DNA of 37,808 nucleotides from Thalassovita aquimarina (GTDB taxonomy: Bacteria > Pseudomonadota > Alphaproteobacteria > Rhodobacterales > Rhodobacteraceae): positions 1 through 37,808 of the forward strand of contig NZ_JADMKU010000028.1 in assembly GCF_018219815.1 (NCBI RefSeq), read 5' to 3'. The position numbers and the translations under genes are program-made. Positions 1-37,808 of the stretch are shown here, one piece after another. The first letter of the stretch is position 1. Every line of letters starts with the position of its first letter. A model generated the notes under the pieces. It was not told where the DNA came from. It did no database searches and saw only the letters and a program-made list of their open reading frames with translations.

Positions 1-1
1 G

Positions 2-448
2 TCAGACATTTTACCGCTCGTTTTTCGAACGGTGAATCACGCCACCCGGCGGAAATCAATGGGTCCTGACCCTAGGCTGCTGGCGATCCGCGGCACGGAC
101 AGCCCCTTCGTCTTTATCTGGACCCGCGATCTGGCCCGCATCCTGCTCCGCGCCGCGACCGACGGGCCGGCGGGCATCTATAACGTGGCGGGCGACGGCG
201 CGATGGGGATCGGCGATCTGGCGCGGCGGCTGGGCAAGCCGGTGCGGCGCATCCCCGCCGCGGCAATCAAGGCCGCGCTGGCCTTGGCCCATCCGCTGCG
301 GCTGAGCCGTTACGGCCCCGAACAGGTGCGGTTCCTACAATACCGTCCGGTGCTGGCCAATGACGCGCTGAAGCGCGATTTCGGCTACACCCCGGAGCTG
401 ACCAGCGCCGAGGTGTTCGATCTGTGGTACCGGGAGGCCGGGCTATGA
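2..448 (+). CDS. NAD-dependent epimerase/dehydratase family protein, C-terminal part (cut by window edge)
   Basis: The reading frame is open from base 2 of the window to a TGA at 446-448, so the 5' part lies outside and the apparent ATG at 32 is internal. The visible residues resemble the C-terminal half of extended SDR sugar epimerases: a segment reading FVFIWTRDLARILLRA, then GIYNVAGDGAMGIGDLARRL, which corresponds to the region after the active site where a domain for the second nucleotide-sugar ring is built. The Rossmann glycine motif and YxxxK catalytic pair are not in the window, so substrate and activity cannot be judged. The stop overlaps the next gene's start (ATGA), which points to translational coupling with the SDR that follows. 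Confidence 0.75.
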   Translation, partial: SDILPLVFRTVNHATRRKSMGPDPRLLAIRGTDSPFVFIWTRDLARILLRAATDGPAGIYNVAGDGAMGIGDLARRLGKPVRRIPAAAIKAALALAHPLRLSRYGPEQVRFLQYRPVLANDALKRDFGYTPELTSAEVFDLWYREAGL

Positions 449-1218
449 CCGCGCCGGTCGCCGTGATTTCGGGCGGGGCCGGGGGGCTGGGGCGGGCGTT
501 TTCCGCCGCGCTGAGGGCCGAGGGCTGGCAAGTGGTTTTGCTCGACCGCGATATTTCGGGGCTGGCGGACGCGCCGGGTCAGCAGGCCATCACCTGCGAC
601 CTGACCGATCCGGCGCAGTTGGATGCCGCCTGCGCCCGGGTGATCGCAGAAAATCCCAGCATCGATCTGGTGATCTACAATGCCGGGGTGACCCAGATCG
701 GTGCCTTCGAGGACCTGACCGAGACCGCCCATCGCAAGCTGTTCGAGATCAACTGTTTCGCCGCCGTCGCGATGGCGCGCCGGTTCCTCGATCCGTTGCG
801 GCAAAGCCGGGGCGCCCATCTGGCGATTTCCTCGGTCGCGGGGTTTTCGCCGCTCTATCACCGTACCGCCTATGCCGCGTCGAAACATGCGCTGGAAGGG
901 TTCTTTTCCTCGCTGCGATCGGAGGAAGCGCCGCATGGGGTGCGGGTGCAGATCGCGGCGCCGTCCTTCGTTGCGACCAATATCGGTCGACCCGAACGGA
1001 AAGAAGACGGCATCGCACGCCCCGGCTCCGCTGCCGACGGGATGGATTACATGACGCCGGAGGACGCCGCGAAGGTGATCCTGCGGGGGCTGAAACGCGG
1101 CACGCCGATGATCCCGACCGGCCGGGTTGCGCGGATGTCGTGGTGGATCAACCGGCTTTCGCCGCGCCTGTTTCAGCACCTGATGGAGCGCAATTTTTCG
1201 GTGAAAGGCAAAAACTGA
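445..1218 (+). CDS. Short-chain dehydrogenase/reductase (classical SDR)
   Basis: A 257-residue classical SDR. The cofactor glycine motif is at residues 10-16 (GGAGGLG, a variant of TGxxxGxG), NAG at about 79-81, the catalytic Ser at 129-130 (AISSVAG) and Tyr143-xxx-Lys147 in YAASKHAL. These predict an NAD(P)-dependent oxidoreductase fold in the cytoplasm; the substrate is unknown. I chose the ATG at 445 over a GTG at 424 because it overlaps the upstream stop as ATGA and the protein then begins directly before the first beta strand (APVAVISGG). It forms an operon with the upstream epimerase and is convergent with the WbqC-like gene, with 23 bp between the stops. It may belong to the sugar or lipid cluster around it, but that is inference. 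Confidence 0.85.
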   Translation: MTAPVAVISGGAGGLGRAFSAALRAEGWQVVLLDRDISGLADAPGQQAITCDLTDPAQLDAACARVIAENPSIDLVIYNAGVTQIGAFEDLTETAHRKLFEINCFAAVAMARRFLDPLRQSRGAHLAISSVAGFSPLYHRTAYAASKHALEGFFSSLRSEEAPHGVRVQIAAPSFVATNIGRPERKEDGIARPGSAADGMDYMTPEDAAKVILRGLKRGTPMIPTGRVARMSWWINRLSPRLFQHLMERNFSVKGKN

Positions 1219-1241
1219 CAGTCCGCCCTTCGCGCCTGCCT

Positions 1242-1892
1242 TCACGTCAGTCCGCTGTCGATCTCGGCGCGGATGCGCGCGGCGGCGCCGGAGTCAAGCA
1301 GCCAGGGCAGCAGATGGAAATGACACCCCCGGTACGACGGCAGGAAATTCAGGGTGATCCCGCGCTCGGCAAAGGCTTGTGGCTGGTACAGGGACCGCCC
1401 GCCGGGCGCATTGACATAACAGTCCGCTCCAAGCGTTTCGAGGATTGCAAGAATACGGTCCTGGCCGCGCAAGTCGCCGGGCAGGGACAGGTCCGAACTG
1501 CGTTGGAAATGCACCGGCAGCCCCAGCATCCGGGTCACGATTTTCAGCCCGTTTTCTAGGAAGTCCAACACCGGCGGCAGGGTCCCGAACAAATGGTCGC
1601 GCAGCGGCGGCGGGATCGCGTCACGGACGATCCCCGCCCGTTCAAGCCGACGTTCAAGCTGACGCGGCGCATCAGGTGCCCAGTTCAGCCGGTTGATGGC
1701 AACGCTTCGCGGCGCACGCGCCAGCGGCAGGGTCAGCCATCGGCCTGCCGCGACCTCGCAGCGATGAACGCGGCCACGTCGGGGAAACTGAACGTCATCC
1801 AGAACCACGAACAGGTCGCTTGCCGCCATCAGCCTGAAATACCCCGCATAGGGGAAGAAATACGGCTGCATGATCGCGACCCTCAGCGTCAT
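1242..1892 (-). CDS. WbqC-like family protein
   Basis: A 216-residue protein whose start (RVAIMQPYFFPYAGYFRLM) and VLDDVQFPRRGRVHR segment are characteristic of the WbqC-like family (named after a gene of O-antigen clusters). The members' biochemical role is poorly defined; they recur in polysaccharide and natural-product loci. The ATG at 1892 overlaps the preceding stop as ATGA, which fixes the start, although the frame is open further upstream. It is the last gene of a five-gene minus-strand operon that also carries glycosyltransferase-like, propeller, acyltransferase and methyltransferase genes. The family assignment is firm; any catalytic role is not known to me. Confidence 0.85.
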   Translation of the reverse strand: MTLRVAIMQPYFFPYAGYFRLMAASDLFVVLDDVQFPRRGRVHRCEVAAGRWLTLPLARAPRSVAINRLNWAPDAPRQLERRLERAGIVRDAIPPPLRDHLFGTLPPVLDFLENGLKIVTRMLGLPVHFQRSSDLSLPGDLRGQDRILAILETLGADCYVNAPGGRSLYQPQAFAERGITLNFLPSYRGCHFHLLPWLLDSGAAARIRAEIDSGLT

Positions 1893-2836
1893 ATTTTGGC
1901 GCCCGGGTGGAAAAAGACATCCGGAAAGGACAGGACGTGGCTCTGGAAATGCGTGATCACCTGAGACTCGAAACGCGTTTGCGCGAAATGGTCGAAGGCG
2001 CTCTGGTCGCACAGGAATGTGTGCCGGTCGAAGTCCTGGCGGCGCTGGTAGTGAAGTACGCGAATCTCCTCTTCGGACGGCAGGCCATGAAAAAGCATTT
2101 CGTCGCTGTTGGTGCAGTTGTAGGCAGGTTCCAGCGGCAGGTAGGCGATGCCGGATTCGACGATGATCAGCGACATCGCGATCTGCGCGGCGAATATCTC
2201 TCGGTTCCCGGGCTGCAACAGGGCCGCCAGCTTGAGCGTACGCTCTTTGAACCGTCGCCGCACGATGTCGAATGCCGCGCGGTTCATCACCACGAAGCCG
2301 AAGTTGAAATAGGGCGGGGCTTTGCCGTTTTGCGACGGCGCCAGTGTGTAGGGCAGGCACAGGTCGGGCGGGGCCAGATCGAAAGCGGCAAAGATATCCG
2401 ACCACCAGCGGGCGTTTTCATCCGGGTCGTGGCCGAATGGCGACTGATGCGCCTGCATCGCGGCGATGGCCGGGCCGGGGTGCCGGCCGACCCGGTCGAT
2501 CACCGGATCGATGTCGCTCAACAGGCAGGCATCGGCATCGCACATCACCACCACCTCCCGGTCCAGCGGGTTGTCGAACCGGTCGAACCCCGAAGAAAAC
2601 CCGGGCGTGCGCCTGTCAGGCGGGATAATGCGCCAGATCACGTTTGGGTCGCTGTCGCTCCAGCCGTTGATCCTGTGGGTGTCCTCGGCCTTTTCGTCCC
2701 CCCCGACCGAGACGACGACCGGAACCGTTTCATAGGCGCCGCCCAATCTGCGCAGGGATTTCACTGCCAGCTTGATTCCGGAAAAGAAACCGGGGGTCGG
2801 CAGGATGGGGATGCGGATTTCGAAACCGTCAGTCAC
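1889..2836 (-). CDS. Glycosyltransferase-like protein with DxD motif
   Basis: A protein of about 315 residues. The segment VVVMCDADACLL (DxD at residues 100-102 from the GTG start) looks like the metal- and nucleotide-sugar-binding motif of GT-A type glycosyltransferases. Later parts (YFNFGFVVMNRAAFDIV, then EIFAAQIAMSLII) also resemble nucleotide-diphospho-sugar transferases. I chose the GTG at 2836 because it overlaps the upstream stop by 8 bp and has an AAAGG sequence about 9 nt upstream; a longer ATG start at 2890 would overlap the upstream gene by 62 bp. The donor and acceptor sugars are unknown. Its neighbours suggest it acts in building or decorating a surface glycan. Confidence 0.72.
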   Translation of the reverse strand: MTDGFEIRIPILPTPGFFSGIKLAVKSLRRLGGAYETVPVVVSVGGDEKAEDTHRINGWSDSDPNVIWRIIPPDRRTPGFSSGFDRFDNPLDREVVVMCDADACLLSDIDPVIDRVGRHPGPAIAAMQAHQSPFGHDPDENARWWSDIFAAFDLAPPDLCLPYTLAPSQNGKAPPYFNFGFVVMNRAAFDIVRRRFKERTLKLAALLQPGNREIFAAQIAMSLIIVESGIAYLPLEPAYNCTNSDEMLFHGLPSEEEIRVLHYQRRQDFDRHTFLCDQSAFDHFAQTRFESQVITHFQSHVLSFPDVFFHPGAKI

Positions 2837-3761
2837 CGGCAGATACCTTTCCCAAAACCGCCCAGCCGATCCCGTCGCGGCCGAATTCATTGCCGTTGTA
2901 GACCATGATCAAACGGTCCCCATGCGGCATGACCGCGGCATAGGCCTGCATCCAGTCGTCGAAATCGCCCGGCCGGGGGGGATTGGCATAGGCAACCGGG
3001 GTCGCCGGTCCGCTGGCAATGCCGCGTTCGTCGATCGGACACCAGGACAGGCGATAGGGATGGCTGCCGCCCTTGCGGAAATCATCGCCGCGTTCGCTGA
3101 ACCACAGCCGCCTTTGCCCGCGCCAATCGGTCACCCAGGGCCGGGTCAGCGCGGCATACAAGCCATGCGGGACGACCGCCGGAACCGAACCGGACGCCCA
3201 GATATGCGGATCATCGGAAGCACAGGTGCGGATCGAGTAGCGAAAATCCTCGGGGCTGCCATAGCCGGTGACGTACCACATGCGGTAACCGTCCCCGACC
3301 GGTAACACGAATGGGACGGAGACGAAGCTCTGGTCGTCGTTGGTGGTCACGCTTACAGGATACGGCAGGACCGAGAAGCGCAGGCCGTCATCACCCCGGG
3401 CCAACCCGATCCGAGTGTTGTAAGCAGCACCCGGTGTTTGTTGGATGCCGGTGAAATAGAGCAAGTAGCGGTCCGTTTCTTGCAAGATGGACGAAGGGGC
3501 GTTGCCGTCGCAATAGAACCGGCCCGGCCCGGAAGCCGCCAGCAAGGGGGCGTTGTGCCATTGCCGGATCGCCATGTCGCATACGGGGTCCACATCCACG
3601 GCCATCACGCGCGACCGGTTCGCCGCGTCGCGCGCGCCGAAATATATCCGCCACAAGCGGTCCGACAGGGGCAGAACCGTTGGGATTTGCGCATGGCTGT
3701 GCCATCCGTCCCCTTGCGGCGTCACGAAAAGCCCCTTGCGATGCCAAAGTTCACTGGTCAC
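2829..3761 (-). CDS. Five-bladed beta-propeller protein, glycoside hydrolase 43/levansucrase-like fold
   Basis: A 310-residue protein with repeated short segments typical of five-bladed propellers related to GH43, GH32 and GH68: WRIYFGARDAANRSRV, YLLYFTGIQ, YRMWYVTGYG, RRLWFSERGDD and RLIMVYNGNEFGRDGIG. There is no signal peptide, so it is predicted to be cytoplasmic, which argues against a secreted glycanase. Proteins of this type occur in O-antigen and capsule clusters, where their activity is unclear. The GTG start overlaps the stop of the upstream NeuD-like gene by 4 bp (GTGA). I could not confirm a catalytic acid/base pair by eye, so hydrolase or transferase activity remains open. Confidence 0.7.
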   Translation of the reverse strand: MTSELWHRKGLFVTPQGDGWHSHAQIPTVLPLSDRLWRIYFGARDAANRSRVMAVDVDPVCDMAIRQWHNAPLLAASGPGRFYCDGNAPSSILQETDRYLLYFTGIQQTPGAAYNTRIGLARGDDGLRFSVLPYPVSVTTNDDQSFVSVPFVLPVGDGYRMWYVTGYGSPEDFRYSIRTCASDDPHIWASGSVPAVVPHGLYAALTRPWVTDWRGQRRLWFSERGDDFRKGGSHPYRLSWCPIDERGIASGPATPVAYANPPRPGDFDDWMQAYAAVMPHGDRLIMVYNGNEFGRDGIGWAVLGKVSAGD

Positions 3762-4426
3762 TTGAACACCATATTCTTGAGGCGTGAACTCGAATAGGTC
3801 TGCGGAAGATCCTGCGGGTGCCGCACGACGCTGTGCGCGGGCAGGTCGCGCCGGATCATGCTGCGGGATTCCAGATAGACCTCTTCGCCGAGGGTGACAT
3901 TGTTGTCGATCCCGACCTGGCCCCCGATCAGGCAGCGCGGCCCGATGTTGCAGCCGCTGGCAATCCCCACCTGCGAAGAGATGAAGCAGTGATCGCCGAT
4001 GGTGGTGTGGTGGCCGATGTGGCTGGCCGTCCAGATGATGCAGCCGTCACCGATCCGGCTATAGGGCTGCAGGATCGTGTTCTCGAGGATGAAGCAGTTC
4101 TCGCCCACCACCTCGGCCATGTTGTGAACCGACGGGTGGATGAAACTGGCGAACTCGTAGCCGCGCGCCTGCCCCTCGCGGTGACGGTCGCGGCGCAATT
4201 CGTTCAGTTTCTGGTAACTCAAGGGGCCCAGCAGCTTGACGCGGTCCGGCGGGAACCGGGTTTCGAGCGCGTCCCAGGGCACTACGGGCAGGCCATGAAA
4301 GTCCGGGCTTTCCATATAGGCGCGGTCCACGGTGAAGCCAACAACCCGGTCGGGGCTGAAAGCCCGGATATGGGCCAAAGCGACCTCGGCGATCTGGCCG
4401 GTCCCGAAAATCACGATATCTGCCAA
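3758..4426 (-). CDS. NeuD-like sugar O-acyltransferase (left-handed beta-helix)
   Basis: A 222-residue protein with an N-terminal Rossmann-like PglD/NeuD domain (DIVIFGTGQIAEVAL) and a C-terminal run of hexapeptide repeats from about residue 95 to 200 (ENTILQPYSRIGDGCIIW, GHHTTIGDHCFISSQVGIA, GIDNNVTLGEEVYL) that forms a left-handed beta-helix. The family uses acetyl-CoA or other acyl-CoA to acylate sialic acid or amino sugars. Histidines in SHIGHHTTIG are good candidates for the catalytic base. The start is TTG at 4426, supported by an AGGA sequence 7 nt upstream. Together with the aminotransferase at 6849 it could give an N-acylated amino sugar, but the aminotransferase lies in the divergent operon, so this link is inference. 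Confidence 0.82.
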   Translation of the reverse strand: MADIVIFGTGQIAEVALAHIRAFSPDRVVGFTVDRAYMESPDFHGLPVVPWDALETRFPPDRVKLLGPLSYQKLNELRRDRHREGQARGYEFASFIHPSVHNMAEVVGENCFILENTILQPYSRIGDGCIIWTASHIGHHTTIGDHCFISSQVGIASGCNIGPRCLIGGQVGIDNNVTLGEEVYLESRSMIRRDLPAHSVVRHPQDLPQTYSSSRLKNMVFK

Positions 4427-4435
4427 ACTCTTATC

Positions 4436-5065
4436 CTATTTGAAAACGTAAACGGTATATTCGTATAGCCCGTAATCGGCGCGGATGAGGTGACGGCGCG
4501 ACAGCGAAGAGACGACGAAACGGGCCATGTCGTCATAGGGCAGGTGAAACAGGTCGTCGCGTTCCCAATCCACGTGCTTGGACATCACGTTGAAGGCCAT
4601 GCCGCGGCGCACCGCGCCGAAAACGGTGGTCAGGAGCATCTTGGCCGCTGCGAACATCGTGTCGTGATCCGCTGCCTGCTTTTCGGTCAGGACCCCGTTG
4701 AGGATGGCGTAATCCACCTGTGGCATCCGCGCGGGATCGGCCAGAATATCCGCCTGTTCAAACGGGATGCCGGGAAACCGGGTGCGGCAGTGGCGAACGA
4801 AGTTTTCCGACAGGTCAATCCCGCGATAGCGCAGATCGGTGCGCCCTGTTGCCCGCAGGTAGTCAAGGAAATGACCCGCGCCGCAGCCCAGATCCAGAAC
4901 CTCGGCACCGGTCTCTGTCAGCAGATCGGCCATCACGTCGTAGCGCAGCTTCGCGCTTTGCTCGTCCGGCCAGTCCACTCCGCGCGCGCAATCCCCGTGG
5001 ATGGCGAAGCAATCGTCGTAGTGGGCGCTGAGCCGCTTGAACATGTTGCGGGCCGATTCAGTCAT
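4436..5065 (-). CDS. SAM-dependent methyltransferase (class I)
   Basis: A class I methyltransferase of about 209 residues. Motif I, EVLDLGCGAGHF, lies at about residues 55-66; YRGIDLSENFVRHC and FEQADIL follow as the acidic-loop and motif II regions. The substrate is unknown; the family includes enzymes of sugar, lipid and small-molecule methylation. The frame extends to a GTG at 5086, but neither start has a convincing ribosome-binding site, and I prefer the ATG at 5065. It is the first gene of the minus-strand glycan operon, 9 bp before the NeuD-like gene, and lies next to the AT-rich divergent region that probably carries its promoter. Confidence 0.8.
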   Translation of the reverse strand: MTESARNMFKRLSAHYDDCFAIHGDCARGVDWPDEQSAKLRYDVMADLLTETGAEVLDLGCGAGHFLDYLRATGRTDLRYRGIDLSENFVRHCRTRFPGIPFEQADILADPARMPQVDYAILNGVLTEKQAADHDTMFAAAKMLLTTVFGAVRRGMAFNVMSKHVDWERDDLFHLPYDDMARFVVSSLSRRHLIRADYGLYEYTVYVFK

Positions 5066-5086
5066 ATCCGTCGTGTCCAGTGTCAC

Positions 5087-5209
5087 TAGGGTGGTGAAAC
5101 AGCCTGTTTGTTTCGCACATTAATTGTTTTTCAATTTTAAGGAATAGATTAAAACGAAAGACATCCAAGGATGTATTATTAATTTATTGTTTTTTGAAAG
5201 GACGATGGC
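5087..5209. promoter_or_regulatory. AT-rich divergent intergenic region with a small dyad
   Basis: The 123 bp between the methyltransferase and radical SAM genes are strikingly AT-rich compared with the GC-rich coding sequence on both sides. They contain a perfect dyad ACATCC-aa-GGATGT at 5161-5174 and an AATTG-N5-CAATT inverted repeat just upstream. Two operons diverge from here, so it must hold at least one promoter in each direction. No single pair of -35 and -10 boxes is clear enough to name. An AAAGGA ribosome-binding site at the right end serves the radical SAM gene. Confidence 0.5.
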
Positions 5210-6844
5210 TTGCGTCCTGACGTCAGGAAAAGTTTGCGTATTGCGCTGATAAATCCGCGGTTTGAGCCCAATTTCTGGGGATTTGAACATGCCTTGCCGT
5301 TCCTGCCGGGACGGCGGGCCTGTTACACGGTCACTGCGGCGTTGCCAGCCCTGGCCGCGTTGTCCCCCGATTTCTGCGACGTGACTTTGATCGACGAAAA
5401 TGTCGAGGACATCCCGTTTGACCGGTTGGGTGATTTCGACGTGATTGGTGTCACCGGCATGATCGTGCAGCAGACACGGATGCACCAGATCCTGCACCGG
5501 CTGTGCGGAATGGGGCCGCTGATCGTCGCGGGCGGGCCGCTGGTCAGCGTGGCCGCGGACGATTTCGAAGGCCTGTGCGACGTGATCTTCGTCGGCGAAG
5601 CCGAAACCACCTGGCCCGGTTTCCTCCACGATGTGTATAACGGCCGTCCCGTGCTGCCGCGCTACGAGCAGGGCGAAAAGACCGATATGACCACGGTGCC
5701 CGCCCCGCGCTATGACCTGCTCAAGGCGGCGCGCTACGTGGTGGCACCGCTGCAGTTTTCGCGCGGCTGTCCTTTCCTGTGTGAATTCTGCGATATCATC
5801 ACGATCTTCGGACGCCGTCCGCGCACCAAGGCGCCCGCGCAGGTGCTGGCCGAACTGGACGGGATCAGGCGCGCCGGTTTCCGACAGTGTTTCCTGGTCG
5901 ATGACAACTTCATCGGCAACAAGGCCAAGGCGCGCGAAGTCCTGATCGAGATCGTCGAGTGGCAGAAGGCAAATGGATTTCCCATCGCCCTGAGCACCGA
6001 GGCGAGCCTGAACCTCGCCGATGAAGCTGAACTGCTGGAACTGATGGTCGCCGCCAATTTTCGCCAGGTGTTCATCGGCATCGAAACCCCGCGCGCGGCA
6101 TCACTGATCGAAACCCGCAAACTTCAGAATGTCCGCGGCGACACGATGGACGACAAACTGCAGCGTATCCGCGATGCGGGTTTGGTGGTGACTGCCGGGT
6201 TCATCGTCGGCTTTGACAATGACGACGCGGAAATCTTTGACGAACAGTTCCGCTTTATCCAGCGCAACGGGATAGCCAAGTCCCTGGTCGCCGTATTGAG
6301 CGCGATCCCCAGCACGCCGCTGCATGACCGCCTCAAGGCGGCCGGGCGGTTGGATTCGTCGCATCCACGGATCAACTTTCATCCCCTGCAAATGGATCAG
6401 GACCAGTTGCTGGAAGGCTATGATGATCTGGTCATGCGCCTGTTCGATCCCGATGCCTATTGGCAAAGGCTGTTGGACGGCTATGCGGGATCGCCGGAAT
6501 ACCGGCGGAAACGGGCGGCTTTCGCGCGGGACAACCTGCCCCGGCAGACCGCCGCTGCGGTTCTGGCAGGGACGCTTGCGGCGCTGGGATCGGCGTCACG
6601 TCTCGCGGCGCATATCCTGACCCAAGAGCGCGGGGCGCGCGTTTTGCGCAGCTATCTTCGGCATTACCGAAAGAACCGGGGGCTGGGGCGCGATGCGATC
6701 CCGCTGACCGCGTTCGTGAACCTTTGCACAGAACATTGGCATTTCTATCAGATGGCCCGGTACGACCGGAAAATGTCATTCGGATCAATCCAGAGCCGGG
6801 TTGACCGGCCCGATCTGGCCTTGGCCGAACACAGGTTGGACTAG
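5210..6844 (+). CDS. B12-binding-domain radical SAM protein with DUF4070-type C-terminus
   Basis: A 544-residue protein with a cobalamin-binding-like N-terminal domain (residues about 8-140, with VTGMIVQQTR and LIVAGGPLVSV) and a radical SAM core carrying Cys187-xxx-Cys191-xx-Cys194 in SRGCPFLCEFCD for the 4Fe-4S cluster. A C-terminal extension (FHPLQMDQDQLLEGY and onwards) resembles DUF4070. Such class B enzymes often methylate unactivated carbon or phosphorus, but others do ring contractions or cyclisations; the substrate here is not predictable. The start is TTG at 5210, with AAAGGA 7 nt upstream; the overlapping ATG at 5205 is out of frame and soon stops. It heads an operon with the aminotransferase 4 bp downstream. 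Confidence 0.85.
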   Translation: MRPDVRKSLRIALINPRFEPNFWGFEHALPFLPGRRACYTVTAALPALAALSPDFCDVTLIDENVEDIPFDRLGDFDVIGVTGMIVQQTRMHQILHRLCGMGPLIVAGGPLVSVAADDFEGLCDVIFVGEAETTWPGFLHDVYNGRPVLPRYEQGEKTDMTTVPAPRYDLLKAARYVVAPLQFSRGCPFLCEFCDIITIFGRRPRTKAPAQVLAELDGIRRAGFRQCFLVDDNFIGNKAKAREVLIEIVEWQKANGFPIALSTEASLNLADEAELLELMVAANFRQVFIGIETPRAASLIETRKLQNVRGDTMDDKLQRIRDAGLVVTAGFIVGFDNDDAEIFDEQFRFIQRNGIAKSLVAVLSAIPSTPLHDRLKAAGRLDSSHPRINFHPLQMDQDQLLEGYDDLVMRLFDPDAYWQRLLDGYAGSPEYRRKRAAFARDNLPRQTAAAVLAGTLAALGSASRLAAHILTQERGARVLRSYLRHYRKNRGLGRDAIPLTAFVNLCTEHWHFYQMARYDRKMSFGSIQSRVDRPDLALAEHRLD

Positions 6845-6848
6845 CGCC

Positions 6849-7976
6849 ATGCAGGATATCACTTTCCCGACCATCATCCCCGTCGCGCGCCCGGAATTGC
6901 CCCGTGCCGAAGCGATCCTGCCGTACCTGCGCGAAATCGATGCCAGCCATGTCTATACCAATGGCGGGGCCTTGATGCTGCGGTTCGAACAGACATTGGC
7001 GCGGCACTACGGGGCCGATCTCCTGCTGTGCCACGCCAGCGGAACGGCCGGGTTGGTGGCCGCACTTCTGGCCCTGCGGCCAATGCGCGGGGCGCTTTGC
7101 ATGATGCCGGCGTGGTCGTTTGCCGCCTCGGCGCATGCGGCGCGAATGGCGGGGCTGACACCGTGGTTCGTCGATGTCGATCGCAACGGCGCATTGACCC
7201 CGGACCTTGCGCTGGCGGCGCTGGCAATGGCGCCGTCGCCGGTGGCGGCGGTGATGGCGGTGATGCCGTTCGGCGCCCCGGTGGACGCTATGGGCTGGGA
7301 AGAGTTTCGGGAACGAGCCGGGTTGCCGGTAGTGATCGATGGGGCGGCCGCTTTCGACACGCTGCGACCCAGTTCGATCCCCACAGTGGTCAGCCTGCAT
7401 GCGACCAAGGTGTTCGGTGTCGGAGAGGGCGGATTCACCACCTGCACCGACCTGGCCTACATGAACGTCCTGCGGTCTGTGCTGAATTTCGGATTCGATG
7501 GCGGGCACAGCGCGGGGCTTCCCGCTCTTAATGGCAAGATGAGCGAATATGCCTCGGCGGTCGGGCTGGCGGCGTTGCCGGACTGGCCGGAGAAACGCCG
7601 GGCCCATATGCAAGTGGCGCGGTTCTATCGCGAACGCCTGCCGCAAGGGATCGAAGTGCCAACGGGCTTCGGTGACGGATGGGTGTCCAGCGCGCTTTCG
7701 GTGCGACTGCAGGAAGACAGCTTGGTCATGGCCGAACGGGCGCTGGCCCGGCGTGGTATCGGCACGAAACGCTGGTGGCAAACAGGGTTGCATCGGATGC
7801 CCGCATTTGCCGATTGCCCGCGCCTGCATGCGCCGGCGACGGATGGCTTCGCTGCCACCACCTTGGGATTGCCGTTTTATCCCGGGCTCACCAGATCGCA
7901 GGTACACGACATTTGCGCGATCCTGGAAGAGGTCTTGGCGGGGCGGCATAGTTCGGTTGTGCCGCAAAGAACCTGA
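6849..7976 (+). CDS. DegT/DnrJ/EryC1/StrS-family PLP aminotransferase
   Basis: A 375-residue fold-type I aminotransferase. The PLP-binding Lys is at about residue 187 in LHATKVFGVGEGG and the cofactor-ring Asp is at 164 in VVIDGAAAFD; CHASGTAGLVAAL near residue 61 is the usual phosphate-binding stretch. The family transfers an amino group from glutamate or glutamine to keto-sugars linked to a nucleotide, or in some members to other ketones. The ATG at 6849, 4 bp after the radical SAM stop, removes a spurious 16-residue extension. It is probably the amination step of the pathway encoded here, but the keto substrate is unknown. Confidence 0.87.
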   Translation: MQDITFPTIIPVARPELPRAEAILPYLREIDASHVYTNGGALMLRFEQTLARHYGADLLLCHASGTAGLVAALLALRPMRGALCMMPAWSFAASAHAARMAGLTPWFVDVDRNGALTPDLALAALAMAPSPVAAVMAVMPFGAPVDAMGWEEFRERAGLPVVIDGAAAFDTLRPSSIPTVVSLHATKVFGVGEGGFTTCTDLAYMNVLRSVLNFGFDGGHSAGLPALNGKMSEYASAVGLAALPDWPEKRRAHMQVARFYRERLPQGIEVPTGFGDGWVSSALSVRLQEDSLVMAERALARRGIGTKRWWQTGLHRMPAFADCPRLHAPATDGFAATTLGLPFYPGLTRSQVHDICAILEEVLAGRHSSVVPQRT

Positions 7977-8113
7977 GCCCGCCTTGCGCCAGGCAGTCGC
8001 CATCGCCATGATCCACCGGGACGAAGTACCGCGGCAGGGCGATGAAAGGGACTGGCGCGATTGGCCTGGGCGGTGTCACATGAACGCCATCGACATGGAA
8101 GCGGGCTGAACGA

Positions 8114-9025
8114 ATGCGATTGGTTGCCGATATCGGCGGGACGAACATGCGGCTTGGGCTGGCCGGGCAGGGCGCGCTGCAGCAGGAGTCGGTTCGCAGT
8201 TTTTCCAACGATGGCGTCAGTGGGGCCGAGGCGGCAATCGACCGGTTCCTGAGCGACGCCGGAACCGCAGAGATCACCGAGATCGTGCTTGCGGTGGCCG
8301 GGCCCGTGACCGGGAGGCAAGCACGCCTGACCAATCGCGACTGGTGCATCGATGCCGACCGGATCGCGGTGCGGTACGGGGCTGGGGTGCGGTTGATCAA
8401 CGATCTGACCGCCTTGGGCCATGCGGTTCCGATTCTGTCCGGCGAACTGTTGCATCCGGTCTGTGCCGGATCGGTCGCGGACGGCGGATCGGGGCAGTCG
8501 CTGGTGGTGGGCATCGGCACCGGATTCAACGTCTGCCCGGTGATCGACGCGGGTGAAACCGTCTGCTTCAACGCGGAAATGGGGCTTGCGACGATGCCAA
8601 CGGGCGTGGCCTCGGCGCTCGACGCGCTTCGGCCCGGTCTGGCACCGCAATTCCTGATGGTCGAGGACCTCTTTTCCGGGCGCGGTTTCGTCCGTTTCTG
8701 CCAACTTGTTGGCGCGTCTGACGGTCTGACGGCCGCTCAGATCATCGACGGTTGCCGCACCGACGCGCGGCTGGCCGGGGCGGCCGAAGATTATGCCGGG
8801 CTGCTGGGCTGGCTGCTGCGCGACCTGATGCTTGCCTATATGCCGATGGCGGGCATCTACTTCGCGGGCGGCGTCGCGCGCGGGCTGCTGTCCACCGGGG
8901 CAGGCGCGCATTGCCTGAAGGTGCTGCATCGCCCGTTGCCCATGGGAGTGCCGGCGCAATGCCCGATCTGGCTCATCGGCGACGATGCGGCTGCGCTGCA
9001 AGGATGCAGCCGGGTGATGATCTAG
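8114..9025 (+). CDS. glk: Glucokinase (Glk family)
   Basis: A 303-residue hexokinase-fold kinase. It has the phosphate-binding motif DIGGTN at residues 6-11, the glucose-binding LTNRDWCID segment, LINDLTALG with the likely catalytic Asp, and LVVGIGTGFNV in the adenosine region. This is the Glk family of ATP-dependent glucokinases (glucose to glucose-6-phosphate). The usual GTGLG is GTGFN here, so sugar specificity may differ. It lies 137 bp after the aminotransferase on the same strand, and whether it is co-transcribed is uncertain. Its stop overlaps the convergent Lrp gene by 4 bp through a shared CTAG. Confidence 0.78.
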   Translation: MRLVADIGGTNMRLGLAGQGALQQESVRSFSNDGVSGAEAAIDRFLSDAGTAEITEIVLAVAGPVTGRQARLTNRDWCIDADRIAVRYGAGVRLINDLTALGHAVPILSGELLHPVCAGSVADGGSGQSLVVGIGTGFNVCPVIDAGETVCFNAEMGLATMPTGVASALDALRPGLAPQFLMVEDLFSGRGFVRFCQLVGASDGLTAAQIIDGCRTDARLAGAAEDYAGLLGWLLRDLMLAYMPMAGIYFAGGVARGLLSTGAGAHCLKVLHRPLPMGVPAQCPIWLIGDDAAALQGCSRVMI

Positions 9026-9513
9026 AATTCGTTCAGCTGGTCGAAGCCGGATTCCTTCACCGCTTCCATCGCCACGTAGGTGGAGCTTGACGCGACATGG
9101 GGCAGGGTGGAGATGCTTTCGCTCAGCACCCGGCGGTAATCGCGGATATCGCGGCTGCGCACCTTGATCAGGTAATCGAAACCGCCGGCGATCATGTGAC
9201 ATTCCTCGACCTCGGGGATCTTGCGGATGGCAGCGTTGAAGGCGGCTAGCGCCGCTTCGCGCGTGTCGCTGAGCTTCAGCTGGATGAAGGCAACGTGGTC
9301 GAGCCCCAGTTTCTGGGTCGACAGCTGCGCCCGGTAGCCGGTGATGTAGCCGTCCTTTTCCAGCCGCCGCACCCGCGCCAGAACGGGCGTTTTCGACAAT
9401 CCCACCCGCTGGGCCAGTTCGGTCATGGAAATCCGCGCCTCGACCGATAGGATTTCCAGAATCTTGCGGTCGAACCGGTCGATGCCGGGCAAATCCTGTT
9501 CGTTCTGATCCAT
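9022..9513 (-). CDS. putR: Lrp/AsnC-family regulator, probably PutR controlling putA
   Basis: A 163-residue Lrp/AsnC protein. The N-terminal winged helix-turn-helix (FDRKILEILSVEARISMTELAQRVGLSKTPVLARVRRLE) is followed by a RAM ligand-binding domain with ECHMIAGGFDYLIKV. It is transcribed divergently from putA with 120 bp between them. This is the usual alphaproteobacterial arrangement in which an Lrp-type PutR activates putA in response to proline. The gene symbol rests on that arrangement, not on a search. The ATG at 9513 is the only start that fits the HTH domain. Confidence 0.85.
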   Translation of the reverse strand: MDQNEQDLPGIDRFDRKILEILSVEARISMTELAQRVGLSKTPVLARVRRLEKDGYITGYRAQLSTQKLGLDHVAFIQLKLSDTREAALAAFNAAIRKIPEVEECHMIAGGFDYLIKVRSRDIRDYRRVLSESISTLPHVASSSTYVAMEAVKESGFDQLNEF

Positions 9514-9514
9514 T

Positions 9515-9565
9515 GGTCTGAATTCCGAATAGATTAAGGTCTGATCGTCTGTCTTGTTAGATTAA
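9515..9565. promoter_or_regulatory. Tandem two-part direct repeats between putR and putA
   Basis: GGTCTGA occurs at 9515-9521 and again at 9538-9544, each followed by TAGATTAA (9530-9537 and 9558-9565). The two copies have 8-bp and 13-bp internal spacers. They start immediately after the Lrp-type gene's start codon and lie 68 bp or more from the putA start. Repeated sites of this kind suit an Lrp-family octamer wrapping DNA. Function as a PutR operator is inferred. Confidence 0.45.
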
Positions 9566-9633
9566 ATGGACGATATGAACAACCGAACTGGAGTATTCTT
9601 GTCATAACGCAACATATTTCGCCCGAGGCCAGC

Positions 9634-12600
9634 ATGATCGACCTTGACCCCCGTTGGGACCGCAACAAACGCCTGAATGAAACCGAAGCCGTGGCCGCTC
9701 TGGTCGCGATGGCGGGGCTGGACGCCGCGCAGCGCGCCGCAATTTCCAAGCGGGCCGAAACCCTTGTCACCCGCATCCGGGGCGAGGCGGCGCCAGGCCT
9801 GATGGAGGTGTTCCTGGCCGAATACGGGCTGTCGACCGAGGAAGGCATCGCGCTCATGTGTCTGGCCGAGGCGCTGTTGCGGGTGCCCGATTCTGTCACC
9901 ATAGACGCGCTGATCGAAGACAAGATCGCGCCGTCGGACTGGGGCAAGCACCTGGGTCATTCCGCGTCGCCCCTGGTCAATGCCTCGACTTGGGGGCTGA
10001 TGCTGACGGGCCGCGTTCTGAAGGCCGACGCGCCCGGGCTGGCGGGCAGCCTGCGGCAGGCGGTCAAGCGGCTGGGCGAGCCGGTGATCCGAACCGCCGT
10101 GGGGCGTGCGATGCGCGAAATGGGCAGGCAGTTCGTGCTGGGGCAGGACATCAAATCGGCGATGGACCGCGCCCGCGGGCAGGAGGCAAAGGGCTACACC
10201 TATTCCTACGACATGCTGGGCGAGGCGGCGATGACCGCGGATGACGCGAAAAGGTACGCGGCATCCTACGCCGCCGCCATCACCGCGATCGCGGCGGGAT
10301 GTACATCTGACGACATCCGCTCCAACCCCGGTATTTCGGTGAAACTGTCGGCGCTACATCCGCGATACGAGGTCGCCAAGACCGATCGTGTGATGGCCGA
10401 ACTGGTGCCGGTGCTGCGTGATCTGGCGCGGCAGGCGGCCAAGGCGGGCATGGGGTTCAATATCGACGCCGAGGAAGCCGACCGGCTGGGCCTGTCGCTG
10501 AAGGTGATCGAAACCGTTCTGGCTGATCCCGAACTGCATGGCTGGGACGGATTCGGCGTGGTGGTGCAGGCCTATGGCCGTCGCGCGCCCGACGTGATTG
10601 ACGGGCTCCATGAAATAGCCGAAAGGCTGGACCGCAAGATCATGGTGCGTCTGGTCAAGGGCGCCTATTGGGATACGGAAATCAAGCATGCGCAGGTCGA
10701 AGGCCTGACCGATTTCCCGGTCTTCACCCGCAAATCCGCCACCGATGTCAGCTATATCGCCAATGCCCGCAAACTGCTGGGCCTGACCGATCGCATTTAT
10801 CCGCAATTCGCCACCCATAACGCCCACACGGTCGCCGCCGTTCTGGACATGGCCGGGGAATTGCCGAAAGAGGCCTATGAATTCCAGCGCCTGCACGGGA
10901 TGGGCGAGGCGTTACACGATCTGGTCCTGCGCGATGAAGGCACCCGCTGCCGCATCTACGCCCCGGTGGGGGCGCATAGCGACCTCTTGGCCTACCTGGT
11001 GCGGCGGCTGCTGGAAAACGGCGCCAATTCCTCCTTCGTGAACCAGATCGTGGACGAGAATATCCCGGCCTCGGTCGTCGCGGCCTGTCCCTTCGATATG
11101 CTGGAAACCGACATGACCGCGGGCGCGCCGGGCATCGCCAAGGGCCCCGACCTGTTCGGCGAAAACCGCCGCAATTCCGCCGGGTTCGACCTGTTCGACG
11201 TGACCGAGCTGAGCCGCATCGCGGAGGCCCGCGAAGACGATTTCCTGGATCGCGCCGAACCGCTGATCGCCGGTCCGCTGCAAGGCGGCGACAAGCATGA
11301 GGCGCGCAACCCGGCCAGCGGCAAGGTGATCGGCAAGGTGGTCAACGCCAGCCGCAAGGATATCGAAACCGCGCTGGCTGCCGCCAAGCCGTGGTCGGCA
11401 CCGGTGGCAAAACGTGCCGCCGCGCTGCGCCGCGCCGCCGATCTCTACGAAGACCATTTCGGCGAAATCTTCGCCTTGCTGGCGCGCGAGGCAGGCAAAT
11501 CCCTGCCCGATGCGGTGGGCGAATTGCGCGAAGCGGTGGATTTCCTGCGCTATTACGCGGCTGAGGCGGAAAAGCTCGATGCCCCGGCGCGCGGCATCTT
11601 CACCTGCATCAGCCCGTGGAATTTCCCGCTCGCGATCTTCACCGGCCAGATCGCGGCGGCCTTGGCTGCGGGCAACGGGGTGTTGGCGAAATCGGCCGAA
11701 ACCACGCCGCTGATCGCGTCTTTCGCGGTGCGGCTGCTGCACAAGGCGGGGGTCCCGGCCTCTGCCCTGCAATTGCTGCCGGGCGAAGGCCGGGTGGTCG
11801 GGCGCGCGCTGACCTCGGACCCGCGCATCGGCGGGGTCGCCTTCACCGGGTCGACCGCGACCGCCCGGATGATCCAGGCGGCGATGGCCGAAACCATGGC
11901 CCCCGGCGCACCGCTGATCGCCGAAACCGGCGGGCTGAACGCGATGATCGTCGACAGCACCGCTTTGCCGGAACAGGCGGTGCGCGACATCGTGGCCTCG
12001 GCCTTCCAGTCCGCCGGTCAGCGCTGTTCGGCGCTGCGTTGCCTTTACGTGCAGGAAGATATCGAACCGGCTTTTCGCCGGATGCTGATCGGCGCGATGG
12101 ATGAACTGTCGCTGGGCGATCCCTGGGCGCTGGAAACTGATATCGGCCCGGTCATCACCGAGGCGGCGCGCGGCGAAATCAATGCCTATATCGCCAAGGC
12201 GCGGGAACAGGAGCGCGTGTTGCACGCCTTGTCCGAACCCAATCGCGGTTACTTCGTCGCCCCCACCCTGATCAAGGTGAATAGCATTGCGGATCTGGAA
12301 AAGGAGGTGTTCGGCCCGGTCCTGCACCTGGCAACCTTCAAGGCGGGGGCGGTCGACAAGGTCATCGCGGACGTGAACGCGTCGGGCTACGGGCTGACCT
12401 TCGGGCTGCATACCCGCATCGATTCCCGGGTGCAGGACGTGGCCGACAGCATCCACGCTGGCAACATCTACGTGAACCGCAACCAGATCGGCGCCATCGT
12501 CGGCAGCCAGCCCTTCGGCGGCGAAGGCCTGTCCGGGACCGGCCCGAAAGCGGGCGGACCCAACTACCTGCCACGCTTCACCCGCCCCGGAACTGCCGTC

Positions 12601-13083
12601 AGAGAGGCCGAATCGGATACGGGGGTTACCCAGTCGCACCTGGCGGCCGAAATCGCCACGGCGCGGGCCAAATCCGTCGCGATCGCGCCGCGGCAAATCG
12701 ACCTGCCGGGACCCACCGGGGAAATGAACCGCTTGTCGCTTTACCCGCGCGATCCGATCCTTTGCCTCGGGCCGGGGCAGGCCGCGGCGCGCGAACAGGC
12801 GGCGCAGGTCGAAGCGCTCGGCGGATCGGCCCTTGCCGTACCGGCCACCGTTCCCGCCGACATGCTACGCGATATCGCGGGCGTCTCCGGCGTGATCTGG
12901 TGGGGCGGGGCGGAAACCGCGCGGGATTATGCCCGGGCGCTGGCCCGCCGCGACGGCCCGATCATTCCGCTGATCACCGACCGGCCCGACGCGGCCCATG
13001 TCCTGCATGAACGTCATCTGTGCGTCGACACCACCGCCGCGGGCGGGAATGCCAGCCTGCTGGCGGGGGAGGAAACCCACTAA
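9634..13083 (+). CDS. putA: Bifunctional proline dehydrogenase / L-glutamate gamma-semialdehyde dehydrogenase
   Basis: A 1149-residue PutA that oxidises proline to glutamate in two steps, with FAD in the first domain and NAD in the second. The proline dehydrogenase barrel spans about residues 150-480 (MVRLVKGAYWDTEIK, FATHNAHTVAAV). The aldehyde dehydrogenase domain spans about 530-1000, with the catalytic Glu at 764 (IAETGGLNAM) and Cys798 (SAGQRCSALR). A C-terminal domain of about 150 residues follows. There is no N-terminal ribbon-helix-helix DNA-binding domain as in E. coli PutA, so it should not repress itself, which fits the adjacent Lrp regulator. The ATG at 9634 has a GAGG sequence just upstream. 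Confidence 0.96.
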   Translation: MIDLDPRWDRNKRLNETEAVAALVAMAGLDAAQRAAISKRAETLVTRIRGEAAPGLMEVFLAEYGLSTEEGIALMCLAEALLRVPDSVTIDALIEDKIAPSDWGKHLGHSASPLVNASTWGLMLTGRVLKADAPGLAGSLRQAVKRLGEPVIRTAVGRAMREMGRQFVLGQDIKSAMDRARGQEAKGYTYSYDMLGEAAMTADDAKRYAASYAAAITAIAAGCTSDDIRSNPGISVKLSALHPRYEVAKTDRVMAELVPVLRDLARQAAKAGMGFNIDAEEADRLGLSLKVIETVLADPELHGWDGFGVVVQAYGRRAPDVIDGLHEIAERLDRKIMVRLVKGAYWDTEIKHAQVEGLTDFPVFTRKSATDVSYIANARKLLGLTDRIYPQFATHNAHTVAAVLDMAGELPKEAYEFQRLHGMGEALHDLVLRDEGTRCRIYAPVGAHSDLLAYLVRRLLENGANSSFVNQIVDENIPASVVAACPFDMLETDMTAGAPGIAKGPDLFGENRRNSAGFDLFDVTELSRIAEAREDDFLDRAEPLIAGPLQGGDKHEARNPASGKVIGKVVNASRKDIETALAAAKPWSAPVAKRAAALRRAADLYEDHFGEIFALLAREAGKSLPDAVGELREAVDFLRYYAAEAEKLDAPARGIFTCISPWNFPLAIFTGQIAAALAAGNGVLAKSAETTPLIASFAVRLLHKAGVPASALQLLPGEGRVVGRALTSDPRIGGVAFTGSTATARMIQAAMAETMAPGAPLIAETGGLNAMIVDSTALPEQAVRDIVASAFQSAGQRCSALRCLYVQEDIEPAFRRMLIGAMDELSLGDPWALETDIGPVITEAARGEINAYIAKAREQERVLHALSEPNRGYFVAPTLIKVNSIADLEKEVFGPVLHLATFKAGAVDKVIADVNASGYGLTFGLHTRIDSRVQDVADSIHAGNIYVNRNQIGAIVGSQPFGGEGLSGTGPKAGGPNYLPRFTRPGTAVREAESDTGVTQSHLAAEIATARAKSVAIAPRQIDLPGPTGEMNRLSLYPRDPILCLGPGQAAAREQAAQVEALGGSALAVPATVPADMLRDIAGVSGVIWWGGAETARDYARALARRDGPIIPLITDRPDAAHVLHERHLCVDTTAAGGNASLLAGEETH

Positions 13084-13226
13084 CTTCTCTGGCCCGTCAG
13101 GCGAAATGGACGTAGGGTAACCTTGTCATGGGGTGCCCTCGTTCACTTTGGCGCTTTCCATTTCCATTCCGGCATGATCTAAATTCTGCGGAACCAATTT
13201 TCGCATAGAGGAATGAGGGAAGAGAC

Positions 13227-14456
13227 ATGGATTTCGGAATTCGTGAGGAGAACCGGAAATTGCTGGACCGCGTCGCCGCGATGGTGCGTGACGAGATCGA
13301 GCCGCTGAACGAGGAATACGAGGCCGAGGTCGCCAAGGGCGATCGCTGGCAATACACCGAACGGCAGACGGAAATCCTCGAAGGGCTGAAGGCCAAGGCC
13401 AAGGCCGAGGGTTTGTGGAATTTCTGGCTGACTGACAGTGACAAGGGTTTCGGGCTCTCCACCGTCGAATACGCCTATTTCGCCGAGGAGATGGGTAAGA
13501 TCCCGCTGGGCGCGGAAGTGTTCAACTGCTCCGCCCCCGATACCGGCAACATGGAAGTGCTGGAACGCTACGGCACGCCGGCGCTGAAGGAAAAATGGCT
13601 CACCCCGCTGCTCGCGGGCGAAATCCGTTCGGCCTATTGCATGACCGAACCCAATGTTGCGTCCTCGGATGCCACAAATATTTCGATGTCTTGTGTCCGT
13701 GATGGCGACGAATACGTGCTGAACGGCGAAAAATGGTGGGCGTCCGGGGCAGGGGATCCGCGCTGCGCCGTCTACATCGTGATGGTGAAAACCGGAGGCG
13801 ACGACCTACCCAAGCACCAGCGCCACAGCATGGTCGTGGTGGATGCGAAATCCGAGGGGATCGAGATCCTGCGCGCGATGCAGGTCTATGGCGATGACGA
13901 TGCGCCGCACGGCCACATGCATATGCGCTTCACCGACGTTCGGGTGCCGGCGGAAAACCTGCTGCTGGGCGAAGGCCGCGGCTTCGAGATTTCCCAGGGC
14001 CGGCTTGGACCGGGCCGCATCCATCACTGCATGCGTGCCATCGGTCAGGCCGAATCGGCGCTGGAACTGATGTGCAAGCGGTCGCTGGAACGCGAAGCCT
14101 TCGGCAAGCCGATCGCGCATCTGGGCGCCAATTACGACATCATCGCCGAATGCCGGATGGAAATCGAACAGGCCCGACTGCTGTGTCTCAAGGCGGCATG
14201 GTACATGGATCAGGGCGATGCCCGCGCCGCGGCGCCGTGGATTTCGATGATCAAGACGGTGGCGCCGCGCATGGCGCTGAAGGTGATCGATGAGGCGTCG
14301 CAGATGTTCGGCGCGCAAGGGATCAGCCAGGATACGCCACTGGCGCATAAATGGACCCATGTCCGAACCCTGCGTCTGGCCGACGGCCCCGACGCGGTGC
14401 ACCGCCGTCAGATCGCACGGACCGAGCTGCGCAAATACACCCAGCAAAAAGTCTGA
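13227..14456 (+). CDS. Acyl-CoA dehydrogenase, ACAD10/11-like
   Basis: A 409-residue flavoprotein with full-length acyl-CoA dehydrogenase architecture: an N-terminal helical domain, YCMTEPNVASSDATNI at about residues 138-153 (FAD contact), a beta domain (YVLNGEKWWASGA), and a C-terminal helical domain with LGPGRIHHCMRAIG and FGAQGISQDTPLA. The form resembles the ACAD10/ACAD11 group acting on longer or branched acyl chains, but the substrate is not predictable. A GAGGGA sequence lies 7-12 nt before the ATG. No partner electron-transfer gene is adjacent, and the 143-bp upstream gap suggests its own promoter. Confidence 0.9.
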   Translation: MDFGIREENRKLLDRVAAMVRDEIEPLNEEYEAEVAKGDRWQYTERQTEILEGLKAKAKAEGLWNFWLTDSDKGFGLSTVEYAYFAEEMGKIPLGAEVFNCSAPDTGNMEVLERYGTPALKEKWLTPLLAGEIRSAYCMTEPNVASSDATNISMSCVRDGDEYVLNGEKWWASGAGDPRCAVYIVMVKTGGDDLPKHQRHSMVVVDAKSEGIEILRAMQVYGDDDAPHGHMHMRFTDVRVPAENLLLGEGRGFEISQGRLGPGRIHHCMRAIGQAESALELMCKRSLEREAFGKPIAHLGANYDIIAECRMEIEQARLLCLKAAWYMDQGDARAAAPWISMIKTVAPRMALKVIDEASQMFGAQGISQDTPLAHKWTHVRTLRLADGPDAVHRRQIARTELRKYTQQKV

Positions 14457-14462
14457 AAACGG

Positions 14463-14482
14463 GAGGGGGCGTTACCCCCCTC
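14463..14482 (+). terminator. GC-rich hairpin after the acyl-CoA dehydrogenase gene
   Basis: The stem GAGGGGG at 14463-14469 pairs with CCCCCTC at 14476-14482 around a 6-nt loop, starting 6 bp after the stop codon. It lacks a long T tract, so termination efficiency is uncertain; it may act together with the hairpins that follow. Confidence 0.5.
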
Positions 14483-14527
14483 TTGGCCTCGGGCCAATCC
14501 CCACCAGAGCATTCCAGCCAAGCTGAA

Positions 14528-14652
14528 ACCGGGCCTGCCCGGTCTTCTCCTTTTTCCAAATATCCCGGGGGAATCGTGGCCTGCCACGACGGGGGCAGCG
14601 CCCCCGATCCGCTTCGCCAGAAGGCGAAGCTCAGCCTGTGCACCGCAGGTGC
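14528..14652. repeat. Series of five perfect short palindromes
   Basis: Five hairpins follow each other: ACCGGGC-ct-GCCCGGT (14528-14543, then a pyrimidine-rich TCTTCTCC and a T5 run), TCGTGGC-ct-GCCACGA (14574-14589), CGGGGGC-agc-GCCCCCG (14590-14606), GCTTCGCC-agaa-GGCGAAGC (14611-14630) and GCACC-gca-GGTGC (14640-14652). All arms are exact. They fill the convergent gap between the acyl-CoA dehydrogenase gene and soxT. Structured intergenic elements of this look, with a CCAAATATCCCGGGG core, are as far as I recall common in Rhodobacteraceae genomes. They may be a transcription barrier for both strands. Confidence 0.6.
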
Positions 14653-14674
14653 TCTTTCAAGGAAAACCCGGCGG

Positions 14675-15733
14675 TTACTCTGCGGGCTGGAACCCTTCGA
14701 TCAGCTGGCGCAACCCGAACGCGGCGCCGGCGAAGATCGCCGCGAAAGTGACCGGGGCGGAAAAGGCCAGCATCGAAAAGGCCGACAGCCCCTGTCCGAT
14801 GGTGCAGCCAAGCGCCAGAACCGCGCCCGCGCCCATCAACGCGGCGCCGGTGATCTGGCGGCGCAATTCGCGCGGGTCCTCGCAGGCTTCCCAGCGGAAA
14901 TGGCCCTTGAACAGCGATCCGATGAAGGCGCCGAGCGCCACGCCCGCCACCGATCCCACCGCGAAGGACGGCACCCGCGCCGAGGCGGTCATCAGGTACA
15001 GCAGGCTTTCGCCCACCGGGGCCGAGAAACTGTGCGATACGACCGGCATGTTCTCAAAACCATGCGTGGCCACCCAGTAGCTGCCGGCCCAGCCCGAGGT
15101 GATGGCGACACCCACCACCACCGACCAAAAAATGCTTTTCGGATCGGACAGGAAATCCTTTTGCGCCAGGGCGCCCAGCGTGATCAGCGCGCCGATCGCC
15201 AGCCCGACGGCGTCGACCGACATCCCGGTCCAGTTGCCGATCAGGTGCGCCAAGCCCGGCGGCACCTCGTTGACCACGTCTTCCTGCGGGAAGATCATCA
15301 CCCGCAGCCCGGCCAGCGGCCCCGACAGAACGACGTAGGCGCTGACCCCCATCACCACCACGATGACAAAGGCGCGCAGGTCGCCGCCGCCCAGCCGGGC
15401 GATCGAACCGTAGCCGCAGTTGCCCGCCAGGGCCATGCCATAGCCGAACATCAGCCCGCCGAGGATCGAGGCGAAGGGCAACCAGCGGATCGACAGGTAA
15501 TAGGACGTTTCGGTCTGCAACAGCCCGAGCGCGGATAGCCCGAAGCCGCCGATGACCGCGACGCCGATGGCCAGCACCCACATCCGCATGCGCTGGCCCG
15601 ATCCGCCATACAGCAGGTCTTCGATCGCGCCCATGGTGCAGAACCTGCCCAGCCGCGCCGCCAGCCCCAGCAGCACGCCACCGAACAGGCCGACAAGGGC
15701 GACGGCCATTTCTTCGCCGAGAAATTCAAGCAT
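14675..15733 (-). CDS. soxT: YeeE/YedE-family sulfur-compound transporter, SoxT-like
   Basis: A 352-residue polytopic inner-membrane protein of the YeeE/YedE (TsuA-like) family. Family signatures are visible: RLGRFCTMG with Cys32, LAGNCGYGSIARLGGG, and LALGCTIGQGLSAFS; conserved Cys residues in such motifs relay thiosulfate through the membrane in TsuA. The ATG at 15733 is chosen because GGAGG lies about 9 nt upstream; the frame is open to 15841 but overlaps nothing useful. It lies 40 bp downstream of soxR in the soxS-soxR-soxT operon. SoxT-type proteins are known from sox loci of alphaproteobacteria, where they may import thiosulfate or a signal sulfur species for SoxR. Confidence 0.85.
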   Translation of the reverse strand: MLEFLGEEMAVALVGLFGGVLLGLAARLGRFCTMGAIEDLLYGGSGQRMRMWVLAIGVAVIGGFGLSALGLLQTETSYYLSIRWLPFASILGGLMFGYGMALAGNCGYGSIARLGGGDLRAFVIVVVMGVSAYVVLSGPLAGLRVMIFPQEDVVNEVPPGLAHLIGNWTGMSVDAVGLAIGALITLGALAQKDFLSDPKSIFWSVVVGVAITSGWAGSYWVATHGFENMPVVSHSFSAPVGESLLYLMTASARVPSFAVGSVAGVALGAFIGSLFKGHFRWEACEDPRELRRQITGAALMGAGAVLALGCTIGQGLSAFSMLAFSAPVTFAAIFAGAAFGLRQLIEGFQPAE

Positions 15734-15773
15734 AACCGTGGCCTCCATTGACCAGACGCGGCGGAAGGATTGT

Positions 15774-16118
15774 TCAGCTGCGCTCAGCGCTGGTGCAGAA
15801 CAGCTCGTAAACCAGTTCCAGTATACGACGGGGTCGATCATCGGCCAAACGGTAATAGATGGCCTTGCCTTCGCGACGGGGGACCACCAGCCCCTCGAGC
15901 CGCAGGCGGGACAATTGCTGCGACACGGCGGCCTGACGGGCGGACAGCAATTCTTCGAGTTCGGTCACGGATTTTTCGCCGGTCACCAGATGGCACAGGA
16001 TCATCAGCCGGCCTTCGTGGCTGACGGCCTTGAGGAAATTGGACGCATTGGTGGCGTTGTCCACCATCAGGTCCATTTCTTCGTCAGATATGGTGTCATC
16101 AAACATCGGCAATCCCAT
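15774..16118 (-). CDS. soxR: ArsR-family sulfur-responsive repressor SoxR
   Basis: A 114-residue ArsR-type winged-helix protein with recognition-helix region ELLSARQAAVSQQLSRLRLEG and wing EGKAIYYRL. It has two Cys residues, 42 (MILCHLV) and 108 (ELFCTS). Their position matches the Cys pair of the SqrR/BigR/YgaV persulfide sensors, which form a sulfur bridge and release DNA. In Paracoccus, SoxR represses the sox operons. I chose the ATG at 16118 because GAGG lies 6 nt upstream; the frame is open to 16214, just after the soxS stop, and would add 32 residues including CPRCC. The role as persulfide sensor is inferred from homology. Confidence 0.88.
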   Translation of the reverse strand: MGLPMFDDTISDEEMDLMVDNATNASNFLKAVSHEGRLMILCHLVTGEKSVTELEELLSARQAAVSQQLSRLRLEGLVVPRREGKAIYYRLADDRPRRILELVYELFCTSAERS

Positions 16119-16216
16119 GCAACACCTCGGGCAAGTCTGTTCCGCGCCTAAATCCGGCTCCTTCTGCCTAATTTGGGGCTCTTCGTCCAGCCCGACGCGG
16201 CGTTCAGGCGCCATTT

Positions 16217-16585
16217 TCAGGTTGCTCCACCGAATTCTGTCTTGGACTTTAGCATCATTTCAAGCAAACCCCAGAAGAAATCTTCCCCTGGATAACCTTC
16301 GATCCGGCCGATTTCCTGTCCGTCCTCGACCAGTATGAAGGTGGGGGTGAACACTACTTTACGGGCAAAGCTCAGGTCGTCGGGAATGTCCTTGGCGATG
16401 TCGATCACCCGCAGCGGGGCGAATTGACCCGCCGCGGTCTTGGGGTAGATCGGACCGAGTTCGGTCTTCCATTCGATGCAGTAATGGCAGCCCTGACGTT
16501 CGACCATGACGAGCTCGGTGGCCTGCGACAGCGCCGGGGCAAGGAGGAGGATGATCGGGGCTATAAATCGAAAAATACGTTGCAT
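16217..16585 (-). CDS. soxS: Periplasmic thioredoxin-like protein SoxS
   Basis: A 122-residue thioredoxin-fold protein with a signal peptide (residues 1 to about 22, hydrophobic core FIAPIILLLAPALSQA) and a redox pair Cys33-His-Tyr-Cys36 in QGCHYCIEW. TPTFILVEDGQEIGRIEGY is the usual cis-Pro region and following strand. SoxS in Paracoccus reduces or reactivates SoxYZ and is needed for full sox expression. The ATG at 16585 gives a clean signal peptide; a GTG at 16618 is possible. It is the first gene of the minus-strand soxSRT operon, facing soxV across a 74-bp gap. Confidence 0.88.
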   Translation of the reverse strand: MQRIFRFIAPIILLLAPALSQATELVMVERQGCHYCIEWKTELGPIYPKTAAGQFAPLRVIDIAKDIPDDLSFARKVVFTPTFILVEDGQEIGRIEGYPGEDFFWGLLEMMLKSKTEFGGAT

Positions 16586-16622
16586 GTGACGCACAAGATT
16601 GATGTAAGGATTTTGCACAACG

Positions 16623-16642
16623 TAATATGAATATGTGAATTG
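16623..16642. promoter_or_regulatory. Degenerate copy of the sox dyad in the soxS-soxV gap
   Basis: TGAATTG at 16636-16642 matches 6 of 7 bases of the right arm of the dyads found upstream of soxX and soxC. The position where the left arm should be (16623-16629, TAATATG) matches poorly. The gap is AT-rich and is the place where SoxR is known to bind in Paracoccus. This is a weak site judged from sequence alone. Confidence 0.3.
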
Positions 16643-16659
16643 TTCAAGGAAATGCGGTA

Positions 16660-17397
16660 ATGCTGGATATTACCTTTGCCGGAGCGGCGCTAGCGGGGAT
16701 TCTGAGTTTCTTCACCCCCTGCATCCTTCCGATGGTCCCTTTCTACCTGTGTTACATGGCCGGGATATCGATGTCTGAGCTGCGCAGCGACGGGGCGATC
16801 GCGCCGGGGGCGCAGCGCCGGCTGATTCTGTCGGCGATCTTTTTTGCGCTCGGTGTCAGTTCCATCTTCGTGATGCTGGGCATGGGGGCGACGGCCCTGG
16901 GGCAGGCTTTCGCGCAGTGGAAGCAGCCGCTGAGCTATGTCGCCGCCGCGGTGCTGTTCCTGTTCGGCCTGCACTTCCTTGGGGTATTGAAGATCAGCCT
17001 GCTGTATCGGGAGGCGCGGATCGAAAGCAAATCCGAGCCGACCTCGGTGCTGGGCGCCTATGTGATGGGGCTGGCCTTCGGGTTCGGCTGGACGCCCTGC
17101 GTCGGTCCCGCGCTTGCCTCGATCCTGATGGTGGCCAGCGGCATGGGCGATATCTGGCGGGGCGGGGCGCTGCTGCTGGTCTATGGCTTGTCGATGACCG
17201 CGCCTTTCGTGATCGCGGCGCTGTTTGCCCGGCCGTTCCTGAGCTGGATGCAGCGCAATCGGAAATACCTGGGCTACGTTGAAAAAGTCATGGGGATCAT
17301 GCTGATCGTTTTCGCTATCCTGATCGCCACCAACGGGGTGAACAAGATTGCCGATCTGATGATCCGCTGGTTCCCCGCGTTCCAATCGGTCGGTTGA
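16660..17397 (+). CDS. soxV: CcdA/DsbD-family membrane thiol transporter SoxV
   Basis: A 245-residue membrane protein of the CcdA type with about six transmembrane segments. The paired redox cysteines are in FFTPCILPM (Cys21) and GWTPCVGPALASIL (Cys147), each in the usual TPC context. SoxV carries electrons from cytoplasmic thioredoxin to periplasmic SoxW and then to the Sox proteins. It is the first gene of the plus-strand sox operon; AAGGA lies 9 nt before the ATG, and soxW follows after 23 bp. Confidence 0.93.
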   Translation: MLDITFAGAALAGILSFFTPCILPMVPFYLCYMAGISMSELRSDGAIAPGAQRRLILSAIFFALGVSSIFVMLGMGATALGQAFAQWKQPLSYVAAAVLFLFGLHFLGVLKISLLYREARIESKSEPTSVLGAYVMGLAFGFGWTPCVGPALASILMVASGMGDIWRGGALLLVYGLSMTAPFVIAALFARPFLSWMQRNRKYLGYVEKVMGIMLIVFAILIATNGVNKIADLMIRWFPAFQSVG

Positions 17398-17420
17398 ATT
17401 GAGTTAAGGGAGGGTAAGAC

Positions 17421-17975
17421 ATGAAACGGATTTTGTTGTCGGCGGTGGCGCTGCTGGGCTTGGCTCTGTCGGTACAGGCGGCCGAGATGGGCGATGATGG
17501 GCTGCACAAGGCGCACTGGATGCGTGACACGTTCAAGGATCTGCGCGAAGACCTTGCCGAGGCGAATGCCGAGGGTAAGCGCTTCGCCATCATCATCGAG
17601 CAGCGCGGCTGCATCTATTGCAAGAAGATGCACGAAGAGATTTTCCCGGACCCCGAGATCGATTCGTTCATCACCGAAAATTACTTCATCGTTCAGCTCA
17701 ACATGTTCGGCGATGTCGAGGTGACGGACTTCGATGGCGAAACCTTGCCGGAGAAGGATATGGTCCGGAAATGGGGAATGATGTTCACCCCGACGATGAT
17801 GTATTTTCCGGAACAGGTGGAAGAAGGATTGACCGCGCCGCGGGCGGCTGTTTCTGTTGTCCCGGGGGCATTTGGCAGGGGAACGACTCTGGCGATGCTT
17901 CAGTGGGTGGTCGAGAAAGGGTATGAAGGCGACGAGCCTTTTCAGAAGTACCTGCAGCGAAAATTCTACCAGTAA
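17421..17975 (+). CDS. soxW: Periplasmic thioredoxin SoxW
   Basis: A 184-residue exported thioredoxin-like protein. A signal peptide covers residues 1 to about 20 (MKRILLSAVALLGLALSVQA) and the redox motif is Cys64-Ile-Tyr-Cys67 in QRGCIYCKKMHEE. FTPTMMYFPE supplies the cis-Pro loop. SoxW takes electrons from SoxV and keeps periplasmic Sox thiols reduced. GGGAGGG lies about 7 nt upstream of the ATG. A 138-bp gap with an operator-like dyad separates it from soxX, so soxVW and soxXYZA are probably separate transcription units. Confidence 0.92.
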   Translation: MKRILLSAVALLGLALSVQAAEMGDDGLHKAHWMRDTFKDLREDLAEANAEGKRFAIIIEQRGCIYCKKMHEEIFPDPEIDSFITENYFIVQLNMFGDVEVTDFDGETLPEKDMVRKWGMMFTPTMMYFPEQVEEGLTAPRAAVSVVPGAFGRGTTLAMLQWVVEKGYEGDEPFQKYLQRKFYQ

Positions 17976-18014
17976 TATTCTTTCGCAAGGCAGCTTCGCT
18001 CGAAACAAATTGGT

Positions 18015-18034
18015 AAATTCATTATATTGAATTT
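18015..18034. promoter_or_regulatory. 20-bp dyad upstream of soxX, candidate SoxR operator
   Basis: The sequence is AAATTCA-ttatat-TGAATTT, with two perfect 7-bp arms around a 6-bp spacer, followed by GATG. It lies 80 bp before the soxX start in the soxW-soxX gap, where SoxR binding is known in Paracoccus. The same arms, spacer length and GATG recur upstream of soxC at 22191-22210, which makes chance unlikely. Binding by SoxR is inferred. Confidence 0.65.
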
Positions 18035-18113
18035 GATGTTGCGTCGGGGCGTTTTGTCGACTACCGTACACCAAGCTAACACAGCCAAAGAACTGGTAGC
18101 CAAGGGAGGAATC

Positions 18114-18587
18114 ATGAGGCTTTCAACACTGACACTGGCGGCAATGCTCGCTGCCGGGGCGGCAAGCGCCAACCCGGTCACCTATGCCGACGTGGTTTTC
18201 AATGAAGATGGCGGCGTAGAGGCATCGCTGACAGGCGTTGCCGGTAACCCCGAAGAGGGTGCCAAAATCTTCTCCACCAAGAGTATGGGGAACTGCGTTG
18301 CCTGCCACGAGGTTTCCACACTGGATGCCCCCTTCCCGGGGAATGTGGGTCCGATGCTTGATGGCGTTGCAGACCGTTGGGATGCAACCCAGCTGCGCGG
18401 CATCTTGGTCAACGCCAAGATGACCTATGAAGGCACGGTCATGCCCGCCTATTTCAAAACTGACGGGTACACACGCCCGGGCAATGCCTACACTGGCAAG
18501 GCTCCGGATGGTCCGCTGGATCCGCTGTTGTCGGCTCAGCAAATCGAAGATGTGGTCGCGTTCCTGGGCACTCTGAAAGAAGAGTGA
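18114..18587 (+). CDS. soxX: Sulfur-oxidation cytochrome c subunit SoxX
   Basis: A 157-residue periplasmic monoheme cytochrome c. A signal peptide (about residues 1-19) ends in AAGAASA, the heme motif is Cys61-Val-Ala-Cys64-His65, and Met110 in GTVMPAYF is the likely axial ligand. SoxX pairs with SoxA to link thiosulfate to the SoxY cysteine oxidatively. The ATG at 18114 follows GGGAGGA by 3 nt; a longer open frame starting at 18027 would destroy the signal peptide. It is the first gene of the soxXYZA unit. Confidence 0.93.
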   Translation: MRLSTLTLAAMLAAGAASANPVTYADVVFNEDGGVEASLTGVAGNPEEGAKIFSTKSMGNCVACHEVSTLDAPFPGNVGPMLDGVADRWDATQLRGILVNAKMTYEGTVMPAYFKTDGYTRPGNAYTGKAPDGPLDPLLSAQQIEDVVAFLGTLKEE

Positions 18588-18624
18588 TCGGGCGGACCCG
18601 TAGTCCTGTAGTAAGGAGAGTAAA

Positions 18625-19041
18625 ATGGAATTCTCAAGACGCGATACGCTGGCGCTTGGGCTGGGGGCAGCGGTTCTGACCGTCCTGCCGCTCCGGGTCA
18701 ATGCGGCTGCTGAAGACGCAATTGCCGCCTTCACCGGTGGCGCAGACGTTGCTGAAGGCGGCGTCAATCTGACCGCGCCGGAAATCGCGGAAAACGGTAA
18801 CACCGTTCCGGTTTCCGTCGAAGCCGCAGGCGCAAGCGCGATCCTGCTGCTGGCCACCGGCAACCCGACCCCGGGTGTGGCAACGTTCAACTTCGGCGAA
18901 CTGGCCGGGTCGCAGGCTGCGTCCACCCGTATCCGTCTGGCCGGCACCCAGGACGTGGTCGCCATCGCCAAGTTGGCTGACGGTTCCTTCGCGAAGGCCG
19001 CTCAGACCGTCAAGGTCACCATCGGCGGCTGCGGCGGCTAA
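18625..19041 (+). CDS. soxY: Thiosulfate carrier subunit SoxY
   Basis: A 138-residue carrier protein with a Tat signal (SRRDTLALGLGAAVL) and the hallmark flexible C-terminus GGCGG, in which Cys136 carries the sulfur substrate through the Sox cycle. The body is an immunoglobulin-like sheet (VPVSVEAAGASAILLL). It pairs with SoxZ, encoded 21 bp downstream, and the dimer is exported on the SoxY Tat signal. AAGGAG lies 7 nt before the ATG. Confidence 0.95.
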   Translation: MEFSRRDTLALGLGAAVLTVLPLRVNAAAEDAIAAFTGGADVAEGGVNLTAPEIAENGNTVPVSVEAAGASAILLLATGNPTPGVATFNFGELAGSQAASTRIRLAGTQDVVAIAKLADGSFAKAAQTVKVTIGGCGG

Positions 19042-19062
19042 TCAGGATCAAGGAGAAATAAG

Positions 19063-19392
19063 ATGGCATCTGGTGTAAAACCCCGCGTCAAGGCCCCGAA
19101 AAAGGCGGCTGCTGGCGAAACCGTCACGCTCAAGACCCTGATCAGCCACAAGATGGAATCGGGTCAGCGCAAGAACAAGGATGGCTCGATCATCCCGCGT
19201 TCGATCATCAACCGTTTCACCTGCGAATTTAACGGCAAGTCCGTTATCGACGTGACGATGGAACCGGCGATCTCGACCAACCCCTACTTCGAATTCGAGG
19301 CCGTTGTGCCCGAAGCCGGTGAATTCAAGTTCACCTGGTACGACGATGACGGGTCGGTCTATGAAGAGAGCAAGAAAGTCGAAGTCGCTTAA
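19063..19392 (+). CDS. soxZ: Thiosulfate carrier subunit SoxZ
   Basis: A 109-residue protein without a signal peptide, with the SoxZ features LKTLISHKMESGQRK, IPRSIINRFTCEFNGK and YFEFEAVVPEAGEFKFTWYDDDG. It forms the SoxYZ heterodimer and is co-exported with SoxY. AAGGAG lies upstream of the ATG. soxA follows after 58 bp. Confidence 0.95.
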   Translation: MASGVKPRVKAPKKAAAGETVTLKTLISHKMESGQRKNKDGSIIPRSIINRFTCEFNGKSVIDVTMEPAISTNPYFEFEAVVPEAGEFKFTWYDDDGSVYEESKKVEVA

Positions 19393-19450
19393 TAATAATG
19401 GCGCCTTGTTCCCGATCAGGGAGCAAGGCAGCCTACAGGGAGGAAGCTAG

Positions 19451-20305
19451 ATGAAATTCAAGCCAATGAGCGCAATTGCCGCCCTGGCCCTGTCGGTTCC
19501 GACGTTGGGTATGGCGGATGCGGACGATGACACGCTGGTCATCAACGGCGAAATTGAAATCGTGACCAAGACCGCTGCGCCGGCACATCTTGAAGATGCG
19601 CTGGATGAAGTCATTTCGGGCTGGCATTTCCGCGACGACGCCACCCAGGCGATGGAAATGGACGATTTCGACAATCCCGGCATGCTGTACGTCGAAGCGG
19701 CAACCGAGGTCTGGAACACCGTGGAAGGGAGCGAGGGCAAGTCCTGCGCGTCCTGTCACGGCGATGTCGAAGAAAGCATGAAAGGCGTCAAGGCGGTCTA
19801 TCCGAAGTGGAACGAGGCCGCTGGTGAGGTGCGCAATCTGCAGATGCAGTTCAACGACTGTCGCACCAACCGGATGGGCGCGGAAGCGTGGAAGTATGAC
19901 GCTGGTCCCGCCAAGAACATGGAAGCGCTGATCACTTCGGTGTCGCGTGGCATGCCGGTGAACGTGGCGATCGACGGCCCGGCCAAGGCGATGTGGGAAA
20001 AAGGCAAGGAAATGTACTATACCCGCACCGGCCAGCTGGATCTGTCCTGCGCAAGCTGCCACGAAGAAAACTACGGCAACATGATCCGCGCCGACCACCT
20101 GAGCCAGGGGCAGACCAACGGTTTTCCGGTTTACCGCCTGAAGAACGCCAAGCTGACCACGCCGCAAGGCCGCTTCAAGGGCTGTGTCCGCGATACCCGC
20201 GCAGAAACCTACAAGCCCGGCAGCGAGGATTTCCTTGCTCTGGAACTCTATGTCGCAAGCCGCGGCAATGGCCTGTCGGTCGAAGGACCGTCGGTGCGTA
20301 ACTAA
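19451..20305 (+). CDS. soxA: Sulfur-oxidation diheme cytochrome c SoxA
   Basis: A 284-residue periplasmic cytochrome with a signal peptide (residues 1 to about 21, ending VPTLGMA) and two heme motifs, Cys99-Ala-Ser-Cys102-His and Cys200-Ala-Ser-Cys203-His. Cys245 in FKGCVRDTRAE is the active-site cysteine that becomes a persulfide ligand of the second heme, so this is the two-heme SoxA type. With SoxX it forms the c-type thiosulfate-SoxY linking enzyme. GGGAGGA lies 6 nt before the ATG at 19451. A hairpin follows the stop. Confidence 0.95.
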   Translation: MKFKPMSAIAALALSVPTLGMADADDDTLVINGEIEIVTKTAAPAHLEDALDEVISGWHFRDDATQAMEMDDFDNPGMLYVEAATEVWNTVEGSEGKSCASCHGDVEESMKGVKAVYPKWNEAAGEVRNLQMQFNDCRTNRMGAEAWKYDAGPAKNMEALITSVSRGMPVNVAIDGPAKAMWEKGKEMYYTRTGQLDLSCASCHEENYGNMIRADHLSQGQTNGFPVYRLKNAKLTTPQGRFKGCVRDTRAETYKPGSEDFLALELYVASRGNGLSVEGPSVRN

Positions 20306-20312
20306 GATACCT

Positions 20313-20341
20313 TCCTGGGGCGTCTTAGGGGCGCCCCAGGA
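20313..20341 (+). terminator. Hairpin after soxA without a T tract
   Basis: TCCTGGGGCG (20313-20322) pairs exactly with CGCCCCAGGA (20332-20341) around a 9-nt loop, 7 bp after the soxA stop. No run of T follows, so it may protect or process the soxXYZA message or reduce read-through into soxB rather than end transcription fully. Confidence 0.5.
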
Positions 20342-20447
20342 CAACAACAATAATCTTAACAGGTTGGAATCGGGTCAAAAACTGGCCTCACCTCTGGTCC
20401 GAGCGGTCAGGGGGTTTGGTTTACTATAACTGTTCGGAGCTTTAGAA

Positions 20448-22151
20448 ATGATCTCCCGCCGCGACTTTCTTCAGGTATCCATGGCCGCTTCCGCGATGCT
20501 CGGCGCATCCGGTTTCGGCAATTGGGGGCGCTTGGCCGCTCAGCAGAAACTGACTCAGGATCAGCTGCTGGAATTCGACACGTTCGGCAACGTATCGCTG
20601 ATCCATATCACCGATATTCACGCCCAGCTGAAGCCGATCTACTTCCGTGAACCCGAAATCAACCTCGGTGTCGGCTCCGCCCGTGGGCAGGTGCCGCATA
20701 TTACCGGTGCCGATTTCCGCAAGATGTACGGCATTGCCGACGGGTCTCCCTCGGCCTATGCGCTGACCTATGACGATTTCACCTCGCTGGCGCGGGGCTA
20801 TGGCAGGGTTGGCGGTCTGGACCGCGTGTCCACCGTGATCAACTCGATCCGCGCCGATCGTCCCGACGCGCTGCTGCTGGATGGCGGCGACACCTGGCAC
20901 GGGTCCTATACCTGCTATCACACCGAAGGCCAGGACATGGTCAACGTGATGAACGCGCTGAAGCCCGACGCGATGACCTTCCATTGGGAATTCACCCTGG
21001 GCGGCGACCGCGTGCGCGAAATCGTGCAGGATCTGCCCTTCGCGGCCCTCGGTGCCAACATCTTCGATGCCGAATGGGACGAACCGGCCGAGGATTTCGC
21101 ACCCTACAAGATGTTCGAACGTGGCGGCGTCAAGATCGCCGTGATCGGTCAGGCCTTCCCCTACATGCCGATCGCCAACCCGCGCTGGATGTTCCCCGAA
21201 TACAGCTTCGGTATCCGTGACGAACGGATGCAGGAAGTGGTCGACGAGGTGAAGGCCGAAGGCGCCGAACTGGTCGTGATGCTGAGCCACAACGGCTTCG
21301 ACGTGGACAAGAAGATGGCCAGCCGCGTGCAGGGCATCGACGTGATCCTGTCGGGCCACACCCACGATGCATTGCCCGAACCGGTTCTGGTGGGCGACAC
21401 CATCATCATCGCGTCGGGTTCCAACGGTAAGTTCGTCAGCCGCGTCGATCTGGACGTGCGCGACGGCCGGATGATGGGTTTCCGTCACAAGCTGATCCCG
21501 ATCTTCTCGGACGTGATCGAACCGGATGCCGCAGTGACCAAGGTGATCGACGAACAGCGTGCCCCGCACCTGGACAAGATGACCGAAGTGATCGGCCGCA
21601 CCGACGATTCGAGCCTGCTGTACCGCCGCGGCAACTTCAACGGCACCTGGGACGACCTGATCTGCGACGCGCTGCTGAGCGAACGAGAAGCCGATATCGC
21701 GATGTCGCCCGGCGTCCGCTGGGGGCCGTCGATCCTGCCGGGGCAGGACATCACCCGCGAAGACATCTGGAACGTCACCTCGATGACCTACGGTCAGGCT
21801 TATCGCACCGAGATGACCGGCGAATTCATCAAGGTGATTCTGGAAGACGTCGCCGACAACCTGTTCAACACCGATCCCTACTACCAGCAGGGCGGGGACA
21901 TGGTTCGGATCGGCGGCATGGGCTACCAGATCGATATCAACAAGCCGCAGGGCGAACGGATCAGCAACCTAACCCTGTTGAAGAACGGCGAATCGATCGA
22001 TCCGGCCAAGAGCTACGTGGTGGCCGGCTGGGCCAGCGTGAACGAAGGCACCGAAGGCCCGCAGATCTGGGATGTGGTCGAAAGCCATATCCGCAAGCAA
22101 GGCACCGTTTCGGTGCAACCCCGCGACAACGTCAAGGTGGTCGGGGCTTAA
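20448..22151 (+). CDS. soxB: Thiosulfohydrolase SoxB
   Basis: A 567-residue dimanganese enzyme of the 5'-nucleotidase superfamily that hydrolyses the terminal sulfate from SoxY-bound sulfur. A Tat signal (SRRDFLQVSMAASAMLG) exports it. Metal-site motifs appear in order: HITDIHAQ (Asp56, His58), LLDGGDTWHGS (about 144-153), FHWEF (about 178-182), LSHNGFD and SGHTHDAL. The C-terminal domain from about residue 400 holds the substrate site. The 142-bp gap after soxA contains the hairpin described; GGAG lies about 8 nt before the ATG. A second hairpin straddles the stop codon. Confidence 0.95.
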   Translation: MISRRDFLQVSMAASAMLGASGFGNWGRLAAQQKLTQDQLLEFDTFGNVSLIHITDIHAQLKPIYFREPEINLGVGSARGQVPHITGADFRKMYGIADGSPSAYALTYDDFTSLARGYGRVGGLDRVSTVINSIRADRPDALLLDGGDTWHGSYTCYHTEGQDMVNVMNALKPDAMTFHWEFTLGGDRVREIVQDLPFAALGANIFDAEWDEPAEDFAPYKMFERGGVKIAVIGQAFPYMPIANPRWMFPEYSFGIRDERMQEVVDEVKAEGAELVVMLSHNGFDVDKKMASRVQGIDVILSGHTHDALPEPVLVGDTIIIASGSNGKFVSRVDLDVRDGRMMGFRHKLIPIFSDVIEPDAAVTKVIDEQRAPHLDKMTEVIGRTDDSSLLYRRGNFNGTWDDLICDALLSEREADIAMSPGVRWGPSILPGQDITREDIWNVTSMTYGQAYRTEMTGEFIKVILEDVADNLFNTDPYYQQGGDMVRIGGMGYQIDINKPQGERISNLTLLKNGESIDPAKSYVVAGWASVNEGTEGPQIWDVVESHIRKQGTVSVQPRDNVKVVGA

Positions 22152-22168
22152 GCCCCAACCGCGACCAC
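22137..22168 (+). terminator. Hairpin across the soxB stop codon
   Basis: The perfect palindrome GGGGCTTAAGCCCC (22143-22156) has the soxB TAA at its centre, and outer arms GTGGTCG (22137-22143) and CGACCAC (22162-22168) can pair around it. There is no T tract. It lies just upstream of the soxC operator-like dyad, so it could reduce read-through into soxCD. Confidence 0.4.
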
Positions 22169-22190
22169 TTGGCGCTTTACTATCTCTGAC

Positions 22191-22210
22191 AAATTCACGA
22201 AGATGAATTT
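22191..22210. promoter_or_regulatory. 20-bp dyad upstream of soxC, candidate SoxR operator
   Basis: The sequence is AAATTCA-cgaaga-TGAATTT followed by GATG: the same arms, spacer length and flank as the soxX dyad at 18015-18034, with a different spacer. It ends 27 bp before the soxC start. A TTGGCG sequence at 22169-22174 could be a -35 box for a promoter whose -10 region lies inside the dyad, but that box is weak. Repression of soxCD by SoxR is inferred. Confidence 0.6.
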
Positions 22211-22237
22211 GATGATTTAATAAGGAGGCAAAGACAA

Positions 22238-23524
22238 ATGACCGTCCGCTTCACTGGCAAGAAGCCCTCGCGGCGCGCGTTCCTGAAAGGGACGCTGGCG
22301 TCGACTGCGGGGGTTGTAGCCGGAGCCGGGGCTGCCAAAGCTGCAGGCCCCGATCCCCTGATCACCGAAAAGCAAGACTGGGCAATGAGCACCGGCGACG
22401 GTGTCGACGCAACGCCCTACGGCCTGCCGATCAAATATGAAGACGATGTGATTCGCCGCAACGTCGAATGGCTGACCGCCGACACGATCAGTTCGATCAA
22501 CTTCTCGCCGATCCACGCGCTGGACGGCACCATCACGCCGCAGGGCTGTGCGTTCGAACGTCACCATTCGGGGGCAATCGAGCTGCGCAAGGAAGACTTC
22601 CGGCTGATGATCAACGGCCTGGTCGATACGCCGCTGGTGTTCACCTACGAAGACCTGGAACGCTTCCCGCGCGTCAACAAGACCTTCTTCCTGGAATGTG
22701 CTGCCAACACCGGCATGGAATGGGCCGGTGCGCAGCTGAACGGCGCCCAGTTCACCCACGGCATGATCCACAACATGGAATATTCCGGCGTGACCCTGCG
22801 CACCCTGCTGGAAGAGGCGGGCTTGAACGCCGCCGGCGACCTGAAGGACAAATGGGTTTATGTCGAAGGCGCCGACGCGTCCTCGAACGGCCGTTCGATC
22901 CCGATGGAAAAGGCGCTGGACGACTGCATGATCGCCTTCAAGGCCAACGGCGAAGCGCTGCGCAAGGAACACGGTTACCCCGCGCGTCTGGTCGTTCCCG
23001 GCTGGGAAGGCAACATGTGGGTCAAGTGGATCCGCCGCATCGAGGTCACGGACGCAGCGGTCGAAAGCCGCGAAGAAACCTCCAAGTACACCGACACTCT
23101 GGCGGACGGCACCAGCCGCAAGTGGACCTGGGTCATGGACGCCAAATCGGTCGTCACCTCGCCCAGCCCGCAATCGCCGATCAAGCACGGCAAAGGGCCG
23201 CTGGTCATCACCGGCCTGGCATGGTCGGGCCGTGGCGCGATCACCCGCGTCGACGTGTCCAAGGACGGCGGCAAGACCTGGGAAACTGCGCGTCTGGCGA
23301 ACCCCGGTCAGCCGATGGCACTGACCCGGTTCTACCTCGACACCGAATGGAACGGCGAAGAAATGTTCCTGCAGTCGCGTGCGATGGACGAAACCGGTTA
23401 TGTCCAACCGACCAAGGCAATGCTGCGCGAAGTGCGGGGCGAAAACTCGATCTATCACAACAACTGCATTCAGACCTGGTGGGTCAAGGCAGACGGGGAG
23501 GCCGAAAATGTCGAAGTATCGTAA
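22238..23524 (+). CDS. soxC: Sulfane dehydrogenase molybdenum subunit SoxC
   Basis: A 428-residue molybdopterin protein of the sulfite-oxidase family. It has a Tat signal with the RR pair in SRRAFLKGTLASTAG, the molybdenum-ligand Cys154 in FFLECAANTGMEW, and a C-terminal dimerisation domain (VTSPSPQSPIKHGKGPLVITG). SoxCD oxidises the SoxY-bound sulfane sulfur with release of six electrons. AAGGAGG lies about 10 nt before the ATG. Its stop overlaps the soxD start by 17 bp, which fits a two-gene unit soxCD. Confidence 0.95.
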   Translation: MTVRFTGKKPSRRAFLKGTLASTAGVVAGAGAAKAAGPDPLITEKQDWAMSTGDGVDATPYGLPIKYEDDVIRRNVEWLTADTISSINFSPIHALDGTITPQGCAFERHHSGAIELRKEDFRLMINGLVDTPLVFTYEDLERFPRVNKTFFLECAANTGMEWAGAQLNGAQFTHGMIHNMEYSGVTLRTLLEEAGLNAAGDLKDKWVYVEGADASSNGRSIPMEKALDDCMIAFKANGEALRKEHGYPARLVVPGWEGNMWVKWIRRIEVTDAAVESREETSKYTDTLADGTSRKWTWVMDAKSVVTSPSPQSPIKHGKGPLVITGLAWSGRGAITRVDVSKDGGKTWETARLANPGQPMALTRFYLDTEWNGEEMFLQSRAMDETGYVQPTKAMLREVRGENSIYHNNCIQTWWVKADGEAENVEVS

Positions 23525-24575
23525 TCTCCTGATCGGTTCCGCTCTGGCCGCTATGGCCGCGTCGCCGGCTCTGGCCGAAAAGCTGGGCCTTGGCCGTCCG
23601 GCGCTGCCGGAAGAAATCGCAGCCTGGAACCTCGACATCCATCCCGACGGGACCGGCCTGCCGGTCGGTTCGGGTTCGGTTGAAGACGGCGAAGCGGTGT
23701 TTGTCGAAAACTGCGCCGTGTGCCACGGCGAATTCGCTGAAGGCTCGGGCAACTGGCCGAAACTGGCCGGGGGCGAAGGCACCCTGGCCGACAAGGACCC
23801 GCTGAAGACCGTCGGTTCCTACTGGCCCTACCTGTCGACCGTTTACGACTATGTCCGCCGCTCGATGCCGTTTGGCGCAGCCCAGACGATGAGCGACGAC
23901 GACGTCTACGCGATCACCGCCTACATCCTGTACTCGAACTACCTGGTCGAGGATGACTTCGTTCTGTCGAACGAAAACTTCCTGGATGTGGAAATGCCCA
24001 ACGCGGACGGGTTCATCGTCGATGACCGCGACACCGCCGAGGCGCATTTCTGGACCGAACCTTGCATGGAAAACTGCAAGGAAGGCGAGGTGAAGATCAC
24101 CATGCGCGCCGCGGTTCTGGACGTGACCCCGGAAGAGGAAGGTGCAGAAGAAGCCGCGGCCGAAGAAGCCCCGGCTGAAGCCGCCGCCCCGGCCGAAGAG
24201 GCCAAGGCGGAAGAGCCGGCCGAAGAACCGGTCGTTGCAGCCGCAGCGCTTGACACCGAACTGGTCAAAAAGGGCGAAAAGGTCTTCAAGAAGTGCAAGG
24301 CCTGCCACCAGGTGGGCGAGGGCGCAGCGAACAAGACCGGTCCGATGCTGAACGGCGTTGTCGGCGGCCCGATCGGCGCGGTGGAAGGCTTCAAGTATTC
24401 CAAGGGAATGGCGGAACTGGGTGAAGCCGGGGAAACCTGGAACGAAGAAAACCTGACCGCCTTCCTGACCAAGCCGAAGAGCTTCATCAAGAAGACCAAG
24501 ATGGGTTTCGCCGGCCTGAAGAAGGAAGACGACATCAATGCGGTGGCGGAATACCTCAAGTCCGTGTCGCAATAA
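23508..24575 (+). CDS. soxD: Sulfane dehydrogenase diheme cytochrome SoxD
   Basis: A 355-residue exported cytochrome c. The ATG at 23508 gives a signal peptide (LLIGSALAAMAASPALA) and overlaps the soxC 3' end. Heme 1 is Cys69-Ala-Val-Cys72-His in the N-terminal domain; heme 2 is Cys263-Lys-Ala-Cys266-His in a cytochrome c2-like C-terminal domain, with Met332 as likely ligand. Between them, about residues 209-248, lies an Ala/Glu/Pro-rich linker (EEAPAEAAAPAEEAKAEEPA) of low complexity, presumably flexible. It passes electrons from SoxC to the respiratory chain. A strong terminator follows. Confidence 0.95.
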   Translation: MSKYRNLLIGSALAAMAASPALAEKLGLGRPALPEEIAAWNLDIHPDGTGLPVGSGSVEDGEAVFVENCAVCHGEFAEGSGNWPKLAGGEGTLADKDPLKTVGSYWPYLSTVYDYVRRSMPFGAAQTMSDDDVYAITAYILYSNYLVEDDFVLSNENFLDVEMPNADGFIVDDRDTAEAHFWTEPCMENCKEGEVKITMRAAVLDVTPEEEGAEEAAAEEAPAEAAAPAEEAKAEEPAEEPVVAAAALDTELVKKGEKVFKKCKACHQVGEGAANKTGPMLNGVVGGPIGAVEGFKYSKGMAELGEAGETWNEENLTAFLTKPKSFIKKTKMGFAGLKKEDDINAVAEYLKSVSQ

Positions 24576-24597
24576 TCAGCGATCGTCGAAAAGCGGG

Positions 24598-24625
24598 CGG
24601 GGCCATCGAAAGATGGCCCCGTTTT
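24598..24625 (+). terminator. Rho-independent terminator of the sox operon
   Basis: CGGGGCCATC-gaaa-GATGGCCCCG at 24598-24621 is a 10-bp perfect stem closed by a GAAA tetraloop and followed by TTTT. It lies 22 bp after the soxD stop and marks the end of the sox locus in this window. Confidence 0.85.
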
Positions 24626-24677
24626 GCCGTCTGAAAGCGACACTGGAAATCGCCATTCCAGGTTGTCGGGCGGGGAT

Positions 24678-25685
24678 TTACGACCAGTATTTTCGGTAGG
24701 AATTCGGATTGTTGCCGTATTTCTTGCGGAAGGCGCGGGCCAGGTGGCTCGACGATCGGAACCCGGTTGCGGCCGCGATTTCGGTTACCGTCATGTCGGT
24801 TTCGTTGAGAAAGCCGTAGGCCCGGGTCAGCCGCAGCCCGTTGTAATAGGCCATCGGGCTCTGACCGAGGTAGCGCTTGAACAGCCGCTCGATCTGGCGC
24901 CGCGACACGCCCAGCCGGATGCACAGCTCGGACATCGACAGTGGTTCCTCAAGCGCGTTTTCCATCACCCTGATGGCGTCCAGCAGGTGCCGGTTGCGGG
25001 TGCCGATGGTGAATGAGCGCGCCGATTTCTGCGGTGAATTGGTCAATCCGGTACGGGTGTGCAGGCACATGTCGGCCACCAGCGACGCAAGGTCGGGCCC
25101 GTGGCGTTCCTCGATCAGCGCCAGCATCATGTCGATGGCCGAATTCCCGCCGCCGCAGGTCATCACCCGTCCGTCGATTTCATAGATGTTGGGCGACGGC
25201 ACCAGGTCGGGATAGGCTTCCTGAAAACCGTCATGGTTTTCCCAGTGCAGCGTGAAGCGCCGCCCGTTCAAAAGCCCCGCCTCGGCCAGTGCGAAGGCGC
25301 CGGTGCAGATGCCGCCCAGCGGCCTGCCGAACCGGTCCTCGCGGCGCAGCCAGTTGATGGTTTTATCGGACGCGATCCCGTTTGGCGAGATGGAGGAGCA
25401 GACGAACCCGGTCGCGTTTGCCGGCAGCGATTCCAATGCCATGTCAGGCGTCACCTTGATCCCGGTGGAACAGCAGATCGGCGCGCCGTCCTCGGTCATG
25501 GTGAACCAACGGTACAGCTTCGATTTCGTCAGCTGGTTGGCGATCCGCAGCGGTTCGATCGCCGAGGCCACCGCCAGCATCGTCGTGTTGGGAAGAAGCA
25601 GGAAGTAGAAATCCTCCGGCGGGCCGTCGAATGTCATCGGGAAATTGGCGGTGGCCGCTCTCTGGATGAAGTGATCTTGTTGCAT
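24678..25685 (-). CDS. GlxA-family transcriptional regulator (DJ-1/PfpI domain plus AraC HTH)
   Basis: A 335-residue regulator. The N-terminal DJ-1/PfpI-like domain (FYFLLLPNTTMLAVASAIEPLRIAN, GICTGAFALAEAGLL) is followed by an AraC-type HTH domain at about residues 225-325 (MSELCIRLGVSRRQIERLFKRY and VTEIAAATGFRSSSHLARAF). The closest known members (GbdR, CdhR and relatives) control catabolism of glycine betaine, carnitine or related compounds. No such genes are adjacent, so its target is unknown. The frame is open far upstream, but the ATG at 25685 begins the family-typical N-terminus. It faces clpP; three TTTGCGAC repeats lie in the gap. Confidence 0.85.
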   Translation of the reverse strand: MQQDHFIQRAATANFPMTFDGPPEDFYFLLLPNTTMLAVASAIEPLRIANQLTKSKLYRWFTMTEDGAPICCSTGIKVTPDMALESLPANATGFVCSSISPNGIASDKTINWLRREDRFGRPLGGICTGAFALAEAGLLNGRRFTLHWENHDGFQEAYPDLVPSPNIYEIDGRVMTCGGGNSAIDMMLALIEERHGPDLASLVADMCLHTRTGLTNSPQKSARSFTIGTRNRHLLDAIRVMENALEEPLSMSELCIRLGVSRRQIERLFKRYLGQSPMAYYNGLRLTRAYGFLNETDMTVTEIAAATGFRSSSHLARAFRKKYGNNPNSYRKYWS

Positions 25686-25772
25686 TGTGTATCCCGGACG
25701 GAACGGAAAAGTGGTTTCCAGCGAAAGCTGCGCTGGCAGGAATAGGTTGGGCCTTGCCCGGACCTTATACGT

Positions 25773-25831
25773 TTTGCGACGATGCCGGCAAGATTTGCGA
25801 CGACGGTGTGCCCGGGGCCGTTGTTTGCGAC
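25773..25831. promoter_or_regulatory. Three TTTGCGAC direct repeats upstream of the GlxA-type regulator
   Basis: TTTGCGAC occurs at 25773-25780, 25794-25801 and 25824-25831, all on the plus strand, with starts 21 and 30 bp apart, close to two and three helical turns. AraC-type proteins typically bind direct repeats spaced about 21 bp. The repeats lie 88 bp or more before the regulator's start, so autoregulation is the simplest guess. Confidence 0.5.
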
Positions 25832-25848
25832 AAATGATCCACCTGCCC

Positions 25849-25877
25849 TTGCAGCCGGTTTGGCGCAGCACTAAGAT
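25849..25877 (+). promoter_or_regulatory. Candidate promoter of clpP
   Basis: TTGCAG (25849-25854) and TAAGAT (25872-25877) are separated by exactly 17 bp and end 54 bp before the clpP start. The -35 box matches the consensus in three of six positions and the -10 in four of six, so this is a plausible but unproven housekeeping promoter. Confidence 0.4.
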
Positions 25878-25931
25878 TCCAGGAAGATTTGGTCGATACT
25901 GATCAAGACGGCAAGCAACAGGCAGGCGGAA

Positions 25932-26570
25932 ATGAAAGATCCTTTTGAAACGTACATGAATACCCTTGTCCCGATGGTGGTCGAACAAACCAGCCGCGGC
26001 GAACGGGCTTACGATATTTTCTCGCGCCTGCTGAAAGAGCGCATCATTTTCGTCAGCGGTCCGGTGCATGACGGCATGTCCAGCCTGATCGTGGCGCAGT
26101 TGCTGCACCTCGAGGCTGAGAATCCGTCGAAGGAAATCAGCATGTACATCAACTCGCCGGGCGGCGTGGTGACCAGCGGCCTGTCGATCTACGACACCAT
26201 GCAGTACATCAAGCCCAAGGTGTCGACCCTGGTGATCGGCCAGGCGGCCTCGATGGGGTCGCTGCTGCTGACCGCGGGCGCGCCGGGAATGCGCTTTTCT
26301 TTGCCCAACAGCCGGATCATGGTGCACCAGCCCTCTGGCGGCTATCAGGGCCAGGCGACGGATATCATGATCCATGCCGAAGAGACGCTGAAACTGAAGA
26401 CGCGTCTGAACAACATCTATGTCAAGCATACCGGTCAGACGCTTGAAAACGTTGAACGGGCGCTCGAGCGCGACAACTTCATGTCGGCCGAAGATGCCAA
26501 GGACTGGGGGCTGATCGATGAGATCGTCACCAGCCGGGCGTCGGGGGACGACGACAAAGACGCCACTTGA
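25932..26570 (+). CDS. clpP: ATP-dependent Clp protease proteolytic subunit ClpP
   Basis: A 212-residue serine protease with the full ClpP catalytic triad: Ser107 in GQAASMGS, His132 in MVHQPSGG and Asp181 in [25 protein letters not shown] is the conserved strand-loop near the oxyanion region. It forms a tetradecameric chamber fed by ClpX or ClpA. The next gene is clpX, after a terminator and its own 129-bp gap, so both probably have separate promoters. The start MKDPFETYM is family-typical. Confidence 0.97.
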
Positions 26571-26581
26571 CGGGGCGCAGG

Positions 26582-26615
26582 CACGGGGTGCTCCGGCGGC
26601 CCCGTGTCGTTTTTT
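26582..26615 (+). terminator. Rho-independent terminator after clpP
   Basis: CACGGGG (26582-26588) pairs with CCCCGTG (26600-26606) around an 11-nt loop, followed by TTTTTT at 26610-26615. It lies 12 bp after the clpP stop and likely separates clpP from clpX transcription, perhaps partially. Confidence 0.75.
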
Positions 26616-26699
26616 ACATTGTAGCGGCCTGGGGGCTGTCCTAAACTCGCTGATCAAGAAGCATGGACCAGCGCTCGATTCAGGCCTGAAAGGGAAGAC

Positions 26700-27965
26700 A
26701 TGGCGAATTCAACCGGCGGCGACAGCAAGAACACGCTTTACTGCTCCTTCTGCGGCAAGAGCCAGCACGAGGTGCGTAAGCTGATTGCCGGCCCGACCGT
26801 GTTCATCTGTGATGAATGCGTGGAACTCTGCATGGATATCATCCGTGAGGAGACCAAGAGCGCGGGCTTGAAGTCGTCCGAAGGGGTGCCGACCCCGCTG
26901 GATATCTGCAACGTCCTGGACGATTACGTGATCGGGCAGGCGATGGCGAAACGCGTGCTGTCGGTGGCGGTGCACAACCACTACAAGCGGCTGAACCACG
27001 CGCAGAAATCCGGTGACATCGAACTGGCCAAGTCGAACATCCTGCTGATCGGCCCCACGGGCTGCGGCAAGACGCTGCTGGCGCAGACGCTGGCGCGCAT
27101 CCTCGACGTGCCGTTCACCATGGCCGACGCCACCACGCTGACCGAAGCGGGTTACGTGGGCGAGGATGTGGAAAACATCATCCTGAAGCTGCTGCAGTCC
27201 AGCGAATACAATGTCGAACGGGCACAGCGCGGCATCGTATATATCGACGAGGTCGACAAGATCACCCGCAAGTCGGAAAATCCCTCGATCACCCGCGACG
27301 TGTCGGGCGAGGGCGTGCAGCAGGCGCTCTTGAAGCTGATGGAAGGCACCGTGGCCAGCGTTCCGCCGCAGGGCGGCCGCAAGCATCCGCAGCAGGAATT
27401 CCTGCAGGTGGACACCACCAACATCCTGTTCATCTGCGGCGGCGCCTTCGCCGGTCTCGACCGGATCATCGCGCAGCGCGGCAAGGGATCGGCGATGGGC
27501 TTCGGCGCCGATGTGCGCGAAGTGGACGAACGCGGCGTCGGCGAGGTGTTCAAGGATCTCGAACCCGAGGATCTGCTGAAATTCGGCCTGATCCCGGAAT
27601 TCGTCGGTCGTCTGCCGGTCATCGCCACGCTGGAAGACCTCGACGAGGACGCGCTGGTCACCATTCTGACCGAACCGAAAAACGCGCTGGTGAAGCAATA
27701 CCAGCGCCTGTTCGAACTGGAAGAAACCCAGCTGACCTTCACCGAGGACGCGCTGCACGCGATCGCCAAGCGCGCGATCCAGCGCAAGACTGGCGCGCGC
27801 GGTCTGCGCTCGATCCTCGAGGACATCCTGCTGGACACCATGTTCGAACTGCCCGGGATGGAAAATGTCGACGAGGTCGTGGTCAACGAAGAGGCCGTGA
27901 ACTCGGACGCCAAGCCGCTGATGATCTATGCGGACGCCAAGAAGGAAGAAGCCAGCGCAAGTTAA
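26700..27965 (+). CDS. clpX: ATP-dependent Clp protease ATP-binding subunit ClpX
   Basis: A 421-residue AAA+ unfoldase. The N-terminal zinc-binding domain has Cys15-xx-Cys18 and Cys37-xx-Cys40 ([17 protein letters not shown]). The Walker A motif GPTGCGKT is at residues 118-125, Walker B is in [10 protein letters not shown], and an arginine-bearing C-terminal domain follows ([16 protein letters not shown]). It recognises substrates and feeds ClpP. The start ATG at 26700 follows AAGGGAAG by a few nt. A terminator lies 42 bp after its stop. Confidence 0.98.
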
Positions 27966-28006
27966 AACGCTTCAATGCATGTGGTTCGTGTTCTTCTCAA
28001 GGGAAT

Positions 28007-28042
28007 GGCCATCGTTCTTCTGACGGTGGCCTTTTTCTTTTT
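28007..28042 (+). terminator. Rho-independent terminator after clpX
   Basis: GGCCATCGT (28007-28015) pairs with ACGGTGGCC (28023-28031) in a 9-bp stem with one G-U pair and a 7-nt loop, followed by TTTTTCTTTTT. It is a strong terminator by appearance and overlaps the possible 5' extension of the next open frame. Confidence 0.75.
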
Positions 28043-28052
28043 CTGCGGCTGA

Positions 28053-28502
28053 TTGCTGCTCGTTGCAAATCTAGAGTGGCTCCGCCGGACCGAAGACCCG
28101 ACTTATGCAACGGATTTGTTTGCCGGGCATCTTTCGGTCGCCAAGGTGCTTGCGACGCGTAAATGGCATCGCAGAGGCGGAGAGCCCTTGGATTGCAGCT
28201 ATGCCATCGTAGACTTGGCAGATGGAGCCCCGAATGTCCCTCCATCTTGGTCTAATTCTGACAACGGTTGGAAGTACAAGTTTGGTGGCGATTGGAAGGA
28301 AGCGCCTGAACCTGAACCCCACGACAACATGAGAAGAGCACTGAGGTTCTGTTCCCAATATTTTGACGATGCGACGAATGATCGGCTGTTCCGCGCCTTG
28401 GCTGAACCGGGCAGTTGGTACGTGCGTGGGCCCGTTGGCGAAATCCTCTACATCTACTCGTTGCCTCAGAACATCGCCGCGCGTATTCGTTTCGGCGACT
28501 AA
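28053..28502 (+). CDS. Hypothetical protein with doubtful 5' end (possible nonsense mutation)
   Basis: A 149-codon open frame from a TTG at 28053, family not recognised. The C-terminal part is protein-like, with WYVRGPVGEILYIYSLP, WKYKFGGDWKEAPEPEP and YAIVDLADGAPNVPPSW. There is no ATG near the start and no ribosome-binding site before the TTG. In the same frame upstream, an ATG at 27975 or 28005 would add a basic and then hydrophobic segment (MAIVLLTVAFFFFCG), interrupted only by TGA at 28050-28052. The gene may therefore be a membrane-anchored protein broken by one stop codon, or the upstream frame may be just the clpX terminator. Codon use is less GC-rich than in its neighbours. RidA follows 18 bp after it. 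Confidence 0.5.
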   Translation: MLLVANLEWLRRTEDPTYATDLFAGHLSVAKVLATRKWHRRGGEPLDCSYAIVDLADGAPNVPPSWSNSDNGWKYKFGGDWKEAPEPEPHDNMRRALRFCSQYFDDATNDRLFRALAEPGSWYVRGPVGEILYIYSLPQNIAARIRFGD

Positions 28503-28520
28503 GATCCAAGAGGTAATGAC

Positions 28521-28880
28521 ATGACCATCAAACGCATCCATTCGGGCGGCGAATTCGAAGTCAAGATCGGCTATTGCCGCGCCGTCGTGGCGGGCGGTTT
28601 CGTCCATGTGGCGGGCACCGTGGGGCAGGGCGATACGGTCGAGGAGCAATGCCGTTCGGCGCTCGACACCATAGGCAAGGCGCTGGAACAGGCTGGCACG
28701 TCCTTCGCCAATGCAGTGCGGGTGAATTACTACCTGCCGGACGCCGCCGAATTCGAACCCTGCTGGCCGATCCTGTCCGAAGCCTTCGGCGACAATCCCC
28801 CGGCGGCCACGATGATTGAATGTGGGCTGATCAACCCGAAGTTCCGCATCGAGATCGAACTGACGGCGCTGGCCGGGTAA
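28521..28880 (+). CDS. RidA/YjgF/YER057c/UK114-family protein
   Basis: A 119-residue RidA-superfamily protein with RAVVAGGFVHVAGTVGQG near the N-terminus, a central helix (IGKALEQAGTSFANAVRVNYYL) and the C-terminal strand KFRIEIELTAL containing the Arg that in RidA contacts the carboxylate of imine or enamine substrates. It probably protects enzymes from 2-aminoacrylate-type intermediates, although several subfamilies have other roles. AAGAGG lies upstream of the ATG. Confidence 0.85.
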   Translation: MTIKRIHSGGEFEVKIGYCRAVVAGGFVHVAGTVGQGDTVEEQCRSALDTIGKALEQAGTSFANAVRVNYYLPDAAEFEPCWPILSEAFGDNPPAATMIECGLINPKFRIEIELTALAG

Positions 28881-28927
28881 GCCTGTCCGGCAGAACCAAA
28901 AGCCCGGAACAAGGCCGTCAGGCCGCC

Positions 28928-29066
28928 CCGGGCCAGCGCCAGTCCGCCCACCGGGCTGGCGCTTCTGCGAGGTTCGCCTTGCCGCCGATAGTGCGCGCGG
29001 ATTTGGCGGCATAAACTGCCGTGCCCAAGGGCCGCGGCGCCACCCCGCGGACTGGCGCTGGCCCGG
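28928..29066. repeat. 20-bp perfect inverted repeat in the gap before the NDUFA12 gene
   Basis: The 20-bp sequence at 28928-28947 (beginning CCGGGCCAGCGCCAG) is repeated as its exact reverse complement at 29047-29066 (CGGACTGGCGCTGGCCCGG with one more base), 99 bp apart. An inner copy of the motif also forms a local stem, AGCGCCAG at 28935-28942 with CTGGCGCT at 28956-28963. The 288-bp gap 28881-29168 contains no gene I can support. The local stem may end RidA transcription. Confidence 0.6.
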
Positions 29067-29168
29067 CTTTCGCACGATACCCGGCCGATCCAGTCCCTAA
29101 ACGGTCAACCCACTGGACCTCGCCCCCGATTTACGCCATACCACCCCTAAGCAATTGCGGAGAGATTC

Positions 29169-29552
29169 ATGGGCCTTTTGAACACCCTTCTGCGCGCCGT
29201 CACCTGGTGGGACGGGCAGACGCTCAACACTCAGCTCTACACCGCCCGCAAGGGTGTGAAAGTGGGCGAGGACGAACAGGGCAACGTGTTCTACCAGTCC
29301 CGCGACGGCAAGCGCCGCTGGGTGATCTATAATGGCGAGATCGAGGCCAGCCGGGTCGGCCCCGATTGGCATGGCTGGCTGCATCACACCTTCAAGGAAG
29401 CGCCGACCGACCGTCCGATGGTCCACAAGGCTTGGGAAAAGCCGCATCTTGAAAACCTGACCGGGACCGCGCAGGCCTATGCCCCCGCCGGTTCGATCCG
29501 CCGCGCCGCCCCGTCCGAGCGCCGCGATTACGAGGCCTGGTCGCCGGAATAA
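29169..29552 (+). CDS. NADH:ubiquinone oxidoreductase subunit NDUFA12-like
   Basis: A 127-residue protein of the NDUFA12 (B17.2) family of complex I accessory subunits found in alphaproteobacteria and mitochondria. It has the N-terminal [44 protein letters not shown] core, and W-rich C-terminus. It binds the peripheral arm of complex I and is encoded away from the nuo operon. GGAGAG precedes the ATG. The downstream genes mlaD and the DUF2155 gene follow closely and are probably co-transcribed. Confidence 0.93.
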
Positions 29553-29562
29553 GGTCGCACCG

Positions 29563-30024
29563 ATGTCCGAAAACAAAACCGAAGTGGCAGTTGGAGGCGC
29601 GGTCTTGGCCGTTGCGATCGGCTTTGTCGTCTATGCCGGGCAGGTGACCGGGTTCACCGACCGCAATGTCGGCTATCCGCTCACCGCTTCGTTCCGGTCG
29701 CTCGAAGGGGTGACGGTGGGCACCGATGTGCGGCTGGCCGGGGTCAAGATCGGTACCGTCACGGGGATCGACCTGAACCCGGAAACCTTCCGGGCCGACA
29801 CCACTTTCAACCTCAAGGATGGGATCGATATCCCCGATGACAGCGCCGTGGTCGTTTCTTCCGAAGGGTTGCTGGGGGGCAATTTCGTCGAAATCGTGCC
29901 GGGCGGATCGCCGTTCAACTTCGCCCCAGGAGATGAGATCGAAGACACCCAAGGGTCGGTTTCCCTGGTGTCGCTGCTGATGAAATTCGTTTCCGGGTCC
30001 GGCAGTTCGGACAGCGGTCAATGA
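29563..30024 (+). CDS. mlaD: MlaD-like outer-membrane lipid-asymmetry protein (MCE domain)
   Basis: A 153-residue protein with one N-terminal transmembrane helix (VGGAVLAVAIGFVVYAGQ) and a single MCE domain (YPLTASFRSLEGVTVGTDVRLAGVKIGTV, SSEGLLGGNFVEIVPGG). MlaD is the periplasmic ring subunit of the MlaFEDB phospholipid transporter. The other mla genes are not in the window. The start ATG at 29563 lies 11 bp after the upstream stop; a longer frame starting at 29479 overlaps the upstream gene. Its TGA overlaps the next ATG. Confidence 0.9.
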   Translation: MSENKTEVAVGGAVLAVAIGFVVYAGQVTGFTDRNVGYPLTASFRSLEGVTVGTDVRLAGVKIGTVTGIDLNPETFRADTTFNLKDGIDIPDDSAVVVSSEGLLGGNFVEIVPGGSPFNFAPGDEIEDTQGSVSLVSLLMKFVSGSGSSDSGQ

Positions 30025-30386
30025 TCCGGACCCTGTCGTTTCTGGCCCTGATGACGGCCACGCCCGCGCTGGCCGAAGAGGTCAGCACCGGCGCCGGCGC
30101 AATGCTGCGCGGGTTGGACAAGGTCAACGGCGAAACCACGGATATCAAACTGGAAAACGGCGGTTCGGCCAGCTATGGCCCTCTGTCGGTGGAACTGACC
30201 GAATGCCGCTTCCCGCAGGGCAACCCGGCGGGCGACGCCTATGCTTTCCTGACGATCCGCGAACAGGACAATGACGGGGTGCTGTTCCAGGGCTGGATGA
30301 TCGCCTCGGCCCCGGCGCTGAACGCGCTGGATCACTCGCGCTACGACGTCTGGGTGTTGCGCTGTATCACGTCCGAAGGCGACTGA
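30021..30386 (+). CDS. DUF2155 family periplasmic protein
   Basis: A 121-residue protein with a signal peptide (IRTLSFLALMTATPALA) and the DUF2155 pattern MLRGLDKVNGETTDIKLENG, VELTECRFPQG, YAFLTIREQD, and LFQGWMIASAPALNALDHSRYDVWVLRC, with a probable disulfide between two cysteines. The function is not known to me. It overlaps mlaD by 4 bp (ATGA), so the two are probably made together. Its 3' end overlaps the convergent aat gene by 46 bp. Confidence 0.87.
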   Translation: MIRTLSFLALMTATPALAEEVSTGAGAMLRGLDKVNGETTDIKLENGGSASYGPLSVELTECRFPQGNPAGDAYAFLTIREQDNDGVLFQGWMIASAPALNALDHSRYDVWVLRCITSEGD

Positions 30387-30994
30387 GGCAAATCCGGCGC
30401 GGTGAAATCGGCCTGCCCCTGCAACGCCTCTTCCAGTAACAGGTGATACCGCGCCCGCGGGATTTCGATCGCCCCCAATGAGGCCAGATGCGGCGTGATG
30501 AACTGGGTGTCGAACAGGGTGAAACCGGCCAGTTTCAACCGGTCCACCAGGTAGGCCAGCGCGATTTTCGACGCGTCGGTGCGGCGCGAAAACATGCTTT
30601 CTCCGAAAAACGCCCGCCCCAGCGTGACGCCATAAACGCCGCCGACCAGTTCGCTCTCCATCCAGACTTCCAGAGAATGGGCGTGTCCTAGCCTGTGCAG
30701 CTGCATGTAAAGGTCATGGATCACACCGCTGATCCATGTGTCCTCGCGGTCGGCACATCCGCGCAGCACGCCTTCGAAATCGGCGTTGACCGATACGCCG
30801 AACCCCCCGCGCCGCATCCGGCGGGCCAGCGAGCGGGAAATGTGGAAATGGTCGAGCGGGAAGATGCCGCGCAGTTTCGGATCCACCCAGAAGACTTCCG
30901 GGTCGTCGCGGCCTTCGGACATCGGGAAAACGCCGGACGCATAGGCGCTCAGTAAAAGTTCGGGGGTCAGAAAGGGGTCGCGGTCATCCTTCAC
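30341..30994 (-). CDS. aat: Leucyl/phenylalanyl-tRNA--protein transferase
   Basis: A 217-residue Aat enzyme that adds Leu or Phe to the N-terminus of proteins starting with Arg or Lys (N-degron pathway read by ClpS and ClpAP). The family signatures are LLLSAYASGVFPMSEG, FFGESMFSRRTDASKIAL and FTLFDTQFITPHLASLGA. The start is GTG at 30994. The last 26 or so residues (after ALQGQADF) are a short variable tail that overlaps the DUF2155 gene on the other strand. Confidence 0.95.
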   Translation of the reverse strand: MKDDRDPFLTPELLLSAYASGVFPMSEGRDDPEVFWVDPKLRGIFPLDHFHISRSLARRMRRGGFGVSVNADFEGVLRGCADREDTWISGVIHDLYMQLHRLGHAHSLEVWMESELVGGVYGVTLGRAFFGESMFSRRTDASKIALAYLVDRLKLAGFTLFDTQFITPHLASLGAIEIPRARYHLLLEEALQGQADFTAPDLPQSPSDVIQRNTQTS

Positions 30995-31025
30995 GGGAAC
31001 GTGCGCCTTCTGTCCTAAACGGGGT

Positions 31026-31050
31026 CGGCGGGCGCGCTCGGCGCCCGCCG
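31026..31050 (-). terminator. GC hairpin after accC
   Basis: CGGCGGGCGC (31026-31035) pairs exactly with GCGCCCGCCG (31041-31050) around a 5-nt loop, 8 bp after the accC stop on the minus strand. A T run is absent, so it is a probable but weak terminator or an RNA-stability element. Confidence 0.5.
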
Positions 31051-31058
31051 CAAGGGCC

Positions 31059-32405
31059 TTAGCCCATATTGGTTTCCAGCCACTGTTCCAGCCAGTGGAT
31101 GTTGTAGTTGCCGGAATGGATATCCTCTTCCTGCAACAGCGCGTGGAACAGTGGCAGCGTGGTGTCGATGCCGTCCACGATCAATTCGCTCAGGGCCCGG
31201 TTCAGCCGGCTCAGCGCCTCGGCCCGGTCGCGGCCATGCACGATCAGCTTGCCGATCAGGCTGTCGTAATAGGGCGGGATAGAATACCCGTCATAAAGCG
31301 CCGAATCCATCCGTACGCCAAGCCCGCCGGGGGCGTGGAACGCGGTGATCTTGCCCGGGCAGGGCGAGAAATTCGGCAGCTTCTCGGCGTTGATCCGCAC
31401 CTCGATCGAATGGCCGTTGATTTCCAGTTCGTCCTGGGTGAACGACATCGGCAACCCTTCGGCCACGCGGATCTGTTCGCGCACCAGATCGACGCCGAAA
31501 ATGCTTTCGGTGACAGGGTGTTCCACCTGCAAACGGGTGTTCATCTCGATGAAATAGAATTCGCCGTTTTCGTACAGGAACTCGATCGTGCCGGCACCGA
31601 TATAGTTGATCTTGGCCACGGCATCGGCGCAGACCTTGCCGATCCGGGCGCGTTCTTCGTCGCTGATGCAGGGGCCGGGGGCTTCTTCGAACACCTTCTG
31701 GTGACGGCGCTGCAGTGAACAGTCGCGTTCGCCCAGATGAACCGCGTTGCCCTTGCCGTCGCCGAAGACCTGAATCTCGATATGGCGCGGCGTGGTCAGG
31801 TATTTCTCGATATAGACCTCGTCGTTGCCGAAGGCGGCCTTGCCCTCGGCCCGCGCGGTCTGAAACGCGCTTTCCATGTCGGCGGCGGTCTGCGCCACCT
31901 TCATGCCGCGGCCGCCACCACCGGCGGTGGCCTTGATGATCACCGGGTAACCGATTTCTTCACCGATCCGCTTGGCATCCTCCAGCGTGGGCACGCCGCC
32001 ATCGGAACCGGGGACGCAGGGCACGCCCAGTGCCTTCATCGTGTCCTTGGCGGTGATCTTGTCGCCCATGACACGAATATGTTCGGCGGTGGGGCCAATG
32101 AAGGTGAAGCCGTGATCTTCGATGATCTGCACGAAATTGGCGTTTTCCGACAGGAAGCCATAGCCGGGATGGATCGCCTGCGCGCCGGTGATTTCGCAGG
32201 CCGCGATGATCGCCGGGATCGACAGGTAGCTTTGCGTGCCCGAGGGCGGGCCGATGCAGACCGATTCGTCGGCCATGCGCACATGCATCGCGTCGGAATC
32301 GGCGGTGGAATGCACCGCCACCGACTGGATGCCCATTTCACGGCAGGCCCGGATCACGCGCAGCGCGATTTCGCCCCGGTTGGCAATGAGGATTTTCTCG
32401 AACAT
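31059..32405 (-). CDS. accC: Acetyl-CoA carboxylase biotin carboxylase subunit
   Basis: A 448-residue ATP-grasp enzyme that carboxylates biotin on AccB. The N-terminal domain begins [21 protein letters not shown], the glycine-rich ATP loop is [12 protein letters not shown], the metal-binding region is [26 protein letters not shown], and the C-terminal domain contains [11 protein letters not shown]. It starts 10 bp after accB in the accBC operon and feeds fatty acid synthesis. Confidence 0.97.
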
Positions 32406-32415
32406 TGCTGTCGCC

Positions 32416-32907
32416 TTATTCGATGATCACGAGGGGCGCGCCGAATTCCACCGCGGCGCCGTCTTCGACCAGGATGCGCTTCACGGTCCCGGATTTGGGC
32501 GCGGGGATGTGGTTCATGGTCTTCATCGCTTCGATGATCAGCAGCGTGTCGCCTTCGCTGATCGTGCTGCCGACCTTGATGAAGCTCGGCGCGCCCGGTT
32601 CGGGCTGCAGGTAGGCGGTGCCGACCATCGGCGAGGTCACCGCGCCGGGATGGCTGGCCGGGTCCTCGGAGGCGGCGGGCGCTTCTGCGGCGGGGGCGGG
32701 GGCCGCAGCGGGCGCGGGGGCTGCCGCCGGTGCGGCGGGCGCGGCCACCTGCGCGACCATCTGGGTGGCACGGCTGACGCGGACGTTCAGGCTGTCATTG
32801 TCGCCATATTCGCGCATGACCTCTAGCTCGGTCAGGTCGTTTTCCTGCAACAGTTCTGCCAATGCCTGAATGAAGGCCACGTCGGAATCATGGTTTTTCT
32901 TCGTCAT
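32416..32907 (-). CDS. accB: Acetyl-CoA carboxylase biotin carboxyl carrier protein
   Basis: A 163-residue protein with an N-terminal helical segment, a long Ala/Pro-rich linker at about residues 52-85 ([20 protein letters not shown]), and a biotinyl domain with the acceptor Lys129 in [13 protein letters not shown]. The usual EAMKM is EAMKT here, a variant I believe is common in this family of bacteria. The ATG at 32907 gives the standard start MTKKNHDSD; the longer frame is upstream non-coding DNA. A candidate promoter lies 64-92 bp upstream. Confidence 0.95.
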
Positions 32908-32970
32908 ATTATCCTCGACCGGTTTTCGGTAGGGCCGCTTTCGTCTTGGCCCGGTTCCCCAACTTGCCGC

Positions 32971-32999
32971 CTTATAGGCGATCCTTGACGGGGCGGAAA
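32971..32999 (-). promoter_or_regulatory. Candidate promoter of accBC
   Basis: On the minus strand, TTTCCG (32999-32994) and TATAAG (32976-32971) are 17 bp apart. The -10 box is good, the -35 weak. The 172-bp gap 32908-33079 holds nothing else clear. Confidence 0.4.
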
Positions 33000-33079
33000 G
33001 CGCCCTTCTGACCGGCAAAATGGGGGTTTTTGCGGAAAATTACGAGGGGTAATCGCCACAAAAGCCGCAATCATGGGAA

Positions 33080-33622
33080 TCACAACGGCATGCCCGACAG
33101 TTTCGCCACCAGTTCGGCCAGCTTGCGGGCCTGGAATTTTTCCAGCAGCCGGGCGCGATAGACCTCGACTGTGCGATAGGACAATTCCAGTTCCAGCCCG
33201 ATTTCCTTGCTGGTCATGCCGCGGCAGGTCAGGATCGCCACCTCGCGTTCGCGCTGTGTCAGCGATACGATCGGGCGCTCGTCGGACAGGTCGGAAAACG
33301 ACCAGATGCCACGCCGGAACGGATCGTCGGGGGTCAGCGACTGACCTCGCACCCGGCACCAGAACAATTCGCCCGAGCGGCGCTTCATGATGCGTTCGTC
33401 GCCATAACGCCCGGTTTCGCGCATCGCCGCCAAGCCACGTGCGCCGATGTTTTCGTAGTCTTCCGCGCTGGCATAGAATTCGGCCAGCGGCACGTTGGCG
33501 AAACTGGCCTGTGCGCCCTCGAAGATGTCGGCGAAGTGCCGGTTGCAGCCGCGAATGACGCGGTTTTCCAGCATGCACAGCCCGACGGGCGCATATTCGA
33601 AGCCTAGTTCGCTAATCTCCAT
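33080..33622 (-). CDS. PAS-domain LuxR-family transcriptional regulator
   Basis: A regulator of about 180 residues. The N-terminal PAS-like domain (FEYAPVGLCMLENRVIRGCNRHFADIFEG, RRSGELFWCRVRGQSL, IWSFSDLSDE) is followed by a LuxR-type HTH at about residues 118-175 (SLTQREREVAILTCRGMTSKEIGLELELSYRTVEVYRARLLEKFQ). No phosphoacceptor receiver is present, so it probably senses a ligand through PAS. I prefer the ATG at 33622; a GTG at 33691 also keeps the frame. It is divergent from the thiolase operon, with about 112 bp between, and is the obvious candidate regulator of it. Confidence 0.83.
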   Translation of the reverse strand: MEISELGFEYAPVGLCMLENRVIRGCNRHFADIFEGAQASFANVPLAEFYASAEDYENIGARGLAAMRETGRYGDERIMKRRSGELFWCRVRGQSLTPDDPFRRGIWSFSDLSDERPIVSLTQREREVAILTCRGMTSKEIGLELELSYRTVEVYRARLLEKFQARKLAELVAKLSGMPL

Positions 33623-33734
33623 GGCGCAAACATATGCCGCGAATTCGCGCCCTTGGAAAGGGTCGCGTATTTCTACCAATTGAACCCGCACGGGCCGGGT
33701 GGTTTTTTGCTACAATCGAATATGGGAGGAAGCC

Positions 33735-34895
33735 ATGGTTTATATCGCGGGATGGGGCCATACGAAATTCGGTCGGCTGAGCGACCAGTCGCTTGAGAAT
33801 CTGATCGTTGAGGCAGGGCGTCAGGCGCTGGCCGATGCCGGGGTCGCGGGGGCGGATGTCGACGGCATGTGGCTGGGACACTTCAACGCCGGCATGGTCG
33901 ACGACGGCTTCGCATCGTCGCTGATGATGGGGATCGATCCGGGGCTGCGCTACAAACCGGCCACGCGGCTGGAAAACGCTTGTGCCTCGGGGTCGGCGGC
34001 GGTCCACGCGGCGCGGCAGGCGATCTTGGCGGGCGAATGCAAGGTGGCGCTGGTGGTCGGCGTGGAAAAGATGACCCAGCTGTCTGGCACGGATGTCACC
34101 GCCGCGCTTGGCCGGGCGTCTTACCAGAAGGAAGAGGCGGGCACTTCCTTCCCCGGCATCTTCGCGCAATTCGCCCAGGCCTATTTCAAGGAATTTGGCG
34201 ATCATTCCCTGGCGCTGGCGAAGATTGCGGCCAAGAACCACGGCAATTCGGTGCACAACCCGCTGGCGCAGCTGCAAAAGCCGCTGGATCTGGAATTCTG
34301 CGCCACCGAAAGCGACCGCAACCCGATGATCGCGGCGCCACTGAAGAAAACCGACTGTTCGCTGGTCTCCGACGGCGCCGCGGCGGTGGTTCTGGTGGCC
34401 GACGATCTGCTGGGCGACGTGCAAAAGGCGGTGCGTTTCCGCTCGGTCGCGCATGTCAGCGACATGCTGCCGATGTCGGCGCGCAAGCTGACCGATTTCG
34501 AAGGCCCGGCACGGGCGATGGCGCTGGCCTATCAGCGCGCGGGCGTGACGGTGGACGATATCGACGTGGCCGAGGTGCATGATTGCTTCACCATCGCCGA
34601 GCTGATGATCTACGAGGCGATGGGGCTGGCGCCCAAGGGGCAGGGGGCCCGAGTGCTGGAGGACGGCACCGTCTATGCCGGCGGCCGGCTGCCGGTGAAC
34701 CTCAGCGGCGGGCTGAAGGCCAAGGGCCACCCCGTCGGCGCCACCGGCGTATCGATGCACGCGCTGATTGCCCGGCAACTGACCGGGCAGGCCGACGCGA
34801 TGCAGCATCCCGGTTCGGAGCTGGGATTGGTGTTCAACATGGGCGGGTCCGGCGTGGCGTCGCACGTGTCGATCCTGGAAGCGGTGAAGGCATGA
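33735..34895 (+). CDS. Thiolase (acetyl-CoA acetyltransferase, SCP2-type)
   Basis: A 386-residue thiolase-fold protein with the nucleophile Cys83 in ENACASGSAAV, HDCFTIAELMIYEAMG with the His of the active site, and GGLKAKGHPVGATG near the C-terminus. The sequence is nearer the SCP2/SCPx thiolases than biosynthetic AtoB types. It may cleave a beta-keto acyl-CoA, but the substrate is unknown. The ATG at 33735 follows GGGAGGA; a GTG-like extension to 33699 is less likely. Its stop overlaps the ligase start by 4 bp (ATGA). Confidence 0.87.
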   Translation: MVYIAGWGHTKFGRLSDQSLENLIVEAGRQALADAGVAGADVDGMWLGHFNAGMVDDGFASSLMMGIDPGLRYKPATRLENACASGSAAVHAARQAILAGECKVALVVGVEKMTQLSGTDVTAALGRASYQKEEAGTSFPGIFAQFAQAYFKEFGDHSLALAKIAAKNHGNSVHNPLAQLQKPLDLEFCATESDRNPMIAAPLKKTDCSLVSDGAAAVVLVADDLLGDVQKAVRFRSVAHVSDMLPMSARKLTDFEGPARAMALAYQRAGVTVDDIDVAEVHDCFTIAELMIYEAMGLAPKGQGARVLEDGTVYAGGRLPVNLSGGLKAKGHPVGATGVSMHALIARQLTGQADAMQHPGSELGLVFNMGGSGVASHVSILEAVKA

Positions 34896-36409
34896 ATATC
34901 GCATTCTGGCTGCAACGAACCGCGCAAATCCACCCGGACCGACCGGCCCTGCATCTGGGCCGCGAATGCGTCGCCGACTACGAGGCCTTCCACCGCAGGG
35001 CGCTGCAGGTCGCGGGCTGGCTGCGCGAACAGGGCGTGATCCCGGGCGACCGGGTGGCGCTGTTCATGAAGAACTGCCCCGATTACCTGATTGTGCAATA
35101 CGGCGTCTGGTATGCCGGCGCCGCGGTCGTGCCGATCAACGCGAAACTACACGGGCGCGAAGCGGCCTGGATCATCGAAAATTCCGGTGCCCGGCTCGGC
35201 TTCTCCTCGCCCGGTCTGACCGAAGCGCTGCAGCAGGCCGAGGCGGGGGCGGAAATTGTCGATATCTCGTCGGTCCCCTATCAGGAGATTTTTCAGACCG
35301 AACCGATCGCCGCGCCGGTGCCGCGCGATCCCGGCGACCTGGCCTGGCTGTTCTACACCTCCGGCACCACCGGGCGGCCCAAGGGCGTGATCATCACCCA
35401 CCGGATGCTGACCACCGTATCGCTGAGCTATTTCGCCGATGTCGATCAGGTCCGCGCCGAGGACGCCATCCTGTACGCCGCCCCGATGAGCCATGGCGCG
35501 GGGCTCTACAACATGGCGCATGTGCTGGTCGGCGCGCGCCATGTCTGTACGCCCTCGGGCGGTTTCGAGGAGGCGGAGATTTTCGACCTGTCGCGCCATT
35601 TCGGCAATGTGCAGATGTTCGCCGCGCCCACCATGGTCAAGCGGATGACCCAGATCGCCAAGGCCACCGGCGAAACCGGCGAAGGCCTGCGGTCCGTCGT
35701 CTATGCCGGTGGGCCGATGTACCTCGCCGATATCATGGAAGCGGTCGATCATTTCGGCCCGATCTTCATCCAGATCTACGGCCAGGGCGAGGCGCCGATG
35801 GGCATCACCGCGCTGAGCCGCCACGATGTCGCGGACCGGACCCACCCGCGCTGGAAGGAACGGCTGGCGTCGGTCGGGCGGGCGCAATCGGCGGTCGAGG
35901 TCATGATCGGCGATGCGGAAGGAAACGAGGTTCCGCGCGGAACACCGGGCGAAATCATGGTCCGCTCCGATATCGTGATGCCGGGCTACTGGCATAACCC
36001 CGAAGCGACAGGGAAGACGATCCGCGAAGGCTGGCTGCTGACCGGCGATGTCGGCTTCATGGACGAAGACGGCTATGTCACCATGCAGGACCGGTCCAAG
36101 GACCTGATCATTTCGGGCGGCACCAATATCTATCCGCGCGAAGTGGAAGAGGCGCTGCTGACCCATCCCTCGGTGGCCGAGGTCAGCGTCGTCGGTCGCC
36201 CCAACGAAGAATGGGGCGAAGACGTGGTCGCCTTCGTGGTGATGGCCGAGGGTCAGGCATTGGACAAGGCGGCGCTTGACGCCCATTGCCTTGATCAGAT
36301 CGCGCGGTTCAAGCGGCCGAAAACCTATTTCGAAGTCGAAGAGCTGCCCAAGAACAATTACGGCAAGGTGCTGAAGACCGAGCTGCGTAAACGACTGGAG
36401 GAGATGTGA
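34892..36409 (+). CDS. Acyl-CoA synthetase (AMP-forming, class I adenylate-forming enzyme)
   Basis: A 505-residue ANL-superfamily ligase with the P-loop LFYTSGTTGRPKG, the adenine motif IQIYGQGEAPMGIT, the hinge motif MQDRSKDLIISGGTNIYPREVE and the catalytic Lys in PKNNYGKVLKTELRK. It activates an acid to its acyl-CoA through an acyl-AMP; the acid is not predictable. The open frame starts at 34583 but everything before 34892 is antisense or overlapping thiolase sequence, and the ATG overlaps the thiolase stop. It is the middle gene of a three-gene operon. Confidence 0.9.
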   Translation: MNIAFWLQRTAQIHPDRPALHLGRECVADYEAFHRRALQVAGWLREQGVIPGDRVALFMKNCPDYLIVQYGVWYAGAAVVPINAKLHGREAAWIIENSGARLGFSSPGLTEALQQAEAGAEIVDISSVPYQEIFQTEPIAAPVPRDPGDLAWLFYTSGTTGRPKGVIITHRMLTTVSLSYFADVDQVRAEDAILYAAPMSHGAGLYNMAHVLVGARHVCTPSGGFEEAEIFDLSRHFGNVQMFAAPTMVKRMTQIAKATGETGEGLRSVVYAGGPMYLADIMEAVDHFGPIFIQIYGQGEAPMGITALSRHDVADRTHPRWKERLASVGRAQSAVEVMIGDAEGNEVPRGTPGEIMVRSDIVMPGYWHNPEATGKTIREGWLLTGDVGFMDEDGYVTMQDRSKDLIISGGTNIYPREVEEALLTHPSVAEVSVVGRPNEEWGEDVVAFVVMAEGQALDKAALDAHCLDQIARFKRPKTYFEVEELPKNNYGKVLKTELRKRLEEM

Positions 36410-37212
36410 TGACGGATCTGAAAGGAAAGACCGCCCTTGTGACCGGATCGGTGCAGGGGATCGGGTTGGCCATCGCCGAAAGCCTGGCCGAGGCCGGGGC
36501 GCGGATCGCGGTGCACGGCATCGCCGGTGACGCGCAGGTGCACGATGTCTGCGAACATCTGCGCGCCAAGGGATCGCCGCAGGCCGAATTTTTCCGCGGC
36601 GACATGCGCCACCCCGAACAGATCGACGAACTGATGGATGCGGTCGAAGCGTGGGGCGGGGCCGATATCTTGGTCAATAACGCGGGTATCCAGCATACCG
36701 CGCCGCTGGCCGAAATGCCGCGCGAAAAATGGGACGCGATTTTGCAGATCAACCTCAGCGCGGCCTTCGCCACCATGCAGAAGGCGATGCCGCTGATGGC
36801 CGAACGCGGCTACGGTCGGGTGATCAATATCGCCAGCGTGCACGGGCTTGTCGCCAGCAAGGACAAGGCGCCCTATGTGGCGGCCAAGTTCGGGCTGGTC
36901 GGGCTGAGCCGGGTGGCGGCGCTGGAATACGCGAGCGCGGGAACCAAGCAAGCGGGCGGCGTGACGGTGAACTGCATCTGTCCCGGCTGGACCGAAACCG
37001 CCATCATCGGCCCGCAGATCGACGCCCGCGCGGCGGCCCATGGCGGCGATCGCGATGCAGGCATCGCCGATCTGTTGTCGGAAAAGCAGCCCAGCCTGCG
37101 CACCTCGGATCCCTCCGAAATCGGTGCGTTGGCGCTATGGCTCTGCGCGCCGATCGCCCATAACGTGACCGGCACCGCGATCCCCGTCGATGGCGGCTGG
37201 ACCGCGCAGTAG
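36409..37212 (+). CDS. SDR, 3-hydroxybutyrate dehydrogenase-like
   Basis: A 267-residue classical SDR with TGSVQGIG (13-20), NNAGIQHTAP, Ser143 (INIASVHG), Tyr156-xxx-Lys160 (YVAAKFG) and CICPGWTETAIIGPQI, a pattern found in D-3-hydroxybutyrate dehydrogenases. It probably oxidises a 3-hydroxy acid or the like with NAD. In this operon its substrate may be the 3-hydroxy or 3-keto acid of the same route rather than hydroxybutyrate itself. The ATG at 36409 overlaps the ligase stop by one base. Confidence 0.8.
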   Translation: MTDLKGKTALVTGSVQGIGLAIAESLAEAGARIAVHGIAGDAQVHDVCEHLRAKGSPQAEFFRGDMRHPEQIDELMDAVEAWGGADILVNNAGIQHTAPLAEMPREKWDAILQINLSAAFATMQKAMPLMAERGYGRVINIASVHGLVASKDKAPYVAAKFGLVGLSRVAALEYASAGTKQAGGVTVNCICPGWTETAIIGPQIDARAAAHGGDRDAGIADLLSEKQPSLRTSDPSEIGALALWLCAPIAHNVTGTAIPVDGGWTAQ

Positions 37213-37242
37213 CGGCGCGAACAAAAAACACGCTCGGAAACT

Positions 37243-37271
37243 GACCGCCCCCCTGACGGAGGGTGGTCTTT
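37243..37271 (+). terminator. Imperfect terminator after the SDR gene
   Basis: GACCGCCCCC (37243-37252) can pair with GAGGGTGGTC (37259-37268) with one G-U and one mismatch, followed by TTT. It lies 30 bp after the SDR stop and 26 bp before the stop of the convergent lipoprotein gene. Confidence 0.5.
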
Positions 37272-37296
37272 CATGTCAGCGGATCAGCTCGGGCGC

Positions 37297-37572
37297 TCAG
37301 TAGCAGGGGCGCACCGTGTAGCGGCCATCGGCCCGTGCATAAGCGCATTCATTGGTCGCATTGTTGACCGCGACCTGCGTACCGACGGCGGCGCCGGCCA
37401 GGGCGGCGATGATGGTCCAGTTGCGGTTTGCGTCCAGCATGTCAGCGGTGACAACCCCGAGGGCGGCACCAGTCAACCCGCCTACGACCATGCTTTCCTG
37501 GCGGGTCATTCCGTAACAGCCGGGCAGGGCCAGCAGGGATGCGGTCAGGCCGCCGATAATGAGATGTTTCAT
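37297..37572 (-). CDS. Small glycine-zipper lipoprotein
   Basis: A 91-residue protein with a lipoprotein signal (MKHLIIGGLTASLLALPGC, lipobox LPGC with Cys19) and a glycine-zipper segment VVGGLTGAALGVVTAD plus a second, IIAALAGAAVGTQVAV. It resembles the outer-membrane glycine-zipper lipoproteins of alphaproteobacteria; the exact function is not known. The ATG at 37572 has AAAGGG about 7 nt upstream; an earlier frame reaching 37632 is not needed. Confidence 0.82.
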   Translation of the reverse strand: MKHLIIGGLTASLLALPGCYGMTRQESMVVGGLTGAALGVVTADMLDANRNWTIIAALAGAAVGTQVAVNNATNECAYARADGRYTVRPCY

Positions 37573-37675
37573 GAATTTACCCTTTCGCGAATGATGGAAC
37601 ATTGCTGCATATGCGGGTGATATTAGCCGCATCTTTTCCAGCCGGAGTTGATCTTGCGCAAACGGGCAAAGAAAA

Positions 37676-37699
37676 AGACCGGCCCGCGAAGGCCGGTCT
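37676..37699 (-). terminator. Rho-independent terminator after acsA
   Basis: AGACCGGCC (37676-37684) pairs exactly with GGCCGGTCT (37691-37699) around a 6-nt loop. On the minus strand the stem ends in TTTTTC, giving a good terminator 22 bp past the acsA stop. Confidence 0.8.
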
Positions 37700-37720
37700 T
37701 TGCATCGCTCGGGGGCAATC

Positions 37721-37808
37721 TTAGCCCTTATTCATGCGGTTTTCGATCAGGTCGTCGACCACCGACGGATCGGCCAGGGTCGAGGTGTCGCCCAGGCTGC
37801 CATAGTCG
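37721..37808 (-). CDS. acsA: Acetyl-CoA synthetase, last 28 codons (cut by window edge)
   Basis: The minus-strand frame running off the window reads DYGSLGDTSTLADPSVVDDL and then IENRMNKG before a TAA at 37721-37723. This is the typical C-terminus of AMP-forming acetyl-CoA synthetase (Acs), which converts acetate to acetyl-CoA. Only the tail is visible, so the catalytic lysine region cannot be checked. It is too short to appear as a separate open frame. Confidence 0.78.
   Translation of the reverse strand, partial: DYGSLGDTSTLADPSVVDDLIENRMNKG

Follow-up and report, generated by a model that had tools for sequence, protein, structure and literature searches.

The sox gene cluster of Thalassovita aquimarina, a sulfur oxidiser of marine type, carries two exact copies of the dyad AAATTCA-N6-TGAATTT, one upstream of soxX and one inside the cluster upstream of soxC, which are well supported, on sequence grounds, as candidate operators of the ArsR-family repressor SoxR. 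On balance, both are probably operators of the SqrR-like SoxR encoded nearby (15774-16118), placing soxCD under the same signal as soxX, and the overall pattern suggests control of the cluster by a single repressor that senses sulfur and acts at several places.

Within the window, that is, the whole 37,808-nucleotide stretch of DNA analysed, the soxX-side dyad occupies positions 18015-18034 (spacer TTATAT) and the soxC-side dyad positions 22191-22210 (spacer CGAAGA), both without mismatch and each followed by GATG, just as the sequence-only reading had described a pair with identical arms and unlike spacers. The genome assembly (67 contigs, 4,329,792 bases) holds no other exact copy and one further copy with a single mismatch. 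That the pair is very unlikely to have arisen by chance is confirmed, as a second-order Markov model of the window's composition predicts 0.006 exact dyads per genome and two are present; when up to three mismatches are allowed, the window contains four matches against 0.69 expected by shuffling, a number attained in 1 of 100 shuffles. The GATG flank, which had been counted as additional evidence, is indeed found at both sites but weighs less than claimed. On the soxX side it runs into the -35 of a promoter that is conserved among relatives; on the soxC side the bases are GATGAT, with no promoter of this kind behind them. A strong dyad also lies elsewhere in the genome, upstream of a gene for a SoxH-like protein and a rhodanese gene, and a dyad upstream of the soxH-like gene was found in 13 of 30 loci, this genome included. 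No sulfur gene was seen beside four weaker genome matches (L237-L240), inspected by eye from open reading frame starts.

The presumed repressor gene, soxR, is encoded on the reverse strand at 15774-16118, 2 kb from the soxX dyad, and is followed in soxSRT order by a soxT-like YeeE/YedE transporter gene (14675-15736, reverse strand, start uncertain; PF04143, E 6e-60). SoxR contains an ArsR-family winged-helix domain (PF01022, 37.1 bits against a cut-off of 22; NF033788, 80.6 against 55), although its score with the BigR equivalog model NF040642 (94) is below the cut-off of 155. Over 95 residues it aligns to ArsR-family PDB chains, which we take to be SqrR; both sensor cysteines match cysteines of these chains, and a near-identical stretch lies at what is presumably the recognition helix. 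The site deduced for SqrR, a persulfide sensor, is ATTC-N8-GAAT (PMC9774250), and it is present as an exact core at both 18015 and 22191.

For comparison with relatives, sites were scored with a position-weight matrix (PWM) built from 67 soxX sites in a set of 80 named loci, with soxB and soxC sites kept out of the training; the window's dyads score 32.4 (soxX) and 27.8 (soxC). The genus sample comprised 140 of at least 180 SoxC places, this genome included, with two loci from genus G224 and one from each other genus; the number of loci varies between gaps because truncated contigs lack some of them, and the soxB-soxC gap of L194 was not measurable. A soxX dyad scoring at least 8 is present in 113 of 127 sampled relatives, a rate that is not independent, since the matrix was trained on soxX sites of species overlapping the sample. 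Such a dyad occurs in 107 of 113 loci with SoxR against 6 of 14 without (p 5e-6), where a genome was scored as SoxR-positive at E <= 1e-36 and some SoxR-negative genomes are incomplete; thus six loci have SoxR and no soxX dyad, and six have the dyad and no close SoxR, five of them at scores of at least 14. The soxC dyad falls in genomes with a close SoxR at 26 of 27 loci, but its frequency does not differ significantly between loci with SoxR (26/121) and without (1/18; p 0.20). Taken together, the SqrR-type motif, the SqrR-type SoxR nearby, the frequency of the soxX site and its co-occurrence with SoxR support the earlier assignment of the dyads as SoxR operators. A degenerate SqrR-type site is also present in the soxS-soxV gap (16623-16642, score 8.6), where it overlaps a -10-like TAATAT, and an equivalent scoring at least 8 was found in 35 of 74 named loci, the window included.

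The two sites differ in their promoter context. The soxX dyad is followed by a -35-like TTGCGT (18039-18044) and, after a 17-bp spacer, a -10-like TACCGT (18062-18067) on the forward strand, ahead of soxX itself (18114-18587, forward; TIGR04485). Among 109 relatives, TTG stands at dyad offset +24 in 100 and TAnnnT at +48 in 90 and at +47, the type of the window, in 9, with a consensus flank of GTTGTTGC. No conserved -35/-10 pair was found near the soxC dyad, with neither a TTG nor a TAnnnT offset enriched at 30 soxC sites; a -10 element within the dyad with TTG 16-17 bp upstream was seen by eye in a few loci and is not general. The genes between the two dyads, all on the forward strand, are soxY, soxZ and soxA (18625-20305; TIGR04488, TIGR04490, TIGR04484) and soxB (20448-22151; TIGR04486). 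The soxA-soxB gap contains a strong hairpin without a T-run (20313-20341, forward strand) and no dyad (best score -10.1), and the palindrome GGGGCTTAAGCCCC, which spans the soxB stop codon (22143-22156, forward strand), was rejected as a soxB-soxC terminator as no T-run follows it. Since the soxB-soxC gap thus lacks a T-run terminator, soxC could be read from soxX and may not need a start of its own. Eleven bp past the soxC dyad lies AAGGAGG, the soxC ribosome-binding site by sequence (22222-22228), followed by soxC, for the molybdenum subunit of sulfane dehydrogenase (22238-23524; TIGR04555), and soxD (23508-24575; cytochrome c matches), all on the forward strand; soxD has a tblastn match downstream of soxC in 81 of 81 loci, the window included.

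The conservation of the soxC dyad in related loci, for which a PWM search had been set as the check and whose failure would have counted as refutation, is borne out: homologous sites are present in 23 of 135 relatives, against 1 of 384 control gaps (soxX-Y, Y-Z and Z-A), and absent from 112. Shuffling of 134 of the gaps yields an expectation of 0.85 loci, and in 22 of the 23 the dyad ends 15-28 bp upstream of the start codon. Exact dyads precede both soxX and soxC in Thalassovita litoralis, and the three nearest SoxB relatives of the window all carry the soxC dyad; over the SoxB tree as a whole, however, the label takes 17 changes, so that the site appears to have been often gained or lost. 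Where soxB is missing from the 700 bp ahead of soxC, the dyad is there in six of six loci (L035, L057, L112, L151, L215 and L229), made up of the four such loci of the sample (p 0.0012) and the two from Lentibacter, which have soxB and soxR on a different contig. It occurs in none of nine loci with a soxB-soxC gap of 463-512 bp.

A weaker variant of the dyad lies upstream of soxB in 74 of 127 loci, mostly behind a terminator-like hairpin. Such hairpins, called as RNAfold hairpins of <= -10 kcal with a T-run, a rule that also fires in 31 of 120 soxW-soxX gaps, occur upstream of soxB in 66 of 74 loci with the soxB dyad against 30 of 53 without (p 4e-5), and in 9 of 23 loci with the soxC dyad against 6 of 112 without (p 7e-5). 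A stricter terminator search returned 37 of 75 soxA-soxB gaps and 3 of 79 soxB-soxC gaps. The soxC and soxB sites tend to replace one another, both in one tabulation (neither 10, soxC only 7, soxB only 54, both 4; p 0.002) and in the sampled genera (neither 38, soxC only 15, soxB only 64, both 8; p 0.02). Strict exchange was not upheld, and the relation is to be read as a tendency only, because tree-independent pairs were not significant (median p 0.25, 7 pairs).

Several other explanations of the soxC dyad can be weighed against this evidence. The sequence-only reading had proposed that soxCD is repressed separately, such that the cell could run Sox with or without SoxCD, in full or truncated mode. 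A distinct operator does stand before soxC, and in 18 of the 23 loci that have both sites it is the lower-scoring one (medians of 18.9 for soxC and 28.3 for soxX), so that induction thresholds could differ between the two; the motif and presumed repressor are nevertheless common to soxX, the most frequent internal site precedes soxB, a core gene whose product is needed in either mode, and no sequence feature indicating a second signal or a SoxCD-less mode was found. For these reasons the proposal is not supported and is considered improbable, co-induction of soxX and soxC being the first expectation from a shared motif and presumed repressor. About as doubtful is the action of a different regulator on both sites, such as a 62%-identical SoxR paralogue encoded at G000:C7:27524, which is BigR/SqrR-like and might recognise the motif too; the 3.3 kb examined at its locus hold no dyad (best score -6.2), and it is with SoxR orthologues that the soxX site is found together.

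That the dyad acts in RNA, as a hairpin before the ribosome-binding site tuning translation or mRNA stability, is also unlikely, if marginally less so. The soxC dyad can fold in mRNA with eight base pairs, and its two outermost pairs covary at soxC sites, being paired in 22 and 24 of 28 (3 and 0 of 500 shuffles, uncorrected for relatedness), as does the pair just beyond them (19 of 28; 17 of 500 shuffles, likewise uncorrected), while the outermost-pair covariation is absent from soxX sites. Against this, no compensatory changes are seen in the core ATTC/GAAT, an outcome that PWM-chosen sites favour, and this core is that of the SqrR site; the same sequence moreover stands ahead of the soxX promoter, where it is not part of the transcript, and upstream of the soxH-like gene. 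Least probable of all is a functionless relic or chance copy, to which the absence of the dyad from most relatives and its frequent gain or loss would be congenial; the excess over shuffling, the fixed spacing to the soxC start codon and the retention of the dyad in the nearest SoxB relatives all speak against it.

SoxR operators have reportedly been mapped in Paracoccus pantotrophus and Pseudaminobacter salicylatoxidans, in work by Rother in 2005 and Mandal in 2007, and are said to lie in the soxS-soxV and soxW-soxX gaps. In the window, too, each of these two gaps holds a site. Where it carries an exact internal site before soxC, the soxB-soxC gap of P. pantotrophus DSM 11072 has none; this strain, whose SoxR is 54% identical to that of the window in the aligned part, has only weak matches in the soxS-soxV and soxW-soxX gaps (8.4 and 7.3). 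The view that a soxC-side site falls outside the standard model agrees with this, and no SoxR site before soxC was found in the literature passages covered by the search. Judging from the available part of the report (PMC9774250), SqrR of Rhodobacter capsulatus shares the core ATTC-N8-GAAT with the window but targets sulfide-oxidation genes rather than an internally punctuated sox operon. In Hyphomicrobium denitrificans, SoxR is a repressor of ArsR type whose binding to DNA is lost in the presence of polysulfide, and there, as in the window, several intergenic sites lie in one sulfur-oxidation region; unlike in the window, the Sox system of this species is truncated and lacks SoxCD (PMC10451225). 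A site before soxC is therefore impossible to see in H. denitrificans.

Under the favoured reading, in which both dyads are SoxR operators answering to one sulfur signal, reduced SoxR would occupy both sites when usable sulfur is lacking; thiosulfate or polysulfide would then supply sulfane sulfur that links its two cysteines and so releases it from the DNA, as has been reported for the SoxR of H. denitrificans. The soxX operator would act where it adjoins the -35 element of the conserved promoter. The soxC operator, directly 5' of the ribosome-binding site and within the cluster, would turn soxCD into a second unit governed by that signal, either through local control of soxCD transcription from a putative start at soxC, or as a roadblock to polymerase arriving from soxX that tightens repression, or both. 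Elsewhere in the Rhodobacteraceae the internal control point would usually lie before soxB, behind a terminator, and here and in scattered relatives before soxC. A more far-reaching version is a segmented sox operon in this family, with cassettes of terminator and SoxR operator before soxB or soxC that have moved between both places, and with a late segment (soxBCD or soxCD) having its own SoxR-gated output. Operator strength could then tune the ratio of this segment to SoxXYZA or even uncouple the two; this version is speculative and, on present evidence, rather unlikely.

It depends on SoxCD whether periplasmic oxidation carries the sulfane sulfur of thiosulfate through to sulfate. If SoxR operators do lie within the cluster, on the soxB side in most sampled genera and on the soxC side in others, sox would not be one simply regulated operon in Rhodobacteraceae, and models derived from Paracoccus would miss a layer of control; cultivated relatives, among them Thalassovita litoralis, lend themselves to a direct test of this claim.

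The dyad AAATTCA-N6-TGAATTT, placed by the sequence-only reading at 18015-18034 upstream of soxX and at 22191-22210 upstream of soxC, is present at both positions exactly as described. The view that a chance origin is very unlikely is borne out by a second-order Markov model, under which 0.006 exact copies are expected per genome; the 4,329,792-base genome holds no other exact copy and one site with a single mismatch. The surrounding cluster comprises soxT-like, soxR, and soxS genes in minus orientation and soxVWXYZABCD in plus orientation. SoxX, SoxY, SoxZ, SoxA, SoxB, and SoxC pass curated NCBIfam cut-offs, SoxR passes those of ArsR models, and the T-like protein passes that of PF04143. The names SoxS, SoxV, SoxW, and SoxD follow from position and from tblastn relatives in the named loci described below; neither SoxS nor SoxW matched an NCBIfam model. 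Adjoining soxD on the opposite strand is an AraC regulator gene (24678-25640, minus strand; DJ-1/PfpI and HTH_18 domains), presumably GlxA-like.

The solved structures nearest to the SoxR of the window are the ArsR-family entries 13ct and 6o8k-6o8o (E 1.4e-35), which we take to be R. capsulatus SqrR. The alignment spans 95 residues, matches both cysteines, and includes an almost identical stretch at what is presumably, from its position, the recognition helix. The dyad contains ATTC-N8-GAAT, which is the SqrR recognition site as deduced in PMC9774250, and polysulfide releases the related SoxR of H. denitrificans from DNA (PMC10451225). Between soxS and soxV, a degenerate site of the SqrR type (16623-16642) overlaps a -10-like TAATAT, and in many relatives the site in this gap is preceded by a TTGACG-like -35. 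Across loci, the presence of SoxR is strongly associated with the soxX site (p 5e-6), while for the soxC site taken by itself the association does not reach significance (p 0.20).

A position weight matrix trained on 67 soxX sites was applied to named relatives. These were the 80 top-ranking soxC loci out of at least 588, almost all of them bearing names of Rhodobacteraceae genera. With the window included, a dyad scoring at least 14 precedes soxX in 72/74 loci and soxC in 13/81, the latter including Thalassovita litoralis, Thalassobius vesicularis, Litorivita pollutaquae, three Pelagimonas, and two Lentibacter. A variant scoring at least 8 precedes soxB in 58/75, and at score 8 the control gaps yielded none (soxX-Y 0/74, Z-A 0/75, C-D 0/81). 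A survey of 295 Rhodobacteraceae genomes detected SoxC in 179. In a second sample drawn from these (DNA of 140 loci, nearly one per genus; score at least 8), the proposed matrix search of related Rhodobacteraceae found the soxC dyad kept in 23/135 loci, alongside 113/127 for soxX and 74/127 for soxB; the control gaps gave 0/127 (soxX-Y), 0/131 (soxY-Z), and 1/126 (soxZ-A). Dinucleotide shuffles of the gaps predict 0.85 soxC and 1.1 soxB sites against the 23 and 74 seen. Within the same class outside Rhodobacteraceae, 2/28 loci (L277, L284) carry the dyad upstream of soxC.

The sites differ in their setting. Upstream of soxX, a median of 78 bp separates the end of the dyad from the start codon, and a conserved promoter follows the dyad. 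For soxC, the corresponding distance is 15-28 bp in 22/23 loci; here the dyad lies directly 5' of the ribosome-binding site, and no conserved promoter signal was found; all 23 loci fall within the 47 having gaps of 55-140 bp. At soxB, the median distance is 26 bp, and in most relatives the soxA-soxB gap holds, mid-cluster, a terminator-like hairpin and then the SoxR-like variant directly before soxB (e.g., L010 8204-8223). Such hairpins occur in 66/74 soxB gaps with the dyad versus 30/53 without, and in 9/23 soxC gaps with it versus 6/112 without. The soxA-soxB gap of the window has neither dyad nor T-run terminator; it holds a strong hairpin lacking a T-run (20313-20341), which may serve in mRNA processing or stability. 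Judged from these sequence comparisons, the dyad before soxC very probably functions as a SoxR operator and is one instance of a pattern, seen repeatedly in sox clusters, of SoxR sites inside the cluster. An RNA hairpin may also contribute at soxC. Abstracts and excerpts of openly licensed PMC papers, among them PMC10451225, PMC12423496, PMC11582611, PMC9774250, and PMC9143464, mention no SoxR site upstream of soxB or soxC in Rhodobacteraceae; the two founding SoxR papers (Rother 2005; Mandal 2007) lie outside this set and may contain one.

The further proposal, that SoxCD can be switched off independently, claims more than the evidence shows. That the site is able to act for soxCD by itself is hinted at best by six loci with soxC apart from soxB, all of which have the dyad before soxC: two Lentibacter genomes with soxCD on a different contig, also of different length, from that of soxB and soxR, L112 and L215 with 2.5-3.2 kb between soxB and soxC, and L151 and L229 with soxC directly after soxA. 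Against such a role, the dyad precedes soxC in 0/9 loci with soxB-soxC gaps of 463-512 bp (L062, L075, L129, L143, L147, L148, L185, L220, L221). The gap of L062 is filled by a small DsrE-like gene (9531-9968; PF02635, just below cut-off), whose product is probably secreted; the other eight, compared by length alone, are similar. By eye, L112 and L215 seem to have a pair of ATTC-N8-GAAT-like dyads upstream of soxC, spaced by about 40 bp.

Mapped onto a SoxB tree with 126 rows, the distribution of the soxC site requires 17 changes and that of the soxB site 29, so internal sites are gained and lost repeatedly. The three SoxB relatives nearest to the window (L116, L099, L090) have the soxC site and lack the soxB site, and the next nearest (L145) carries just the soxB site. 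Tables of loci lean towards one site or the other, a tendency that is not significant on independent pairs.

The third strong dyad of the genome (one mismatch, score 29.4; locus L241 1503-1522, equivalent to G000:C64:71702-71721) precedes a gene for a SoxH-like metallohydrolase (TIGR04559, below cut-off), after which comes a rhodanese gene. Among the best 30 loci, that of the genome itself included, from 58 genomes having the SoxH-like gene, 13 carry an upstream dyad scoring at least 8, compared with 0/30 in a control stretch, which supports the view that the dyad belongs to a wider sulfur regulon.
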